From assembly GCA_029077825.1 (NCBI GenBank), contig JAQNCT010000004.1, forward strand, positions 1 to 64,000: a DNA stretch of 64,000 nucleotides. The letters run 5' to 3'. Positions 1 to 64,000 of this stretch are shown piece after piece. Each line of letters begins with the position of its first letter. Position 1 is the first letter of the stretch. Position numbers and translations under genes: made by a program. The notes beneath the pieces are model-generated. The model saw nothing but the letters and a program-made list of their open reading frames with translations. It did not search any database and was not told the origin of the DNA. The stretch comes from Acidocella sp. (lineage in GTDB: Bacteria > Pseudomonadota > Alphaproteobacteria > Acetobacterales > Acetobacteraceae).

Positions 1-2
1 TT

Positions 3-1682
3 ATGGCCAGCTATCAGTATGTCTATGTGATGAAAGACCTCACCAAAGCCTATCCGGGCGGGCGCGAGGTGTTTAAAGGTATCACGCTTTCCTTCCTCCC
101 CGGTGTCAAAATTGGTGTGCTGGGCGGCAATGGCGCTGGTAAATCCACGCTGCTGAAGATTATTGCCGGGATTGAAAAGGAATATGGCGGTGAGGCGTGG
201 GCGGCTGAGGGCGCGCGCGTAGGGTATTTGGCGCAGGAGCCGCACCTGGACCCCACCAAAACAGTTGGGGAAAATGTCGCCGAGGCATTTGCAGAGTTGC
301 GCGCGACATTGGCGCGCTTTAACGAAATTTCAGAAGAATTCGCGCAGCCGATGGATGATGGCAAAATGGAGGCGCTGCTGGCTGAGCAGGCAGTGCTCCA
401 GGAGGTGATTGATGCCCAGGACGGCTGGGACCTTGACCGCCGGATTGAAATTGCACTTGATGCCTTGCGCTGCCCGCCGCCAGATGCCCTGGTTGGCCCG
501 CTTTCAGGTGGTGAACGCCGCCGCGTGGCACTCTGCCGGCTGCTGCTGGAAAAACCTGACCTGCTGCTGCTTGATGAGCCAACCAACCATTTAGATGCGG
601 AGTCCGTTTCATGGTTGGAACGCACGTTGGAAAATTACACCGGCACCGTGATTTTGGTAACCCATGACCGCTACTTCCTGGATAATGTGACCAATTGGAT
701 TCTTGAAATTGAGCGGGGCCGCGGTTACCCGTATGAGGGTAATTATTCCTCCTGGCTGGAGCAAAAGCGCAAGCGTCTGGCCCAGGAGGAGAAGGAAGAG
801 TCTTCTCGCCAGCGCGCCTTGGCCGAGGAACAGGACTGGATTGCCTCCTCCCCCAAAGCCCGCCAGACCAAGTCACGCGCCCGTATTCAGCGCTACGAGG
901 AAATGCTGGCGAAGTCGCAGGAGCTTTCAGGTGGTGTGGCTGAAATTGTCATCCCGCCTGGCCCGCGCTTGGGGGGCACTGTGATTGAAGCCATTGACCT
1001 GCATAAAGGCTTCGGTGACCGCGAACTCATCGACGGACTGAACTTCAAATTGCCGCCCGGCGGTATCGTCGGGGTCATCGGCCCCAATGGGGCAGGTAAA
1101 ACCACGCTCTTTAAAATGATCACCGGCGTTGATAAACCTGACTCTGGCAGTCTGAAAATCGGCGAAACCGTCAAACTCGGCTATGTGGACCAATCGCGTG
1201 ATTCGCTGGATGGCAATAAAAACGTCTGGGAGGAAATCTCCGGCGGCACGGATGTTATCCATCTTGGTAAGCGCACTGTGCAGTCTCGCGCGTATGTGGG
1301 CGCGTTCAACTTCAAAGGCTCTGACCAGCAGAAAAAAGTTGGTATTCTCTCAGGCGGAGAGCGCAACCGCGTACATCTTGCCAAAATGCTAAAGTCTGAA
1401 GCTAACGTCATCCTGCTCGACGAACCCACCAACGATCTTGACGTCGATACACTGCGCGCCCTGGAAGAAGCTTTGATGGAGTTCCCCGGTTGCGCGGTTA
1501 TCATCTCGCATGATCGCTGGTTCCTTGACCGGCTGGCGACTCATATTCTTGCCTTCGAAGGCGACTCCCACGTCGAATGGTTCGAAGGTAACTTCCAAGC
1601 TTACGAGGAAGATAAACGTCGCCGTCTGGGCCATGACGCGACCGAACCGCATCGCATCAAATATCGGCCTTTGACGCGGTAG
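3..1682 (+). CDS. ettA: Energy-dependent translational throttle protein EttA (ABC-F ATPase)
   Basis: 559 residues, the usual EttA length. It is a soluble ABC-F protein with two nucleotide-binding domains and no membrane segment. Family members bind the ribosomal E site and gate the first peptide bond according to the ADP/ATP ratio. Domain 1 has Walker [10 protein letters not shown] (about residues 41-49), signature LSGGERRR and Walker [13 protein letters not shown]. The linker (about 245-315) is charged and helical. Domain 2 has Walker [10 protein letters not shown], signature LSGGERNR and Walker [12 protein letters not shown]. The start ATG lies two bases from the window edge, so its ribosome-binding site cannot be seen, but the N-terminus ([15 protein letters not shown]) is that of a complete EttA. 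Other ABC-F subfamilies are less likely because length and the NHLD/NDLD pattern fit EttA. Confidence 0.95.
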
Positions 1683-1706
1683 AGTGTGAGGTGAGTGGCC
1701 AACTAA

Positions 1707-1730
1707 GGCCAAGGGGACTCCCCCCTGGCC
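1707..1730 (+). terminator. Hairpin downstream of ettA
   Basis: A 10-bp stem (GGCCAAGGGG paired with CCCCCTGGCC, one A-C mismatch) closes a 4-base loop 25 bases after the ettA stop. There is no T-run, so it may be a weak or Rho-assisted terminator, or an mRNA 3' stabiliser. Confidence 0.45.
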
Positions 1731-1749
1731 ACCTATCTAACACCCCGCC

Positions 1750-2271
1750 ATGATCAAAGCCCGGCATTTGGTGACGGCGCGATTGTTGATGTCGCCGGTG
1801 GGGGGGCAGGATTTGGCTGAGTTAGTGGCTTTGAAGGCTGACCCCCGGGCGTTTGCGCAAATGTTGGGTGGGGTACGCTCCGCCCAGCGGACGGCGGAAG
1901 AGTTGGCGGAGGATATTCAGGCCTGGGGTGAGTTTGGGTTTGGCATGTGGGCTGTGCGGGTGCGCGATAAGCACAAGCTGCTTGGGGTAACGGGGTTGAT
2001 GCATCGCCCAGATGGCCGCGGGGTTGCGTTACGGTTCGCGTTTTGGCCGGCGGCGCGCGGGGAAGGGTTGGCCACTGAGGCTGCCCACGCGGCGTTAGTT
2101 TACGCGCATGAGACGGCGGGGTTGGAGAAGCTTGTCGCCGTGGCACGTGAGGATAATTTTGCCTCGCGGATTGTGCTGGGAGCCATTGGAATGTCCCAGG
2201 CAGAGCATTTTGTCAGGCATGGCGTGACTTTATTGGTTTATCAATCTGCTCGTTGCCGCAACGCTGGGTGA
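1750..2271 (+). CDS. GNAT family N-acetyltransferase
   Basis: 173 residues, a single Gcn5-related acetyltransferase domain of the RimJ/RimL-like group that transfers an acetyl group from acetyl-CoA to an amine; the substrate is unknown. The N-terminus (IKARHLVTARLLMSP) is the typical 'TERLLLRP' first strand. The central part (LGVTGLMHRPDGRG, then LRFAFWPAARGEGLATEAAHAAL) holds the acetyl-CoA pyrophosphate-binding loop in slightly altered form (RGEGLA in place of RGKGYA). The C-terminal helix-strand (EDNFASRIVLGAIGM) matches the family's 'NxxSxxVLEKLGF' element. It lies alone between ettA and a small hypothetical gene. Confidence 0.8.
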   Translation: MIKARHLVTARLLMSPVGGQDLAELVALKADPRAFAQMLGGVRSAQRTAEELAEDIQAWGEFGFGMWAVRVRDKHKLLGVTGLMHRPDGRGVALRFAFWPAARGEGLATEAAHAALVYAHETAGLEKLVAVAREDNFASRIVLGAIGMSQAEHFVRHGVTLLVYQSARCRNAG

Positions 2272-2352
2272 AATCCCCTCCATGATCGTTCAATAAGCTT
2301 GCCTAATACCGGTTGAGGTTTGATAGGGTCTTTTGATGAAAAAGGCATCTCG

Positions 2353-2658
2353 ATGAACCGTGACGAACACAAGCAGATAATTAATTTTATTGAGATTGCG
2401 GTGGCTGGTTCGGGTGTTGATAGCGGGCCGGTCGACATCGAGGCGGACGCGATTATCCGTGCCTTGTTCGTCCGCAACCCTGACGCGGCATATCGGGTCA
2501 CCATGCTGGCCATAAATCAGGCGCGTGAGTTGGCTTGGATGCGGACGCAGCCGGCGTGTATGACGGCACCGGCCCGAAAGGGGCTGATTGCCAGGATGTT
2601 TGGGTTTGTGCGTTTTTTTCATCGGCATGTTGATCAAGGTGCGCGGCAGCAATTTTAG
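2353..2658 (+). CDS. Small DUF2076-like protein
   Basis: 101 residues from ATG 2353 (MNRDEHKQIINFIEIA). The frame is open from a TTG at 2320, but ATG is the more natural start. The segment EADAIIRALFVRNPDAAYRVTMLAINQARELAW resembles the N-terminal helical part of DUF2076 proteins, where a 'D-x-EAdalIr..v.rqPdA.Y.l.q.vl.qe.AL' pattern is typical. Full DUF2076 proteins are much longer and end in a Gly/Ser-rich tail. Here the protein stops soon after a short basic stretch (ARKGLIARMFGFVRFFHRH), so it is either a short version or a truncated remnant. Function is unknown. No signal peptide is visible. Confidence 0.5.
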   Translation: MNRDEHKQIINFIEIAVAGSGVDSGPVDIEADAIIRALFVRNPDAAYRVTMLAINQARELAWMRTQPACMTAPARKGLIARMFGFVRFFHRHVDQGARQQF

Positions 2659-2756
2659 GCTGGTTTTTGCCGGATTGCATGCCATTAGATCATTGATATC
2701 TCTTGTCGTGCGCAAGTCGCGTGACCTTATAGGTGGCCTAACACTGGGGGATTATC

Positions 2757-3458
2757 ATGCCGGCTTCTCAATCGGATAGATCAGCTCTCGTTATTGGCGC
2801 ATCGCGTGGCCTTGGCCTTGGCCTCGGGCTGGCGGAGACGTTCGCAGCGCGCGGTTGGCGCGTGACCGCGACAATCCGTCATGAACCAGCGCCGGCGGCG
2901 TTACAGCGTCTTGCTGCGCGGGTGGCGGTTGAGATTTTGGACATCAACGATCTTGCTTCGGTTGCGGCGTTTTTGCATCACATTGCGGATCAGATGTTTG
3001 ATGTTGTGTTCATCAACGCGGGTGTTGGCGGGCCAGAGGGCAAAACGGCCGAAACGGTGACGCCCGAGGAGATGACACATTTGTTTATGACCAATGCTAT
3101 TTCTCCGGTCAGACTTGGTGAAAAATTATTGCGCAATGTTAAGCCAGGTTCAGGTATTTTGGCGTTCATGACGTCAATTTTGGGGAGCGTGACATTGAGT
3201 GGCGGCAGTTATGCGCCGCTCTATTGCGCCAGCAAAGCCGCGTTGAACCAGTTGACCCGTAGTTTCGTGGCGGGGATGACGCAAGATATCACGGTACTCT
3301 CGATGCATCCTGGCTGGGTTAAAACCGATATGGGCGGCGCTGGCGCTGATATTGATATTGCCACCAGCGTAAAGGGCATGGTGGATGTGCTGGAAGCAAA
3401 AGCGGGCAGCCGGAAGCATGAGTATCTAGATTATCGCGGCAAGACCATCCCCTGGTAA
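2757..3458 (+). CDS. Short-chain dehydrogenase/reductase (SDR), CsgA-like
   Basis: 233 residues, a complete classical SDR that should use NAD(P)H to reduce or oxidise an unknown carbonyl or alcohol. The dinucleotide-binding motif is GASRGLG (about residues 14-20) with an unusual run of four Gly-Leu pairs. NAG is present as FINAGVGG, the catalytic Ser lies in TSILGSV, and the Tyr-Lys pair is YCASK. HPGWVKTDMGG is the usual post-catalytic segment of the CsgA/sniffer-type subgroup. ATG 2757 is preceded by a GGGGG stretch about 5 bases upstream. It stands alone on the plus strand, so context gives no hint of the substrate. Confidence 0.85.
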   Translation: MPASQSDRSALVIGASRGLGLGLGLAETFAARGWRVTATIRHEPAPAALQRLAARVAVEILDINDLASVAAFLHHIADQMFDVVFINAGVGGPEGKTAETVTPEEMTHLFMTNAISPVRLGEKLLRNVKPGSGILAFMTSILGSVTLSGGSYAPLYCASKAALNQLTRSFVAGMTQDITVLSMHPGWVKTDMGGAGADIDIATSVKGMVDVLEAKAGSRKHEYLDYRGKTIPW

Positions 3459-3666
3459 TATCTGCAACAGCTAGTTTGCCATATTAATTTTCTCATGTAG
3501 CGCTTGCCGCGTCATAGTTCCTTAACCAGTCGATGATAGTTTAAAATTGCTTGTATAATGCAGGCAACTTTCGGAATTTATAGCCAGTATCGGAGCTAAC
3601 GGGTGCGTCGGGCAGTATAGCAGCGATAAGGAGATTTTTAGAATTTGAACGCACAGGATGCGCAAT

Positions 3667-4077
3667 ATGGCGGGGCTTGTCGTCGAACTAAAGCAAAATG
3701 AACTGATCATCATCAATGGCGCCGCTATTCGCTTTCGGACAAAATCGCGTGTTGAGATTACCGGTAAAGCGCAGTTTTTATATGGCAAACAAATTCTATT
3801 GCCTGAGGATGCCAATACGCCGGCGGCGCTGATTTATCTGGCGGTTCAAACCGCGTATATTGGCAATGTTGATGAGCGCGACAAAGCGATTGATGAAGCG
3901 CGCATATTGGTTGCGCAGTTTAAATTCCAATCGAAATCTGATCTCGCCAAGGGTATATTGGATAAAATCATGGTGCTGGTTGAAGCGCAACAATGTTATG
4001 AGGCGTTGAAATTGGCCCGGCGGATTATGCAGCATGAGGCCGCTTTGCCGCAGGCGCATTATCTTTGCGAGAGATAA
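3667..4077 (+). CDS. flbT: Flagellar biosynthesis regulator FlbT
   Basis: 136 residues from ATG 3667 (MAGLVVELKQNELIIINGAAI); an ATG three codons earlier (3658) is possible, and I prefer 3667 because family members begin with this 'M..L.leLk..E.iiiNGA.i' segment. FlbT in Caulobacter binds flagellin mRNA and represses its translation until the hook is complete. Family features visible are the early NGA turn, the 'LLPEDANTPAALIYLAVQTAYIG' segment and a helical C-terminal half ending YEALKLARRIMQHE. No flagellin, flaF or other flagellar gene lies in this window, so the gene is an orphan here. It converges on the permease gene and overlaps it by 19 bases. Confidence 0.8.
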   Translation: MAGLVVELKQNELIIINGAAIRFRTKSRVEITGKAQFLYGKQILLPEDANTPAALIYLAVQTAYIGNVDERDKAIDEARILVAQFKFQSKSDLAKGILDKIMVLVEAQQCYEALKLARRIMQHEAALPQAHYLCER

Positions 4078-5006
4078 ACCGCCAGCAATACCAATGCCCC
4101 GCCAGCCAGTTCCCATAACCGTACCGGCTCGCCCAGCAGCAACGCCCCGCCCATCAAGCTCACCACAGGCAGCAAGTATAAATACCAACCGGCTTTTTCA
4201 GCGCCCAAAACAGCGCTGCCGGCGTTCCAGGCCAGCATGGCGATAACCGAGGTGCCCAGCGTGAGGGTGATTGTTACCAGCCACTCCCAGCCTGTCATGG
4301 TCACCAGCATGTCCGGCATTTGCGGCAGGCCGCTGAGCAGCATGGGGATGGCGCCGAACATCATGGTGACGGCGGTGGTGGGTAACGCCCCGCGCCGGTT
4401 GATCAGGGCGGGTACAATCACGCAGTAAATGGCCCATAAAATGGCGGCCAATAACACCAGCGCGTCACCTGCTGGGTCGCCCAGGGCGGGGCCGCTGCCT
4501 TGCGCGAGCAACACAACCCCGGCCAGCCCTATCAATGTGGCGATGATGGTGAGCCGGGCCGGAAAGCGGCGCTGGGCGATGGCTGAGAATAGCACGATAA
4601 ACAATGGCTCAACCCCATCAAGCAAGCCGGTTAACCCCGCTGAGACGCTGCGCTGCCCAAGGGCTGCCGGTATATTATACCCCGCCACGCCAACTAGCCC
4701 GCAAATCAAGCCAAGCGCCCAGTCGCGCCGGTTCCAATGCCGGGCCTGCCATAATAAAGGTGAAAAAATCAGTGCCGCCAGCGTATAGCGCAACCCGGTA
4801 AAGGCCATGGCAGGCACATTGGCAAAACCGGAGCCCACCATGTAGCGCGTGCCGATGGGGGAAAACCCCCATAACGTGACCGCCAGAACGGTGGCGGCAA
4901 TAGCTAACCCGGGGGTTAACCCGGGTTTGGAGCCAATATTTAGCCCAGGTTCGAGAGACCCGCGCTCAACACTTCCACACCCGGCAGAATTTTGCCCTCC
5001 ATCCAT
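4059..5006 (-). CDS. DMT superfamily permease (EamA domains)
   Basis: About 315 residues, an inner-membrane protein with roughly ten hydrophobic helices in two EamA repeats, typical of drug/metabolite transporters. The first repeat begins [21 protein letters not shown] and the second around [22 protein letters not shown]. The protein ends [13 protein letters not shown]. Substrate unknown. The only early ATG (5006) makes the gene overlap the 3' end of pgk by 67 bases; the first 30 residues are rich in Pro-Gly-Leu and not family-like, and no other standard start lies before the first helix. It is probably transcribed with tkt-gap-pgk. Confidence 0.8.
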
Positions 5007-6148
5007 TCAAGGAATGCTCCACCAGCGCTTGATAAATACGTCATTGAGTCGGCCGCACCAGCCAGACGCAAGGCCGAAACCGTGTCACCGCCGCCGCCGA
5101 CTGAGATTAAGCTACCATCCACGGTGGCCTTGGCAACCGCCTCAGCCAGCGCGTTGGTGCCAGCCTGGAAAGGTGGGGTTTCAAACGCGCCGAGCGGGCC
5201 GTTCCACAGCAGGGTTTTGATATGTGGCAACTGGGCGATGATGCCCGCCACCGTCGCCGGGCCGACATCCAGCGCCATCATATTGGCGGGCACGCCATCC
5301 ACGCCAACCACCTGCGTGGGCGGGTTGGCCGAGAAGGTCTCGCTCACCACTAAATCGATGGGGAGGATGATTTTGCAGCCTTTTTCCTTGGCGGTAGCCA
5401 GGATGCTGAGCGCGGTGGCGTGCAGGTCTTTTTCCTGCAAGGATTTACCGACATCATGGCCTTGCGCAGCCAGGAAGGTGTTGGCCATAGCGCCGCCGAT
5501 GACCAGAATATCCACCTTGGCCACCAGATTGGTGAGCAGATCAAGCTTGGTGGAGACTTTTGAGCCGGCCACAATGGCCGCCACGGGCCGTTGCGGGTTG
5601 CCCAAAGCGGCTGAAAGTGCTGCCAGCTCTGCCTGCATCAAGCGGCCCGCGTAGGCCGGCAGCAAACGCCCTACCCCTTCGGTACTGGCGTGCGCCCGGT
5701 GGGCAGCGGAGAAAGCGTCGTTTACATAAATATCGGCAAGGTCTGCCAGGCTCTGGGAGAGTGCTGCATCATTGGTTTCCTCACCGGCATGAAAGCGGGT
5801 GTTTTCTAGCACCAGCACATCGCCATCAGCCAACTTGGCCACCGCCGCCTCGGCGACCGGCCCGATGCAATCATCTGCAAACGCCACGTTATGCCCAAGC
5901 ACCGTGCCAAGCGCGCTGGCGATCGGCCGCAGCGACATGGCAGGTACAGGCTTGCCTTTCGGGCGGTCAAAGTGGCTGCAAACAATCACCTTGGCCCCAG
6001 CAGCGGATAATTCCTCGATCGTAGGGGCGAGCCGTTCCAGGCGTGTCAGGTCAGAGATTTTGCCATCCTGCATCGGCACGTTCAAATCCGCGCGCACCAG
6101 GACGCGTAGGCCCTTTACGGCAACATCATCCAAAGTGCGCGCGGCCAT
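4940..6148 (-). CDS. pgk: Phosphoglycerate kinase
   Basis: 402 residues from ATG 6148 ([26 protein letters not shown]), the standard length. It interconverts 1,3-bisphosphoglycerate + ADP and 3-phosphoglycerate + ATP in the cytosol. Visible motifs are the substrate-binding RADLNVP near the N-terminus, SHFDRPKGK, the hinge region around [13 protein letters not shown], and the nucleotide-binding [10 protein letters not shown] near the C-terminus. The frame is open further upstream into gap, but a start there would overlap gap; ATG 6148 begins one base after the gap stop codon, which fits a translationally linked operon tkt-gap-pgk. Confidence 0.95.
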
Positions 6149-6149
6149 A

Positions 6150-7163
6150 TTACAGTGACCCGAACAGAGCGGCGGTGTCAGACATGCGGCTTGAGAAACC
6201 CCATTCATTATCATACCAGCCCATTACGCGGGCCAGAGCCCCATCAATCACTGCGGTCTGCGGGGCATCGAAGCTGCAAGAAAACGGCACATGGTTGAAG
6301 TCCATGCTGACCAGTTTCGCGGTGGAGTAATCCAGAATGCCCTTCAGCTCACCTTCGCTTGCGGCTTTCATGGCGGCGTTGATCTGTTCCTTGGTCGCCT
6401 GGGTTTTCAGGTTCATATCAAACGACACGAGCGAGACATTAGGTGTTGGAACCCGAATTGACGTGCCATCTAGCTTGCCGAGCAATTCCGGAAACACCAG
6501 GCCAACGGCCTTGGCGGCACCGGTGCTGGTCGGGATCATGGAGAGTGCGGCGGCGCGGGCGCGGTGCAAATCCTTGTGCAGCGTATCAACAGTTTTTTGA
6601 TCACCGGTGTAGGAATGAATGGTCACCATATAGCCGCGCTCGATGCCGAAGTTTTCGTGCAGCACTTTTACCATGGGCGCCAGGCAATTGGTGGTGCAGG
6701 AGGCGTTCGAGATGATGGTCATGTCTTTGGTGATGGTCTTGTGATTCACGCCATAGACGATGGTGGCATCAACCCCGTCTGCGGGGGCGGAGATCAGCAC
6801 TTTACGCGCCCCTGCGGCAATTAACTTGGCGGCATCATCGCGCTTGGTGAACAGTCCGGTGCATTCCATCGCCACATCGACGCCCGCCAGCGGCACTTTT
6901 GCCGGATCGCGTTCAGCGGTTACTTTAATGGGCGCACAGGCGCGGCCATTATGGGTGATCACCAGGGTATCACTCACCACGTCAACGGTGCCGCCAAAGC
7001 GGCCATGCACGGAATCGTAGCGGAACATATGGGCGTTGTCCTCGACGCTGCCAAGGTCGTTGATCAGCACCGGGGTGATGTCAGTGCGGCCACTTTCGAT
7101 CATGGCGCGCAGTACCAAACGGCCAATGCGACCAAACCCGTTGATAGCGATTTTAACGGTCAT
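6150..7163 (-). CDS. gap: Type I glyceraldehyde-3-phosphate dehydrogenase
   Basis: 337 residues, full length. It oxidises glyceraldehyde 3-phosphate to 1,3-bisphosphoglycerate with NAD(P)+, in glycolysis or, reversed, in gluconeogenesis. The Rossmann motif is INGFGRIGR (about residues 7-15). The catalytic Cys156 lies in [20 protein letters not shown] and [12 protein letters not shown] are the conserved C-terminal elements. The gene begins two bases after the tkt stop and ends one base before pgk. Because the triad tkt-gap-pgk serves both glycolysis and the Calvin cycle in alphaproteobacteria, its direction cannot be set from this window; no rubisco or prk is present here. Confidence 0.96.
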
Positions 7164-7165
7164 TC

Positions 7166-9202
7166 TTAAGCTCCCTGTTTTTTCACGGCGGTGATGATCG
7201 CCGCTTCTGTTATGCCAAAATACTCATATAGTTTTTCAGCCGGTGCGCTGGCGCCAAAGCCCTTCATGCCGATGAAGCTGCCGTTTGGCCCTAACCAGCG
7301 GTCCCAGCCAAAGCTGACGGCCGCTTCGATGCCGATGCGTGGGGCATCGCCCAGCACTTGCGCCTTGTAGGCTGCGTCTTGCGCCTCGAATAGCTCAAAG
7401 CTGGGGGCGGAGACGACAGCCACTTGGATGCCTTGCCCGGCCAAACTGGACCGCGCTGCCATGGCCAGCGCCACTTCAGTGCCGGTGGCGATCAACGTGG
7501 CGGCGCGTTTGCCTTCGGCCTCGGCCAGCACATAGGCGCCGCGGGCGCATTTATTGCCGTTGGAATCCATGCGCAACGCCGGCACAGCCTGGCGCGAGAG
7601 TACCAGCAAGCTAGGGCCGGTCATGTTGCGGATCGCCAGATCCCAGCATTCGGCGGTTTCCATGGCATCCCCTGGGCGCAGCACCAGCACGTTGGGCATC
7701 GCACGCAAACTGGCCAGATGCTCCACAGGCTGGTGGGTCGGGCCATCTTCGCCCAGGCCGATGGAATCATGCGTCAGCACATGAATCACCCGCGTGCCCA
7801 TCAGGGCGGCAAGGCGGATGGCAGCGCGCATATAATCAGTGAATACAAAAAAAGTGCCACCGTATGGGATCAGGCCGCCGTGCAAGGCAATGCCGTTCAT
7901 GGCCGCGGCCATGCCGAACTCACGCACACCGTAATACATATAGCGGGCGGCGAAATTGTCTGGCGTGGCACCGGCCATGCCCTTTACCAATGTGAGGTTT
8001 GAACCGGTAAGGTCAGCTGAGCCACCGAGCAGCTCAGGAATGGTGGGCACTAGCATTTCCAGCGCCTTTTGGCTGGCCTGGCGGGTTGCTAATTTGGGTT
8101 TTTGTTCGGCCAGGCTGGCTTTATAGTCACGCATGGCATCAGCGTAACCCTCGGGCAGTTTGCCAGCCATCACACGCTCAAATTCAGCGCGCTGAGGATG
8201 TTTGGCCAAACGCTTCAACCAGGCGCGGCGCGTGCCAGCCCCCCGGCTACCGGCGGCCTTCCAGGGGGTTGCAACGCTTTCGGGTACAATAAACGGCAAA
8301 TGCGGCCAGCCCAGCGCTGCTTTGGCCTGTTCAGCCTCGGCCCCGCCCAACGCAGCACCATGGCTGCCAGCGGTGCCGGCTTTTGTGGGCGCGCCAAAGC
8401 CGATGATGGTTTTGCAGGCGATGATGGTTGGTTTGGAGGATTTGGCGGCAAAATTCAGAGCTGCCTGCACGGCGGCAAAATCATGCCCATCCACCCGGCG
8501 GGTGGCCCAGCCATACGCGGCAAAGCGCTTCAACGGGTCTTCGGAGGTTGAGATGCCGGTGCTGCCATCAATCGAGATGCTGTTGTCGTCCCATAAAACG
8601 ATCAGTTTATTGAGTTTTAAGTGGCCAGCCAGCGCGCCAGCCTCATGGCTGATACCCTCCATCAGGCAGCCGTCACCCGCGATCACGTAGGTACGGTGGT
8701 CCACCAGGCTTTTGCCAAACTTCGCCGCCAGCAGCCTCTCGGCGATGGCCATGCCAACAGCGGTGGCCAGGCCCTGGCCAAGCGGGCCGGTGGTCATCTC
8801 AATGGCGGGATGCTCATGATATTCGGGATGCCCGGCGGTGATGGCATGGAGTTGGCGGAAATTTTTTAAATCACTGATCGCCATGCCCTCATGGCCGGTC
8901 AAATGCAGGAGGGCATAAAGCAGCATTGAGCCATGGCCGGCGGATAAAACAAAACGGTCACGGTCTGGCCATTTTGGGTCAGCGGCGTCAAACTTCATGG
9001 CCTTGGTCCAGAGCGCCGTAGCGGCGTCAGCCATTCCCATGGGCATGCCCGGGTGACCGGACTTGGCAGCCTCAATCGCGTCAATTGTCAAAGCGCGGAT
9101 GGCGTTTGCCATATCGCGCTCAGGCGTTGCCGGCTGCGCCAAAATTGCCGCTTGGCGCGCTAATGCTGCGCTGTTGTCAGAATTATCATCTATGCTTGCC
9201 AT
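7166..9202 (-). CDS. tkt: Transketolase
   Basis: 678 residues, full length. A thiamine-diphosphate enzyme of the non-oxidative pentose phosphate pathway that moves two-carbon ketol units between sugar phosphates. The N-terminal part (MANAIRALTIDAIEAAKSGHPGMPMG) and the ThDP/metal motif GDGCLMEGISHEA...DDNSISIDG are clear. The pyrimidine-domain glutamate lies in RYMYYGVREFGMAAAMNG. HDSIGLGEDGPTHQP is the conserved substrate loop. It is the first gene of the tkt-gap-pgk run. The N-terminus has an extra poorly conserved 25 residues (MASIDDNSDNSAALARQ), so a slightly later start cannot be excluded. Confidence 0.96.
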   Translation of the reverse strand: MASIDDNSDNSAALARQAAILAQPATPERDMANAIRALTIDAIEAAKSGHPGMPMGMADAATALWTKAMKFDAADPKWPDRDRFVLSAGHGSMLLYALLHLTGHEGMAISDLKNFRQLHAITAGHPEYHEHPAIEMTTGPLGQGLATAVGMAIAERLLAAKFGKSLVDHRTYVIAGDGCLMEGISHEAGALAGHLKLNKLIVLWDDNSISIDGSTGISTSEDPLKRFAAYGWATRRVDGHDFAAVQAALNFAAKSSKPTIIACKTIIGFGAPTKAGTAGSHGAALGGAEAEQAKAALGWPHLPFIVPESVATPWKAAGSRGAGTRRAWLKRLAKHPQRAEFERVMAGKLPEGYADAMRDYKASLAEQKPKLATRQASQKALEMLVPTIPELLGGSADLTGSNLTLVKGMAGATPDNFAARYMYYGVREFGMAAAMNGIALHGGLIPYGGTFFVFTDYMRAAIRLAALMGTRVIHVLTHDSIGLGEDGPTHQPVEHLASLRAMPNVLVLRPGDAMETAECWDLAIRNMTGPSLLVLSRQAVPALRMDSNGNKCARGAYVLAEAEGKRAATLIATGTEVALAMAARSSLAGQGIQVAVVSAPSFELFEAQDAAYKAQVLGDAPRIGIEAAVSFGWDRWLGPNGSFIGMKGFGASAPAEKLYEYFGITEAAIITAVKKQGA

Positions 9203-9294
9203 GTATTGTTCGTTCCAACCTTATTAAGCTGTCCATAATAGGCAAGACGGCGCGCAGCAACCCAAGTCGCACTTAAACCCTGTTAAAGTGCTAC

Positions 9295-9801
9295 TTAATC
9301 GTTTTTAGCATTTTGGGTGTTGTTGCTTAAAACACCTAGCCAACGCGGTACGCGTTGGGCATAATTTTGCCACGCAGAGCCGAATAAAACCGCCAGATGG
9401 GCTTCCTCGCGTTGGATGGCGAGGATTGTTACGGCCTGTACTGCCGCAATATCAAAGGCGGCGAGCCATAGATTGTTAAATGCCAGGGCGGCACCCGCGA
9501 GCAGGATGGTATTGCCCAGGTAAATTGGGTTGCGTGAAATGGAGAATGGAAACGCAGTCACCAAAGCGGTGGCGGCGCGATGAGGCAAGATATTGGCCCG
9601 GCGGCGATACATCAACAGCATCGCCGATAGGTCAAGCATGGCGCCGGCCAGCATGAGCGCGCCGCCAAGCAAATGCAGCGGGGCCGAACTGACCATGCCG
9701 AAGGGAATGAGCCGGTTCAGCAGCCAAGCCGCCAGGGCAGCCGCGCCGTAGATCATCGGGGGCCAGGGCAAACTATTCGGCGCGGCAGCGGATGGTTTCA
9801 T
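9295..9801 (-). CDS. Isoprenylcysteine carboxyl methyltransferase (ICMT)/PEMT-family membrane protein
   Basis: 168 residues with about four hydrophobic helices. The C-terminal half carries the family signature: FSISRNPIYLGNTILLAGAAL followed by REEAHLAVLFGSAWQNYAQRVPRWL, which matches the 'RHPmYlG...E...L...fG..Y..Y...V.R' pattern of ICMT and phospholipid methyltransferases that use S-adenosylmethionine at the membrane. The bacterial substrate is not known. It is divergent from dnaN, with about 110 bases between them. Confidence 0.8.
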   Translation of the reverse strand: MKPSAAAPNSLPWPPMIYGAAALAAWLLNRLIPFGMVSSAPLHLLGGALMLAGAMLDLSAMLLMYRRRANILPHRAATALVTAFPFSISRNPIYLGNTILLAGAALAFNNLWLAAFDIAAVQAVTILAIQREEAHLAVLFGSAWQNYAQRVPRWLGVLSNNTQNAKND

Positions 9802-9914
9802 GGGGGCAATTATGGGCCTAAACCGGGTGTTTCGCTACGGTCTTTCCCGAAACCCGGCCTATTGCTAGTGTAGTACGAATCGGCGGCACTAAAGCTGGCG
9901 TTGGGAACAATATT

Positions 9915-11039
9915 ATGAAGTTCAAGGCTGATCGCGCCACCCTGATGAAGTCTCTGGCCCATGTGCAGAACGTCGTCGAGAAGCGTAATACCATCCCCAT
10001 TCTGGCCAATGTGCTGTTGGCGGTGCGCGAGGGCAAGCTGACGATTGCGGCCACTGATCTTGAAATCGCCCTGGTTGAGGAAGTGCCAGCCCAGGCCACC
10101 CGCAACGGAGCCATTACGGTTCCTGCCGCAACCTTGTACGAAATTGTCCGCCGCCAGCCCGAAAATGCTGAAATCGAGCTGGACCATCCAGGTGGTGATG
10201 CCCAGCTAGCCCTGCGCGCCGGGCGTTATGCCACCAGCTTGGTGGCGCTGAGTGTTGATGAGTTTCCGAAGCTCGACGCCGGCAAGTTGTCACATACGTT
10301 CAGCCTGTCAGCTTTGAGTTTGCGCGGGTTGATTGACCGGACCAAGTTCGCAATCTCCACCGAGGAAACCCGCTATTACCTGAACGGTATCTATCTGCAT
10401 GCCGCCGAAGCTGACGGTGAGCCGGTTTTGCGCGCCGTGGCGACTGACGGGCACCGCCTGGCCCGGGTAGAGGAGCCGCTTCCTGAAGGTGCCGCCGGGA
10501 TGCCTGGCGTGATTATTCCGCGCAAAACTGTTAATGAATTGCGCAAGCTGCTTGATGAGATTAGCGGAGATATTGAGGTGGCTCTGTCAGAGACGCGAAT
10601 CCAATTCACCATCGGCACCATGCGGCTGACCAGCAAGCTGATTGACGGCACGTTCCCTGATTATGAGCGGGTGATCCCGCGCGGTAATGACAAAATTCTG
10701 CGCGTGAACCAGCGCAATTTTTCGGCGGCGGTGTCGCGGGTTTCAGCCATTTCATCGGAGCGTCATCGGCCGGTGAAATTGTCGCTCGCCAAGGATTTGC
10801 TGGTGATTTCAGCAGCCAGCCCGGAACAGGGCACTGCCTCTGAGGAGTTGGATGCTGACCAGATTAAATACGATGCCGGGCCGCTCGAAATTGGCTTTCA
10901 GGCGCGCTATTTGAACGATGTGACGGAGCAGATTCAAGGCGAGGTTGAGTTTGTGTTCTCTGATGGCGCTGCACCAACTTTGGTGCGCGACCCGGAAAAC
11001 CCCGGCGCGGTGTACGTGTTGATGCCGATGCGCGTGTAA
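9915..11039 (+). CDS. dnaN: DNA polymerase III beta subunit (sliding clamp)
   Basis: 374 residues, the usual length for a dimeric sliding clamp that tethers polymerase III to DNA. It starts MKFKADRATLMKSLAHVQNVVEKRNTIPILANVLL, the canonical first domain, and ends with the hydrophobic-pocket tail NPGAVYVLMPMRV. Three repeated clamp domains of about 120 residues can be followed. recF and ymdB follow on the same strand. The last three coding codons plus stop form the first unit of a 13-bp tandem repeat that fills the dnaN-recF gap. dnaA is not in this window, so it is not known whether this is the origin region. Confidence 0.97.
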   Translation: MKFKADRATLMKSLAHVQNVVEKRNTIPILANVLLAVREGKLTIAATDLEIALVEEVPAQATRNGAITVPAATLYEIVRRQPENAEIELDHPGGDAQLALRAGRYATSLVALSVDEFPKLDAGKLSHTFSLSALSLRGLIDRTKFAISTEETRYYLNGIYLHAAEADGEPVLRAVATDGHRLARVEEPLPEGAAGMPGVIIPRKTVNELRKLLDEISGDIEVALSETRIQFTIGTMRLTSKLIDGTFPDYERVIPRGNDKILRVNQRNFSAAVSRVSAISSERHRPVKLSLAKDLLVISAASPEQGTASEELDADQIKYDAGPLEIGFQARYLNDVTEQIQGEVEFVFSDGAAPTLVRDPENPGAVYVLMPMRV

Positions 11040-11160
11040 ACGGCGTGTGTAAGTGGCGTGTGTAAGCGCCGCGTTTAAGCGGCGCGTATGAGCGGTGGGT
11101 GTGGGCAGCGCATGTAAGTAACGGGTGTGAGCGCCAGATTTATGATTGGGGTTTAAGCAA
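11031..11160 (+). repeat. Degenerate 13-bp tandem repeat, ten units, between dnaN and recF
   Basis: Reading from 11031 the sequence falls into consecutive 13-base units with approximate consensus CGCGTGTAAGCGG: units begin at 11031, 11044, 11057, 11070, 11083, 11096, 11109, 11122, 11135 and 11148. The first five are close to each other; units 6-8 are more diverged, unit 9 is poorly matching, and unit 10 (GGGGTTTAAGCAA) recovers the pattern. The first unit contains the dnaN codons Arg-Val-stop, so the array looks like repeated duplication of the dnaN 3' end. Nearly every unit keeps TAA or TGA at the same place, so the array is not coding. Confidence 0.85.
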
Positions 11161-11228
11161 CGCTTCTCCGCCTAACCCTTACGGACTTCCGGTCTTACCA
11201 AGCGCTGCGGTTTAACCCCGCCGCCTCG

Positions 11229-12266
11229 GTGTGTGTTTTTACCGGGCCGAATGGCTCTGGCAAAACCAATTTGCTCGAAGCTGTTTCATTGCTGGTGCCG
11301 GGCCGTGGTTTGCGCGGTGCTAAATTCTCTGAGCTTTCCCGCCAGGGGGCTGAGGCCACAGGAAACTGGGCGGTTGCCGCCACGCTTAACGGTCCCGATG
11401 GAAATTTTGAAATTGGCACCGGTACAGCCGATGACCAGGAGCGCCGGGTGTTCCGGCTTGATGGCGTGCCACCGCGCAGCCAGGCAGATATTGGCGCACG
11501 CCTGGCGGCGGTGTGGTTAACCCCGCAAATGGACAGGCTGTTTATTGAGCCCGCTTCTGGCCGGCGCAAGTTTTTGGACCGGCTGGTGGTGGCGCTTGAG
11601 CCAGCACATGCCCGCCAAATTGCGGGGTTTGAGGCTGCATCCGCACAACGTAACCGGCTGCTGGCGGCAGGTGGCGCTGACCCGGATTGGCTGGCGGGGC
11701 TTGAGGATTCCATGGCCCGCCACGCGGTGGCCGCTACCGCAACACGGGCAGCCTTGGTCAGCCGGTTGAATGGCGCTTTGGCGGGCGGTGCAGCAGCCCC
11801 ATTTCCCGCCGTTGCATTGGCGCTGGATTGTATGATTACTGAGCGTTTGCGCCACACACCAGCTCTTGCCGTGGAAGATTTTCTGCGCGCCGCTTTGCGC
11901 GATGCCCGCGCGGCGGATGCAGCGCGTGGTGGTGCGAGCTTTGGGCCTAACCGGGCGGATTTAGCGATTGCTGATGCCAACACCGGCCGACCGGCCAGCC
12001 TATCATCAACCGGGCAGCAAAAATCCATGTTGATCGGCATTGTTCTGGGCCACGCCGCTTTGATTGCCGCTACCAGAGGGGCAGCCCCTTTGTTGTTGCT
12101 GGATGAGCCGCTGGTGCATTTAGATAGCGCCATGCGGGAAGCTCTGTTTAAGGCGTTGGGCGCACAAAATTTTCATGCTTTGCTGACCGGCACGGATGTT
12201 GAGCCTTTTGGCGGGCTGGCAGCGGCCTTTTATAGGGTGCAAGAGGGCCGTATAGACCCTGCATGA
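11229..12266 (+). CDS. recF: DNA replication and repair protein RecF (start codon problem)
   Basis: Coordinates begin at the first standard start codon, GTG 11229, giving 345 residues, but the homologous protein clearly begins earlier. Codons 11157-11228 read ATLLRLTLTDFRSYQALRF and so on, the conserved RecF first strands, yet contain no ATG, GTG or TTG, and TAA 11154-11156 closes the frame upstream. Downstream features are intact: Walker A GPNGSGKTN, the ABC-type signature LSSTGQQKS and Walker B LLLLDEPLVHLD. RecF loads RecA at gapped DNA. A rare start (for example ACG 11160, with GGGG eight bases upstream), a recent mutation or a sequencing error are possible. It overlaps ymdB by 4 bases. 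Confidence 0.85.
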   Translation: MCVFTGPNGSGKTNLLEAVSLLVPGRGLRGAKFSELSRQGAEATGNWAVAATLNGPDGNFEIGTGTADDQERRVFRLDGVPPRSQADIGARLAAVWLTPQMDRLFIEPASGRRKFLDRLVVALEPAHARQIAGFEAASAQRNRLLAAGGADPDWLAGLEDSMARHAVAATATRAALVSRLNGALAGGAAAPFPAVALALDCMITERLRHTPALAVEDFLRAALRDARAADAARGGASFGPNRADLAIADANTGRPASLSSTGQQKSMLIGIVLGHAALIAATRGAAPLLLLDEPLVHLDSAMREALFKALGAQNFHALLTGTDVEPFGGLAAAFYRVQEGRIDPA

Positions 12267-13081
12267 ACATGCGCATTTTGATATTAGGTGACTTGGTTGG
12301 CCGCACAGGCCGCGATGCGGTGGTAGCCGCCCTGCCAGGGCTGCGGGCCCAAACCAAAGCTGATTTTGTGGCAGTTAATGGTGAGAATGCCTCGCATGGT
12401 TTTGGCTTGGCCCCAGACATGGCTGATGTTTTATTTGCCGCCGGGGCGGATGCCATAACCCTTGGCAACCACGCCTGGGACCGGCGCGAGATTATCCCCT
12501 ACATTGCCAAAGAACCCAGGTTGATCCGCCCGCTGAATTTTCCGCCCGGCACGCCAGGCAACGGTGCTGCCATTGTTACATTGCCAGACGGGCGCAAAGT
12601 GCTGATCGCGCAATTGATGGGCCGGTTGTTTATGGACCCGCTCGATGACCCGTTCCGCGCCATGGAGGAATTGCTCGCGCGCAATAAAATTGGCTTGAAC
12701 TGCCAGGCGATTCTGGTTGATTTTCATGGTGAGGCGACATCTGAGAAAATGGCGTTTGCCCATGCGTTTGATGGTCGGGTTTCGGCGGTGGTTGGCACCC
12801 ACACCCATATCCCCACAGCGGACCACCAGATATTGCCCGGTGGCACAGGTTTTAGCGCTGATTTGGGCATGTGTGGTGACTATGACAGCGTGATTGGCAT
12901 GACCAAGGAACCCTCAGTTTCCAAATTCATTAAAAAAATGCCAGGTGAGCGGTTAGCACCCGCAGAGGGGCCCGCCACAATTTGCGGTGCGTTTATTGAA
13001 TTAAATGATAAGGGGCTGGCATTACGCATTGAGCCGGTGCGCGTTGGCGGGCGGTTGTTGCCGGCAATGCCGTTGGTATGA
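12263..13081 (+). CDS. ymdB: YmdB-family metallophosphoesterase
   Basis: 272 residues, full length for the TIGR00282/YmdB family of dinuclear-metal phosphodiesterases; the Bacillus member hydrolyses 2',3'-cyclic nucleotides and affects biofilm and motility choice. Metal-binding motifs are in order: ILGDLVGRTGRD (Asp), VNGENASHG (Asn/Glu), TLGNHAWDRRE (Asn-His), DFHGEATSEK (His) and VGTHTHIPTAD (His-x-His). The ATG overlaps the recF stop as ATGA, so the two are translationally coupled. Cytosolic, no signal peptide. The exact substrate in this organism is not known. Confidence 0.88.
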   Translation: MNMRILILGDLVGRTGRDAVVAALPGLRAQTKADFVAVNGENASHGFGLAPDMADVLFAAGADAITLGNHAWDRREIIPYIAKEPRLIRPLNFPPGTPGNGAAIVTLPDGRKVLIAQLMGRLFMDPLDDPFRAMEELLARNKIGLNCQAILVDFHGEATSEKMAFAHAFDGRVSAVVGTHTHIPTADHQILPGGTGFSADLGMCGDYDSVIGMTKEPSVSKFIKKMPGERLAPAEGPATICGAFIELNDKGLALRIEPVRVGGRLLPAMPLV

Positions 13082-13196
13082 GGTGATGCAATTTCATCAA
13101 ATGGTCATTGGTTATGGCTGAAATGCCGCTTGTTGTTGGCAAGTTTTCAGGCGCATCAACCACTATAAATTAACTTTGTTATGTAGGATTATTTAC

Positions 13197-14228
13197 GTGA
13201 AATATTTTAGCTTATTGGGTGTGCTCGCGCTGGTAGTATCTTCAGTGCCTAACGCGCCAGCGCAAACACCAGCCCCTTATAAGCTTACCAAAACCGTTGC
13301 CCTGGGTGGTGCGCTGAAATGGGATTATTTGCATTTTGATGCCGCGACTGACCGTTTATACGTCTCTCATGGTGATGTGGTGGATGTGCTGAATGGTAAA
13401 ACCGGCGCCAAAATTGGCGAGTTAACCGGTTTGCCGGGCAGCCATGGCATAGCGGTGGACCCCGTAAGCGGGCTGGTTTACGCCGATAGTGCCAAAAACA
13501 ATCAAGCCATTGCGTTTAACCCCCGGAGCTTCAAGCCGGTTGCCACAATGCCAGTTGTGCAAGATGCTGATGGCATGGCGTATGACCCCGCCAGCAAACA
13601 GATTTTTGTGGTGGGCGGTGATGGCAATGCCATAACCCCGATTGATGCGACAACCAAAAAAGCTACCGCTGACATTGCTCTGGGCGGTTCGCCAGAGTTT
13701 TTGGTGGTTGATGGTATTGGCTCGCTTTATGTGAACATTAATGACAAAAACGAGATTGTTCGGATTGATACCAAAACAAATAATATTGCGGCCCGCTGGC
13801 CGGTGGCCCCGTGTGAAAGCCCAACTGGCTTGGCGATGGATGCCAAAAACCGCCTGTTGTTTGCCTCCTGCCACAGCGGCGTGATGATTGTGATGAATGC
13901 TGATACTGGTAAAATTGTTGCATCATTACCTATTGGCAAAGGCACAGACGCCGCCGCCTTTGATGCAAAAACCCATACGGCATTTTCATCAAATTCTGAT
14001 GGCACCTTGAATATTATTGGTGAAACCTCGACCAAGAACTTTACCGATGCCACAATGCTGACAGCCAAAGCCGCCCGCACCATGGCCGTTAATCCTGCCA
14101 CCGGCCGGGTTTATTTAATCACCGCGACAGTAACCTCTACCACGCCACCGGCTACACCCGATGGTAAAATTCATTACGTGTTTGCACCGGGCTCAGTGAA
14201 ATTACTGATCTTCGACCCAGTTAAATGA
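13197..14228 (+). CDS. Exported YncE-like beta-propeller protein
   Basis: 343 residues from GTG 13197, which has AGGA at 13185-13188; the frame is open to a TTG at 13176 but that start lacks a site. The N-terminus [23 protein letters not shown] is a signal peptide with likely cleavage after APAQ or nearby. The mature part has repeated blade-like units of about 40 residues ('D..t.rlYVs....v.vln..tg'), for example [21 protein letters not shown] and [20 protein letters not shown]. This is the seven-blade YncE/YVTN fold of periplasmic proteins, often linked to PQQ or cytochrome systems. No catalytic motif is visible. Its 3' end overlaps glpK on the other strand by 27 bases. Confidence 0.75.
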
Positions 14229-15692
14229 GCGTTGCACGGCTTTGTGCCAAGATGCGTACAGCTTGTCGCGCAAGCGCTCATCCATAGCCGGGGTGAAAAT
14301 TTTGTCGGGGCGCCAATTTGTGCGTAGTTCGTCAGTGTCAGCCCAAAAGCCAGTAGCCAGGCCAGCCGCATAGGCAGCGCCGAGCGCGGTGGTTTCAAGG
14401 ATGCTGGGTCGGATCACGGGTACGTTTAGTATGTCGGCCTGAAATTGCATAAGTAATTCATTGGCGACCATACCGCCGTCAGTCTTTAACGAAGTAAGCG
14501 CGATGCCACTATCCTTGGCCATGGCGTTAACAACATCGCGCACTTGGTAGGCGGTAGCTTCGAGGGCGGCTCGCGCAATATGGGCACGGTTGGCATAACG
14601 CGTCAGCCCCGTGATGACGCCGCGAGCATCCTCTCGCCAATAGGGGGCGTAAAGGCCCGAGAAAGCCGGAACAATGTAAATATCGCCATTGTCAGGCACA
14701 GATGATGCCAAGCTTTCGATTTGCGCGGCGGATTCGAATAACTGTAGATTATCCCTCAACCATTGCACCAGGGCGCCAGTAATGGCGATGGCGCCTTCAA
14801 GCGCATAGTGGGGTGGCGCGCTGCCGAACTGATACGCGATTGTGGTGAGTAATCCCGCGGTTGATTGCACCGGTTGGGTGCCGGTGTTCATGAGGAGAAA
14901 AGAGCCCGTGCCGTAGGTGTTTTTGGCCTCGCCCGGTTTGAAGCAAGTCTGGCCAACCAGTGCGGCTTGTTGGTCACCCAGCAAACCGGCCAATGTAACG
15001 CCTTTGAGCGGGCCTCGCTTGATGACGCCAAAAATTTCTGATGATGATTTGATGATTGGCAGGCAAGCGGCAGGAATGTTGAAAGCTGTGAGCATAAAGT
15101 TGTCCCAATGACATGTTTCAATGTTCATCAGTTGGGTGCGGCTCGCGTTGGAAACATCGGTGATGTGCTGGTCTGTCAGATTCCATGCCAGCCAACTATC
15201 CATGGTTCCGAACAACGCATTACCGAGCGCTGCATCCGAGCGGGCACCTGCTACATTGTCGAGTAACCAGTTAAGTTTGAGTCCCGAAAAATAACTGGTC
15301 AAAGGCAGACCAGTTTGACCACGAAATTGATCTTGCCCATCTTTACGAATAAACGCGGCAACTTTGTCGTCAACTCTGGTATCTTGCCAGACGAGCGCGT
15401 TATGCAACGGCCTGCCTGTTTGGCGGTCCCACAGAATTATAGTTTCACGTTGATTGGTAATGCCGACGCAATCCAGGTCATATGCGCGCAAATTTCCCTG
15501 TGTCAGAGCGCTCGTTATTACCTCGTCAGTATTTCGTAAAATCTCTATAGGATCATGCTCAACCCAGCCGGGTTGCGGAAAAATCTGACGATGCTCCTTC
15601 TGTGCGGCGGCGAGAATGGCGCCGGATTTATCAAACACAATGAATCTTGTGCTGCTGGTTCCCTGGTCAATTGCGCCGATGTATTTGGTCAT
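14202..15692 (-). CDS. glpK: Glycerol kinase
   Basis: 496 residues, full length, FGGY carbohydrate kinase family. It phosphorylates glycerol to sn-glycerol 3-phosphate using ATP. The N-terminal ATP/substrate motif [19 protein letters not shown], the [10 protein letters not shown] segment, the [10 protein letters not shown] loop, [17 protein letters not shown] and [14 protein letters not shown] are all diagnostic. No glpF, glpD or glpR is adjacent. Glycerol 3-phosphate could feed the triose-phosphate genes (gap, pgk) elsewhere in the window. The gene is divergent from a serine hydrolase gene, with about 125 bases between starts. Confidence 0.96.
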
Positions 15693-15817
15693 TGTTGAAA
15701 ACCAACCTATTTGTTGAACATTAGCAATTGTCTTGCTTTTTAGATGGCTAGTTGGCGACCTTCAAAAAATAAAGCATAAAACGGCTAAAATCAAACTGCA
15801 ATATGGAGGCAAATGCG

Positions 15818-16969
15818 ATGAACTTTCAGAAGATACAGGATGTTCTCGATGAGGCGGTAAGAAGTGGTGCCATTGCTGGTGCTGTGGCAGCAGCGACTGA
15901 CCCTGTGAGCACAATTTTTGAAATTGTGGCAGGCCGTCAGAGCTTAGATGATCCGGCACCGATGCAGAATGATAGCATCTTTTGGATAGCCTCGATGACG
16001 AAGGCTTTGACAAGCGTGGCCGCATTGCAGCAGGTTGAAGCGGGGGCTCTGAGCCTTGATGCGCCGCTATATGAATTGCTGCCCGACTTAGCGCCACTGC
16101 AAGTGCTTGAAGGCTTCGACGTTGATGGCAAGCCCCAATTACGCCCCGCCGTTGGTTATATAACGCTTCGGCAGTTACTAACCCATACCGCTGGATTTTC
16201 TTATGAATTTTCAAACCCGCACCTTGCGCGTTATTTGAAGGCGACAAAAACTCCAAGTGCTGCAACCGGCCTGTGGGCGGGGCTAAGGCAACCTTTGATG
16301 TTTGATCCGGGGACAAGTTGGGAATATGGCATCAATACAGATTGGGCCGGACGGGCCGTGGAAGTTGCTTCGGGCCTGAAGCTTGATGTCTATTTTGATA
16401 AATATATTACTGGCCCCTTGGGAATGCGCGATACGTTGTTTTTGCCTACGCCGGCTCAAGCATCGCGGCGCGCGGCGATGCACGCTCGTGATGCAAATGG
16501 CCGCTTAAAACTTATATCGTCTGAACCACGTCCGGCTCCGGAGTTTTTAAGCGGCGGTGGCGGCCTCTATTCATCCGCCCCGGATTATTTGGCTTTCATG
16601 CGAATGATTTTGAATAATGGCGGAACATTATTGCAGCAGGATACCGTTGGGATGATGTGCGTCAATCAAATAGGGGCTCTGCGCGCGGGCGTTTTGGGGA
16701 ATGCTAATCCTGCGTTGTCTTATGGGGTTGATTTTTATCCAGGAGCGGACTCAAAATGGAGTCTCGGCTTTCTATTAAATCCTGCCCCTGGGCGTTATGG
16801 CCGCAGTGCCGGCAGCCTCGCTTGGGCCGGCCTGCCGAATTGCTATTACTGGATTGATTTACATCGAAAAATCGCTGTTGTGATATTAATGCAGTTGATG
16901 CCGTTTGGTGATCCGGCAGCCGTGCAACTCCACGCGGCTTTTGAAGCTGCAGTTTATGCTTCACTTTAG
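15818..16969 (+). CDS. Beta-lactamase-fold serine hydrolase (class C/esterase EstB type)
   Basis: 383 residues from ATG 15818, chosen because GGAGG sits at 15805-15809; the ATG at 15803 has none. The nucleophile motif Ser-x-x-Lys is SMTK at residues 59-62 (WIASMTKALTSVAAL), and the Tyr motif is in WEYGINTDWAGRA near residue 170. There is no signal peptide, so it is probably a cytosolic esterase or D-amino-acid peptidase-like enzyme and not a secreted beta-lactamase. The C-terminal FLSGGGGLYSSAPDYLAFMRMILN is typical of this family. A class II aldolase-like gene follows after 52 bases on the same strand. Confidence 0.82.
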   Translation: MNFQKIQDVLDEAVRSGAIAGAVAAATDPVSTIFEIVAGRQSLDDPAPMQNDSIFWIASMTKALTSVAALQQVEAGALSLDAPLYELLPDLAPLQVLEGFDVDGKPQLRPAVGYITLRQLLTHTAGFSYEFSNPHLARYLKATKTPSAATGLWAGLRQPLMFDPGTSWEYGINTDWAGRAVEVASGLKLDVYFDKYITGPLGMRDTLFLPTPAQASRRAAMHARDANGRLKLISSEPRPAPEFLSGGGGLYSSAPDYLAFMRMILNNGGTLLQQDTVGMMCVNQIGALRAGVLGNANPALSYGVDFYPGADSKWSLGFLLNPAPGRYGRSAGSLAWAGLPNCYYWIDLHRKIAVVILMQLMPFGDPAAVQLHAAFEAAVYASL

Positions 16970-17021
16970 GGCAAAACAACCGCATGATCGCTGCACATAA
17001 TAATGAGGGAAGGAGCGACTC

Positions 17022-17807
17022 ATGGATATCATAACGCACGTTGATTGCCCGTCAGGTATGGACGAAGCCGAATGGCAAGTACGGTGTGACCTGGCAGCAC
17101 TTTACCGGCTGGTTGCGCATTTTCGGATGACGGACTTTATTTACACTCATATTAGTGCCCGTGTGCCTGGGCCTGAGCATCATTTTCTCATCAATCAATA
17201 TGGTGTTCTATTTGAAGACATGTGTGCCTCGGATTTGGTCAAGGTCGATCTGGACGGAAAAATCATTGACCAGACTGCCGCGGGGACCAAGTTTATCAAT
17301 GAAGCTGGTTTTACCATCCACTCAGCGATCCATGCGGCAAGAGAGGATTTGATCTGTGTGGTGCACACTCATACTGCGGCGGGTATGGCTGTATCGGCGC
17401 AGGCCCATGGGTTATTGCCCATTACCCAGCATGCCTTAAAATTTTACGGATGTTTATCCTACCACGGCTATGAAGGGATCGCGCTGGAGTTGGATGAGCG
17501 GCCGCGTCTGGTTGCTGATTTAGGGCCGGCCAACCGGGCGATGATTCTCACCAACCACGGGTTACTGGCAGCTGGCCGCTCAATCGCTGAGGCGTTCCTT
17601 GAGATTTATTACCTGGAGCGGGCGTGCCAGGCGCAGGTGGCGGCGTTGTCAGGTGGTGCCAAGTTGATATTTCCGCCTGTGGCTGTGCAGGAACATACCG
17701 CCAGGCAGTTTAATCCGCCCGAGCCATATTTGGCAGCGCATTGCAAAATGGCCTGGAAGTCAGCGCTTCGCCTGATCGAAGCTACAGGCTCTGATTACCG
17801 GCGTTAA
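17022..17807 (+). CDS. Class II aldolase/adducin-family protein
   Basis: 261 residues with a single aldolase II/adducin domain, a zinc-dependent fold that cleaves or isomerises sugar phosphates in L-fuculose-phosphate aldolase relatives. The core is present: RMTDFIYTHISARVPG, FTIHSAIHAAREDLICVVHTHTAAGMAVSA with the His-x-His zinc ligands, and ILTNHGLLAAGRS with the third His. A strong GGAAGGAG site precedes ATG 17022. Many bacterial members are of unknown substrate. The stop codon overlaps the thpR stop on the other strand in a shared TTAA. Confidence 0.83.
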   Translation: MDIITHVDCPSGMDEAEWQVRCDLAALYRLVAHFRMTDFIYTHISARVPGPEHHFLINQYGVLFEDMCASDLVKVDLDGKIIDQTAAGTKFINEAGFTIHSAIHAAREDLICVVHTHTAAGMAVSAQAHGLLPITQHALKFYGCLSYHGYEGIALELDERPRLVADLGPANRAMILTNHGLLAAGRSIAEAFLEIYYLERACQAQVAALSGGAKLIFPPVAVQEHTARQFNPPEPYLAAHCKMAWKSALRLIEATGSDYRR

Positions 17808-18337
17808 CCCAGCGCGTACTCGGCTTCCTGGGTATAGGTTGGCTGGTCCTTGCCGAGAAAGGAGCTGAACAAGGTTACATTGTCAGCGCGGATCGGGATT
17901 GAACGATAGAGATTATTTGCCTGCACGAAGGCGGCGAGGCCAGGGGTAACCGATACATCCATGCGTGCCAGAGCGACGTGCGGGGTAAATCGCCGACGGT
18001 CAGGCGGCATGCCGATGCGGTGCAGAGCGGTCTCCACCTTGGCCTGCAGCTTGGTTAAATGCTCATTACGCTCAACCCCGGCCCACAGGCATGAAACCCG
18101 CCCGGCTTTTTCAAACCACCCCAGGCCCGAGAGTGAAAAGGCAAAACCGCGGCCACGTAGCGACGCCAAGGCATGGTCGATTTCCTCTGCCTGCAAGCGG
18201 TTGGCTTCTCCGATGAAGCGGAGGGTCAGGTGGAAATTATCTGTTGGAACCCAACGAGCGCCCGGCATGTTGAAGGTGAGGTCGCTTAATTGTTCTTTGA
18301 CTTCCCATGGGAGGTCGAGGGCCACGAACAGGCGCAT
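17804..18337 (-). CDS. thpR: RNA 2',3'-cyclic phosphodiesterase ThpR
   Basis: 177 residues, full length for the LigT/ThpR branch of 2H phosphoesterases, which open 2',3'-cyclic phosphates on RNA. The two His-x-Thr/Ala-Leu catalytic motifs are HLTL at residues 36-39 (NFHLTLRFIGE) and HVAL at 120-123 (RFTPHVALARM). The start MRLFVALDLPWEVKEQL is the usual N-terminus. It stands alone, facing the aldolase gene and with about 80 bases to the aminopeptidase gene. Confidence 0.9.
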   Translation of the reverse strand: MRLFVALDLPWEVKEQLSDLTFNMPGARWVPTDNFHLTLRFIGEANRLQAEEIDHALASLRGRGFAFSLSGLGWFEKAGRVSCLWAGVERNEHLTKLQAKVETALHRIGMPPDRRRFTPHVALARMDVSVTPGLAAFVQANNLYRSIPIRADNVTLFSSFLGKDQPTYTQEAEYALG

Positions 18338-18414
18338 GGTAAAGCCGCCTTTTTGATAGGGTGGTCACGATTCGCATGAGAATCTTGCAATGACATAGAG
18401 CAGAAGGTCAATCT

Positions 18415-20193
18415 TTAAATGGGGCCTGTGGCTTGGCTGAGCCAAGCCAATGTTTGGGCATCCCGCGTGGGGTTGAGTTGTGCGGCCAACCGCTGATGGA
18501 CCTCGGCGTGGTAAGAATTCAGCCAGTTTATCGCGCCGGGCGCAAGGAGGGCCGGGTCGATCAGCGCGTGATCAAAAGGTACCAGGGTCAAAGTCTCAAA
18601 CCGCAGGAACTTGCGCGTGGAGTCTGAGAATGGGGCGTTTTTTACCAATATTAAATTTTCAAGACGGATGCCGTAACTGCCGGGGAGGTAATAGCCAGGC
18701 TCGTTGGAGAGAATCATTCCAGCCTGCAGCGGCACCGGCTTGGCGGTGCGCGAAATGCTCGCGGGGCCTTCATGAACTGATAAATAGGAGCCAACGCCGT
18801 GGCCGGTCCCGTGGTCATAATCCAGCCCGGCTTGCCATAATGAGCCACGCGCCAAGGCATCAAGATGGGGCCCGGCGACGCCTTCAGGGAACACCGCTTC
18901 CGCAAGGGCGATGTGACCGGCGAGCACCCTTGTATAGCGTTCCTTGATGGCTTGCGGTGCCGGGCCGGGGCCGGTCCAAATGGTCCGCGTGATGTCAGTT
19001 GTGCCGTCCAGATACTGGCCGCCACTGTCGATCAGATAGACTTCATGCGGGTTGAGCGGGCGGTTGCTCGACGGTGTCACACGATAATGGATGATGGCAC
19101 CATGCTCGCCAGCGCCTGAGATGGCGGGGAAACTCTCGCCTTTGAATTTGTCCCCCATGGCACGAAACGCCAATAATTTTGCGGCAGCGGACATTTCAGT
19201 CTCATGGCCTCGAGGGGCTGCCTCAGCCAGCCAGGCTAAAAATCTGGCCATGGCGGCTCCATCGCGCAGATGGGCAGCACGGGACCCCGTTTGTTCAACG
19301 GTGTTTTTGCAAGCGCGGGCCAGAGCCGTCGGGTCAGGTGCCTGGGTTATTTTTGCACCAGCGGCTTCCAGCGTGGTTTTGAACCAGACCGGCATGGTGG
19401 CGCTGTCATAGCGGATTGTTTTACCGGTCAGCGCCTGAAGAGCCGCGGTAAGGGCGTGCTGGTCAGCGAGGGTGATAGCGGTGCCAAGTTGGGCTATCGT
19501 CTCCGGCGGTAGTTTCGTGGGGGGCATAAAAATGGTTGCGCTGGCGTCAGCGTTGACGAGCGCGAAACCAAGGGCAACAGGGGTGAATTCAAGATCGGTG
19601 CCGCGAATGTTGAACAGCCACGCCAAAGATGCGGGGTCTGTTAAAATTGCCGCATCCTGGCCGGCCTTAAGGAGAAGCTGGGCAAGCTCTTGGCGTTTTT
19701 CGGCGGAGGAGCGGCCAGCGTAGGCGATATCGTACGGTACGGCGGGTGCCATCGGCAAAGCCGGCCGGTCGGCCCATAGGCTGTCAATCGGGTTTGGTTG
19801 GAGCGGGACCATTTTCGATTCCGAAAACCGTGCCAGAAAGTCAGGCGATACCAGCATGGGATCGTAGCCGATGCTGAGGTCGGCTGCGTTAGCCTTCAGC
19901 CAGTCCTCAGGTGGTTGCTCTGTGAGATGAAGCTGCTCCCACAGATTTGCATCAGTCTCAGTTTGCAGTTGCAGCGTGTAGCGACCATCTGAAAATACCG
20001 CCGCCTTATCAGGTAATATAATCGCTAAGCCGGCACTGCCGGTAAAACCGCTGATGAACGCTAGTCTCTCTGCCGATGCAGGGACATATTCGCCGAGATG
20101 CTCATCAGCGCGGGGAACCAAAAAACCGTCTAACCCGAGCGATGCCAACTTAGCCCGCAGCGCGGAAAGCCGCGCACCATGTAATTTAATCAT
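18415..20193 (-). CDS. pepP: Xaa-Pro aminopeptidase (aminopeptidase P, M24B)
   Basis: 592 residues, the long form with two N-terminal creatinase-like domains (about 1-310) and a C-terminal pita-bread metallopeptidase domain. The dinuclear metal ligands can be located: the two Asp in YLIDSGGQYLDGTTDITRT, the His in GTGHGVGSYLSVHEGP, and the Glu residues in NEPGYYLPG and IRLENLILV. The enzyme removes N-terminal residues before proline. The start MIKLHGARLSALRAKLASLGLDGFLVPRADEHLGEY is typical of the family. It is cytosolic, with no signal peptide. Confidence 0.92.
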   Translation of the reverse strand: MIKLHGARLSALRAKLASLGLDGFLVPRADEHLGEYVPASAERLAFISGFTGSAGLAIILPDKAAVFSDGRYTLQLQTETDANLWEQLHLTEQPPEDWLKANAADLSIGYDPMLVSPDFLARFSESKMVPLQPNPIDSLWADRPALPMAPAVPYDIAYAGRSSAEKRQELAQLLLKAGQDAAILTDPASLAWLFNIRGTDLEFTPVALGFALVNADASATIFMPPTKLPPETIAQLGTAITLADQHALTAALQALTGKTIRYDSATMPVWFKTTLEAAGAKITQAPDPTALARACKNTVEQTGSRAAHLRDGAAMARFLAWLAEAAPRGHETEMSAAAKLLAFRAMGDKFKGESFPAISGAGEHGAIIHYRVTPSSNRPLNPHEVYLIDSGGQYLDGTTDITRTIWTGPGPAPQAIKERYTRVLAGHIALAEAVFPEGVAGPHLDALARGSLWQAGLDYDHGTGHGVGSYLSVHEGPASISRTAKPVPLQAGMILSNEPGYYLPGSYGIRLENLILVKNAPFSDSTRKFLRFETLTLVPFDHALIDPALLAPGAINWLNSYHAEVHQRLAAQLNPTRDAQTLAWLSQATGPI

Positions 20194-20265
20194 ATCTTAC
20201 CTCTTATCATGCGATTCACGCATACCTGACTCGGCAGGGTCATTCGCCCAAAAATTTGGCAGGTG

Positions 20266-20274
20266 TGCTATATA
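20266..20274 (+). promoter_or_regulatory. Candidate extended -10 promoter for the DUF1127 gene
   Basis: TG-C-TATATA, an extended -10 element, lies 68 bases before ATG 20342 on the plus strand. No clear -35 hexamer is visible at the right distance. It is read by eye only. Confidence 0.3.
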
Positions 20275-20341
20275 ATTAAGCCAAGTGGTGCTGCTCAGCC
20301 GTGTTGGCTCGGCCATCACGCTAGAATCGTAGGTGCGTATC

Positions 20342-20578
20342 ATGACTACCAACATTTTAAATTCTTTCTCCCTCGGTAAGCTAGGCGAGCTGATATTCAC
20401 GCGTCAGACGCCATTGGTTGCAGCCGAACGGCACCCGACGCTTCTGGGCTCTTTTAGGACTTGGCGCGAGCGTCAATCCGCGAAGGCCGAGTTAGCGTCG
20501 TTGTCTGACCGGGAGCTTGCCGACATCGGGATCAACCGCCAGGATATCCCATCGGTCGTTGTCCGCGGCAACCGTTAA
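20342..20578 (+). CDS. Small DUF1127 protein
   Basis: 78 residues from ATG 20342 (MTTNILNSFSLGK), with AGG at 20331-20333; a GTG at 20333 is in frame. The C-terminal 35 residues (FRTWRERQSAKAELASLSDRELADIGINRQDIP) are the DUF1127 motif: an arginine-rich helix then 'L..LsDreLaDIGl.R.dI'. DUF1127 proteins in alphaproteobacteria are often RNA-binding or affect phosphate and carbon physiology and small-RNA turnover; the role of this one is unknown. It ends four bases inside the 3' end of prmA, on the opposite strand. Confidence 0.85.
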   Translation: MTTNILNSFSLGKLGELIFTRQTPLVAAERHPTLLGSFRTWRERQSAKAELASLSDRELADIGINRQDIPSVVVRGNR

Positions 20579-21462
20579 ATACGGTTCGGACGGCGCAGGA
20601 TGAGCGTCGTCCAGGCGCCGTCGGTAACCCTGCTGCTGAGAACCAATCCGGCGCGCCGGTGTGCTGATAGTACCCAGTTTGCTTGCACTGACAGCAGTCC
20701 GGCGAGGATAGCAATCCCACCGGGCTGCAGTTTTTGGGCTAACTGGTGGGCCATTGCGCAAAGTGGCCGCGCCAGGATGTTGGCAAATACCAGATCATAG
20801 GGGGCGGCGCGTTGGATGCGCTGATCCATCCAGCCATCTGCTTTGATGGCGCGGATGCGGTGGGCGACGCCGTTTAACTTCGCATTGCCGGAAGCGACCC
20901 GCGCGGCGCGTGGGTCGATGTCAGTGGCGAGCACGTTCTGATGCAGCAACTTTGCCCCGGCGATGGCCAGCACGCCCGAGCCAGTACCCAGATCAAGGAT
21001 ACGCAGTGGGTGATGATGATGCGCAATCCGCTCGAGCGCAATCAGGCAGCCGCGGGTGGAATTATGCTCACCGGTTCCAAAGGCGAGGCCAGCATCGAGA
21101 GTTAAGGTAATCCGTCCTGGGATGGCGGGAGCGCTGATATGGGTGCCGCGAACTACGAAACGTTTGCCGATGATTTGTTCCGGAAACGCCGCCTTGGTGC
21201 GCGCGAGCCAACCGCCGACGGGTACGAGGCTGCGAACAATCTCAGGCGAGTAGCCGGTAAGAATTTCAGCGACTGCCAATGCTGATGATAATTCAGCCTC
21301 AAAGGCGCCACGTTCCTTGACGCCTTGAATGTCCCAGAGATTATTATCTTCGTCATAAAAAAACGAAACAGCACGGCAAACCGCGCCCAAGGCGGCTTCA
21401 TAGGTTTCCATGGCGTCAGCCGGCACGATGACGGCAATGCAATCTAATAGTTCAGGCGCCAT
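20575..21462 (-). CDS. prmA: Ribosomal protein L11 methyltransferase
   Basis: 295 residues from ATG 21462 (MAPELLDCIAVIV); a TTG three codons earlier (21471) with AGG upstream is an alternative start. PrmA uses S-adenosylmethionine to trimethylate ribosomal protein L11. The methyltransferase motif I is ILDLGTGSGVLAIAGAKL, preceded by the family's AFGTGEHNSTRGCL. The post-motif segment DLVFANILARPLCAMA corresponds to the NxPY-like region (NILA in PrmA). The N-terminal domain (1-110) is the L11-binding part. The start overlaps the uvrD stop by about 11 bases, so uvrD and prmA are probably co-transcribed. Confidence 0.9.
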   Translation of the reverse strand: MAPELLDCIAVIVPADAMETYEAALGAVCRAVSFFYDEDNNLWDIQGVKERGAFEAELSSALAVAEILTGYSPEIVRSLVPVGGWLARTKAAFPEQIIGKRFVVRGTHISAPAIPGRITLTLDAGLAFGTGEHNSTRGCLIALERIAHHHHPLRILDLGTGSGVLAIAGAKLLHQNVLATDIDPRAARVASGNAKLNGVAHRIRAIKADGWMDQRIQRAAPYDLVFANILARPLCAMAHQLAQKLQPGGIAILAGLLSVQANWVLSAHRRAGLVLSSRVTDGAWTTLILRRPNRI

Positions 21463-23632
21463 GTTTTTCAATAAACCTATCTAATACGCGTTTTTCGCCG
21501 GAGGTTTCGAAGTTTATGTCAAGCCGGTCATCCTCCACCGCGGTGACGATGCCGTAGCCAAATTTTTGGTGGAACACCCGCTCACCCACCGCGATATTCT
21601 GAGGCTTACTGGCTGATAGAGAATGGCTTGGTTGGTCAATGATGCGTGGTCGGCTGGCAATGATTGGAAATTGCGGCGGTGCCATCAGCCGCTTTGACTT
21701 ATCGATCGCGGCGGAACCCGATGTTGTGATGAATTCGCTGGGTAATTCTTCGATAAAACGGCTGGGGATTGAGGCCTGCCAGTTGGCATAAATTCGCCGA
21801 TTAGACGCATGGGAGATTATGGCGCGCTGCCGGGCACGGGTAATGCCAACATACGCCAGGCGGCGCTCCTCCTCCAGGCTTTTTTGCCCGCCTTCATCTA
21901 AGGCGCGTTGATTTGGAAACACGCCTTCCTCCCAGCCGGGCAGAAAAACCGTATCGAACTCCAAACCTTTGGCGCCGTGCAGGGTCATCATGCTGAGTTT
22001 TGCATCGCTGGCGTTTTCTTCGTTTTCCATCACCAGAGCAACATGATCAAGAAACCCCTGCAAGGTTTCAAAATCGGCCATGGCGCGAACCAGCTCTTTG
22101 AGGTTTTCCAGCCGCCCTGGTGCGTCAGGTGATTTATCAGCCTGCCACATGGCGGTGTAGCCAGATTCATCAAGCAATGTGGCGAGCGTGACAACATGGC
22201 CTTCGCGCCCTAGCATAGCGCGCCATTGTTCAAATTGTTGCAAAAGACTGCGCATATTGTCGCGCAGTTTGCCGCGCAATTCACCGGATGCGATTAAAAA
22301 TTCAGTTGCCGCGTAAAGTGAGATTTGTGCCGTGCGAGCTTTGTTGTGCATGGCCCTTACTGAAACATCACCAACGCCGCGTTTGGGCGTGTTGATGATT
22401 CTCTCAAAAGCCAAATCATCAGCAGGCTGGGCGAGCACGCGCAAATATGCGATGGCATCACGGATTTCGGCGCGCTCATAAAAGCGTAAGCCGCCGATAA
22501 TCCGGTACGGCACGCCAATGGTGATCATGCGCTCCTCGAAGGCGCGGGTCTGGAAGCCAGCACGCACCAGAATGGCCATCTCAGCCAGGGAGTCACCATC
22601 CCGGCGCAATGTTTCCACCCGGTTGGCAACCATGCGTGCTTCTTCTTCAGAATCCCACAACGCAACCACCTCGACATTTTCGCCAGCCGCGTTTGTGCGG
22701 CCAGAATGCAGGGTTTTGCCTAGCCGGGATTCATTATGGGCAATTAAATGTGAAGCGGCGGCGAGAATCGGCGCTGTTGAGCGGTAATTGGCTTCCAGTT
22801 TTACAATTTTAGCCCCTGGAAAATCCCGCTCGAACTTCAAAATATTTTCAATTTCAGCGCCGCGCCAGGAATAAATGCTTTGGTCATCATCACCAACGCA
22901 ACAAATATTTTTATGCGCCTGCGCCAATAGCCGTAACCAATAATATTGGATGAGGTTGGTGTCCTGGTATTCATCAACCAAAATATAACGAAACGCCCGA
23001 TGATAAGTGGCCAGAACCTCGGCATCAGTTTTCAGCAAATGCGTTGTTAACAACAATAAGTCACCAAAGTCAGCGGCGTTGAGGGTGCGCAGCCTTGCTT
23101 GGTACTCAGCGTATAAAACCGTAGCCCTGCCGCTGGCAAAATCACTGTCCTGGTCAGCGGGAATTTCATTGGGCATGAAGCCCCGGTCTTTCCAGCCCTG
23201 GATCAGCGCCATTAAGGCTTTGGGCGGCCAGCGTTTCGCGTCGATCCGGGCGGCCTCCATAATTTGTTTAAGCAGGCGCAGCTGGTCATCAGTATCAAGG
23301 ATCGAGAAATTACTTTGCAGCCCCACCCGGTCAGCGAACCGGCGCAGCATGCGCGCGCCAAGCGCATGAAATGTGCCAAGCCATAAACCCTCTGCCGGTT
23401 GGCCGATAATTTTGGCAACCCGCTCACGCATTTCGCGGGCGGCCTTGTTGGTGAAGGTCACGGTAAGTATTTGGTTTGGGAAGGCCCGCTTGGAAAGCAG
23501 GATATGGGCGAAGCGCGTTGTAAGCACCCGCGTTTTGCCCGTTCCCGCACCGGCCAGAACCAGCAATGGCCCTTCGGTTGCCTCTACCGCGTCGCGTTGG
23601 GCGGTGTTTAGCCCATCAAGGTAGGCGCTCAA
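21452..23632 (-). CDS. uvrD: ATP-dependent DNA helicase UvrD/PcrA
   Basis: 726 residues, superfamily 1A 3'-5' helicase of nucleotide excision and mismatch repair. The Q motif is LNTAQRDAV (8-16), Walker A AGAGTGKT (27-34), motif Ia TVTFTNKAAREM, motif II LVDEYQDTN, motif III GDDDQSIYSWRGAE, motif V MTLHGAKGLEFDTVFLPGWEEG and motif VI EERRLAYVGITRAR. The C-terminal end (GERVFHQKFGYGIVTAVEDDRLDINFE) is the Tudor-like domain that contacts RNA polymerase in PcrA/UvrD. It overlaps metF by 4 bases upstream and prmA downstream. Confidence 0.95.
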   Translation of the reverse strand: MSAYLDGLNTAQRDAVEATEGPLLVLAGAGTGKTRVLTTRFAHILLSKRAFPNQILTVTFTNKAAREMRERVAKIIGQPAEGLWLGTFHALGARMLRRFADRVGLQSNFSILDTDDQLRLLKQIMEAARIDAKRWPPKALMALIQGWKDRGFMPNEIPADQDSDFASGRATVLYAEYQARLRTLNAADFGDLLLLTTHLLKTDAEVLATYHRAFRYILVDEYQDTNLIQYYWLRLLAQAHKNICCVGDDDQSIYSWRGAEIENILKFERDFPGAKIVKLEANYRSTAPILAAASHLIAHNESRLGKTLHSGRTNAAGENVEVVALWDSEEEARMVANRVETLRRDGDSLAEMAILVRAGFQTRAFEERMITIGVPYRIIGGLRFYERAEIRDAIAYLRVLAQPADDLAFERIINTPKRGVGDVSVRAMHNKARTAQISLYAATEFLIASGELRGKLRDNMRSLLQQFEQWRAMLGREGHVVTLATLLDESGYTAMWQADKSPDAPGRLENLKELVRAMADFETLQGFLDHVALVMENEENASDAKLSMMTLHGAKGLEFDTVFLPGWEEGVFPNQRALDEGGQKSLEEERRLAYVGITRARQRAIISHASNRRIYANWQASIPSRFIEELPSEFITTSGSAAIDKSKRLMAPPQFPIIASRPRIIDQPSHSLSASKPQNIAVGERVFHQKFGYGIVTAVEDDRLDINFETSGEKRVLDRFIEKHGA

Positions 23633-24561
23633 GCCGCTGCTGGTTTCACACCCAAAATCCGCGCAATCGCGTACACCAGGTCGGGCCGGTTCAGGGTATA
23701 GAAATGAAACTCATCCACGCCATTGGCCTGTAAAAACCGCACCTGCTCAGCCGCCGTGGCAGCGGCCACCATGCGGCGGGTTTCGGCATCATCCTCCAGC
23801 CCGTCAAATAAATCAGCCATCCAGTCAGGCACAGAGGTGCCGCAGCCGGTGCAGAATTTGGCGGCCTGTACAAAGTTTGAAACGGGCATGATGCCAGGCA
23901 CAATCGGCGCCGTAATGCCAGCGGCAACGGCTTTATCCAGAAACCGCAAGAACGTGGTATTCTCAAAAAACACCTGCGTGATGGCGCGGGTGGCGCCAGC
24001 GTCAAACTTGCGCTTCAGATTATCCAGATCCGCAGCTGCGCTGGTGGCTTGGGGGTGAACCTCGGGGTAGGCAGCGACAGTGATTTCAAAGTCGGCAACG
24101 CGCTTTAGCCCGGCAACCAAATCAGCAGCGTAGGCGTAGCCGCCGGGGTGAGGCGTGTAAGCCTGGCCCGCGGGGGGATCGCCGCGCAGTGCTACGATGT
24201 GCCGAACCCCGGCCTCCCAGTAGCGGCGGGCCACCTCATCAACTTCCGCCCGGGTTGCGCCGACGCATGTGAGATGTGCTGCGGGCACCAGCGCGGTCTC
24301 CTGGACCAGACGCACAACGGTTGCGTGGGTGCGTTCCTGGGTGCTGCCGCCGGCACCGTAAGTCACTGAGACAAAACGTGGCCGCAAGGTTGCCAGGCGC
24401 TCAACGCACGCCCAGAGCTGAGTTTCAAGGGCCGGGGTTTTAGGCGGGAAGAACTCAAACGAAATGGCCGGTGCACCGGCGTCAGGCCGGCCCGGCAGAG
24501 GCATAACGCGCTCACCAGCTACCCAACGTTCCAGGGTGTCGCGGGGTGGGGAATGGGTCAT
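23629..24561 (-). CDS. metF: 5,10-methylenetetrahydrofolate reductase
   Basis: 310 residues, FAD-dependent TIM-barrel enzyme that reduces methylene-THF to methyl-THF for methionine synthesis. Family motifs are SFEFFPPKTPALETQLW (folate/FAD-binding Glu), FVSVTYGAGGSTQERTH, HLTCVGATRAEVDEVARRYWEAGVRHIVALRGDPP and the C-terminal EFHFYTLNRPDLVYAIARILG. It overlaps the uvrD start by ATGA. The region upstream shows no riboswitch I could recognise. No metH or metE lies in the window. Confidence 0.93.
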   Translation of the reverse strand: MTHSPPRDTLERWVAGERVMPLPGRPDAGAPAISFEFFPPKTPALETQLWACVERLATLRPRFVSVTYGAGGSTQERTHATVVRLVQETALVPAAHLTCVGATRAEVDEVARRYWEAGVRHIVALRGDPPAGQAYTPHPGGYAYAADLVAGLKRVADFEITVAAYPEVHPQATSAAADLDNLKRKFDAGATRAITQVFFENTTFLRFLDKAVAAGITAPIVPGIMPVSNFVQAAKFCTGCGTSVPDWMADLFDGLEDDAETRRMVAAATAAEQVRFLQANGVDEFHFYTLNRPDLVYAIARILGVKPAAA

Positions 24562-24685
24562 TGTATATGTGATATCCGGATTATCGAGGTGTTGAGGGTC
24601 TCTTTTGTGGCACTCTGGGGCATTTTCGCAAGTGCCTTTTATTCGTCAACGCGATACTGTTATCATCTCTTTATATTGTGACCGG

Positions 24686-24715
24686 TTGATCCAGCCTCAA
24701 TGTGAGATACATAAT
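24686..24715 (+). promoter_or_regulatory. Candidate promoter upstream of mlaA
   Basis: TTGATC at 24686-24691 and CATAAT at 24710-24715 with an 18-base spacer, about 45 bases before the mlaA GTG. It fits a sigma-70-like pattern loosely. The remainder of the 200-base gap 24562-24761 shows nothing else I recognise. Confidence 0.3.
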
Positions 24716-24761
24716 CATGGACCCATAATCAGCGCTTGGCTGGTTGGACGAGGAGGCTTGA

Positions 24762-25589
24762 GTGCTGAAGAATTCTGTTTTGCGCTTTTTTGGGGCTAGT
24801 TTTGCCAAAAAATCAAGGTTTTTGGCTGGTGTTGCGGTTCCCAGCTTGCTCGCTGGTTTGCTGGTGGGTTGTGCAACCCCACCTTCGCAGTCCGATACTG
24901 CGGATTATCAAGCTTATATCCAGCAAAATGACCCGCTCGAGCCCACCAATCGGGTATTTTATAGCGTCAATGACAAGATCGACCGTTATGCCCTCAAGCC
25001 GGTGGCCGAGGGGTATGTTCACATCACAACCCAGCCCATTCGCAACCATGTCAGTGATTTTGTTACAAATATATCTGAGCCGGGGCGCCTGATTTACTTC
25101 ATGTTTGGCGGCAAGCCGCGCGACGCTGGAACCTCCTTGGTCCGGTTCCTGGTTGATTCGACGATCGGAATCGGGGGTATTTTTGATCCGGCAACCGCGC
25201 TGGGCTACCCCGAGACAGATACTGACTTCGGCTTGACCCTGGCTGAATGGGGTGTTCCGGCCGGACCATACCTGTATTTACCGGTCTTTGGTCCCTCTGG
25301 TGCACGTGATGTATTATATCTTCCAGCCGCTTACTTTTTAACCCCAATTGAAGCAGCGCCATCGAGCACAGCGCTGACTGTATTCAGTTACTCAGAAACA
25401 GGGCTGCGGTTGGTAAATACAAGGGCTGAATATATCGATCCGATCGACCAGATCGAGGCTACGGCGCTGGACCCCTATGCCACATTTCGGAGTCTTTATC
25501 GCCAACAACGTGCCTCACAATTGCAGTTAATTGACCAGCGCGACACGCCGACGGTGCCGGATTGGTACCCTCAGCCAGCGCAAAAATAG
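24762..25589 (+). CDS. mlaA: Outer-membrane lipoprotein MlaA (VacJ)
   Basis: 275 residues starting at GTG 24762. A type II signal peptide ends in the lipobox LLVGC with Cys37 as the lipidated residue. The mature part has the MlaA hallmarks NDPLEPTNRVFYSVNDKIDRY, VSDFVTNISEPGRLI, RFLVDSTIGIGGIFDPAT and TDFGLTLAEWGVPAGPYLYLPVFGPSGARD. MlaA sits in the outer membrane and removes mislocalised phospholipid from the outer leaflet, passing it to MlaC. The mlaC homologue follows 31 bases later. The mlaFED inner-membrane genes are not in the window. Confidence 0.93.
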   Translation: MLKNSVLRFFGASFAKKSRFLAGVAVPSLLAGLLVGCATPPSQSDTADYQAYIQQNDPLEPTNRVFYSVNDKIDRYALKPVAEGYVHITTQPIRNHVSDFVTNISEPGRLIYFMFGGKPRDAGTSLVRFLVDSTIGIGGIFDPATALGYPETDTDFGLTLAEWGVPAGPYLYLPVFGPSGARDVLYLPAAYFLTPIEAAPSSTALTVFSYSETGLRLVNTRAEYIDPIDQIEATALDPYATFRSLYRQQRASQLQLIDQRDTPTVPDWYPQPAQK

Positions 25590-25620
25590 CGTCTGTAACT
25601 GCTAAGAAGGACTTAACTAA

Positions 25621-26238
25621 ATGATTTTCCGACGTTTTATTTTAGGTGCTGTCGCCGGGCTGCCGATGTTGGCCGCTGTTTCAGCAGCCCAAGCCCAAGT
25701 TGCGCCAGACGCCGCCAAGGCCTTTATTGCGCAATCCGGCCAACAGCTTGTTACCATTGTAAATGGTAATGCGGCTCCCGCGCAGAAGGCCGATGAGCTT
25801 AGGCAATTGGTTGATCAAATTGTGGCGGTTGATCAGGTGGGGGATTATGTCCTGGGCCGCTATAAAAATGTTGCCACCCCTGATGAACACAGCAAGTTTC
25901 TGGCGCTGTTTCATCAACTTCTTTCATATAACATCACTTATCAAATCAAAGCTTATCAGGGCATCACGTTTACCGTGAACGGCAGTTCGGTGATGGGTAG
26001 CGACACCATTGTTGATACCACCATCACGCGTCCTGGTCAGGCGGCGGCGGATGTTGGTTGGGCGGTTGATGAGGTTGATGGTGCGCCCAAGATTGTTGAT
26101 GTGATTGTGGCAGGCACCAGCCTGCGCATTACAACGAGAAATGATTATGCGTCGGTTGTAACAAGCCACGGTGGCCAGGTTTCGGCCCTGCTGACGGCCA
26201 TGCAGACTTTGATTGATCGTCACAAGGCGGCAAATTAA
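25621..26238 (+). CDS. mlaC: MlaC/Ttg2D-family periplasmic phospholipid-binding protein
   Basis: 205 residues with an N-terminal signal peptide (MIFRRFILGAVAGLPMLAAVSAAQAQ, cleavage about residue 24-26). The mature part is the Tol_Tol_Ttg2 domain: QLVDQIVAVDQVGDYVLGRYKNVATPDE matches the family's 'ivd...ia.yvLGryWr.at..q' core, and GWAVDEVDGAPKIVDVIVAGTSLRITTRNDYASVV matches 'w.v...dg.wkI.DV.veGvSl....R.ef'. It carries phospholipid across the periplasm between MlaA and an inner-membrane Mla complex. A HpnM-type role in hopanoid-containing cells is possible because that family shares the domain. Likely in one operon with mlaA. Confidence 0.87.
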   Translation: MIFRRFILGAVAGLPMLAAVSAAQAQVAPDAAKAFIAQSGQQLVTIVNGNAAPAQKADELRQLVDQIVAVDQVGDYVLGRYKNVATPDEHSKFLALFHQLLSYNITYQIKAYQGITFTVNGSSVMGSDTIVDTTITRPGQAAADVGWAVDEVDGAPKIVDVIVAGTSLRITTRNDYASVVTSHGGQVSALLTAMQTLIDRHKAAN

Positions 26239-26250
26239 CCCCAGCAAAAA

Positions 26251-27540
26251 ATGCCGGAGCATGTGCTAGAATCGCGTTCGGATGATGTTAAAGCGCCAAG
26301 GCGTGCTGCCTTGGCGTTTATTTTGGTAACCATTCTGCTGGACATGCTGGCAATGTCGCTGGTTATTCCGGTTTTACCTCGGCTTGTGCTGGGGTTTCTG
26401 CACGATGACACGGCGGCTGCGTCGCGTGTCATTGGTGTTTTCGGGACAGCATGGGCGTTCATGCAGTTCATTTTTTCGCCGATTCTGGGTGCCTTATCAG
26501 ACCGTTTTGGCCGGCGGCCGGTGGTGCTGATATCCAATGTTGGGCTGGGATTGGATTATATTTTAATGGCCTTGGCGCCCGGTGTCGGGCTGTTGTTTGT
26601 TGGCCGACTTATATCTGGAATCACGGCCGCCAGCATTTCAACGGCGCAGGCTTATATCGCCGATGTATCGCCGCCAGAGAAACGCGCCGCCAATTTTGGA
26701 TTGATGAGCGTGGCATTCGGCCTGGGCTTTATTCTAGGTCCGGCATTGGGTGGTTTGCTGGGGCAGATCAATCCGAGGTTACCGTTCTGGGTCGCCGCCG
26801 GCTTAAGCATGAGCAATGCTCTGTACGGCTATTTTATTCTGCCCGAGTCACTTGCCGCCGATCGGCGGGGAGGATTTTTCTGGCGCAAAGCGAATCCACT
26901 TGGTGTTTTTAAATTTTTACGCGGGCGTTCAGGTTTGGCGCCGTTGGCGGTGATCCATTTCCTGTTCTGGTTGAGCCGCGCTGCATTACCGGCCATCATG
27001 GTACTCTACGTCACCTATCGGTATGGCTGGAATATCGCAACGGTGGGGCTGACGTTTGCAGGCGTTGGGCTGTGCTCCATGGTTGTTGGCGGCGTCATGG
27101 TGAAACCCATTGTGACCAGGCTTGGGGAACGGATTTGCCTGATCATCGGGCTGCTTTTTGGGGCGGTTGGGATGGGGATGTTTGGCTTTGCTGATAAGCC
27201 GCTGATTTTTTGGTTTGGTGTGCCGGTGATGTCACTGATGGGTCTGGCGACCCCCGCTCTGCAGGGCCTTATGACACGGCGCATCCCGCCCACCGCGCAA
27301 GGTGAACTGCAAGGTGCCATCGGCAGCGTTGGGGCGGTTGCCCAAATGATCGGCCCGGGTCTGTTCAGCTTTGTGTTTGCTCACAGCATTTCGGCGCATT
27401 TGACCTTGCTGGGGGGCAGTCTGACAGGGGCACCATTTTTTGTGGCGGCGGCTTTGCTGGCCGTGGCCGCTGGATTAGCGCTGCAGGGCGGACATAAAGG
27501 CAGAGTTGTCATGCCGCTGGATGTGACGATTAACGACTAG
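26251..27540 (+). CDS. MFS exporter, TetA/TCR-like
   Basis: 429 residues with twelve predicted membrane helices. The MFS motif A is GALSDRFGRRPVVL after helix 2, followed by the antiporter region around GFILGPALGGLLG in helix 5. The start LAFILVTILLDMLAMSLVIPVLPRLV is typical of tetracycline-resistance-type proteins (DHA1 family), in which drug/H+ antiport is known. The actual substrate is unknown. It starts 12 bases after mlaC, with only a poor ribosome site, so it may depend on the upstream genes. The TAG stop lies inside the first palindrome of the repeat element that follows. Confidence 0.83.
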   Translation: MPEHVLESRSDDVKAPRRAALAFILVTILLDMLAMSLVIPVLPRLVLGFLHDDTAAASRVIGVFGTAWAFMQFIFSPILGALSDRFGRRPVVLISNVGLGLDYILMALAPGVGLLFVGRLISGITAASISTAQAYIADVSPPEKRAANFGLMSVAFGLGFILGPALGGLLGQINPRLPFWVAAGLSMSNALYGYFILPESLAADRRGGFFWRKANPLGVFKFLRGRSGLAPLAVIHFLFWLSRAALPAIMVLYVTYRYGWNIATVGLTFAGVGLCSMVVGGVMVKPIVTRLGERICLIIGLLFGAVGMGMFGFADKPLIFWFGVPVMSLMGLATPALQGLMTRRIPPTAQGELQGAIGSVGAVAQMIGPGLFSFVFAHSISAHLTLLGGSLTGAPFFVAAALLAVAAGLALQGGHKGRVVMPLDVTIND

Positions 27541-27642
27541 AGCGTTTTCCGATCAATCGGAAACGCTCTAGATTTGTCTGGGCGAGCAATTTTATCCGAT
27601 CATGCTGAGTCTTCGATTTAACTTGACCGGATATTGCTCTAG
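27537..27642. repeat. MITE-like palindromic element between the MFS gene and aroC
   Basis: The 106-base segment begins CTAGAGC and ends GCTCTAG, perfect 7-base inverted ends. Inside are two hairpins: 27537-27571, with 16-base arms (CTAGAGCGTTTTCCGAT / ATCGGAAACGCTCTAG, one bulged T) around a 2-base centre, and 27584-27639 (GAGCAATTTTATCCG / CGGATATTGCTC). It has no coding potential. Similar GAGC...GCTC palindromes are scattered between genes in many alphaproteobacteria. It could also act as a terminator for the MFS gene. Confidence 0.65.
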
Positions 27643-27673
27643 CCTTCCTGGCGTGACGTGTTATTCCAGCACC

Positions 27674-28792
27674 ATGTCCCATAACAGCTTCGGCCATTTA
27701 TTCAGAGTCACCACCTGGGGTGAAAGTCATGGTCCGGCGATTGGCTGCGTTATTGATGGCACGCCACCCGGTTTGCACCTTTCAGAGGCGGATATTCAAC
27801 CGTTTTTAGATAAGCGCCGACCTGGCCAGTCCAAATTCACCACGCAGAGGCAGGAACCTGACCAAGTTAAAATATTGTCGGGTGTTTATGAAGGGCTTAC
27901 GACCGGCACACCGATCGCGTTGATGATCGATAACGTTGATCAACGCTCCAAAGATTATAGTAACATTGCCGCCCAATTCCGGCCCGGCCATGCTGACATA
28001 GCCTATGAGTTAAAATATGGTTTTCGAGATCCGCGCGGCGGCGGCCGGTCATCCGCCCGGGAAACCGCGATGCGTGTGGCGGCAGGAGCTGTCGCCCGTA
28101 AAGTTCTTGGAGGGCAGGTTGTTATTCGGGGTGCCATGGTGGCACTCGGGAGCCATTGGGTGAGCCAACCGCGATGGGACTGGGATGAGGTGGAAAAAAA
28201 TCCGTTTTTTTGCCCTGATCCTGTAGCCGCAGAGGAATGGGAGGCGGTTCTGGACAGCATTCGCAAGCAAGGCTCATCGCTGGGGGCGGTGATTGAGGTT
28301 GTTGCCGAGGGGGTGAAGCCTGGATTAGGCGCGCCGATTTACGGCAAGCTGGATGCGGACATCGCGGCAGGTTTGATGAGTATCAACGCTGTGAAAGGCG
28401 TGGAAATAGGCGATGGTTTCGCCGCTGCCGCCGCCCGCGGTGAGGATAACGCTGACGAGATGCGGATGGATGAGGGAGACGTGCAGTTCCTCGCCAACCA
28501 TGCCGGTGGCATTTTAGGGGGAATATCAACGGGCCAACCAATTGTGGCCCGGTTTGCCGTCAAGCCGACGAGTTCGATTCTCACGCCGGTTCGCGCGGTG
28601 GACCGTGCTGGCGCGGAATTGGAATTGGTCACCAAAGGCCGGCATGATCCTTGTGTTGGTATTCGCGCGGTGCCGGTGGGCGAAGCGATGCTGGCTTGTA
28701 TTCTGGCAGACCATTTGCTGCGGCATCGGGCCCAAAATGGCGAAACACCCGACACTGCCAGACTACCAAATTTGCGCTTCACCAAACTGTGA
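27674..28792 (+). CDS. aroC: Chorismate synthase
   Basis: 372 residues from ATG 27674 ([29 protein letters not shown]). The frame is open further upstream but into the repeat element, so this ATG is the start. The enzyme needs reduced FMN and converts EPSP to chorismate in aromatic amino-acid synthesis. Conserved signatures are [55 protein letters not shown] and the C-terminal [30 protein letters not shown]. It is followed by an unknown gene after 35 bases. Confidence 0.96.
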
Positions 28793-28827
28793 ATGTCAAG
28801 CTGAACAATTAGCGCTACAAGACCGGA

Positions 28828-30006
28828 ATGATATATCCGGGCGCGAATGATTTTGTATCTCTGGTCGGTGACGCCGTTTGGCAAAAACGTGTCCAGACGA
28901 TAACGCAACAAATTGCCAGACCGACCCGTTCGAGCAAACTGGCGGCTGCCAAATTCTCGGCTGAATGCGCGATTGAAAAAGCCCGGCGCGGGCTGCCATT
29001 GTCCTCCAGTGAGATGGCCTATGTAAATCTGGCGACCAGATTGCCGCAATTGCACGAAGCACTCTCTTCCGATGGTCGTGCCAGGCTGGGTGTGGCTTTG
29101 GAGGCAGCGATGCTGGGTGATGCGACCATCATCCCGATGCTTCATTTGATGCACACCGCTGAATTGCAAAAGGCGCGAGGCTTTGAGGTGAGCTTTACCG
29201 GCCTGGATGAGGCAACACCGTTTGATCTGCTGATTAAGCGTGAAGATGCCACCGCTGAAATTGCGTGCGAGCCAATCTCCGCCGAGGATGGCCGTGCCGT
29301 TCATCGTGGCGCCTGGACAGCGCTCGTTGACCGGATCGATCCAGATTTGCAAACTTGGCTGGCGGCTCATCCAGGCAGATATTTACTTAAAATGACTTTG
29401 CCGCAGGGCCTCCGCTCAGAGGCTGAAACCGCGGATCTGCCGCTCTTGCATGCGCGGATTAATGATATGCTCGCGAATGCCAAACGCTCAGACTATGACG
29501 AAGCCGCGGTGCTGCGGCTTGACCCGCTGCTTTTAGCCGGTGCCCAGGCCCGTGATGGCCGGGTGACTCAGCCAGGTATTTTGGCCAAGCTTCGTCAGGA
29601 TTTTGGCCCAGAGGCGCATTTTTCGGTAACCGAAGCGGGCCCCAGCATGTTTATCATGGCTGTGCGTGGGAGTGCTGAAAATGCCATCGCCGGGGCTGTC
29701 CGCCGCCGGATGACTGCTGTGGCCCCGGCCCGGTTAACCGGCACGCGGCCAGGCATTTTGGCGATGATGATTGATGACACTGACAAGGACGAATGGAGGA
29801 TTTTGTGTGATCAATTGTTGCTTGAGGGTGAAGCAAGGCAGTTTTTGACATTTCAAGAAGCCAAAAACATTGTCGCCGTTACATGCGCATCGCGGTTTGA
29901 ATTGGGGCAGGCTGGTGCCTCAGAGGGAGATTTAAGGTTCCGTAACCCCATGCACCCGCAGGCGAAATCTTCTGCTCTGGCACCAGCGGTACTCTCAACT
30001 TTTTAG
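28828..30006 (+). CDS. Conserved protein of unknown function (possible inactive PD-(D/E)xK-like fold)
   Basis: 392 residues; I do not recognise a named family. No signal peptide or membrane helix is visible. The N-terminal 110 residues look helical. Residues 118-165 (RGFEVSFTGLDEATPFDLLI, then EIACEPISAEDGRAVHRG) resemble the core of PD-(D/E)xK nucleases, where one expects Asp then 'VECK.vS.dkGR.ih'. Here the Glu and Lys positions are Ala146 and Glu148, so if homologous the site is dead or altered. The remainder (NPDLQTW-like 'DPDLQTWLAAHPGRYLLKM', 'RSDYDEAAVLRLDPLLL') has no motif I can name. It may be co-transcribed with aroC and converges on the deacylase gene with a 12-base gap. Confidence 0.75.
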   Translation: MIYPGANDFVSLVGDAVWQKRVQTITQQIARPTRSSKLAAAKFSAECAIEKARRGLPLSSSEMAYVNLATRLPQLHEALSSDGRARLGVALEAAMLGDATIIPMLHLMHTAELQKARGFEVSFTGLDEATPFDLLIKREDATAEIACEPISAEDGRAVHRGAWTALVDRIDPDLQTWLAAHPGRYLLKMTLPQGLRSEAETADLPLLHARINDMLANAKRSDYDEAAVLRLDPLLLAGAQARDGRVTQPGILAKLRQDFGPEAHFSVTEAGPSMFIMAVRGSAENAIAGAVRRRMTAVAPARLTGTRPGILAMMIDDTDKDEWRILCDQLLLEGEARQFLTFQEAKNIVAVTCASRFELGQAGASEGDLRFRNPMHPQAKSSALAPAVLSTF

Positions 30007-30018
30007 CAGCCGCCCTAT

Positions 30019-31014
30019 TTAACCAAGCTTGGCGAGTCGTATCGCGGTATGGCCCCGGGTTGGCTTGAGGCTTGGCATAATTAACAAGCAGTCATCGTGC
30101 GGCGTACGGATCTCCGTATCGCCATCATGAGCGATCAGAGTGTCCTTCGCTTTAATGATTTCGCCACCCCAAAAGTCTCTGACAAAAACGAAGCGATTGG
30201 TGCGCGCCGTGACAAGCTCCGTCACTTGCGCGAACCGCGTTGCTGTTGGCGCCGACATTGCAGCTTGTTCTATCATTCCTGAGTGGGTCAACAGCGCTGT
30301 GATTGTCGCGCGTATTTGAACAACTGTCGTATATTCCCAGTGCTGCCCGGCTTCGACCAATATGCATCCCGCCTGTCCGGCGCTTTCCGTAAAACGGCCG
30401 TAGTCGATCAATCTTTTACCGCCTGCGTGGCCTTGGTCTGCAATGACCATGGATGGGGTGCCGATTGCCAGGGCGAGTTTGCGCCCGCGCATGCCGGGTC
30501 CGCAAAGCAGCAAAGCTTCTGATGGCCAGAGCATTGAGTGCAGATCCAGCACGATATCGGCACTGTCGATCAAAGGCTTAATTTCACGCGCCCGGTCGAG
30601 CTCAAGCGAGCGCCGGACACCAAACAGGTCAATATCATCCCAGACGCGGTTCATATCCTCTTCGACATATCTCGACGACACTGGGTTTTGCGCATCAAAT
30701 CTGGCAAACGCGGCTAGGTTTGCAAAGCCGAAGGTAAGCTTCCCACAACGGGGCATAAAATTCGCCCGCAGCATTTCATCTAAAACAATGGCTCCAGCCA
30801 ACTCATTGCCGTGAATTAAAGAAATCAACACGACATGAGGGCCGGCAAGACCAGAGTCCCGCGTGGTAAAGCCGGTAATTCCCGCGTTTCCGGCAAGCCA
30901 TGGGGTGAGGTCTGGCGCTTCAATAAACACCGGAAAATGCGGCAGATCCGCTGGGAGCAGTGCGGCTGGCGCCGGTATGTCTCGTAAGGGTGGTTGGTCA
31001 ACCGAACTTGGCAT
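30019..31014 (-). CDS. Succinylglutamate desuccinylase/aspartoacylase-family zinc deacylase
   Basis: 331 residues, AstE/AspA superfamily. The zinc ligands are visible: His68 and Glu71 in SLIHGNELAGA and the third His in ADIVLDLHSMLWPS. The catalytic Glu is in ILVEAGQHWEYTT. The mid region SSRYVEEDMNRVWDD is the substrate Arg/Asn-Arg segment. These enzymes hydrolyse N-acylated amino acids, but the substrate cannot be inferred here because no arginine or aspartate pathway gene is adjacent. A C-terminal beta domain (RFVFVRDFWGGEIIKAKDTLIAHDGDTEIRTPHDDCLLIMP) is as expected. It is divergent from the ELM1-like gene. Confidence 0.83.
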   Translation of the reverse strand: MPSSVDQPPLRDIPAPAALLPADLPHFPVFIEAPDLTPWLAGNAGITGFTTRDSGLAGPHVVLISLIHGNELAGAIVLDEMLRANFMPRCGKLTFGFANLAAFARFDAQNPVSSRYVEEDMNRVWDDIDLFGVRRSLELDRAREIKPLIDSADIVLDLHSMLWPSEALLLCGPGMRGRKLALAIGTPSMVIADQGHAGGKRLIDYGRFTESAGQAGCILVEAGQHWEYTTVVQIRATITALLTHSGMIEQAAMSAPTATRFAQVTELVTARTNRFVFVRDFWGGEIIKAKDTLIAHDGDTEIRTPHDDCLLIMPSLKPTRGHTAIRLAKLG

Positions 31015-31091
31015 AAGAACACTCTAGCCGGACCACTGGCGCACGCAAATATTCCCCTTATCGTAAAGGCTGAATATTGACGAGCCGGGTT

Positions 31092-32063
31092 ATGGGCCTC
31101 AAACCGCCCCATATGGAGATTGCGCGAATATTATGCACGGATTTGGCCGGGCTGCGGGCCCAGGCCATCGGGCTGGCGGAGGCCGCTGGTTTGACCCCGG
31201 ATTTACGGACATTAACAATTCGCAAGCCATGGTCGGGGCTTTCACCCAGCCTGTGGCCAAACCCACTGAAAGCCGTTGATGAAGCCGCGATTGCCGGACC
31301 TTTGCCGCGGTTGATCATCGGTTGCGGCGGGGCAGGGGCCCGTGTTGCGGCGGGCTTACGCGGGCCAGATGTTAAGGTTGTCGTGATCCAGCACCCACGC
31401 ATGGCATTAAAAAAATTTGATCTGGTGTTTGCCGCCCGCCATGACGGTATTGCCGGTGCCAATGTGGTTATCACACGTACCGCGTTGCACCGCGTAACAG
31501 CTGCCCGGCTGGCGGCTGAGGCTGAGATTTGGTGCCCCAGTTTTGCCCCGCACAGCCGCCCCTTGGTTGCGGTTATGCTGGGCGGTAGCAATGGCCGCTA
31601 CCGGTTTGACGCGGTTGCTGCTGAGCTGTTTGCGCATCAGCTCGCCACGATGATGCGCCGTGATGGGACTGGCGTGATGATCACACCATCACGCCGGACC
31701 GGACATGAGGTTATTGCCATCCTGCGGCGGGTTTTGGAGCCGCTGGGTGCATGGATTTGGGACGGTACCGGCGAGAACCCTTATTTCGGGATGCTTGGCC
31801 TTGCAGATGCGCTGATTGTAAGTGCTGATTCAGTTTCAATGGTGTCAGAGGCAGTGGCAACTTCAAAGCCGGTATTCTTATTAAGGCTGCCGGGCAAATC
31901 GTCCCGGATTGGTGCGTTTATGGATATGTTGGTGGCTGAGGGCCGGGTAAAAGACTTTGCAGGCCGCTTTGAGACATGGGATTGCGCCCCACTTGACGAT
32001 ACGCCATTGGCCGGCGCGAGATTGCGGCAATTGTTGGAAATCCAAGAGAGCGGCTCATGCTAG
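31092..32063 (+). CDS. ELM1/DUF1022-family protein (GT-B-like)
   Basis: 323 residues from ATG 31092; an in-frame TTG at 31077 is possible. The family is defined by mitochondrial fission protein ELM1 of plants and bacterial DUF1022 proteins, whose fold is like GT-B glycosyltransferases. Recognisable parts are LPRLIIGCGGAGARVAAGL, VVVIQHPRMALKKFDLVFAARHDGI, VAVMLGGSNGRYRFD, TPSRRTG and NPYFGMLGLADALIVSADSVSMVSEAVATSKPVFLL. No donor sugar is known; some bacterial members are proposed to act in cell-surface synthesis. It overlaps the next gene by 7 bases, so the two are translationally coupled and probably work together. Confidence 0.82.
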   Translation: MGLKPPHMEIARILCTDLAGLRAQAIGLAEAAGLTPDLRTLTIRKPWSGLSPSLWPNPLKAVDEAAIAGPLPRLIIGCGGAGARVAAGLRGPDVKVVVIQHPRMALKKFDLVFAARHDGIAGANVVITRTALHRVTAARLAAEAEIWCPSFAPHSRPLVAVMLGGSNGRYRFDAVAAELFAHQLATMMRRDGTGVMITPSRRTGHEVIAILRRVLEPLGAWIWDGTGENPYFGMLGLADALIVSADSVSMVSEAVATSKPVFLLRLPGKSSRIGAFMDMLVAEGRVKDFAGRFETWDCAPLDDTPLAGARLRQLLEIQESGSC

Positions 32064-33952
32064 ACATTGAAACATTTGATAACCGGCGCGGCGGCAATGT
32101 TGTTTACAAGGCGTTGGCGCATCCTCTGGCGGCAGAGGCTTTGGCCCGGTTGGCTGCAGATCTCAACAAAGCTGGTTCGACCGCGATTTATGATCCGGAT
32201 GGTATCGCCGCAGCGTTGCTGGCGCTCACGCCCCCGATCGATGTCGAAGGGATTTATGTGCATGATACTTCGGCAGTGGGCGAGGCGCGTGGGGGGCATA
32301 TTGCCTGTGCTTTAACCGAACTTGCGACCTCAAAAGCCACCGCGGTGTTGATTGCCGCGTTCGATGCGGGCCGGCTGGCCGCGCGCATCAAAGCGTTGGT
32401 GCCCGATACTTGCAGGGTTGTAACGCTTGATGCGGTAAAACTACCGGAATCACTCATTACAAACACCAAGCATTATCTTGACCCGGTAAATTTCGCGACG
32501 AATTTTGTATTTTTCCGTGATGACGACCATTTTGCCACGCGCCTAACAACCGCCAACTACTGGGCAGGTTACGGTGCAAAGTCAGTCAAGTTTTTCCACC
32601 GATTGTTTAACGATGCCGGTGAGGTGTTGGCCGAATGGGAAACGCTGGCACCACCGAAAAACGGCGGGTTCATTATTGACAGCCGCGACGTAAGGCAACG
32701 GCTTAATTTCGGGCCGTTTACAGGCCAGCTATTCATTCATGCCGTCGGCGTAGCGGGACATGATGTCGTCAAATACGCCCTTGATACTTACTCAACCGAC
32801 AATGGCGCATCACTTTCGTGCACGCATGATGCCAATGCCTGGCCCTCAGACCGGTTCGCAGGTTTGCCCGCACCACGCGATAACGAAACTGTTGTGCTGT
32901 GGGTGCAAAACAGCCACGCCGTGACCATTCCGGCGGGTGCCATGGCGCTGGATCGGATGGGTGCTGAGGTGCCCGTGCCGATTAATTTTGAAATTCCCGC
33001 TTTCGCGACCCGGCCAATTGATGTTGCAGAGTTCTTCCCAGGGTTAAAATGGCCGGCGCAAATTGAATTGCGGGCAGGCCGGCATTTGGTAAGGCCCCGT
33101 TACGAGGTAACAAGCCAAGGCCGAACACGGATTGCGCATATCAATGTGGAACGCAGCGATCTGCAACCTGATCCGGGCATTAAAACATTATCACCTGCGT
33201 TGGGCCGGGGGTTTTTGTTACCTTTCCCCATTTTGCCGCGCCATAGCTATAAAACCATTGTGCAACCTACCCCCATGGCGATCAGCGAAATGAATATGCC
33301 GCTGCGTGTGGATATATTTGACGCTGATGGTAGAAAAATTTTCGAGCATTTCATCGGGCTGTTACCGCGCAACCATAATGTTGCCGTTGATCTGGATGAT
33401 TTGCTTCCGGCTGACGCATTGCAGGGCGGTGGACATGCTGAACTGGTTTATGATTTTCGCAATGGCGGAGACGCCAACGGCTGGTTGCACGCGCTTTTCC
33501 GGTTTGAAGACCGGGTAAGCGGCCATGCCGCTGAGAGCAGTTTCGGCGCGCATATGTTTAATATGATCATGACGTATAAAGGCGAGCCGCAATCATATAA
33601 CGGTCCACCTCCAGGTCTTTCAACCAGGCTATTCTTAAAGTTGGGCCTGGCGGGCCGTGCCAGCTTTTGTGTTCTGATATACCCGGCCTCCGCCGTCTGG
33701 AGCGAAAAATCCAGCACGCATTTGGAGTTGTATGATTCTGAGGGCACGATGTTAGACACTAAGCCGCTCCAAATTGCCTGTTCTGGTTCCGCTATTGTTT
33801 ATCCCACCGCGTATTTTGAGGCGGAAAAACTCTGTGCCGCCGGCGAGGCCGGGTATGTTTTGATCCGTGACATGACTTGCCGTTTGTTTGGCTTCCACGG
33901 TGTTATAGATGGTGCGGGGAGCTTTTCACTTGACCATATGTTTGGCTTTTAA
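32057..33952 (+). CDS. Large protein of unknown function coupled to the ELM1-like gene
   Basis: 631 residues that match no family I can name. No signal peptide or membrane helix. The first 130 residues alternate helix and strand (LNKAGSTAIYDPDGIAAALLAL, DVEGIYVHDTSAV, RVVTLDAVKLPESLI) like a nucleotide- or sugar-binding alpha/beta domain. Residues about 190-630 are strand-rich, with many aromatic and charged turns (YALDTYSTDNGASLSCTHDANAWPSDRF, PFPILPRHSYKTIVQPTPMA), which suggests stacked beta domains. Five or so cysteines are scattered without a metal-site pattern. ATG 32057 overlaps the ELM1-like stop by 7 bases. The pair may form a surface-glycan or envelope module, but that is inference from the neighbour only. 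Confidence 0.8.
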   Translation: MLDIETFDNRRGGNVVYKALAHPLAAEALARLAADLNKAGSTAIYDPDGIAAALLALTPPIDVEGIYVHDTSAVGEARGGHIACALTELATSKATAVLIAAFDAGRLAARIKALVPDTCRVVTLDAVKLPESLITNTKHYLDPVNFATNFVFFRDDDHFATRLTTANYWAGYGAKSVKFFHRLFNDAGEVLAEWETLAPPKNGGFIIDSRDVRQRLNFGPFTGQLFIHAVGVAGHDVVKYALDTYSTDNGASLSCTHDANAWPSDRFAGLPAPRDNETVVLWVQNSHAVTIPAGAMALDRMGAEVPVPINFEIPAFATRPIDVAEFFPGLKWPAQIELRAGRHLVRPRYEVTSQGRTRIAHINVERSDLQPDPGIKTLSPALGRGFLLPFPILPRHSYKTIVQPTPMAISEMNMPLRVDIFDADGRKIFEHFIGLLPRNHNVAVDLDDLLPADALQGGGHAELVYDFRNGGDANGWLHALFRFEDRVSGHAAESSFGAHMFNMIMTYKGEPQSYNGPPPGLSTRLFLKLGLAGRASFCVLIYPASAVWSEKSSTHLELYDSEGTMLDTKPLQIACSGSAIVYPTAYFEAEKLCAAGEAGYVLIRDMTCRLFGFHGVIDGAGSFSLDHMFGF

Positions 33953-34000
33953 CCTGCAACAAATGAACCCTGGCGCTGCCACCAGATGGTGAAGCCCTGA

Positions 34001-34075
34001 TGGTGGGCGCGACAGGGATTGAACCTGTGACCCTTCGCGTGTGAAGCGAATGCTCTACCGCTGAGCTACGCGCCC
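34001..34075 (-). tRNA. tRNA-Val (anticodon CAC)
   Basis: Read on the minus strand, GGGCGCG pairs with CGCGCCC as the acceptor stem. A D-arm (GCTC/GAGC) and an anticodon stem TTCGC/GCGAA around loop TTCACAC give anticodon CAC (valine, codon GTG). The T-arm is ACAGG-TTCAATC-CCTGT. ACCA at the 3' end is encoded. The structure is complete at 75 bases. The 49 bases left of it, back to the 631-residue gene, and the 124 bases to its right show no other gene. Confidence 0.95.
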
Positions 34076-34180
34076 GATGGGGAGGCCATCGGATAGTCCC
34101 GGTGGGTTTAATCTGTCAACCTTTGGCGATCGACGATGCCTCGCGGAGACGTCATTTCGTGAACTTATGCAAGGTGCTCC

Positions 34181-34186
34181 TATAAT
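34181..34186 (+). promoter_or_regulatory. TATAAT -10 box before the MFS gene
   Basis: A perfect TATAAT lies 14 bases before ATG 34200, with AAGGGG in between. No good -35 hexamer is visible. If used, transcription would begin almost at the start codon. By-eye call only. Confidence 0.3.
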
Positions 34187-34199
34187 AAGGGGATAAGGG

Positions 34200-35570
34200 A
34201 TGGAGACCGAACACATCATGCTTGATCAGCTGGACGGGTTTGCTTGGAACAAGTTCCATCGCAGAGCTTCCATAGCACTCGGATTAGGCTGGGGAATGGA
34301 TGCTTTTGAAGTCACGCTGATTGGCTCGATTTTGGGTGTGTTGGGACCGTTATGGCATTTAAATGGCCTGGCACTCTCGGCCATTCTGGGCGTCTGGTTT
34401 GCCGGCATTATGCTGGGCGCGCTTGGTTTTGGCATTTTGACTGACCGCTATGGCCGCCGGGTGATATTTTTGGCCAGCCTTGTACTATATGGCACGGCTA
34501 CATTTCTCACAGCCTTTACCCAAGGGATTGGGGGGCTGCTGTTTTTGCGTTTTATGGCAGGGGTTGGGGTGGGGGCTGAGTATGCAGCAGTGAACGCGGC
34601 GATTGCTGAGTTTATGCCAAGTGCTAAGCGCGGCTTTGCGGCCAGTTTTGTGATGAATTTCTGGTCAATTGGCACGTTGCTGGCGGCATTATTGGCGTGG
34701 TTGGTTTTTGCGCTTTTACCAGCTGCCGATGGCTGGCGGCTTATATTTGCCAGCGGCGGTGTGGTGGCCTTTGCCACCTTGTGGCTGCGCCGCCAGCTGC
34801 CTGAATCGCCCCGCTGGTTGTTAGCACAGGGCCGGGATGCTGAGGCAGCGGCGATTGTTCAAGCCATTGGCCAGGGGGTAGTTCCCCTCACCAGCCTAGC
34901 GGTTGCTCCCGCTCAGCCCAGACGCATAAAAACGCGGTTTTGGGCAGATTTCAGGGCCTTAATCACTCATCACAAATCTGTTTTGGCGTTGGGCTGTGTG
35001 CTCGATTTTGCCGAGGCGGGGGGTTACTATGGTTTGTTTGCTTTTTTGCCGTTGGCGGTTTTGCCAAATTTACATCTGGGCGCAACCGCGCTCCCGCCAT
35101 TTTATATCGCAGGCAGTTTGGGGGCTTTGTTAGGTGGCATCATGGTGAGTCTATTGCTGGACCGGTTGGGCCGCAAACCGGTGGTGAGTTTTTTTTATGG
35201 CGCCACAGCCCTGGCCTGCCTGGGGTTTGCCAAGTGGGTGAATGCTGACATTTGGGTGCTGGGTGGGGGCTTTGTGTTGGTTAATTTATTGGCAACCGCC
35301 AGCTGGGTTGGCGCTTACCCAACATTTTCTGAACTATTCCCCACCCGTTTGCGGGCCACGGGCATCGGTATCTCGGTTGCGGTTGGGCGCATTGGCGCAT
35401 TAATTTCACCGTTTTTAATGGATTTTGCCGGCAAAGCGGGGCTGGCAGCCGCGCTGGCTGTGCTTGCCGGTTTTTGGTTGATAGGGTTTTTGGCCATGCT
35501 GGTATGGTGGTTTGTAGGCATTGAAGCAAACGGCGTGCCGCTTGAGCGGCTGAACAAACTTCCCGCGTGA
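34200..35570 (+). CDS. MFS transporter coupled to the metallophosphoesterase-radical SAM gene
   Basis: 456 residues with twelve likely membrane helices; MFS of the sugar/aromatic-acid (SP/AAHS) type. GWGMDAFEVTLIGSILGVLG is the first-helix motif of this group, GILTDRYGRRVIF is motif A, and RFMAGVGVGAEYAAVNAAIAEFMP is the helix-4 motif. The second half repeats the pattern as LLLDRLGRKPVVSF. The substrate is unknown and could be a small acid or a modified metabolite. Its TGA overlaps the GTG of the next gene as GTGA, so it is translationally coupled to the fused phosphoesterase/radical SAM protein, which suggests import or export of that enzyme's substrate or product. Confidence 0.82.
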   Translation: METEHIMLDQLDGFAWNKFHRRASIALGLGWGMDAFEVTLIGSILGVLGPLWHLNGLALSAILGVWFAGIMLGALGFGILTDRYGRRVIFLASLVLYGTATFLTAFTQGIGGLLFLRFMAGVGVGAEYAAVNAAIAEFMPSAKRGFAASFVMNFWSIGTLLAALLAWLVFALLPAADGWRLIFASGGVVAFATLWLRRQLPESPRWLLAQGRDAEAAAIVQAIGQGVVPLTSLAVAPAQPRRIKTRFWADFRALITHHKSVLALGCVLDFAEAGGYYGLFAFLPLAVLPNLHLGATALPPFYIAGSLGALLGGIMVSLLLDRLGRKPVVSFFYGATALACLGFAKWVNADIWVLGGGFVLVNLLATASWVGAYPTFSELFPTRLRATGIGISVAVGRIGALISPFLMDFAGKAGLAAALAVLAGFWLIGFLAMLVWWFVGIEANGVPLERLNKLPA

Positions 35571-37255
35571 AATTACAGCGTGACGGCAGGCTGCTGGTTT
35601 TTGGCGGTTGCTACAGCAATTTACAGGCAACCCAGGCGTTGTTTCACCAAGCGCAGCGCCTGGGCATTGCCGCTTCAAACATGATCTGCACGGGTGATAT
35701 TATTGCCTATGGGGCGGATGCGCAGGCAACTTTGGCGTTGGTGCGCCGTGCGGGTGTTGCCGTGGTGATGGGCAATTGTGAGGAAGCTTTTGGCGCGCAA
35801 TCTGATGATTGTGGCTGTGGCTTCCCCAAGGGTTCAGCCTGTGATGTTCTGGCCGCCGCCTGGTATGCGCACGCGGCAGCGGAGATTGATGAGTTTGACC
35901 GCCATTACATGGCGCACCTGCCAAAACATATTGAAATTGCCGTGGCGGGCAAAAAAATACTGTTTGTGCACGGCAATGTGGAGCGGATCAACGCGTTTGT
36001 TTTTCCCTCCGCCAGTGACCTTGAGCTTGAGCACCAGTTGGAATTATCAGGCTGCGATGCGTTGGTCGCGGGGCATTGCGGCATCCCCTTTACCAGAACT
36101 CTGGGTGATAAAGTCTGGCATAATGCCGGCAGCATTGGGATGCCTGCCAATGATGGCACGCCGCGCGGCTGGTTTAGCACCATTGATGTTCAGGACGGTG
36201 ACATCTCGATCATCAGCCATCCTTTAATCTATGATTATCGGGCCGCAGCAGACTCAATGCGGCAGGTTGGGTTACCAGAGCCGTATGCGGCAGCACTTGA
36301 GACGGGTATTTGGCCCAGTTTAGATATTCTGCCGGCGGTTGAGCGCTATTTTACCGGGGTTGCGCTAGAACAACGCGCCATAGCTGAAGAAATTCCTAAA
36401 GTTGTACTGCAGAGGCTGGAAAATTTATGGGTAAACACTGGTAGCCGGTGCAACCTGGCATGCCGGAACTGCTTTATGGAAAGCACGCCCCGTAATGATG
36501 ATTTAAGCTATTTCAGGCTGGCTGATTTTAAGGCCATTTTGGCGCAACTACCCCCCACAGTGGTTGAAATTGGCTTTACCGGTGGTGAGCCTTTCATGAA
36601 CCCTGACATCATGGCGATGCTGGATATGTGCCTGGCATCTGGGCGGCGCGCACTGGTGCTAACCAACGCCATGCGCCCGATGCAAAAACATGCCACAGCG
36701 CTTGCCCGTTTGGTTGCAAGCCATGCGGGCGGTTTGGCCATTAGGGTCTCATTGGACCATTACCAACCCGGCCGGCATGAAATTTTGCGCGGCAAGGGGA
36801 GTTTTAAGCCAAGTTTGGCGGGGCTCAAGCTGCTGGCGGAACTTGGCGCCAATTTGTCAGTCGCCGCGCGCACCCCTTGGGGTGAGACACAGGCCATGAT
36901 CCGCGCCGGGTTTGCCGGGTTGTTTGCTGAGCAGGGACTAGGCTTGGATGCCCATAACCCAGAGGCGCTGGTGCTGTTCCCGGAGATGGATATGGCAGCG
37001 CATGATGTAACCCGCGTGACCAGCCAGGCACTCTCATTGCTGGGGGAGGATAACCCTTTGATGTGCGTGAACTCTCGGATGGTGCTGCGGCGCAAAGGTG
37101 AGGCAAGCATGAGCTTTACGCCGTGCACTTTATTGCCGGATGTGAACCTTGGCTCATCTTTGGCACAGGCCCTAGCGCCGGTTACGCTGGCGCACGCCCG
37201 TTGCGGGCAGTTTTGCGTGTATGGCGGCGCCTCATGCGCAGGTGCCCCTGGTTAA
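35567..37255 (+). CDS. Metallophosphoesterase-like / radical SAM fusion protein
   Basis: 562 residues starting at GTG 35567, which overlaps the MFS stop. Residues 1-245 look like a metallophosphoesterase: GD at 43-44, GNCE at 69-72, VHGN around 135 and GHC at 169-171. But the first Asp-x-His motif is replaced by GGCYSN (13-18), and an insert carries Cys82, Cys84 and Cys92. Residues 290-480 are a radical SAM domain: Cys295, Cys299 and Cys302 in CNLACRNC bind the 4Fe-4S cluster and GGEP is at 339-342. The C-terminus has Cys500, 520, 546, 550 and 557, a SPASM-like pattern that could hold an auxiliary cluster. Product and substrate are unknown. The two halves joined in one chain is the notable point. 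Confidence 0.85.
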
Positions 37256-37296
37256 AACCCACTTGTGAAGCTTGGCTGACCGTGCTGTTTGCGAGC

Positions 37297-38847
37297 ATGC
37301 AAGATGAAAAAATTCTGATCCTGGATTTCGGCAGCCAGGTAACACAGTTGATTGCCAGGCGGCTGCGTGAGTCTGGTGTGTATTGTGAAATTTGGCCGTT
37401 TAATGCGGACCCCGGGCGCATAGCGGCATTTAATGCCAGGGGGTTTATTCTCTCTGGGGGGCCAGCCAGTGTTTCTGATGCCGGTTCACCCCGCGCGCCC
37501 GCCATAGTATTTTCCGCTGGCGTGCCGGTACTGGGCATTTGTTATGGGCAGATGACCATGTGCGCCCAACTGGGTGGTGATGTAAGCGGTGCTGAAATTC
37601 GTGAATTTGGCCGCGCCTATGTTGATGTGATTGAAGATTGCGCCTTGTTTGAAGGCGCCTGGGCGAAGGGTGCCCGTGAGCAGGTTTGGATGAGCCATGG
37701 CGACCATATCTCAGCGCCGCCGCCAGGTTTTCGTACCGTTGCCATAAGTGAAGGCGCACCTTTTGCGCTGATTGCTGATGATGTGCGGCGTTTTTATGGG
37801 CTGATGTTTCACCCAGAAGTGGTGCATACGCCGCATGGCGCGCAACTGCTGCGTAATTTTACCCATAATGTGTGCAAGCTCTCCGGCGGCTGGACGATGG
37901 CCGGCTTCCGGGAGGCTGAAAAAGCCAAAATTCGTGCCAAGGTTGGAACCAGCCGGGTGGTTTGTGGTTTGTCCGGCGGGGTAGATTCCTCAGTGGCTGC
38001 CGCTTTGATCCATGAAGCTATCGGCGACCAGTTAACCTGCATTTTTGTGGACCATGGGTTGTTGCGCGCCCATGAGGCTGAGCAGGTTGTGAAGGTTTTT
38101 CGCGATCAATTCAAAATCAATCTGATCCATCGTGATGCCTCAGATTTATTTTTAGGCAAGCTGGCGGGGGTTACTGACCCGGAACAGAAGCGAAAAATTA
38201 TTGGTAAATTATTTATTGATGTGTTTGACGAAGAAGCCGCTAAAATTGGCGGTGCTGAATTTCTTGCGCAGGGAACTTTGTACCCTGATGTTATTGAATC
38301 AGTCAGTGCATTGGGTGGCCCAAGCGTTACCATCAAGTCACACCATAATGTTGGCGGGCTGCCAGCCCATATGAAAATGCAACTGGTTGAGCCGTTGCGC
38401 GAGCTGTTCAAGGATGAAGTGCGCGTACTGGGCCGTGAACTGGGTTTGCCAGAAGCGATTGTTGGCCGGCATCCCTTCCCGGGGCCTGGCTTGGCAATAC
38501 GCATTCTGGGTGCGGTAACCCGCGAGGCAGTGGCCATATTGCAGAAAGCTGACGCGATTTATTTGGAAGAGATTCAATCCGCTGGGTTATACAACGCCAT
38601 TTGGCAGGCGTTTGCGGTGTTGTTGCCGGTAAAATCTGTGGGGGTTATGGGGGATGGCCGGACTTATGACCAAGTGTGCGCCTTGCGCGCGGTAACCAGC
38701 ACGGATGGTATGACCGCTGATGTTTACCCATTCGAGATGGCATTTCTCTCCCGTGTGTCCAACAGAATTGTCAATGAGGTGCGCGGTATCAACCGTGTGA
38801 CTTATGATATTACCAGCAAGCCACCTGGCACGATCGAGTGGGAATGA
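37297..38847 (+). CDS. guaA: GMP synthase (glutamine-hydrolysing)
   Basis: 516 residues from ATG 37297 ([25 protein letters not shown]), normal length. The frame is open further upstream, but only this ATG gives the family N-terminus. It makes GMP from XMP, ATP and glutamine. The glutaminase Cys is in GICYGQM, and the His-Glu pair in FHPEVVHT. The PP-loop of the ATP pyrophosphatase domain is [10 protein letters not shown]. The C-terminal dimerisation domain ends [20 protein letters not shown], as in all GuaA proteins. It lies 41 bases after the fusion gene and 4 bases before a hydrolase gene. Confidence 0.96.
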
Positions 38848-38851
38848 TTTC

Positions 38852-39487
38852 ATGGGCGAACTAAAAGTAAAACTAATTCCAGTAACGCCCTTTGAGCAAA
38901 ATTGCGCGTTGATTTGGAACGCTGAAACCCTGAAAGGTGCGGTGATTGACCCTGGCGGCGATATTGAAAAAATAACCCAGGCGATAAAATCAGCGGGTGT
39001 TACGGTTGAAGCAATTTACTTAACCCATGGGCACCTAGACCATGCCGCGGGTGCCAATGAATTGGCGGCAGTTTTGGGCATGCCAATTATCGGGCCCCAT
39101 ACGGCTGATAAATTTTTGTTGGATAGTTTGCCAGAACAAGCCATCCGTTTTGGCGTGCACGGGCTAAAAGCTGTGAAGCCGGACCAATGGCTGAATGAAG
39201 GCGATACAATAGCGATTGGCGGTGAGAATTTTGAGGTTTTGCACTGCCCTGGCCATACGCCTGGGCATGTAGTGTTTGTAAACCGCACGCTTAATTTTGG
39301 CATTTTTGGTGATGTGCTGTTTCGCAATTCCGTAGGCCGTACTGATTTTGAATATGGCAACCATGCGGATTTAATAATCGCCATCACTACAAAAATCATG
39401 GTGTTGCCAGATGATTTTGGTTTTATTTGCGGGCACGGCGCAAGTTCAACTATTGGTGCTGAACGCAAAAGCAACCCGTTTATATAA
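38852..39487 (+). CDS. MBL-fold hydrolase (glyoxalase II-like)
   Basis: 211 residues from ATG 38852, four bases after the guaA stop. Metallo-beta-lactamase fold with the metal site His-x-His-x-Asp-His in THGHLDHAAG, HCPGHTPGHVVF, the Asp in GDVLFRNSVGRTDF and the final His in ICGHG. This is the YcbL/glyoxalase-II-like subgroup that acts on thioesters such as S-lactoylglutathione; the exact substrate is not certain. It may share the guaA transcript and is closed by the strong hairpin downstream. Confidence 0.88.
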   Translation: MGELKVKLIPVTPFEQNCALIWNAETLKGAVIDPGGDIEKITQAIKSAGVTVEAIYLTHGHLDHAAGANELAAVLGMPIIGPHTADKFLLDSLPEQAIRFGVHGLKAVKPDQWLNEGDTIAIGGENFEVLHCPGHTPGHVVFVNRTLNFGIFGDVLFRNSVGRTDFEYGNHADLIIAITTKIMVLPDDFGFICGHGASSTIGAERKSNPFI

Positions 39488-39505
39488 TATATGTTGCTTT
39501 AAAGT

Positions 39506-39544
39506 AATGGGCTACCGCGGCAAAACCTCCCGCGGTAGCCCATT
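39506..39544. terminator. Strong bidirectional hairpin between the MBL and ppk genes
   Basis: Perfect 15-bp inverted repeat: AATGGGCTACCGCGG (39506-39520) and CCGCGGTAGCCCATT (39530-39544), with loop CAAAACCTC. A-rich sequence follows on the plus side and T/A-rich on the minus side. It sits between convergent genes, so it probably ends both transcripts. Confidence 0.8.
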
Positions 39545-39584
39545 AATAAATACGAAGATGTAACTAATTAAGCTGCGTTCAAAC

Positions 39585-41750
39585 CTAATCGACACGCCGC
39601 TTATATTTACCCTTTGGTTTATCAGCACTCAGCCCACCGTGAATGGCTGACCCCCGCCCCGACAGGGACGGGTTAGTCATGAAATATTCGTGGGCTGAGG
39701 CCGGGGGGTCTCCGGGTGTTACCCGCACCCATGACCCATCAGGGCGTAGCTCAGATGATTGTGCATCATCACGCAAATTCACCACCATAATTTGGTCAAG
39801 GATTTGCGCGTGCACAGTTTCATTATGGATGGGCACAAAGGTTTCAATCCGGCCATCCATATTGCGGGCCATCCAGTCAGCGCTTGAAATGAATACCTTG
39901 TTTTCCCGGGAGGGTAATGGATGGCCATTTGCAAAAACACAAATACGGGCATGCTCCAAAAAGCGCCCCACAATTGATTTTACTTTAATATTTTCTGACA
40001 TGCCCGCCACCCCAGGCCGCAGGCAGCAAATACCCCGGACCACGATGTTAATCGGCACACCAACGCGTGAAGCTTCGTAAAGCTGGTCGATCAACCGGTC
40101 ATCAACCAGGGAATTCATTTTCAACCACATGCCGGCTGGTTTGCCAGCTTTGGCATTGGCAATTTCCTGGTCAATCAGGGCGCCAATGGTTTTGCGCGTG
40201 GTAAGCGGGGAGAAGGCTAATTGTTCCATCTCTTCGGGCCGGGCATAGCCGGTCATGTAGTTAAACAGCCGGGCGGCATCGCGGGTTAAGGCTGGCTCAC
40301 AGGTAAAATATGATAAATCAGTGTAAATCCGCGCGGTGATGGGGTGATAATTCCCGGTGCCAAAATGCGCGTAGGCCCGCAAGCTGCCGGATTCACGGCG
40401 CACCACATATGAGATTTTGGCGTGCGTTTTAAGGCCAATAAACCCGTACACAACCTGCACACCAGCAGCTTCAAGTGAACGCGACAGCCGGATATTTGCC
40501 TCCTCATCAAAACGCGCGCGCAATTCCACCATGGCGGTAACTGATTTGCCAGCCTCTGAGGCTTCAATAAGCGCTTTAACAATCGGGGAATCCCGGCTGG
40601 TGCGGTAAAGCGTTTGCTTAATCGCAACCACGGCAGGGTCAGCTGCGGCCTGGCGAAGAAACTGCACCACCACATCAAAGCTTTCAAACGGATGATGCAC
40701 CAGAATATCCTTGGCGCGGATGGCAGCAAAACAATCACCGGCAAAATCACGGATACGTTCAGGGAAGCGCGCCGTATAAGGCGGAAATAGTAAGTCGGGC
40801 CGGTCATCAACAATCAGTTGTTTGACATCCACCAGGCCCATGATGCCGGTTTCAATGTAAATTTCGTCATTTGGCGCATCGACGGCATGCGTTACGAGCT
40901 CGCGCAATTCATGCGGCATTTCGGCTTGAATTGTGAGTTGAATGGCCTTGCCGCGGCGGCGGCGTTTCAGTGCGGTTTCATAGGACTGCACAAGATCTTC
41001 GGCTTCTTCTTCAAATTCAACATCCGTATCGCGGATCAGCCGGAATAACCCGGAGCCTTCAACCTTAAAGCCGGGGAACAGGCGGTTCATGAACATGCTG
41101 ACCAGATCTTCAAGCATAACAAACCGGATCGGTTGGCCTGGTTCTGTTGGCAAGCGCACAAAGCGTTCAATCTGGCTGGGCATGGGTATTAGCGCTGCCA
41201 TGTTACCATGGTCATCGTCGCGCGCGAGATTCAGGGCCATGACCAGCCCCATATTGGGTATGAACGGGAAGGGGTGCGCCGGGTCAACCGCCAGAGGCGT
41301 TAGTACCGGAAATACTCTCTCCATAAAGTAACTATCAAGGAATTGCGCATCATCAGATGTTAGGGAAATGGTCGGGCAGACCACAATGCCCGCTGTCGCC
41401 AGCAAGGTGCGAAGATGGCTAAAGGCGCGTTGTTGAGCGGCGATGAGTTCCCTTGCGTGACCATTGATGGCGATGAGTTGCTGGGCGGGTGTTGCCCCGT
41501 CAGCTGAGCGTTCAAGCACGCCAGCATTTGATTGACCGATTAAGCCGGCGACGCGCACCGAGTAAAATTCATCGAGGTTCGAGGCACTGATTGAAACAAA
41601 GCGCAGGCGCTCCAGCAACGGATGGCGGGGATTTTCAGCCTCGGAGACAACGCGGAAATTGAAATCGAGCCACGAAAGTTCACGATTGATGAAGCGGTTT
41701 GGGTCATCAAAGGTAATTTCGGCTACGGGAGCCGTCGCGGATTGATCCAT
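39585..41750 (-). CDS. ppk: Polyphosphate kinase
   Basis: 721 residues, PPK1 family. It polymerises the gamma phosphate of ATP into polyphosphate. The N-terminal part starts [45 protein letters not shown], which is diagnostic. The phospholipase-D-like catalytic domains contain the phospho-His region [25 protein letters not shown] and the later [41 protein letters not shown]. It lies downstream of hdaA and an AI-2E permease on the same strand, an arrangement common in alphaproteobacteria. Confidence 0.95.
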
Positions 41751-41816
41751 GGTTTGTTCCTACATCAACGCTGGGCTGCCGGGCGAGTGACGGTTTTGTA
41801 ACAGTTTTTCACCGGG

Positions 41817-42476
41817 TTAGTCGATTACGCTTAGATCATAGATCAGGTTGAGCGCTAGCGTGCGCGTTATTTTGCCCCCGTTAGCCAAGGCAGCACGATC
41901 TAGCCGAACGACCGCCTCGGCGAGTGCCGCGGGTGTGCGGGGCAGGTGGGACAGAAGTAAATTTTGAACATGAATGTCTAATACGAGCTGCCGGGAGGCG
42001 GCCAGATGGGCTAAAAATATAGCCAATTCAGCATCCTCGGGGGCGCGAATTTCGGTGGCCAGGCTGGCGCGTAAGCGGCTTGCCAAGTCTGGCAACTGTA
42101 GCGTTTGCCGTGCAGGTGGTAGCCGTGCGGTCATCAGCACCGGGTACCCGGCCTCGGCGGCGGCATTTAATAGGTGCAGCAGCGCAATTTCGTCGGCTGG
42201 TAAATCGGCATCATCAATGGCCAGGGGGCATAAGGGTGCTTCTAATATGCCCCTTAAATATGGGCCGAGGAGAATTTTTGCCTGGTTGGCGGCGGCCCAG
42301 ATATGGAGCAGGTGCGTCTTGCCGCACCCGGCCTCGCCCCATAAAACCAGTCGGCCATTTGTCCAGCCGGAAGGATTAGCGAGCCATTTTTGGGCAAGGG
42401 CGTTGCCGGTGTTCGACCAAAAATTATTTGCGCAATAGTCTGGCTTTTGGTCAAACGGAAGCAGCAGCTGCCTCAT
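41817..42476 (-). CDS. hdaA: HdaA/Hda, regulatory inactivator of DnaA
   Basis: 219 residues from ATG 42476 (MRQLLLPFDQKPDYCANNFW). The frame runs open upstream across the permease gene, but the ATGA overlap with the permease stop and the clamp-binding motif QLLLPF (residues 3-8) settle the start. The AAA+ domain has Walker A GEAGCGKTHLLH, a weak Walker B (CPLAIDDADLP) and a sensor-like PVLMTARLPP. With the sliding clamp (dnaN at 9.9 kb) it stimulates ATP hydrolysis by DnaA after initiation. Confidence 0.85.
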   Translation of the reverse strand: MRQLLLPFDQKPDYCANNFWSNTGNALAQKWLANPSGWTNGRLVLWGEAGCGKTHLLHIWAAANQAKILLGPYLRGILEAPLCPLAIDDADLPADEIALLHLLNAAAEAGYPVLMTARLPPARQTLQLPDLASRLRASLATEIRAPEDAELAIFLAHLAASRQLVLDIHVQNLLLSHLPRTPAALAEAVVRLDRAALANGGKITRTLALNLIYDLSVID

Positions 42477-43609
42477 GGCCCCGGCGGTGTTTCCAAATGC
42501 GGCGTTTCCAGATGTGGTGTGTCCAAATAAAGTGGGCTTAACAAGTAGCGCTTCAGCCAAAAGCGCGCCAATACGCCCAGGGTTGCCGTAACTGGAACAG
42601 CCAACATAATGCCAAGAAACCCAAAAGCCGCTGCCCCCGCGAACAGAGAAAATATAACCCAAACGGCTGGCAGGCCAACACGGTCTCCTAGAAACCGCGG
42701 CTGGATTACATAGTCGTTCAGGGCTTGGCCAAGCGCAAATACCGCCAGAACTGCAAACACACCATGCCAGCCCGGTTCCTGCGACAGTACCAAAAGTACG
42801 GCACTGCCAGCGCCAATGATTGTGCCCACATAAGGGATAAATGAGAGGAAACCTGCCGTAAGCCCCACAATCAACCCTAAATCCAACCCAACAATGGTAA
42901 GGCCGGCGGCATAGATAACCGCCAAAATCAGGCAGCAAATTGCCTGCCCGCGAATCCAGGCAGCCAAAATCCGATTCACTTCCAGGGCTTGCGCGCGAAT
43001 CACAGCCTCATAAGGGCGCGGCAGCCAGGTATCCACATGGCGGATAATGCCCGGCCAATCCCGCAAAAAATAGAATGCCACAATCGGGGTAATGACAAGC
43101 AGGGTCAGGATATTGACCACAGCAAAGCCGCTGCCAACGATATTGCCGGCGGCGGTTTCCGCAAACGAGACAATAGCCCCCGCTTGATTGGTAGCCAGGT
43201 CCTTCAATTTTTGGCTCATGACGCCAGGACCAAGCCGGGCCTGTAGGACATATATGATGTGGCCAAAGTCAGCTTGCGCCGTTTTTATGTAATTTGGCAG
43301 GTTGGTGATGAGAATTGTCGCCTGGGCGGAAATGATGGGGTAGAGCAACAGGATAAAAAGCGCCACAAACAGCAGAACCGCGATGAGCAAGATAGCTGCG
43401 CCAATTGAGCGTGGTACCCTGTGAGCGGACAGCCGGCTGACCGCAGGGTCAAGGAAGTAAGCCACGCCGGCAGCCACCACAAAAGGCGTAAATGCAGCCG
43501 AAAACAACTTAAAAAACAACCAAACGACCAACAAAAGCCCCAATACCAGGCCAAGGCGCTGCCATTGGGTTTTGCGGGCGGTATCAGCTTGTGGGCGCGG
43601 AATGTTCAT
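42473..43609 (-). CDS. AI-2E family transporter (PerM-like permease)
   Basis: 378 residues from ATG 43609 (MNIPRPQADTARK); the frame extends further to 43729 but would cross the divergent purM start region. About eight membrane helices: two near the N-terminus (LGLVLGLLLVVWLFFKLFSAAF), a cytoplasmic/periplasmic middle, and a C-terminal cluster with the family signature GLTAGFLSFIPYVGTIIGAGSAVLL and VIQPRFLGDRVGLPAVWVIFSLFAGAAAFGFLGIMLAVP. Some homologues export AI-2, others act as Na+/H+ exchangers; the role here is unknown. It is translationally coupled to hdaA by an ATGA overlap. Confidence 0.87.
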   Translation of the reverse strand: MNIPRPQADTARKTQWQRLGLVLGLLLVVWLFFKLFSAAFTPFVVAAGVAYFLDPAVSRLSAHRVPRSIGAAILLIAVLLFVALFILLLYPIISAQATILITNLPNYIKTAQADFGHIIYVLQARLGPGVMSQKLKDLATNQAGAIVSFAETAAGNIVGSGFAVVNILTLLVITPIVAFYFLRDWPGIIRHVDTWLPRPYEAVIRAQALEVNRILAAWIRGQAICCLILAVIYAAGLTIVGLDLGLIVGLTAGFLSFIPYVGTIIGAGSAVLLVLSQEPGWHGVFAVLAVFALGQALNDYVIQPRFLGDRVGLPAVWVIFSLFAGAAAFGFLGIMLAVPVTATLGVLARFWLKRYLLSPLYLDTPHLETPHLETPPGP

Positions 43610-43727
43610 GCCAGCACCGTCACTGATTGCGCCTGGGGTGCACCTATGGTGAAAGATGCGACGTATTGATCGGGCGGGCATGGGTGTCGAGAACTCATGG
43701 CACTGACTTAGCGCATTGGGGGCTGAC

Positions 43728-44765
43728 ATGACTAGCGTGACCTATCGGGATGCCGGGGTTGATATTGAGGCGGGCGATGCGCTGGTTGAAGCGATTAAGC
43801 CGCTGGCCAAGGCAACCACCCGCAAGGGGGTATTGGGAGGGCTTGGCGGTTTTGGCGCCTTGTTCGACCTGAAAGCCTCGGGCTACCAGGACCCTATTTT
43901 GGTCTCCACAACAGATGGCGTTGGCACCAAGCTGAAACTTGCGATTGACACTGGCATTCATGATTTTGTCGGGATTGATCTGGTGGCGATGTGCGTGAAC
44001 GATTTGGTGGTTCAGGGTGCGGCCCCATTGTTTTTTCTGGATTATTTTGCCACCGGCGCGTTGGATGTTGCGGCGGCTACGCGGGTGATTGCAGGCATTG
44101 CCCAGGGTTGCCACATGGCAGGCTGTGCCTTGGTAGGGGGTGAGACCGCCGAGATGCCAGGGCTGTACGCCCATGGTGATTACGACCTTGCCGGATTTTC
44201 AGTGGGTGCGGCTGAGCGCGGCAAATTATTGCCAGCCAATGTAAAACTAGGCGATGCTATCATTGGGTTGCCAAGTTCGGGCGTTCATTCCAATGGATTT
44301 TCCCTGGTCAGGCGCGTGCTTGCCGATGCAAGGCTGGGCTTGGGTGAAGCCGCTGCGTTCTCGCGTGATGAAACTTATGGGCAAGCACTGATGAAGCCTA
44401 CCCGTATTTATGTCCGCTCCATGCTGGCCTTGCACGGGGCCGATTTGCTGAAAGGTGCTGCGCATATTACGGGCGGCGGTTTGCCGGGTAATTTGCCAAG
44501 GGCGCTACCCGCTGGCATGGGCGCTAAGCTGGCAGCACCCTGGCCGGTTCCGGCGGTGTTCCCCTGGTTGGCGAAAACCGGCAACATTGCACCCCATGAG
44601 ATGCTGCGGGTTTTCAACTGCGGCGTGGGCATGGCGCTCATTGTCTCAGATGCGCAAGCGGCAATGAAGATTTTGCGTGAGGCGGGTGAGGAGCCATTTT
44701 TATTGGGTTCGGTCACTGATACCCCTGGCGTTGAAATTGTTGATGAAGCTTTGATTTTCGGGTGA
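43728..44765 (+). CDS. purM: Phosphoribosylformylglycinamidine cyclo-ligase (AIR synthetase)
   Basis: 345 residues from ATG 43728; an in-frame TTG at 43716 is less likely. Fifth step of purine synthesis: closes FGAM to AIR with ATP. Key elements are SVTYRDAGVDIEAGD, the glycine-rich GVLGGLGGFGALFDL, STTDGVGTKLKLA, the Mg site region MCVNDLVVQGAAPLFFLDY, VGGETAEMPG and ITGGGLPGNLPRALP. purN overlaps its stop. It is divergent from the AI-2E permease with about 120 bases between starts. Confidence 0.96.
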   Translation: MTSVTYRDAGVDIEAGDALVEAIKPLAKATTRKGVLGGLGGFGALFDLKASGYQDPILVSTTDGVGTKLKLAIDTGIHDFVGIDLVAMCVNDLVVQGAAPLFFLDYFATGALDVAAATRVIAGIAQGCHMAGCALVGGETAEMPGLYAHGDYDLAGFSVGAAERGKLLPANVKLGDAIIGLPSSGVHSNGFSLVRRVLADARLGLGEAAAFSRDETYGQALMKPTRIYVRSMLALHGADLLKGAAHITGGGLPGNLPRALPAGMGAKLAAPWPVPAVFPWLAKTGNIAPHEMLRVFNCGVGMALIVSDAQAAMKILREAGEEPFLLGSVTDTPGVEIVDEALIFG

Positions 44766-45349
44766 AACCGCGCGTTGCCATTTTAATTTCAGGGCGTGGC
44801 TCCAATATGGCAGCGCTGATTGAGGCTGCCCGAGCGCCTGATTATCCGGCAGAAATCGTGCTCATTCTGTCTAATCGTGAAGATGCGCCAGGCTTGGCTT
44901 TTGCCCGAGATCAAGGTGTTCGGGCCGTGGCCATTGGGACACAGCGCTTTGGGCGTGACCGGGAGGCGCATGAGCGCGCCATCAATACCGAATTAAGGAA
45001 TGCCGACGTTCAGATTGTATGCTTAGCCGGATATATGCGTCTGTTGACCCCGTATCTGGTGGGGGAATGGGCGGGGCGCATGTTGAATATCCACCCCAGT
45101 CTGCTGCCGAAATATCCTGGATTGGATACGCATAAAAAAGTCCTGGAGGCCGGCGAGACCATTCACGGCTGTACGGTGCATCTTGTTACCGAGCAAATGG
45201 ACGAGGGCCCGATTCTGGCGCAAGCGCACGTGCCGGTACTGCCGGGCGATACTGAAGCAACACTTGCGGCGCGCGTCCTGATTGAAGAACATAGGGTCTA
45301 TCCTGAGGCCTTGGCTAAATGGGCCGCACAAGAGCATTTTAAAACTTAA
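44762..45349 (+). CDS. purN: Phosphoribosylglycinamide formyltransferase (GAR transformylase)
   Basis: 195 residues starting GTG 44762, overlapping the purM TGA as GTGA. Formyl-THF-dependent formylation of GAR. Motifs are the N-terminal GRGSNMAALIEA, CLAGYMRLLTPYLV, the catalytic HPSLLPKYPGLDTH and GCTVHLVTEQMDEGPIL with the conserved Asp. Coupled translation with purM is usual in this class. Confidence 0.96.
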   Translation: MKPRVAILISGRGSNMAALIEAARAPDYPAEIVLILSNREDAPGLAFARDQGVRAVAIGTQRFGRDREAHERAINTELRNADVQIVCLAGYMRLLTPYLVGEWAGRMLNIHPSLLPKYPGLDTHKKVLEAGETIHGCTVHLVTEQMDEGPILAQAHVPVLPGDTEATLAARVLIEEHRVYPEALAKWAAQEHFKT

Positions 45350-45488
45350 GATAGAACGTCCCGCCGTTACTTCTCTTGCAAAGGGAGTTCGCTCTGAAAA
45401 ACTATTGCCAAACCGAAGTATTGCCCGCTAAAGGGACAATGCAAGCCCTATTTAAGGGTTTGAAACGGTATGGCAGGCAGGAAAACTT

Positions 45489-45650
45489 ATGGCTGAGCAG
45501 ATTTCTAAACATAACGAGTCCGCGGAAAATGACCCGTTCACCTCTGTAAGCCAGAATGGCTGGAACCGCTTTAGCCGGTTTTTGCTGATCAATGTGCTGG
45601 TCGCTGTTTCTATACTGTTGCTGATCGGCGCTTTTACCGTTTGGTCCTAG
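45489..45650 (+). CDS. Small single-helix membrane protein, possibly aa3 oxidase subunit IV-like
   Basis: 53 residues from ATG 45489 with AGGAAAA just upstream (at about 45478). The N-terminal 25 residues are polar (MAEQISKHNESAENDPFTSV); residues about 27-52 (WNRFSRFLLINVLVAVSILLLIGAF) form one membrane helix and the protein ends VWS. The arrangement, a polar head with a W..F.RF..-type helix entry, resembles the small CoxIV-type subunit of alphaproteobacterial aa3 oxidases, but no cytochrome oxidase gene is near and similarity is too short to prove. The 138 bases between purN and it show no other feature. Confidence 0.5.
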   Translation: MAEQISKHNESAENDPFTSVSQNGWNRFSRFLLINVLVAVSILLLIGAFTVWS

Positions 45651-45702
45651 CGTTCCGAGAGGGCTGATTGCTCTCTGGTGTGAGTAGTGTTTTGTTCTTG
45701 GT

Positions 45703-46548
45703 ATGGGCATTATTTCTATTCAATCGCAGGTCGTTGCAGGCTACGTTGGCAATTCCGCAGCGGCTTTTGCGTTGCAGCGCTTGGGTGTCGAAGTATTTGC
45801 CATTCCAACCGTGCTCCTCTCGCACCACCCGGGGCACGGCGGTGCAGCGGGTGATCGTTTTCCGCCGAATATTTTGGCACGGATCCTTGATGGATTGCAG
45901 GTGCGCGGATGTTTTTCTCGTTGTGATGCCATAGTTTCGGGCTATTTGGGTAGCGCTGAAAATGCATTGATAGTCCGCGAGGCGTTAGTGCGTATTCATG
46001 CGGCAAGACCTGATGCGATATATTTATGTGACCCTGTCCTCGGCGATGATGGCCGCACATATGTGAATGATTCAGTCGTGGCTGCCATGCAGGGCCTTGT
46101 GAGGCTGGCAGATATTGCAACCCCCAACGCTCATGAATTATCGCTTCTCGCAGGTGGTGGCTTTGCCAACCGAGGCCAAGCCTTGCAAGCAATGCGGGTT
46201 GTGCAGGCTTACGGTCCTAGAATCGTTTTTCTGACGAGTTTTTGCGGCGATGATACCCTAAAAAATACCATTGATGCGTTGATTGTCGATGGGGATTTGG
46301 CTTGGCGAATCACGCTTCCAAAATTTGACCGCAAATTTTCAGGGGCGGGGGATTTGTTGGCATCTATGTTTTTGCATTTTTGGCTACCGGGCCATGATAC
46401 AAGCTTTGCGTTTGGTGCTGCCTGTTCCGCGGTACATGAGGTGCTGCTTGAGACGGTGGCACAAAATTCGGATGAACTCTCATTGATTGCCGCCCAAAAT
46501 CGGATGGCGGCTCCGGCTTGCAACTTCACGGCGGAGATGATTGTTTGA
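45703..46548 (+). CDS. pdxY: Pyridoxal kinase PdxY
   Basis: 281 residues, ribokinase-like. It phosphorylates pyridoxal for vitamin B6 salvage. Features of the family are the N-terminal ISIQSQVVAGYVGNSAAAFALQRLGVEVFAIPTVLLSHHPGHG, CDPVLGDDGRTYVN, ADIATPNAHELSLLAG and the anion-hole/catalytic segment KFSGAGDLLASMFLHFWL with the catalytic Asp in GAGD. pdxH, the oxidase of the same pathway, is 9 kb downstream. Its TGA overlaps the TTG start of the ABC exporter. Confidence 0.92.
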   Translation: MGIISIQSQVVAGYVGNSAAAFALQRLGVEVFAIPTVLLSHHPGHGGAAGDRFPPNILARILDGLQVRGCFSRCDAIVSGYLGSAENALIVREALVRIHAARPDAIYLCDPVLGDDGRTYVNDSVVAAMQGLVRLADIATPNAHELSLLAGGGFANRGQALQAMRVVQAYGPRIVFLTSFCGDDTLKNTIDALIVDGDLAWRITLPKFDRKFSGAGDLLASMFLHFWLPGHDTSFAFGAACSAVHEVLLETVAQNSDELSLIAAQNRMAAPACNFTAEMIV

Positions 46549-48305
46549 GCTTTCTGGCGGTTTATCGGCGTGTTCTCGGGCTGTTAAAGCCAGATCGCCG
46601 GGTGGTGGTGACCCTGGTGTTTGGCAATTTTTTTGTGGTTGGCCTGCAGTTCGCTGAGCCAGTATTTTTTGGCCGGGTGATTAATCTTCTTACCCAATCT
46701 GACAGCATCGGCCGGAACATTCTTTTCCATAAAGCTGAGGGTCTGCTGCTTGTTTGGGGGCTGGTTGGGTTAGCCAGTATAATGGCAAATGTTATGGTTG
46801 CCGTTCATGCTGACCGGTTGGCCCATCGTAATCGTCTGACCGCGATGGCGCGCTACTTCGAGCATGTTTTATCGCTACCGCCGGCGTTTCATCGTGAACG
46901 CCAATCGGGCCGGTTACTTAAAACCATGCTCTCCGGCGCCGATGGTCTTTTTGGGATATGGCTTTCGTTTTTCAGGGAGCATTTGGCTACATTTCTGGCG
47001 ACCATATTTTTGCTGCCTTTGACGGTTTTCCTAAATTGGCAATTGGCGATTGCCCTGATTATTTTAGTTGTGGTTTTTTGTATCTTTACATTACTTGTAA
47101 TTCGCAAAACCGAAACCGCCCAAAAACAGGTTGAGACTTATCATTCCGCATTGGCTGGCACCGCCCAGGATGCTTTGACAAATATCCTTGTTGTACAATC
47201 TTTCACGCGATTATCAGCCGAGGCCAGAAATTTTTCCCGTACGACTGATCTTGTGCTGGCTAAACAATTCCCGGTTTTGAACTGGTGGGCGGTTTTGAGC
47301 ATTGTCACGTCTTCCGCAAGCACCATCACGATTATCGCAATTTTTATTGTAGGTACATTTTTACATTTGCGCGGCGAGGCCAGCATCGGCGAGATCGTTT
47401 CATTCATGGGCTTTGCCATGTTGCTGATTGGAAGACTTACCGGTGCGATGGGATTTATTGCCCGCCTGTTTATGCAAACGCCGATATTGATAGATTTTTT
47501 TGCGGTGCTGGATGCCAAGACAACCATTCATGAGCAGTTTGGTGCGTTGCCGATACATGTCAGTGCCGGCCACGTAAAATTTGAAAATGTTACCTTTGAA
47601 TATATTCCTGGCATACCGACGGTAAACGATGTGTCATTTGAGGCGAAGCCGGGTAGCGTGATCGCGCTGGTAGGCGCAACGGGCGCTGGAAAATCCAGCG
47701 CCATGGCCTTGCTGCAGCGCTACTGGGATCCCACAGGGGGGCGCATTACCATTGATGGCCAGGATATTAAGGCTGTAACGCTGGATAGTTTGCGCGCGGC
47801 GATCGGCGTGGTCTTTCAGGATAGCCTGCTATTCAACCGTTCTATTCGTGAGAATTTGCTCGTTGGTAAGCCTGATGCGACGGAAGATCAGATGCGTAAG
47901 GCCTGTTGCATGGCCGAGGCTTTAGATTTTATTGCAGCGCAACCAAATGGCTTTGAGACCATGATTGGTGAGCGAGGGTCAAATCTGTCCGGCGGCCAAC
48001 GTCAGCGCCTCGCGATTGCACGGGCGATATTAAAAGATCCGCCGCTATTGATTCTTGACGAAGCCACGAGTGCGCTCGATGCAGCAACGGAGTCAAAAGT
48101 CGGCCTGGCACTCAGATCGTTGATGGTAGGGCGCACAAGTTTTGTGATAGCGCACAGGCTGTCGACGATACGTGATGCTGATGAAATTTTGGTATTTGAC
48201 GATGGGAAAATCGTTGAGCGCGGGGGATTTGCGCAATTATTGCTGGCCAAGGGCAAGTTTGCCTATCTGGTAGAAACGCAAATTATGGCTGATGTGTCGC
48301 ATTGA
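46545..48305 (+). CDS. ABC exporter, NdvA/ChvA-like (fused permease-ATPase)
   Basis: 586 residues from TTG 46545, which overlaps the pdxY stop as TTGA and gives the N-terminus MSFLAVYRRVLGLLKPDRR, like NdvA/ChvA proteins. The frame is open a little further back but that would enter pdxY. Six helices occupy residues about 20-310. The ATPase has Walker A GATGAGKSSA, signature NLSGGQRQRLAIARAI, Walker B PPLLILDEATSALD and the H-loop AHRLSTIRDAD. NdvA exports cyclic beta-1,2-glucan in rhizobia; no glucan synthase is near, so the substrate (glucan, lipid or drug) is not settled. Confidence 0.87.
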   Translation: MSFLAVYRRVLGLLKPDRRVVVTLVFGNFFVVGLQFAEPVFFGRVINLLTQSDSIGRNILFHKAEGLLLVWGLVGLASIMANVMVAVHADRLAHRNRLTAMARYFEHVLSLPPAFHRERQSGRLLKTMLSGADGLFGIWLSFFREHLATFLATIFLLPLTVFLNWQLAIALIILVVVFCIFTLLVIRKTETAQKQVETYHSALAGTAQDALTNILVVQSFTRLSAEARNFSRTTDLVLAKQFPVLNWWAVLSIVTSSASTITIIAIFIVGTFLHLRGEASIGEIVSFMGFAMLLIGRLTGAMGFIARLFMQTPILIDFFAVLDAKTTIHEQFGALPIHVSAGHVKFENVTFEYIPGIPTVNDVSFEAKPGSVIALVGATGAGKSSAMALLQRYWDPTGGRITIDGQDIKAVTLDSLRAAIGVVFQDSLLFNRSIRENLLVGKPDATEDQMRKACCMAEALDFIAAQPNGFETMIGERGSNLSGGQRQRLAIARAILKDPPLLILDEATSALDAATESKVGLALRSLMVGRTSFVIAHRLSTIRDADEILVFDDGKIVERGGFAQLLLAKGKFAYLVETQIMADVSH

Positions 48306-48390
48306 AGCACAGCAATCAGGCCATGGTTATAAATACCATTTGATTTGCAACCGCCGGTTATTACATAATGCAGAGAAGGAGGACGCCATA

Positions 48391-48828
48391 ATGATGCTTT
48401 CCGCAATTTTGAAGAATAAGCCAGCGATGGTGATTTCAGTTCATCCTGATGCGAGCATAACAAGTGTCGTCAAATTGCTTGGTGAGAAGCGAATTGGCGC
48501 GGTGCTCGTGATCGATGTTGAAGAGAGGCTGGTCGGCATTTTGAGTGAGCGAGATATTGTGCGGACGCTAAATACTCATGCGGCCGCCACGCTCGATATG
48601 ACAGTCGCCCAACTCATGACGCCTTCGCCGACGGTCACATCGCCAGAGGCAACAGTCGTCGAGGCGATGCAGATCATGACAGATGGCCGCTTTCGTCATT
48701 TACCCGTGGTCAGCGGTGGTAAATTGGTCGGATTGGTCAGTATTGGTGACGTTGTTAAGGCGAGAATTGATCAGCAGGCTCATGAGGTGGATAGTTTGCG
48801 GGCGTATGTGGTGGGCGCGGTCGCCTAG
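48391..48828 (+). CDS. CBS-domain pair protein
   Basis: 145 residues from ATG 48391, preceded by AAGGAGGA at 48376-48383. Two CBS motifs of about 60 residues each: SVHPDASITSVVKLLGEKRIGAVLVID...LVGILSERDIV and TSPEATVVEAMQIMTDGRFRHLPVVSGGKLVGLVSIGDVV. Such stand-alone pairs bind adenine nucleotides and report energy status. The ligand and target are unknown. Its TAG stop overlaps the stop of the opposing lipoprotein gene in a shared CTAG. Confidence 0.88.
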   Translation: MMLSAILKNKPAMVISVHPDASITSVVKLLGEKRIGAVLVIDVEERLVGILSERDIVRTLNTHAAATLDMTVAQLMTPSPTVTSPEATVVEAMQIMTDGRFRHLPVVSGGKLVGLVSIGDVVKARIDQQAHEVDSLRAYVVGAVA

Positions 48829-49085
48829 GTTCCGCCGCGCTGCCAGATAGGTTTTCCAAGATCCACTTGCTTGGGCGATGTTGACGTGGAGGTGATAGCA
48901 CCGGCGGCACCGCCAATGGCTGCCCCTACCACCACGCCAACCGGGCCGCCGATGAGCCCGAATGTGGCGCCGGCCACCGCGCCACCTGCGGTGCCCCCTT
49001 GTAGGCGCCCCGGCTGCCCATCACCGCAGGCACCGAGGCTTAACAACAGGCTAGCGGCAAATGTTAAACGAAATACTGTGCGCAT
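48825..49085 (-). CDS. Small glycine-zipper lipoprotein
   Basis: 86 residues from ATG 49085 (MRTVFRLTFAASLLLSLGAC). The frame opens 12 codons earlier but this ATG gives a proper signal. The lipobox LGAC predicts lipidation at Cys20. Residues about 28-62 are a glycine-zipper run (GGTAGGAVAGATFGLIGGPVGVVVGAAIGGAAGA) with Gly-x-x-x-Gly spacing, a membrane-associating motif found in SlyB/OsmB-type outer-membrane lipoproteins. Function unknown. It is convergent with the CBS gene. Confidence 0.75.
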   Translation of the reverse strand: MRTVFRLTFAASLLLSLGACGDGQPGRLQGGTAGGAVAGATFGLIGGPVGVVVGAAIGGAAGAITSTSTSPKQVDLGKPIWQRGGT

Positions 49086-49155
49086 CAGGTACTCCTCAAG
49101 GCAACGCAACGTATTTGTCACAGAAGCCTGAGGTGCTTGGCAAGTGCGGATACGC

Positions 49156-49605
49156 TTAATAACGTTTATAGGACAGAAATTTCCCGCTGAGCATCATTTG
49201 AACCCGATCCCCCTTCTGGTCCGGCTGGCGTTCAAGCGTCATATCGAAGTCAATGGCGCTCATGATCCCGTCGCCGAACTCCTCATGGATTAATTCTTTC
49301 CATGTTGTCCCGTAAACCGATACTAATTCGTAAAACCGATAAATTAATGGATCAGTGGGGACAGTCGTTGGCAGCGAACCACGGTAGGGAATGGCCGTTA
49401 GAACGTCTGCCTCTTGAGCGGACAAGCCAAGAATATCGGCAATTTTTTGTGCGGTCTCCGGCAGCATCGACATTTGGCCAAGACAGGCTGCACAGGTCCA
49501 AACCGGAGAATAACCGATTTTATCAGCGATTTCTTTCCAATTTAAGCCGGTTTTGGCTTTTAATTTGAGAATTTTTTGACCAAGGGCAGTTTTTTCATCG
49601 TTCAT
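49156..49605 (-). CDS. cynS: Cyanate hydratase (cyanase)
   Basis: 149 residues, usual length. Decomposes cyanate with bicarbonate to ammonia and carbon dioxide. The N-terminal helical domain starts KILKLKAKTGLNWKEIADKIG, and the catalytic domain carries DPLIYRFYELVSVYGTTWKELIHEEFGDGIMSAIDF, including the conserved Arg, Glu and Ser of the active site. No cynT (carbonic anhydrase) or cyanate transporter is adjacent. It is divergent from mscL; the 172-base gap holds no other feature I recognise. Confidence 0.95.
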   Translation of the reverse strand: MNDEKTALGQKILKLKAKTGLNWKEIADKIGYSPVWTCAACLGQMSMLPETAQKIADILGLSAQEADVLTAIPYRGSLPTTVPTDPLIYRFYELVSVYGTTWKELIHEEFGDGIMSAIDFDMTLERQPDQKGDRVQMMLSGKFLSYKRY

Positions 49606-49777
49606 ATAAATACTCCGATCTGATGATGCGCGTAACCGGCACTAGAGCCTGATTGGCTTTAAGTTAACCATTCTCAAGTGAGCACGGTAGTCCGCGCCAT
49701 GCCAAGTGGTAGATAAATTGTTGGCGGAATCGTGAAGACCCGGTACGGTAATTTTGTAACGAATGTGGGAAGATTTT

Positions 49778-50224
49778 ATGTCTGATAAGCTAAAAATAAG
49801 TTCCCCGGCCTGGCTGGACGAATTCAAAGCCTTCATCATGCGCGGCAACGTGGTTGATCTGGCTGTTGGCGTCGTGATCGGTGCGGCATTTACGGGGATT
49901 GTCGGTAGTCTGGTCAAGGACATGATTACCCCGATTATCGGCCTGCTCACAGGTGGCGTGGACTTCTCCAATTTGTTCATTACCCTTAAAGGGCCATTGG
50001 AGCCGACGATTGCCGAGGCTGTGAAAGCTGGTGCGGTGACATTGAATTATGGGATTTTTTTGAATGCCGTGTTTAATTTCGTCATCATTGCATTTGCCAT
50101 TTTCTGGCTGGTTCGTCTGGTCTCTAAGCTCTACAAGGCACCGCCGACGGCCCCGGCCGGACCTACAGCAACGGAGAAGCTTCTGACCGAAATCCGTGAC
50201 CTGCTGAAGACGAGCGCCGAGTAA
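49778..50224 (+). CDS. mscL: Large-conductance mechanosensitive channel
   Basis: 148 residues from ATG 49778 (MSDKLKISSPAWLDEFKAFIMRGNVVDLAVGVVIG), with GGGAAGA upstream. The first helix is GAAFTGIVGSLVKDMITPIIGLLTGGVDF and the second NYGIFLNAVFNFVIIAFAIFWLVRL, followed by the C-terminal amphipathic helix TEKLLTEIRDLLK. It forms a pentameric pore that opens under hypo-osmotic shock. It lies alone and converges with secA. Confidence 0.95.
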   Translation: MSDKLKISSPAWLDEFKAFIMRGNVVDLAVGVVIGAAFTGIVGSLVKDMITPIIGLLTGGVDFSNLFITLKGPLEPTIAEAVKAGAVTLNYGIFLNAVFNFVIIAFAIFWLVRLVSKLYKAPPTAPAGPTATEKLLTEIRDLLKTSAE

Positions 50225-50266
50225 GCTGAGCGCTGTGTTGGCTGCGGTATCAGCTTAACCAGGAGC

Positions 50267-52984
50267 TTACACCTTGCCATGGCAGTATTTGTATTTCTTG
50301 CCTGACCCGCACGGGCAAGGGGCGTTTCTAGGGGTTGCTCCCCACGTTTCCGGCCGATCACGGTCGATGTTCTCTTCGCGGTATGGTTGCACCAAGACGG
50401 GTACGGGTGAGCGGTCACTACCGTTGCCGGCAGAATTACCCCCGACAAGTTGCTGTGGTTCCGGATGATTCTCGATCATCACCGGTGGCGGCGGTGCAGC
50501 CTGAGGTGCTGTACCGATCACGACATGGGACAGCAATAAGGTCACGCGTTCTTTCAAATCCTCGAGCAGGCTGCTGAACAGCATGAAGGCTTCGCGCTTG
50601 TATTCATTCAGCGGGTCGCGGTTACCATAAGCGCGCAGGCCAATGCCTTGCCGAAGATGGTCGAGCGCTAGCAGATGTTCTTTCCAAACCTGATCAAGCG
50701 TTTGGAGCAGGATTGATTTTTCGACGAAATTTGTCAGCTCAACGCCCGTGTTCTGCATTTTTTCTGCCGCGGCAGCTTCCGCAGCCTCGATCAACCGCTC
50801 GCGGATACCGTTTTCGTCGATCCCTTCTTCCGCGGCCCAGTCAACGACGGGAAGGTCAAGGTTCAAAATGCGCTTAACGTCTTCGGCAAGTTCCTTGGCT
50901 TCCCACTGCTCGGCAAACGCCCGTTCGGGGATTCTCCGGTGAACGAGGTTTGCGATGACATCTTCACGCATTTCTGCAACCACGCTCTGTACTGATTCAC
51001 TGCCCATAAACTCACGGCGCTGGGCATAAACCTCCTTGCGCTGATCGTTCATGACGTCGTCATACTTAAGCAAGTTTTTCCGCGTATCGAAATTGCGGGC
51101 CTCGACCTTCTTCTGGGCTTTTTCCAGAGCCTTGTTGATCCAGGCGTGGGTGATCGCCTCGCCCTCCTGCAACCCTAGTCGTTGCAGCATACCGCCCATC
51201 CGGTCGGAGCCGAAAATGCGCATTAAGTCGTCTTCAAGTGACAGGAAAAACCGCGAGGCTCCCTCATCGCCCTGGCGCCCGGCGCGTCCGCGCAACTGGT
51301 TATCAATCCGCCGGCTTTCGTGGCGTTCGGTGCCAATGACGAAAAGTCCGCCCGCAGCCTTAACTATGGCGTGGTATTCCTCGATTTCGGCGCGGATTTT
51401 TGCATCATCGGCCACTGATTCCAGCTTCAGCCGCATATCAAGATTACCGCCGAGCTTAATATCCGTGCCGCGGCCCGCCATGTTCGTTGCGATTGTAATG
51501 GCCCCGGGGGCTCCGGCCTGCGCCACAATGGTCGCTTCCTGTTCGTGAAACCGTGCGTTCAAGACACTATGCGGAATTTTCTTTTGCTTCAGCAAATCAC
51601 TGATGATTTCGCTTTTTTCGATACTGGTGGTGCCGACCAGCACGGGCTGGTTGCGCTCCCGGCATTCTTCGATCAGTTTTGCAACAGCGTCATATTTTTC
51701 GCCTGCCGTGCGATAAACCTCATCATCATAGTCTTTGCGGGTGACGGCGACGTTGGTGGGAATTTCCACCACTTCCAATTTATAAATCTGCTCGAACTCA
51801 TCGGCTTCTGTCAGGGCTGTGCCGGTCATGCCGGCCAGTTTGGGAAACAGCCTGAAATAATTCTGGAACGTGATCGAGGCGAGTGTTTGGTTCTCTTTCT
51901 CGACGGTCACTTTTTCCTTGGCTTCTAATGCCTGGTGCAGACCGTCAGAATAGCGCCGGCCTTCCATCATACGGCCAGTGAATTCATCTATGATAACGAC
52001 TTTTCCTTCACGGACGATGTAATCAACGTCACGTGTGAAAAGCACCCGGGCGCGCAGGGATTGTTGGACATGATGGATTAATGAAATATTGAAGATATCG
52101 TAGAGATTACCCTCAGTGAGCAGGCCGAAGTCACGCAGCAACTGTTCCACATGCTCAGAACCAGCATCCGTGAGTGTTACGGTTTTGGCTTTTTCATCCT
52201 TCTCGTACATCGGATGCTTGCCATCTTCGTCGAGCGGTGTCTTGAGGAGTTCGACGACGATCACATCGACTTTGCCGTATAATTCAGTCGGCTCATCAGA
52301 GGGGCCTGAAATAATAAGCGGTGTACGGGCCTCGTCGATGAGAATTGAGTCGACCTCGTCAACGATGGCATAGTTGAATGGCCTCTGAACCATGTCCTCG
52401 AGACGATATTTCATGTTATCGCGTAGATAATCGAACCCGAATTCGTTGTTGGTGCCATAGGTTATGTCGGCTGCGTAGGCAGCGCGGCGGTCAAGGTCGT
52501 TTAACCCGTGGACGATGATACCGGTCGTCAGCCCCAGAAATCCATAAAGCTGGCTCATCCATTCGGCATCGCGCCGCGCCAGATAGTCGTTCACAGTGAC
52601 CACATGCACGCCCTTGCCTGATAGGGCGTTTAAATAGACGGCCAGTGTCGCGACCAGGGTTTTCCCCTCGCCGGTCTTCATTTCGGCAATCCTGCCGGAA
52701 TGCAGAACCATGGCGCCAATGAGTTGCACGTCAAAATGCCGCAATCCCAACGAGCGTTTGCTGGCTTCCCGGACCACGGCGAAAGCTTCTTCTAGTATAT
52801 CGTCCAACGTCTCGCCGTCGGCCAGCCTGGCCTTGAACGCCGTGGTTTTGGCCTGCAGGGCAGCATCATCCAGGGCTGACACTTCAGCCTCAAAGGCGTT
52901 GATGGCGGCGACTCTGCGCTTGAAGCCTTTTAGAGCGCGGTCGTTGCTGGTGCCGAATACGGCGCGGGCGAGACTGGTAAACAT
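50267..52984 (-). CDS. secA: Preprotein translocase motor SecA
   Basis: 905 residues. ATPase that drives secretory proteins through SecYEG. Walker A is [12 protein letters not shown] (about residues 101-112), the DEAD-like motif [21 protein letters not shown] follows near 220, and the second ATPase half has [23 protein letters not shown]. The C-terminus carries the zinc/SecB-binding [14 protein letters not shown]. The start [25 protein letters not shown] is the typical N-terminus. It is divergent from the parvulin gene, an order common in alphaproteobacteria. Confidence 0.97.
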
Positions 52985-53057
52985 TTTTGGCGATATCCGC
53001 TGTAATAGGGTCGGTTGTCACATAGGCGCGGGGTGGGGGAGGGTCAATTGAAGCCGT

Positions 53058-53089
53058 TTGACAATCATAGGGCACACCCGGCCTATCTT
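53058..53089 (+). promoter_or_regulatory. Candidate promoter for the parvulin-argJ genes
   Basis: TTGACA at 53058-53063 followed by a TATCTT-like box at about 53084, in the divergent secA-PPIase gap. The spacer is longer than ideal (18-20 bases depending on the -10 register), so the call is tentative. Confidence 0.3.
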
Positions 53090-53148
53090 GCCCGTTGCTA
53101 CCACTTGGCTCATAGACGCGCCGAAGCTAACGAAAAAAGGTTTGTCAC

Positions 53149-54072
53149 ATGCGCCGTTTCCCTACGATTTCGACCATCGCTTTTGCGGCCTCATTGGCCG
53201 CTGCACCTGCGTTTGCTCAAACCACGGCGCCGGCACCGGCCGCAGCCGCAGCGCCAGCCCCGGCTCCGACCGACCCGGTTTTGGCAACGGTAAATGGGGC
53301 TACTATCCACATGAGTGACGTGCAGAGTGCTGCGGCAGGCCTGCCCCCTCAACTGCAGCAGATGAAGCCAGAGCAGCTATTTCCTTTGCTGGTTAATCAA
53401 TTGATCGACCGCAAAGCTTTGCTGGTCGCCGCGCAAGCTGAGAATCTTGATAAGGACGCCAAAATTCAGGCGTTGATGCAGGCTGCTGCGAATGAGCAGC
53501 TTGAAAACGCTTATGTTCAGGAACAAGTGAGTGCCCAAGTCACTGATGCTGCCGTGCAAGCCGAATTTAAAAAGGATTATGCCGGCAAGCCAGGCCCAGC
53601 CCAGGTGGATGCCCGCCATATCCTGGTGAAGACCAAGGCTGAGGCCCAAAGTATCATTACGCAGCTTGAACACGGGGCTAACTTTGCAAAATTGGCGACG
53701 AAATATAGTATCGACCCGGGCGCCAAAGACGGTGGTGAACTGGGCTGGTTCAGCCAGGATGAGATGGTGCAGCCGTTTGCCGATGCCGCTTTTGCGTTAA
53801 AGCCCGGCGAATATACAAAAACGCCAGTTCAGACACAGTTTGGTTGGCACGTTATTCTTTGTGAAGGCAAACGGACCGGTCCGGCACCGGTGCTCGATGA
53901 CGTGAAGGATCAAATTCGTAAAAGTTTGGCCGATAACGCCATCAAAGCAACCCTTGCCGCAGCGCGTGGTAAAGTAAAGATTCAAATTTTTAACCCGGAT
54001 GGTACGCCGGCCGCCGCTCCGGATGCTGTGCCTGCTGCTGCCCCAACCGCCGGAACAGCGACTGGGAAGTAA
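53149..54072 (+). CDS. Periplasmic peptidyl-prolyl isomerase (parvulin/PpiC type)
   Basis: 307 residues. A signal peptide with cleavage after AFA (MRRFPTISTIAFAASLAAAPAFAQ) is followed by a Pro/Ala-rich stretch. Residues about 45-150 form the helical SurA_N-like chaperone domain (NQLIDRKALLVAAQAENLDKDAKIQ). Residues about 160-260 are the parvulin domain: VDARHILVKTKAEAQSIITQLEHGANFAKLATKYSIDPGAKDGGELGWFSQDEMVQPF and FGWHVILCEGKR. It assists folding of exported and outer-membrane proteins. argJ starts 4 bases after it. Confidence 0.9.
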   Translation: MRRFPTISTIAFAASLAAAPAFAQTTAPAPAAAAAPAPAPTDPVLATVNGATIHMSDVQSAAAGLPPQLQQMKPEQLFPLLVNQLIDRKALLVAAQAENLDKDAKIQALMQAAANEQLENAYVQEQVSAQVTDAAVQAEFKKDYAGKPGPAQVDARHILVKTKAEAQSIITQLEHGANFAKLATKYSIDPGAKDGGELGWFSQDEMVQPFADAAFALKPGEYTKTPVQTQFGWHVILCEGKRTGPAPVLDDVKDQIRKSLADNAIKATLAAARGKVKIQIFNPDGTPAAAPDAVPAAAPTAGTATGK

Positions 54073-54076
54073 TATT

Positions 54077-55306
54077 TTGGCAACGCCGATACCCGTCTCG
54101 CCCCTTGCTTTGCCGTTGCCGCATTTGGCGCCGGTCGCGGGGGTGACGATGGCGGTCGGTCAGGCTGGTATTCGCTATCACGGCAGGACCGACGTTTTAC
54201 TGGTAAAATTTGCTGCCGGTACTTCTGTAGCGGGTGTTTTCACAAAAAATCTCTGCCCTGGAGCGCCAGTTTCATGGTGTCGGGAAATCTTGCCGTTGGG
54301 CGTAGCCGGCGGGCTTGTTGTGAATGCTGGTAATGCTAACGTATTCAATGGTATCGCAGGTCAGCGCGCGGTTGAAGCGACCACCCAGGCAGCGGCAAAA
54401 TCCCTTGGTTCAACGCCTGAGACAATCTACCTTGCCTCAACTGGTGTCATAGGCGAGCCTATGCCGGCTCACAAAATCGTCGCGGTGATGGATGATTTGT
54501 GCGCCAATTTACAAGAAGGCGGCCTTGCTGACGCCGCCCGTGCCATCATGACAACGGATACCTTCCCCAAAGCAGCCACACGCACGGCCAAACTTGATGG
54601 CGTGGATGTAGCTATTTCAGGCATTGCCAAAGGCAGCGGCATGATTGCGCCTGATATGGCAACCATGCTGTCGTTTATTTTTACTGATGCCGCGATCCCG
54701 GCGCATGCCCTGCAGCCAATGCTGAGTAAACTTGTCGATCAGAGCTTCAACTGCATCACCATCGACTCTGATACATCGACATCTGATACGGTGTTACTGT
54801 TCGCAACTGGAAAAGCCGCCAATAAGCCCACCGATGATCCGTCGGCCTTGGCGGATTTCCGCCGTGCTCTTGGTGAGGTTCTGCACGAACTGGCGATGAT
54901 GGTTGTGCGTGATGGCGAGGGGGCGCAAAAAATGGTGCGGATCACTGTTGATGGTGCGGTCTCGAACCATTCAGCCAAGCGGATAGGCATGGCCATCGCG
55001 AATTCACCACTCGTTAAAACCGCGATTGCCGGTGAAGATGCGAATTGGGGCCGCATTGTTATGGCGGTTGGTAAGGCCGGTGAGCCAGCCGATAGGGATA
55101 AGTTAGCCATTGCGGTTGGCGGAACATGGATGGCGAAGGCCGGCGGTATCGTGCCGGGCTATGATGAAGGACCCGTCGTGGCTCATATGAAGGGCCGGGA
55201 AATTGAAATTGACGTTGACATCGGCCTAGGCGCCGGGCGCGCCACTGTTTGGACCTGTGACCTTACGCACGGGTATATCGATATCAACGGCAGCTACCGG
55301 AGTTAG
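54077..55306 (+). CDS. argJ: Bifunctional glutamate N-acetyltransferase/ornithine acetyltransferase
   Basis: 409 residues from TTG 54077, four bases after the parvulin stop, with GGGAAG at 54064-54069; the frame runs open further upstream but into the parvulin gene. It moves acetyl from N-acetylornithine to glutamate, recycling the acetyl group in arginine synthesis. The precursor self-cleaves before Thr within GSGMIAPDMATML, the diagnostic site. Other motifs are VVNAGNANVFNG, IAKGSGMIAPDMATML, TIDSDTSTSDTVLLF and NSPLVKTAIAGEDANWGRIVMAVGK. Whether it is bifunctional or only an ornithine acetyltransferase is not visible. Confidence 0.93.
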   Translation: MATPIPVSPLALPLPHLAPVAGVTMAVGQAGIRYHGRTDVLLVKFAAGTSVAGVFTKNLCPGAPVSWCREILPLGVAGGLVVNAGNANVFNGIAGQRAVEATTQAAAKSLGSTPETIYLASTGVIGEPMPAHKIVAVMDDLCANLQEGGLADAARAIMTTDTFPKAATRTAKLDGVDVAISGIAKGSGMIAPDMATMLSFIFTDAAIPAHALQPMLSKLVDQSFNCITIDSDTSTSDTVLLFATGKAANKPTDDPSALADFRRALGEVLHELAMMVVRDGEGAQKMVRITVDGAVSNHSAKRIGMAIANSPLVKTAIAGEDANWGRIVMAVGKAGEPADRDKLAIAVGGTWMAKAGGIVPGYDEGPVVAHMKGREIEIDVDIGLGAGRATVWTCDLTHGYIDINGSYRS

Positions 55307-55391
55307 CGCGCGCTATTAACATTCGTGGCTGTCGCGCAGGGCGTATTAACCGCCACCGATGAGGCTTCAAGGCTGAAGGGATGGCTAATTG

Positions 55392-56012
55392 TTATGGGTA
55401 CAACATGCCTGATACCCAGTGTCCCTCTGTCAGCGTGTATGAAATACGTTCGTGCAGCCGGTATTTAACGTCCTGCCAAAATTCAAAATAAGTCGGTGTA
55501 ACACGCCAGCCCGACCAGAAAGCCGGACGTGGGATGTTATCGTCTGGAAATTTGGCTTCAAATTCCTCGAACCGCGCCTCGAAAGTTTCGCGATCGGGAA
55601 GGGGCTTGGATTGCGCCGAAGCCCAAGCGCCGATTCGGGAACCGCGAGGCCGGGACGCATAATAGGTATCGGCCTGGGTGTCGGAGACCAGGGACATTGT
55701 ACCTTCAATACGGACCTGCCGATGCAGCGTTTTCCAGTAAAACAACAATGCCGCGTGGGGGTTTTGTTTTAGTTCCGATGATTTACGGGACTCCATATTG
55801 GTATAGAATACAAATCCTTGGTGGTTCCAGGCTTTAAGCAGGACCGTGCGGGCAGAAGGTTTGCCTTCAGATGTGGCTGTGGCCAATATCATCGCGTTTG
55901 GATCGTTTGGCTCAGAGGTCTCGGCCTCGGCCAACCAATCACCAAATGTAACAAAGGGGTCGTTTTGTACTTGTTTCACGGCGAAGTTCTCCAAAGCGAA
56001 ATTTCGCAACAC
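55392..56012 (-). CDS. pdxH: Pyridoxamine 5'-phosphate oxidase
   Basis: 206 residues. FMN-dependent oxidase that makes pyridoxal 5'-phosphate from PNP or PMP. Conserved segments are the N-terminal PFVTFGDWLAEAE, AMILATATSEGKPSARTVLLKAWNHQGFVFYTN, SRKSSELKQNPHAALLFYWKTLHRQVRIEG and the C-terminal RPAFWSGWRVTPTYFEFWQDVKYRLHERISY with the conserved Arg and His. It lies between argJ and fabI, divergent from fabI. Confidence 0.94.
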   Translation of the reverse strand: MLRNFALENFAVKQVQNDPFVTFGDWLAEAETSEPNDPNAMILATATSEGKPSARTVLLKAWNHQGFVFYTNMESRKSSELKQNPHAALLFYWKTLHRQVRIEGTMSLVSDTQADTYYASRPRGSRIGAWASAQSKPLPDRETFEARFEEFEAKFPDDNIPRPAFWSGWRVTPTYFEFWQDVKYRLHERISYTLTEGHWVSGMLYP

Positions 56013-56079
56013 TTGATCGCATGAGACACTCTATGCCACCACCATATCACTTATGTAATGCCACTAGGAGAGAGACCCC

Positions 56080-56922
56080 ATGCCTGATACCGCATCCCAG
56101 ATATCGCCCCCAAAGGGCACTCTTATGCAGGGCAAGCGCGGGTTGGTCATGGGCGTTGCCAATAACCGCTCAATCGCCTGGGCCATTGCCCAAGCTGTGG
56201 CGGCGCAGGGTGGCGAGGTTGCGTTTACCTACCAAGGTGAGGCTCTGGAAAAGCGGGTCCGGCCGTTGGCGGCTTCGGTTGGCTCAGATTTGGTGCTGCC
56301 GTGCGATGTCAGCAGCGACTCGGCTATGGATGAGACCTTTGCCGCGATCAAAGAAAAATGGGGCAAAATTGACTTTTTGGTTCATGCCATTGGTTTTGCC
56401 GATAAAAACTTTCTTCGTGGCCGGTATCTAGACACGCCGCGGTCAGCTTTTTTACAGGCTTTGGATATCTCCTGTTTTTCATTTACGGCGGTCGGCCAGC
56501 GGGCGGCAGCACTTATGCCCGATGGTGGTGCGCTGCTGACACTCACATACCTGGGGGCCGAGCGTGTTGTGCCGCATTATAATGTTATGGGCGTTGCGAA
56601 AGCGGCTCTGGAGGCGTCGGTTCGATACATGGCGGCGGATTTAGGGCCGAACCAGATCAGGGTGAATGCCATCAGCGCTGGGCCGATCAAGACCTTGGCA
56701 GCCAGCGGCATCGGTGATTTCAGCTATATTATGAAATGGAACAAATATAACGCACCGCTTGAACGCAACGTGGAACTCGAGGAGGTTGGTGGTGCTGGGC
56801 TTTATATGCTCTCAGACCTCTCAAAGGGTGTCACCGGCGAGGTTCACCATGTGGATTGCGGCTATCATACTGTGGGTATGAAGAATCCTAATGCGCCAGA
56901 CATCGCGGTTGCCGGCGATTAA
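56080..56922 (+). CDS. fabI: Enoyl-[acyl-carrier-protein] reductase (NADH)
   Basis: 280 residues, SDR-type reductase that completes each fatty-acid elongation cycle. The N-terminal cofactor motif is GVANNRSIAWAIAQAVAAQGG in place of the classical TGxxxGxG, and the catalytic Tyr-x6-Lys is in PHYNVMGVAKAAL. The first 17 residues (MPDTASQISPPKGTLMQ) are a non-conserved extension; an internal start at Met16 is possible. accA follows after 46 bases. Confidence 0.94.
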   Translation: MPDTASQISPPKGTLMQGKRGLVMGVANNRSIAWAIAQAVAAQGGEVAFTYQGEALEKRVRPLAASVGSDLVLPCDVSSDSAMDETFAAIKEKWGKIDFLVHAIGFADKNFLRGRYLDTPRSAFLQALDISCFSFTAVGQRAAALMPDGGALLTLTYLGAERVVPHYNVMGVAKAALEASVRYMAADLGPNQIRVNAISAGPIKTLAASGIGDFSYIMKWNKYNAPLERNVELEEVGGAGLYMLSDLSKGVTGEVHHVDCGYHTVGMKNPNAPDIAVAGD

Positions 56923-56968
56923 GCGCCTGGGTTCCCTCAACAGCTTTATGTGGTAAACGCCCGGTCAC

Positions 56969-57925
56969 ATGCGCCAACATTTGGAATTTGAAAAACCGGT
57001 CGCCGAACTCGAGAGTAAAATCGAGGAACTGCGACGGATGACGTCTCCCGGTGAGATTAATATTGCCGATGAGGTGCACCGGCTATCGGATAAGGCCGAT
57101 AAGCAACTGCGTGCTCTCTATGCCAAGCTAACACCTTGGCAGAAAACTCTGGTTGCGCGGCATGCTGACCGGCCCAAGGCGGCGGCTGTCATAGCTGCAC
57201 TCATTGAAGATTTTATTCCTCTCGCGGGTGACCGCGCCTATGCTGATGATGCCGCCATTATTGGTGGCATGGGGCGCTTTCGGGGTACCCCGGTGATGGT
57301 AATAGGCACCGAAAAAGGCACTGATACCGAAACCCGGATTAAGCATAATTTTGGCATGGCGCGGCCCGAAGGCTACCGTAAGGCCCACCGGTTGATGGAG
57401 TTGGCCGGCCGGTTTGGCCTGCCAATTCTCACCTTTGTTGACACATCCGGCGCGTTTCCGGGCATTGATGCTGAGGCGCGTGGCCAGGCGGAAGCGATTG
57501 CGCGTGGTATTGAGGTTTGCCTTAGTGCGCCGGTGCCGTTGATCGCTTCAATCATTGGTGAAGGCGGCTCGGGTGGGGCCATTGCGTTGGCAACCGGCAA
57601 TACGGTGCTAATGTTTGAACACGCTATTTACTCGGTTATTTCGCCAGAAGGCTGCGCTTCAATTTTGTGGCGGGATGCTGCGCAGGCGCCGTTGGCGGCT
57701 GAGGCCATGCGGATTACCGCGCAGGATTTGAAGCGGCTGGGGCTGATCGACGAAATTGTACCCGAGCCGATGGGGGGCGCCCAGCGTGACCCTGACCAAG
57801 CCCTGGCGAACCTGGCTGATGCGATTGCGTTGGCGCTGGCACCGCTGAAGCCAATGACCGCCGAGGCGCTGCGGGCACGGCGGCGCGAGAAATTCCTCGC
57901 GATGGGGAAATTGGGCCTGGTGTGA
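56969..57925 (+). CDS. accA: Acetyl-CoA carboxylase carboxyltransferase subunit alpha
   Basis: 318 residues. With AccD it transfers carboxyl from biotin to acetyl-CoA, the first step of fatty-acid synthesis, which fits its place next to fabI. It starts MRQHLEFEKPVAELESKIEELRR. Core motifs are IGGMGRFRGTPVMVIGTEKG, KHNFGMARPEGYRKAHRLMELAGRFGLPILTFVDTSGAFPGIDAEARGQAEAIAR, IGEGGSGGAIALATGNTVLMFEHAIYSVISPEGCASILWRD and QDLKRLGLIDEIVPEPMGGAQRDP. accB, accC and accD are not in this window. Confidence 0.96.
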   Translation: MRQHLEFEKPVAELESKIEELRRMTSPGEINIADEVHRLSDKADKQLRALYAKLTPWQKTLVARHADRPKAAAVIAALIEDFIPLAGDRAYADDAAIIGGMGRFRGTPVMVIGTEKGTDTETRIKHNFGMARPEGYRKAHRLMELAGRFGLPILTFVDTSGAFPGIDAEARGQAEAIARGIEVCLSAPVPLIASIIGEGGSGGAIALATGNTVLMFEHAIYSVISPEGCASILWRDAAQAPLAAEAMRITAQDLKRLGLIDEIVPEPMGGAQRDPDQALANLADAIALALAPLKPMTAEALRARRREKFLAMGKLGLV

Positions 57926-57961
57926 TGCTTCAGGAATCCGCGGTTCTTATAAAACAAAACA

Positions 57962-58354
57962 CTAGCGGAAAAGCTGATAACGACCCGTCTTGAGGCTGAT
58001 CCAGGTGAACAGGCCGAAAGCCGCACCTAACACCCCATAGGTTCCGTTGTAATTTACCACGGCCGCAACGCCGATGCCGATGGCAAGGGCAGCCAGTAGC
58101 CGGTGCCCCAAAGTGAAGGCGAGCAGCCCAAGAGCCAGCGCGATCCAGCCAAACGCATGAAAATATTGCATTTTTAATATCACTTCGCGCGGGCCGCAAA
58201 AGCCAGGGGCATTGGCGGCGGCGCAGATGCCCACCGTGGCACGCGGTACAATGGCCAATTGCCGGAACATGATGGCGCTGCCACCGATCGCCATGGCGAG
58301 CACAGCACATAAACCATCAGTGCTGTTGAACCTGTTTGTCTCCGCCATGCTCAT
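57962..58354 (-). CDS. Small membrane protein of unknown function
   Basis: 130 residues from ATG 58354 ([10 protein letters not shown]), with AAGGAGA just upstream; Met25 of the longer frame (58348) is an alternative. Four hydrophobic segments can be seen, roughly residues 12-27, 60-80, 82-100 and 105-122 ([33 protein letters not shown]). Two cysteines flank ANAPGF in [17 protein letters not shown] recognise no family. It is divergent from glyQ with 71 bases between starts. Confidence 0.7.
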
Positions 58355-58425
58355 GTCTCCTTGCTCTGAGGCCGCTGGGGCCGTATTGCTGCGCCGCGCC
58401 ACAACAACAATTTCACACACGGTTC

Positions 58426-59304
58426 ATGACAGAGCACGCATCATACGCCAAGCCAAAGAGCTTCCAGGAGATTATTCTCACCTTGCACGCCTTTTGGGCG
58501 CGACAAGGCTGCGTGATTTTGCAACCATATGACGTGGAAATGGGGGCAGGAACTTTTCACCCCGCGACCACTTTGCGGGCTTTGGGGCCCAAAAAATGGT
58601 CCGCTGCGTATGTGCAGCCCTCGCGTCGGCCCTCGGATGGCCGCTATGGTGAAAACCCCAACCGTTTGCAGCATTATTACCAGTATCAGGTGATCGTAAA
58701 GCCAAGCCCGGCGGCAGCGCAGGATTTGCTGTTGCAGAGCTATCAGGCCATCGGGCTGGACTTGAACAATCATGATTTTCGGTTTGTCGAGGATGACTGG
58801 GAAAGCCCAACATTGGGGGCCTGGGGGCTGGGGTGGGAGGTCTGGTGTGATGGCATGGAGGTAGGGCAGTTCACCTATTTCCAGCAGGTAGGCGGCATTG
58901 CTGTGGATTTGCCGAGCTTTGAGATGACCTACGGGTTGGAGCGCCTGGCGATGTATGTGCAGGGCGTTGAGAATGTTTATGAGCTGGATTTCAATGGCGC
59001 TGGCGTAAGATATGGGGATGTATTCCTGCGGGCGGAGCGCGAATATTCCGCCCATAATTTTGAAATTGCGAATACCGATATGCTGATCAGGCATTTTGCC
59101 GATGCTGAGGCTGAGTGTGCGGCGTTGGTAGGGCATAAATTGGCACTGCCGGCGTATGACCAGTGCATAAAAGCCAGCCATTTGTTCAATTTGCTGGACG
59201 CGCGGGGCGTGATCTCGGTGGCGGAGCGGGCCTCATATATTGGCCGGGTGCGGGTGTTGGCCAAGGCGTGTGCCGAAGCCTGGGTAGCCGGGGAGGCCGC
59301 GTGA
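58426..59304 (+). CDS. glyQ: Glycyl-tRNA synthetase alpha subunit
   Basis: 292 residues from ATG 58426 ([36 protein letters not shown]). The frame is open 90 bases upstream but the conserved protein begins here. Class II catalytic subunit of the bacterial alpha2beta2 enzyme; motifs are [44 protein letters not shown] and [13 protein letters not shown]. Its TGA overlaps the glyS ATG. Confidence 0.97.
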
Positions 59305-61316
59305 TGGCTGAATTTTTCATTGAATTATTCTCTGAGGAAATTCCTGCCCGTATGCAGACGGGGGCTGCGGCTGAACTGGCCCGCATTTGCAGCACTGTAT
59401 TGGCAGATTTGCGCCCAAGCGAGCTGCGGACATTCTACGGCCCGCGCCGGATTGCGCTGGCTGCGCTGGTAGCCGCTGAAAAGCCCGGCGGCGTGATTGA
59501 GGCGCGCGGGCCACGTGAAAGCGCGCCAGCCGCCGCATTGGCCGGGTTTTTAGGCAAGTATAAAGCCAGCTCTGATGAGTTGGTGATAGAAAACGGCTTC
59601 TATTTGCTGCGCCGCAACGAAGCCGCAATGGCAGCCGCTGACCTTATTGCGTCGGCCTTACCTGGGGCTTTGGCAAAATTCTCCTGGCCAAAATCAATGC
59701 GGTGGGGCCAAAGCGGCGATTTCACCTGGGTACGCCCTTTGCGGCGCATGATTTGTTTGCTGGACGGCCAGGTGGTGCCAATTGCTTTGGGGCCGGTGCA
59801 TGCCAGCAATGAGACTGAGGGCCACCGCTTTATGGCCCCTGGAGCGTTTGGCGTTACCTCAGCAGCGGACTGGCAGGATAAATTGCGCGCCCGCAACGTG
59901 ATCGCTGACCAAGCCGAGCGCCGGGCGCTGGTGGTTGCAGGGCTTGCGGCTGTCGCGGGCAAAGTTGGCTTGTCAGTGGTGGATGACGCTGGGCTGCTTG
60001 ATGAAGTGACCGGGCTGGTGGAGTGGCCGGTGGTGCTTTTGGGCAAAATCGACACTGATTTCATGAGCCTGCCGTCTGAGGTGCGCGAGCTCTCCATGAA
60101 GGTGAATCAGCGCTATTTTGCTTTGCGTGATGCGGCTGGCCAGCCTGCGCCCTATTTTGCGTTTGCGGCGAATATTGCGGCCACTGATGGTGGTGCCGCG
60201 ATTATTGCGGGTAATGAGCGGGTGTTGCGGGCCCGGCTTTCCGATGCGCGGCATTTTTGGGATTTAGACCGCAAAACCCGGCTGGATGAATTGTTGCCCA
60301 AGCTGGCCAAAATTACGTTTCATGCGAAAATTAGCACACAGTTGGAGCGGTCTGAGCGCATTGCTGATTTAGCAGAAGAAATTGCAACGGTTCTATCTCC
60401 TGGTTCGCCAGAGATTCAACTTGCAAAAACCGCCGGGCGCTTGTGCAAAGCTGACCTGGTAACCGGCATGGTGGGCGAATTCCCTGAGCTGCAAGGCATT
60501 ATGGGCGGTTACTATGCTGAACACGCAATGAGCGCGCCTAACGGCAGCATCATCGGCTCAGCCATCAAAACCCATTATCAGCCCAAAGGCCCATCGGATG
60601 CGGTGCCAACCAGCTTTGTAGGGATAAGTGTAGCGCTGGCTGATAAGCTGGATACGCTGATCCAGTTTTTTAAAATTGGTGAAAAACCAACCGGCTCAGG
60701 TGACCCGTACGCGTTGCGCCGTGCTGCTTTGGGTGTGATTCGGGTTATTTTGGAAAATAAACTTAATCTGCCTTTACGGCATTTTATCGCGCAGGATGAT
60801 TTGTTCGCTTTCATAATTGAACGGTTGCGCGTGCAGCTGCGAACCCAGGGCGAGCGGTTTGACGTTCTGGACGCAGTTTTGGCAGCGGGAACCGATGATA
60901 ATTTGGTGCAGATAATGGAGCGGGTAAATGCTGTTTCGGCATTTTTAGTTTCCGACGACGGTTCTAACCTTCTAATGGTTTACGAGCGTCCAGCAAATAT
61001 TTTGCGGATTGAAGACATGAAAGATGGCCCGCATGTGGCTGAACCCGTGTTGGGGCCATTGCCAACGCCCGAGGAAGAAAATCTACGAGATCAATTATCT
61101 TTTTTAGCAAACGAGACAGTAACCGATATTCGTGAGCGTGATTTAATTCATAGGATGCAAGCGCTTTCGAAATTACGTAGTTTAGTTGATGCTTTTTTTG
61201 ATGAAGTAACCGTCAATGACCCGGTGCCCCAAATACGCCAGAATCGTTTGCGATTGCTCGCCCAACTGCGCGATGCCATGCATCAAATAGCTGATTTTTC
61301 TAAGATTGAAGGCTGA
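59304..61316 (+). CDS. glyS: Glycyl-tRNA synthetase beta subunit
   Basis: 670 residues from ATG 59304 ([18 protein letters not shown]), overlapping the glyQ stop by one base; the frame is open 141 bases upstream within glyQ. The beta subunit binds tRNA-Gly through its HD-like and anticodon-binding domains. Typical segments are FTWVRPLRRMICLLDGQVVP, SMKVNQRYFALRD, TFHAKISTQLERSERI and the C-terminal anticodon-binding-like domain after VFVM-type strands. ppdK follows 15 bases later. Confidence 0.96.
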   Translation: MAEFFIELFSEEIPARMQTGAAAELARICSTVLADLRPSELRTFYGPRRIALAALVAAEKPGGVIEARGPRESAPAAALAGFLGKYKASSDELVIENGFYLLRRNEAAMAAADLIASALPGALAKFSWPKSMRWGQSGDFTWVRPLRRMICLLDGQVVPIALGPVHASNETEGHRFMAPGAFGVTSAADWQDKLRARNVIADQAERRALVVAGLAAVAGKVGLSVVDDAGLLDEVTGLVEWPVVLLGKIDTDFMSLPSEVRELSMKVNQRYFALRDAAGQPAPYFAFAANIAATDGGAAIIAGNERVLRARLSDARHFWDLDRKTRLDELLPKLAKITFHAKISTQLERSERIADLAEEIATVLSPGSPEIQLAKTAGRLCKADLVTGMVGEFPELQGIMGGYYAEHAMSAPNGSIIGSAIKTHYQPKGPSDAVPTSFVGISVALADKLDTLIQFFKIGEKPTGSGDPYALRRAALGVIRVILENKLNLPLRHFIAQDDLFAFIIERLRVQLRTQGERFDVLDAVLAAGTDDNLVQIMERVNAVSAFLVSDDGSNLLMVYERPANILRIEDMKDGPHVAEPVLGPLPTPEEENLRDQLSFLANETVTDIRERDLIHRMQALSKLRSLVDAFFDEVTVNDPVPQIRQNRLRLLAQLRDAMHQIADFSKIEG

Positions 61317-61331
61317 GGAGCTTTATTTGCC

Positions 61332-63992
<2,661 letters not shown>

Positions 63993-64000
63993 ACTCACGT

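Follow-up and report, generated by a model that had tools for sequence, protein, structure and literature searches.

A fused metallophosphoesterase-like and radical SAM protein of Acidocella is associated with genes labelled for arsenosugar biosynthesis

What do a metallophosphoesterase-like domain and a radical SAM domain accomplish together on one polypeptide? The question is raised by a gene of an Acidocella sp. located in a 64,000-nucleotide stretch of contig JAQNCT010000004.1 (assembly GCA_029077825.1), hereafter called the window (Table 1). The initial annotation had regarded the two domains as a true fusion serving one pathway, had proposed a radical modification followed by phosphate removal as an example and knew of no pathway assigned to the pair.

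Table 1. Features of the fused gene and its immediate surroundings (positions within the window).
Feature	Position	Strand	Basis or remark
MFS transporter	34200..35570	+	Pfam MFS_1/Sugar_tr; stop overlaps fused-gene start
Fused gene, metallophosphoesterase-like (degenerate) and radical SAM	35567..37255	+	GTG start, 562 aa, stop-free frame
Metallophosphoesterase-like half, residues 1-268	35567..36370	+	Pfam Metallophos_2; predicted fold
Motif I position, G14-C15-Y16 replacing D-x-H	35606..35614	+	HMM alignment register to 3rqz, 3qfm
Cysteine cluster C71, C82, C84, C92	35777..35842	+	
Motif V position, G169-H170-C171-G172, GHxG replacing GHxH	36071..36082	+	HMM alignment register to 3qfm
Radical SAM half, about residues 277-558	36395..37240	+	Pfam Radical_SAM; alignment of 28
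C295-x3-C299-x2-C302, presumed ligands of the SAM-binding 4Fe-4S cluster	36449..36472	+	77/77 rows
Five C-terminal Cys, C500, C520, C546, C550, C557	37064..37237	+	each in 77/77 distinct rows
guaA-like gene, downstream of fused gene	likely ATG at 37297		name by eye

Pfam assigns stretches of the fused protein within residues 15-205 to Metallophos_2 (34.3 bits, cut-off 27) and Metallophos (25.3 bits, cut-off 21.5), and residues 289-429 to Radical_SAM (55.7 bits, gathering cut-off 29.5); the latter score and a CX3CX2C motif place it in the radical SAM superfamily. The motifs on which the initial annotation relied are all present (GD43-44, GNCE69-72, VHGN134-137, GHC169-171, the radical SAM motif CNLACRNC295-302 with GGEP339-342, and the five C-terminal Cys). 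The GTG start and the stop codon of the MFS gene upstream overlap in the sequence GTGA. Of 37 genomes in the window's genus (Acidocella-like), 13 carry fused copies, 14 in all since one genome has two, and every copy has a frame free of stops within the match. Compared with three relatives, the 26-codon linker differs at 8-11 first, 3-9 second and 16-18 third codon positions. The third position is the one that varies most often, in the linker as in the two halves, which indicates translation as one protein and confirms the proposed fusion on a single 562-residue chain. Two separate proteins made from an internal start find no support in the 14 open frames or in the substitution pattern of the linker; as far as the sequence goes, an internal GTG start might still be used. 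The closest named relative of the window genome is an Acidocella MAG, with 79% identity along the 562 residues. Within the terms used, our literature search found no publication on a radical SAM-phosphoesterase fusion.

The history of the fusion indicates that the two halves belong together. We aligned 77 distinct radical SAM halves, after removal of duplicates and weak matches, and in the resulting maximum-likelihood tree, whose bootstrap was not fully settled, the 14 fused rows form one clade (support 100/99). Another fused protein, encoded at locus L107, branches elsewhere, so that the fusion has at least two origins; the phosphoesterase-radical SAM order is the same in both. At nine distinct loci the halves are encoded by unfused neighbouring genes of the same strand, the radical SAM gene preceding the phosphoesterase gene and the two matches lying 14 to 74 bases apart (L033 and L092 being the same place, counted once). 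A single class-wide search yielded 19 genomes with both halves unfused, adjacent in eight and apart in 11 (G058, G061, G123, G129, G134, G190, G236, G264, G333, G342 and G349); the ninth adjacent locus, L035, came from a separate search. At L114 some 3.7 kb separate the halves, which are encoded on opposite strands. The class-wide search scored the three best candidates per genome, and a missing second half carries no weight there; because such a search cannot show absence, the phosphoesterase half was also searched alone. Adjacent unfused pairs, two independent fusions and a shared genome distribution are good evidence for a working partnership, and both halves thus appear to serve one pathway, as initially proposed.

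We then asked what kind of radical SAM enzyme this is. The Cys residues of the CX3CX2C motif are taken, from the superfamily at large, to bind the SAM cluster, and the five C-terminal ones probably constitute an auxiliary Fe-S site, whose cluster we infer. The fused protein reaches the cut-off of none of the 25 NCBIfam models listed of the 54 that match, which bears out the view that no characterised family covers it. Among the models listed, the radical SAM half scores best with the Rv1681 family (NF049973; 81.9 bits), and the family members scanned obtain 82 to 95 bits, far under the cut-off of 380. The nearest solved radical SAM fold among the matches listed is that of the cytosylglucuronate decarboxylase BlsE (7vob; Z 17.3 over 236 residues, 22% identity), on whose model it scores 37.6 bits (cut-off 400); BlsE is a decarboxylase, not an adenosyltransferase.

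ArsS is reported to adenosylate arsenic (PMC12159101). ArsS and the radical SAM half both have a radical SAM core with CX3CX2C, and both end with five Cys residues, spaced C-x14-C-x35-C-x2-C-x7-C in the ArsS of locus L116 and C-x19-C-x25-C-x3-C-x6-C in our family. A profile comparison of the two families aligned their first halves, ending mid-protein, and the MAFFT alignment left the first tail Cys out of register; the likeness of the tails is therefore one of spacing counts. Membership in the ArsS family is ruled out by the TIGR04167 model, the first half of which alone is matched, at 67.5 bits for a cut-off of 300, and by Pfam, which finds no DUF3641 in the fused protein and does find it in the genuine ArsS of L116. 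At the places of this radical SAM family in 80 genomes, the ArsS model gives at most 72 bits.

A genuine ArsS above the cut-off occurs in one of these 80 genomes, G050 (445 bits), which has no copy of our radical SAM family and no ArsM match. At L116 of G050, the ArsS gene is accompanied by genes for a VTT-FAD oxidoreductase, an MTAP-like protein, TIGR04283 and a homologue of the phosphoesterase half, as well as by a PhnD-PhnE-PhnC importer and a further oxidoreductase. A similar set on a Roseomonas haemaphysalidis plasmid surrounds a member of our family accompanied by another radical SAM gene, with no ArsS gene and, in the annotated stretch, no MTAP-like gene. The VTT-FAD oxidoreductase, TIGR04283, the phosphoesterase-like gene and PhnDEC are common to both, with PhnD, PhnE and PhnC 63%, 60% and 51% identical, respectively. 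Our uncharacterised radical SAM family is therefore found where ArsS would stand, yet is not ArsS by model or domains. It differs from the ArsS type in that its genomes often lack an ArsM match. For the PhnD-like protein encoded in the G050 cluster, the Rv1680 family gives a weak match (29.5 bits, cut-off 400); no paper naming both Rv1680 and Rv1681 was found within the search terms used.

Clustering of the ORFs around 58 loci and the window, with fused and unfused copies, revealed recurring neighbours, namely a protein with VTT domain and MerA-like FAD oxidoreductase, TIGR04283 and TIGR04282. The last two are both named 'arsenosugar biosynthesis glycosyltransferase', a name that we take to be a label by association; TIGR04283 proteins also weakly match glucosyl-3-phosphoglycerate synthase. 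Some lineages add an ArsM-like methyltransferase, an MTAP-like phosphorylase or DUF547 proteins; MTAP itself is widespread in salvage as well. Five fused loci (L097, L098, L100, L102 and L103) run into genes for the VTT-FAD oxidoreductase, TIGR04283 (175 to 193 bits, over the cut-off of 182 in two of the five) and TIGR04282; at L100 one further ORF call intervenes. In the window genome the fused gene and TIGR04283 are on different contigs (C20 and C45), and the set, TIGR04282, TIGR04283, VTT and FAD oxidoreductase, forms locus L145. Both glycosyltransferases exceed their cut-offs there (191.8 bits for 182 and 150 bits for 134, for TIGR04283 and TIGR04282, respectively), so that the two arsenosugar-labelled families are present by model scores. 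The statement that the pair has no assigned pathway must be qualified, since neighbouring and co-occurring genes bear the label 'arsenosugar biosynthesis'.

Transport genes also lie around these loci. An MFS homologue is directly upstream of the fused gene in 10 of the 14 Acidocella-like fused loci examined, including the window; at the others, the MFS gene is cut off (L096, L097), the contig ends (L099) or an ABC transporter gene is found (L095). Beside or near the genes of interest we thus identified MFS (window and nine other fused loci), Liv-type ABC (L095, L121) and phosphonate-type ABC transporters (L116, L159). An oxidoreductase of L159 resembles the SelD-linked family TIGR03169 (214 bits, cut-off 310).

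The association with TIGR04283 extends to whole genomes. We compared 80 hand-picked genomes. Of these, 45 were taken from the 118 that matched in the class-wide search, nine are further carriers of the window's genus, three come from the five matching genomes outside the class, and 23 are others. The first 57 comprise 55 genomes that carry the radical SAM half, together with G050 and G089, in which the phosphoesterase half alone occurs; the 23 others have no match at E <= 1e-30, mostly by absence from the match list, and two of them (G048, G051) gave weak radical SAM matches in the genus search. At E <= 1e-25, TIGR04283 is present in 54/55 genomes with the radical SAM half versus 4/25 without it (Fisher p 2.6e-14), and 46 of these 58 matches exceed the curated cut-off of the model. 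It is also present in all 23 genomes with the phosphoesterase half versus 35/57 without it (p 1.8e-4), the latter representing 35 of the 58 TIGR04283 genomes, in which no phosphoesterase homologue was detected at E <= 1e-8. A single carrier, G426, which lies outside the class, lacks TIGR04283. Conversely, TIGR04283 occurs without the radical SAM half in G050 (which has ArsS), G089 (which has the phosphoesterase half and is 87% complete), G040 (with a weaker match of 118 bits) and G064.

At E <= 1e-50, TIGR04283 was found in 11 of 13 carriers and in 0 of 24 non-carriers of the window's genus (p 9e-8). The fused carriers G012 and G026 gave no strong match, and their contigs end inside the VTT-FAD gene; these two and G005 are genus carriers outside the 80 genomes. 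Ten more non-carriers of the genus outside the 80 (G038, G042, G044, G049, G053, G055-G057, G059 and G060) have no TIGR04283 match reaching E 1e-25. Could this co-occurrence reflect shared alphaproteobacterial ancestry rather than a joint pathway? The genomes were hand-picked, and related ones are not independent, which the Fisher tests ignore. However, the genes are jointly present or absent within one genus at unlinked loci, they are arranged in one operon in places, similar sets occur in genomes outside the class (L132, L133), and a cluster is found on a plasmid, all of which makes mere ancestry a very improbable explanation. The radical SAM and phosphoesterase pair belongs to a pathway with TIGR04283.

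Whether the chemistry concerns arsenic is a separate matter. In the window genome (G000), ArsM gave no match at E <= 1e-25 (PRK11873) or 1e-15 (NF038099), a very divergent methyltransferase being conceivable, and none of the 10 Acidocella-like carriers tested has ArsM by these two models, so that ArsM-dependence was rejected for these carriers. Among the 80 genomes, ArsM was matched in 15/55 radical SAM carriers versus 2/25 others (p 0.076) and is rarer with the phosphoesterase half (1/23 versus 16/57); the model cut-off is exceeded in three of the 80 genomes only, several matches being partial. No more than about 1.2 kb separates an ArsM-like gene from the radical SAM gene in L132, L134, L131 and G152, as identified by model, and in L119, as identified by clustering. 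Where ArsM is not recognisable, the acceptor would therefore be imported or would not be arsenic. As context rather than proof, Pelagibacter (SAR11) is reported to oxidise the methyl groups of dimethyl arsenate and to increase phnD transcription when exposed to it (PMC6426599). Selenium is a further possible substrate element, in view of the SelD-linked family that the L159 oxidoreductase resembles.

These data also bear on a different role for the radical SAM half, that of modifying a sugar nucleotide or a peptide in the manner of BlsE or the SPASM maturases, with no adenosyl transfer, in which case the TIGR04282/TIGR04283 pathway would yield a glycan or cofactor without arsenic. Among the matches listed, the solved radical SAM folds closest to this half are those of BlsE and SkfB, the auxiliary five-Cys tail would suit such enzymes, and 40 of the 55 carriers have no ArsM match; against this, the gene neighbours are shared with a genuine ArsS and ArsM-like genes are close by in several lineages. 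We consider this role rather unlikely.

It remains to place the first half. In a predicted structure of moderate quality (AlphaFold, eight sequences, mean pLDDT 73, pTM 0.49), it shares the calcineurin-like fold of the asymmetric Ap4A hydrolase SapH (3qfm, Z 24.8), and the PF/PH proteins 1nnw and 2gju match at Z 25.8; the fold matches span 234 to 241 residues. We compared 36 distinct phosphoesterase sequences, after removal of duplicates and weak matches. The fold and motifs II to IV (GD, GN, H) are those of canonical two-metal enzymes; motif I D-x-H and motif V GHxH are lacking in the 36 rows. G14 is found in 35/36 and Y16 in 34/36, one row being truncated there and one having Cys for Tyr, and H170 and G172 are invariant (36/36). 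The motifs quoted in the initial annotation are therefore real, but it had overlooked that motif I is G14-C15-Y16 and that the final His of GHxH is G172. Unlike the fused protein, 3qfm keeps both D-x-H and GHxH. D44, N70, H135 and H170, which by the usual assignment in this fold are presumably the ligands of one metal site, are invariant (36/36). C82, C84 and C92 are likewise found in all 36 rows and C71 in 34; 3qfm and 3rqz have no Cys at the positions of this cluster, that of C71 being occupied by the His of GNH in 3rqz and by Trp in 3qfm.

By the usual assignment, three ligands of one of the two metal sites are thus lost across the family. Ordinary two-metal phosphate removal is therefore unlikely, which undermines the proposed sequence of radical modification followed by phosphate removal, and the phosphoesterase-like half is probably a repurposed, non-canonical partner domain. 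Alternatively, it might still work as a one-metal phosphatase or phosphodiesterase on the radical SAM product or a later sugar phosphate. Conservation of the four remaining ligands is consistent with this, as is the fact that SapH is the sole function-titled protein among the nearest folds, and a glycosyl-phosphoglycerate-type pathway, to which the weak glucosyl-3-phosphoglycerate synthase match of TIGR04283 might point, would need a phosphatase. The family-wide changes of D-x-H to G-x-Y and GHxH to GHxG, which remove the other metal site, and the 'hypothetical protein' titles of the top fold matches 1nnw and 2gju count against it, and we find such an activity doubtful.

Taken together, we favour, with a probability of about one half, the reading that the fused protein is an ArsS-like adenosylating pathway enzyme whose partner domain has been repurposed and is probably non-canonical, arsenic or another element being a candidate substrate only. 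The radical SAM half would stand in for ArsS in a set made of TIGR04282, TIGR04283, VTT and the MerA-like FAD oxidoreductase, to which some lineages add an MTAP-like phosphorylase, DUF547 or ArsM. It would cleave SAM and put the 5'-deoxyadenosyl group on a reduced acceptor, a trivalent methylarsenical in the arsenosugar case; the MTAP-like phosphorylase would then remove adenine, and the glycosyltransferases would pass on the ribosyl unit. The acceptor may be imported through the MFS, phosphonate-type or Liv-type ABC transporters, or may not be arsenic. With one metal site (D44, N70, H135, H170) and a Cys cluster, the N-terminal half would most likely handle or deliver the acceptor, or else might perform a one-metal reaction on a pathway intermediate, different from that of an ordinary phosphatase.

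A more far-reaching version, which we advance tentatively and hold to be rather unlikely, is that a phosphoesterase fold has become a domain that binds a metalloid or iron-sulfur through thiols, with C71, C82, C84 and C92 beside the vacated metal site. It would hand an imported reduced metalloid to a new adenosylating radical SAM family, constituting an ArsM-independent arseno- or selenosugar route over the Alphaproteobacteria, including a 1.2 Mb genome.

To our knowledge, no enzymes have been assigned to the steps that follow arsenic adenosylation in arsenosugar formation, and the gene set described here names candidates for them. It also suggests that ArsS can be replaced by a second radical SAM family, and in many bacteria it separates the pathway from ArsM. 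Either arsenosugar-like chemistry is more widespread than has been assumed, or two glycosyltransferase families wrongly carry the 'arsenosugar' label in these bacteria. Because both halves come from one gene, the fused protein is a convenient handle for deciding between these outcomes. The association with arsenosugar-labelled genes suggests a branch of metalloid or sugar chemistry that has yet to be described.

The gene set on the plasmid of Roseomonas haemaphysalidis comprises genes for a TIGR04282 protein (one of two families named 'arsenosugar biosynthesis glycosyltransferase', with TIGR04283), DUF547, two radical SAM proteins, PhnDEC, a phosphoesterase, a chalcone-isomerase-like protein and DoxX, together with DUF547, an FAD oxidoreductase, VTT, a TIGR03169-like oxidoreductase and TIGR04283.

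On another contig of the window's own genome, a radical SAM gene of the PA0069 family and the TIGR04283 gene are divergently oriented; the ORF similarity group of the former has 11 members among the loci examined, 2 of which were identified by model. Genome G064 harbours a TIGR04283 match above the cut-off of that family, and searches there detected neither ArsS (E <= 1e-10) nor the radical SAM (E <= 1e-20) or phosphoesterase (E <= 1e-8) half of the fused protein. In the ArsM-like match of genome G129 there is a single in-frame TGA that may encode selenocysteine.

In the streamlined 1.2-Mb genome G134, a VTT gene follows the radical SAM gene, near which are also found an O-succinylhomoserine sulfhydrylase gene and metE- and metF-like genes, the latter two assigned by eye. 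The sulfhydrylase similarity group is present in 8 of the loci examined, though it does not adjoin the radical SAM gene in every one of them.

Coordinates of the features described
Feature	Source	Position
Plasmid gene cluster	NZ_CP061178.1, L159	9010-22068
PA0069-family gene	L145	2663-3781
TIGR04283 match	G064, C1	4008231-4008890
ArsM-like match	G129, C75	16268-16837
Radical SAM and VTT genes	G134, L121	3957-10171
MFS gene	window	26251-27540
631-residue protein	window	32057-33952

Elsewhere in the window, an MFS protein resembles tetracycline efflux pumps of the Tet(A) type, scoring 292 bits against a cut-off of 475, and its gene is flanked by MlaA/HpnM-like genes on one side and by chorismate synthase on the other. 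The 631-residue protein, whose gene adjoins an ELM1-like gene, matched no Pfam or NCBIfam entry at E <= 0.1, and its homologues hold the equivalent position in three close relatives.
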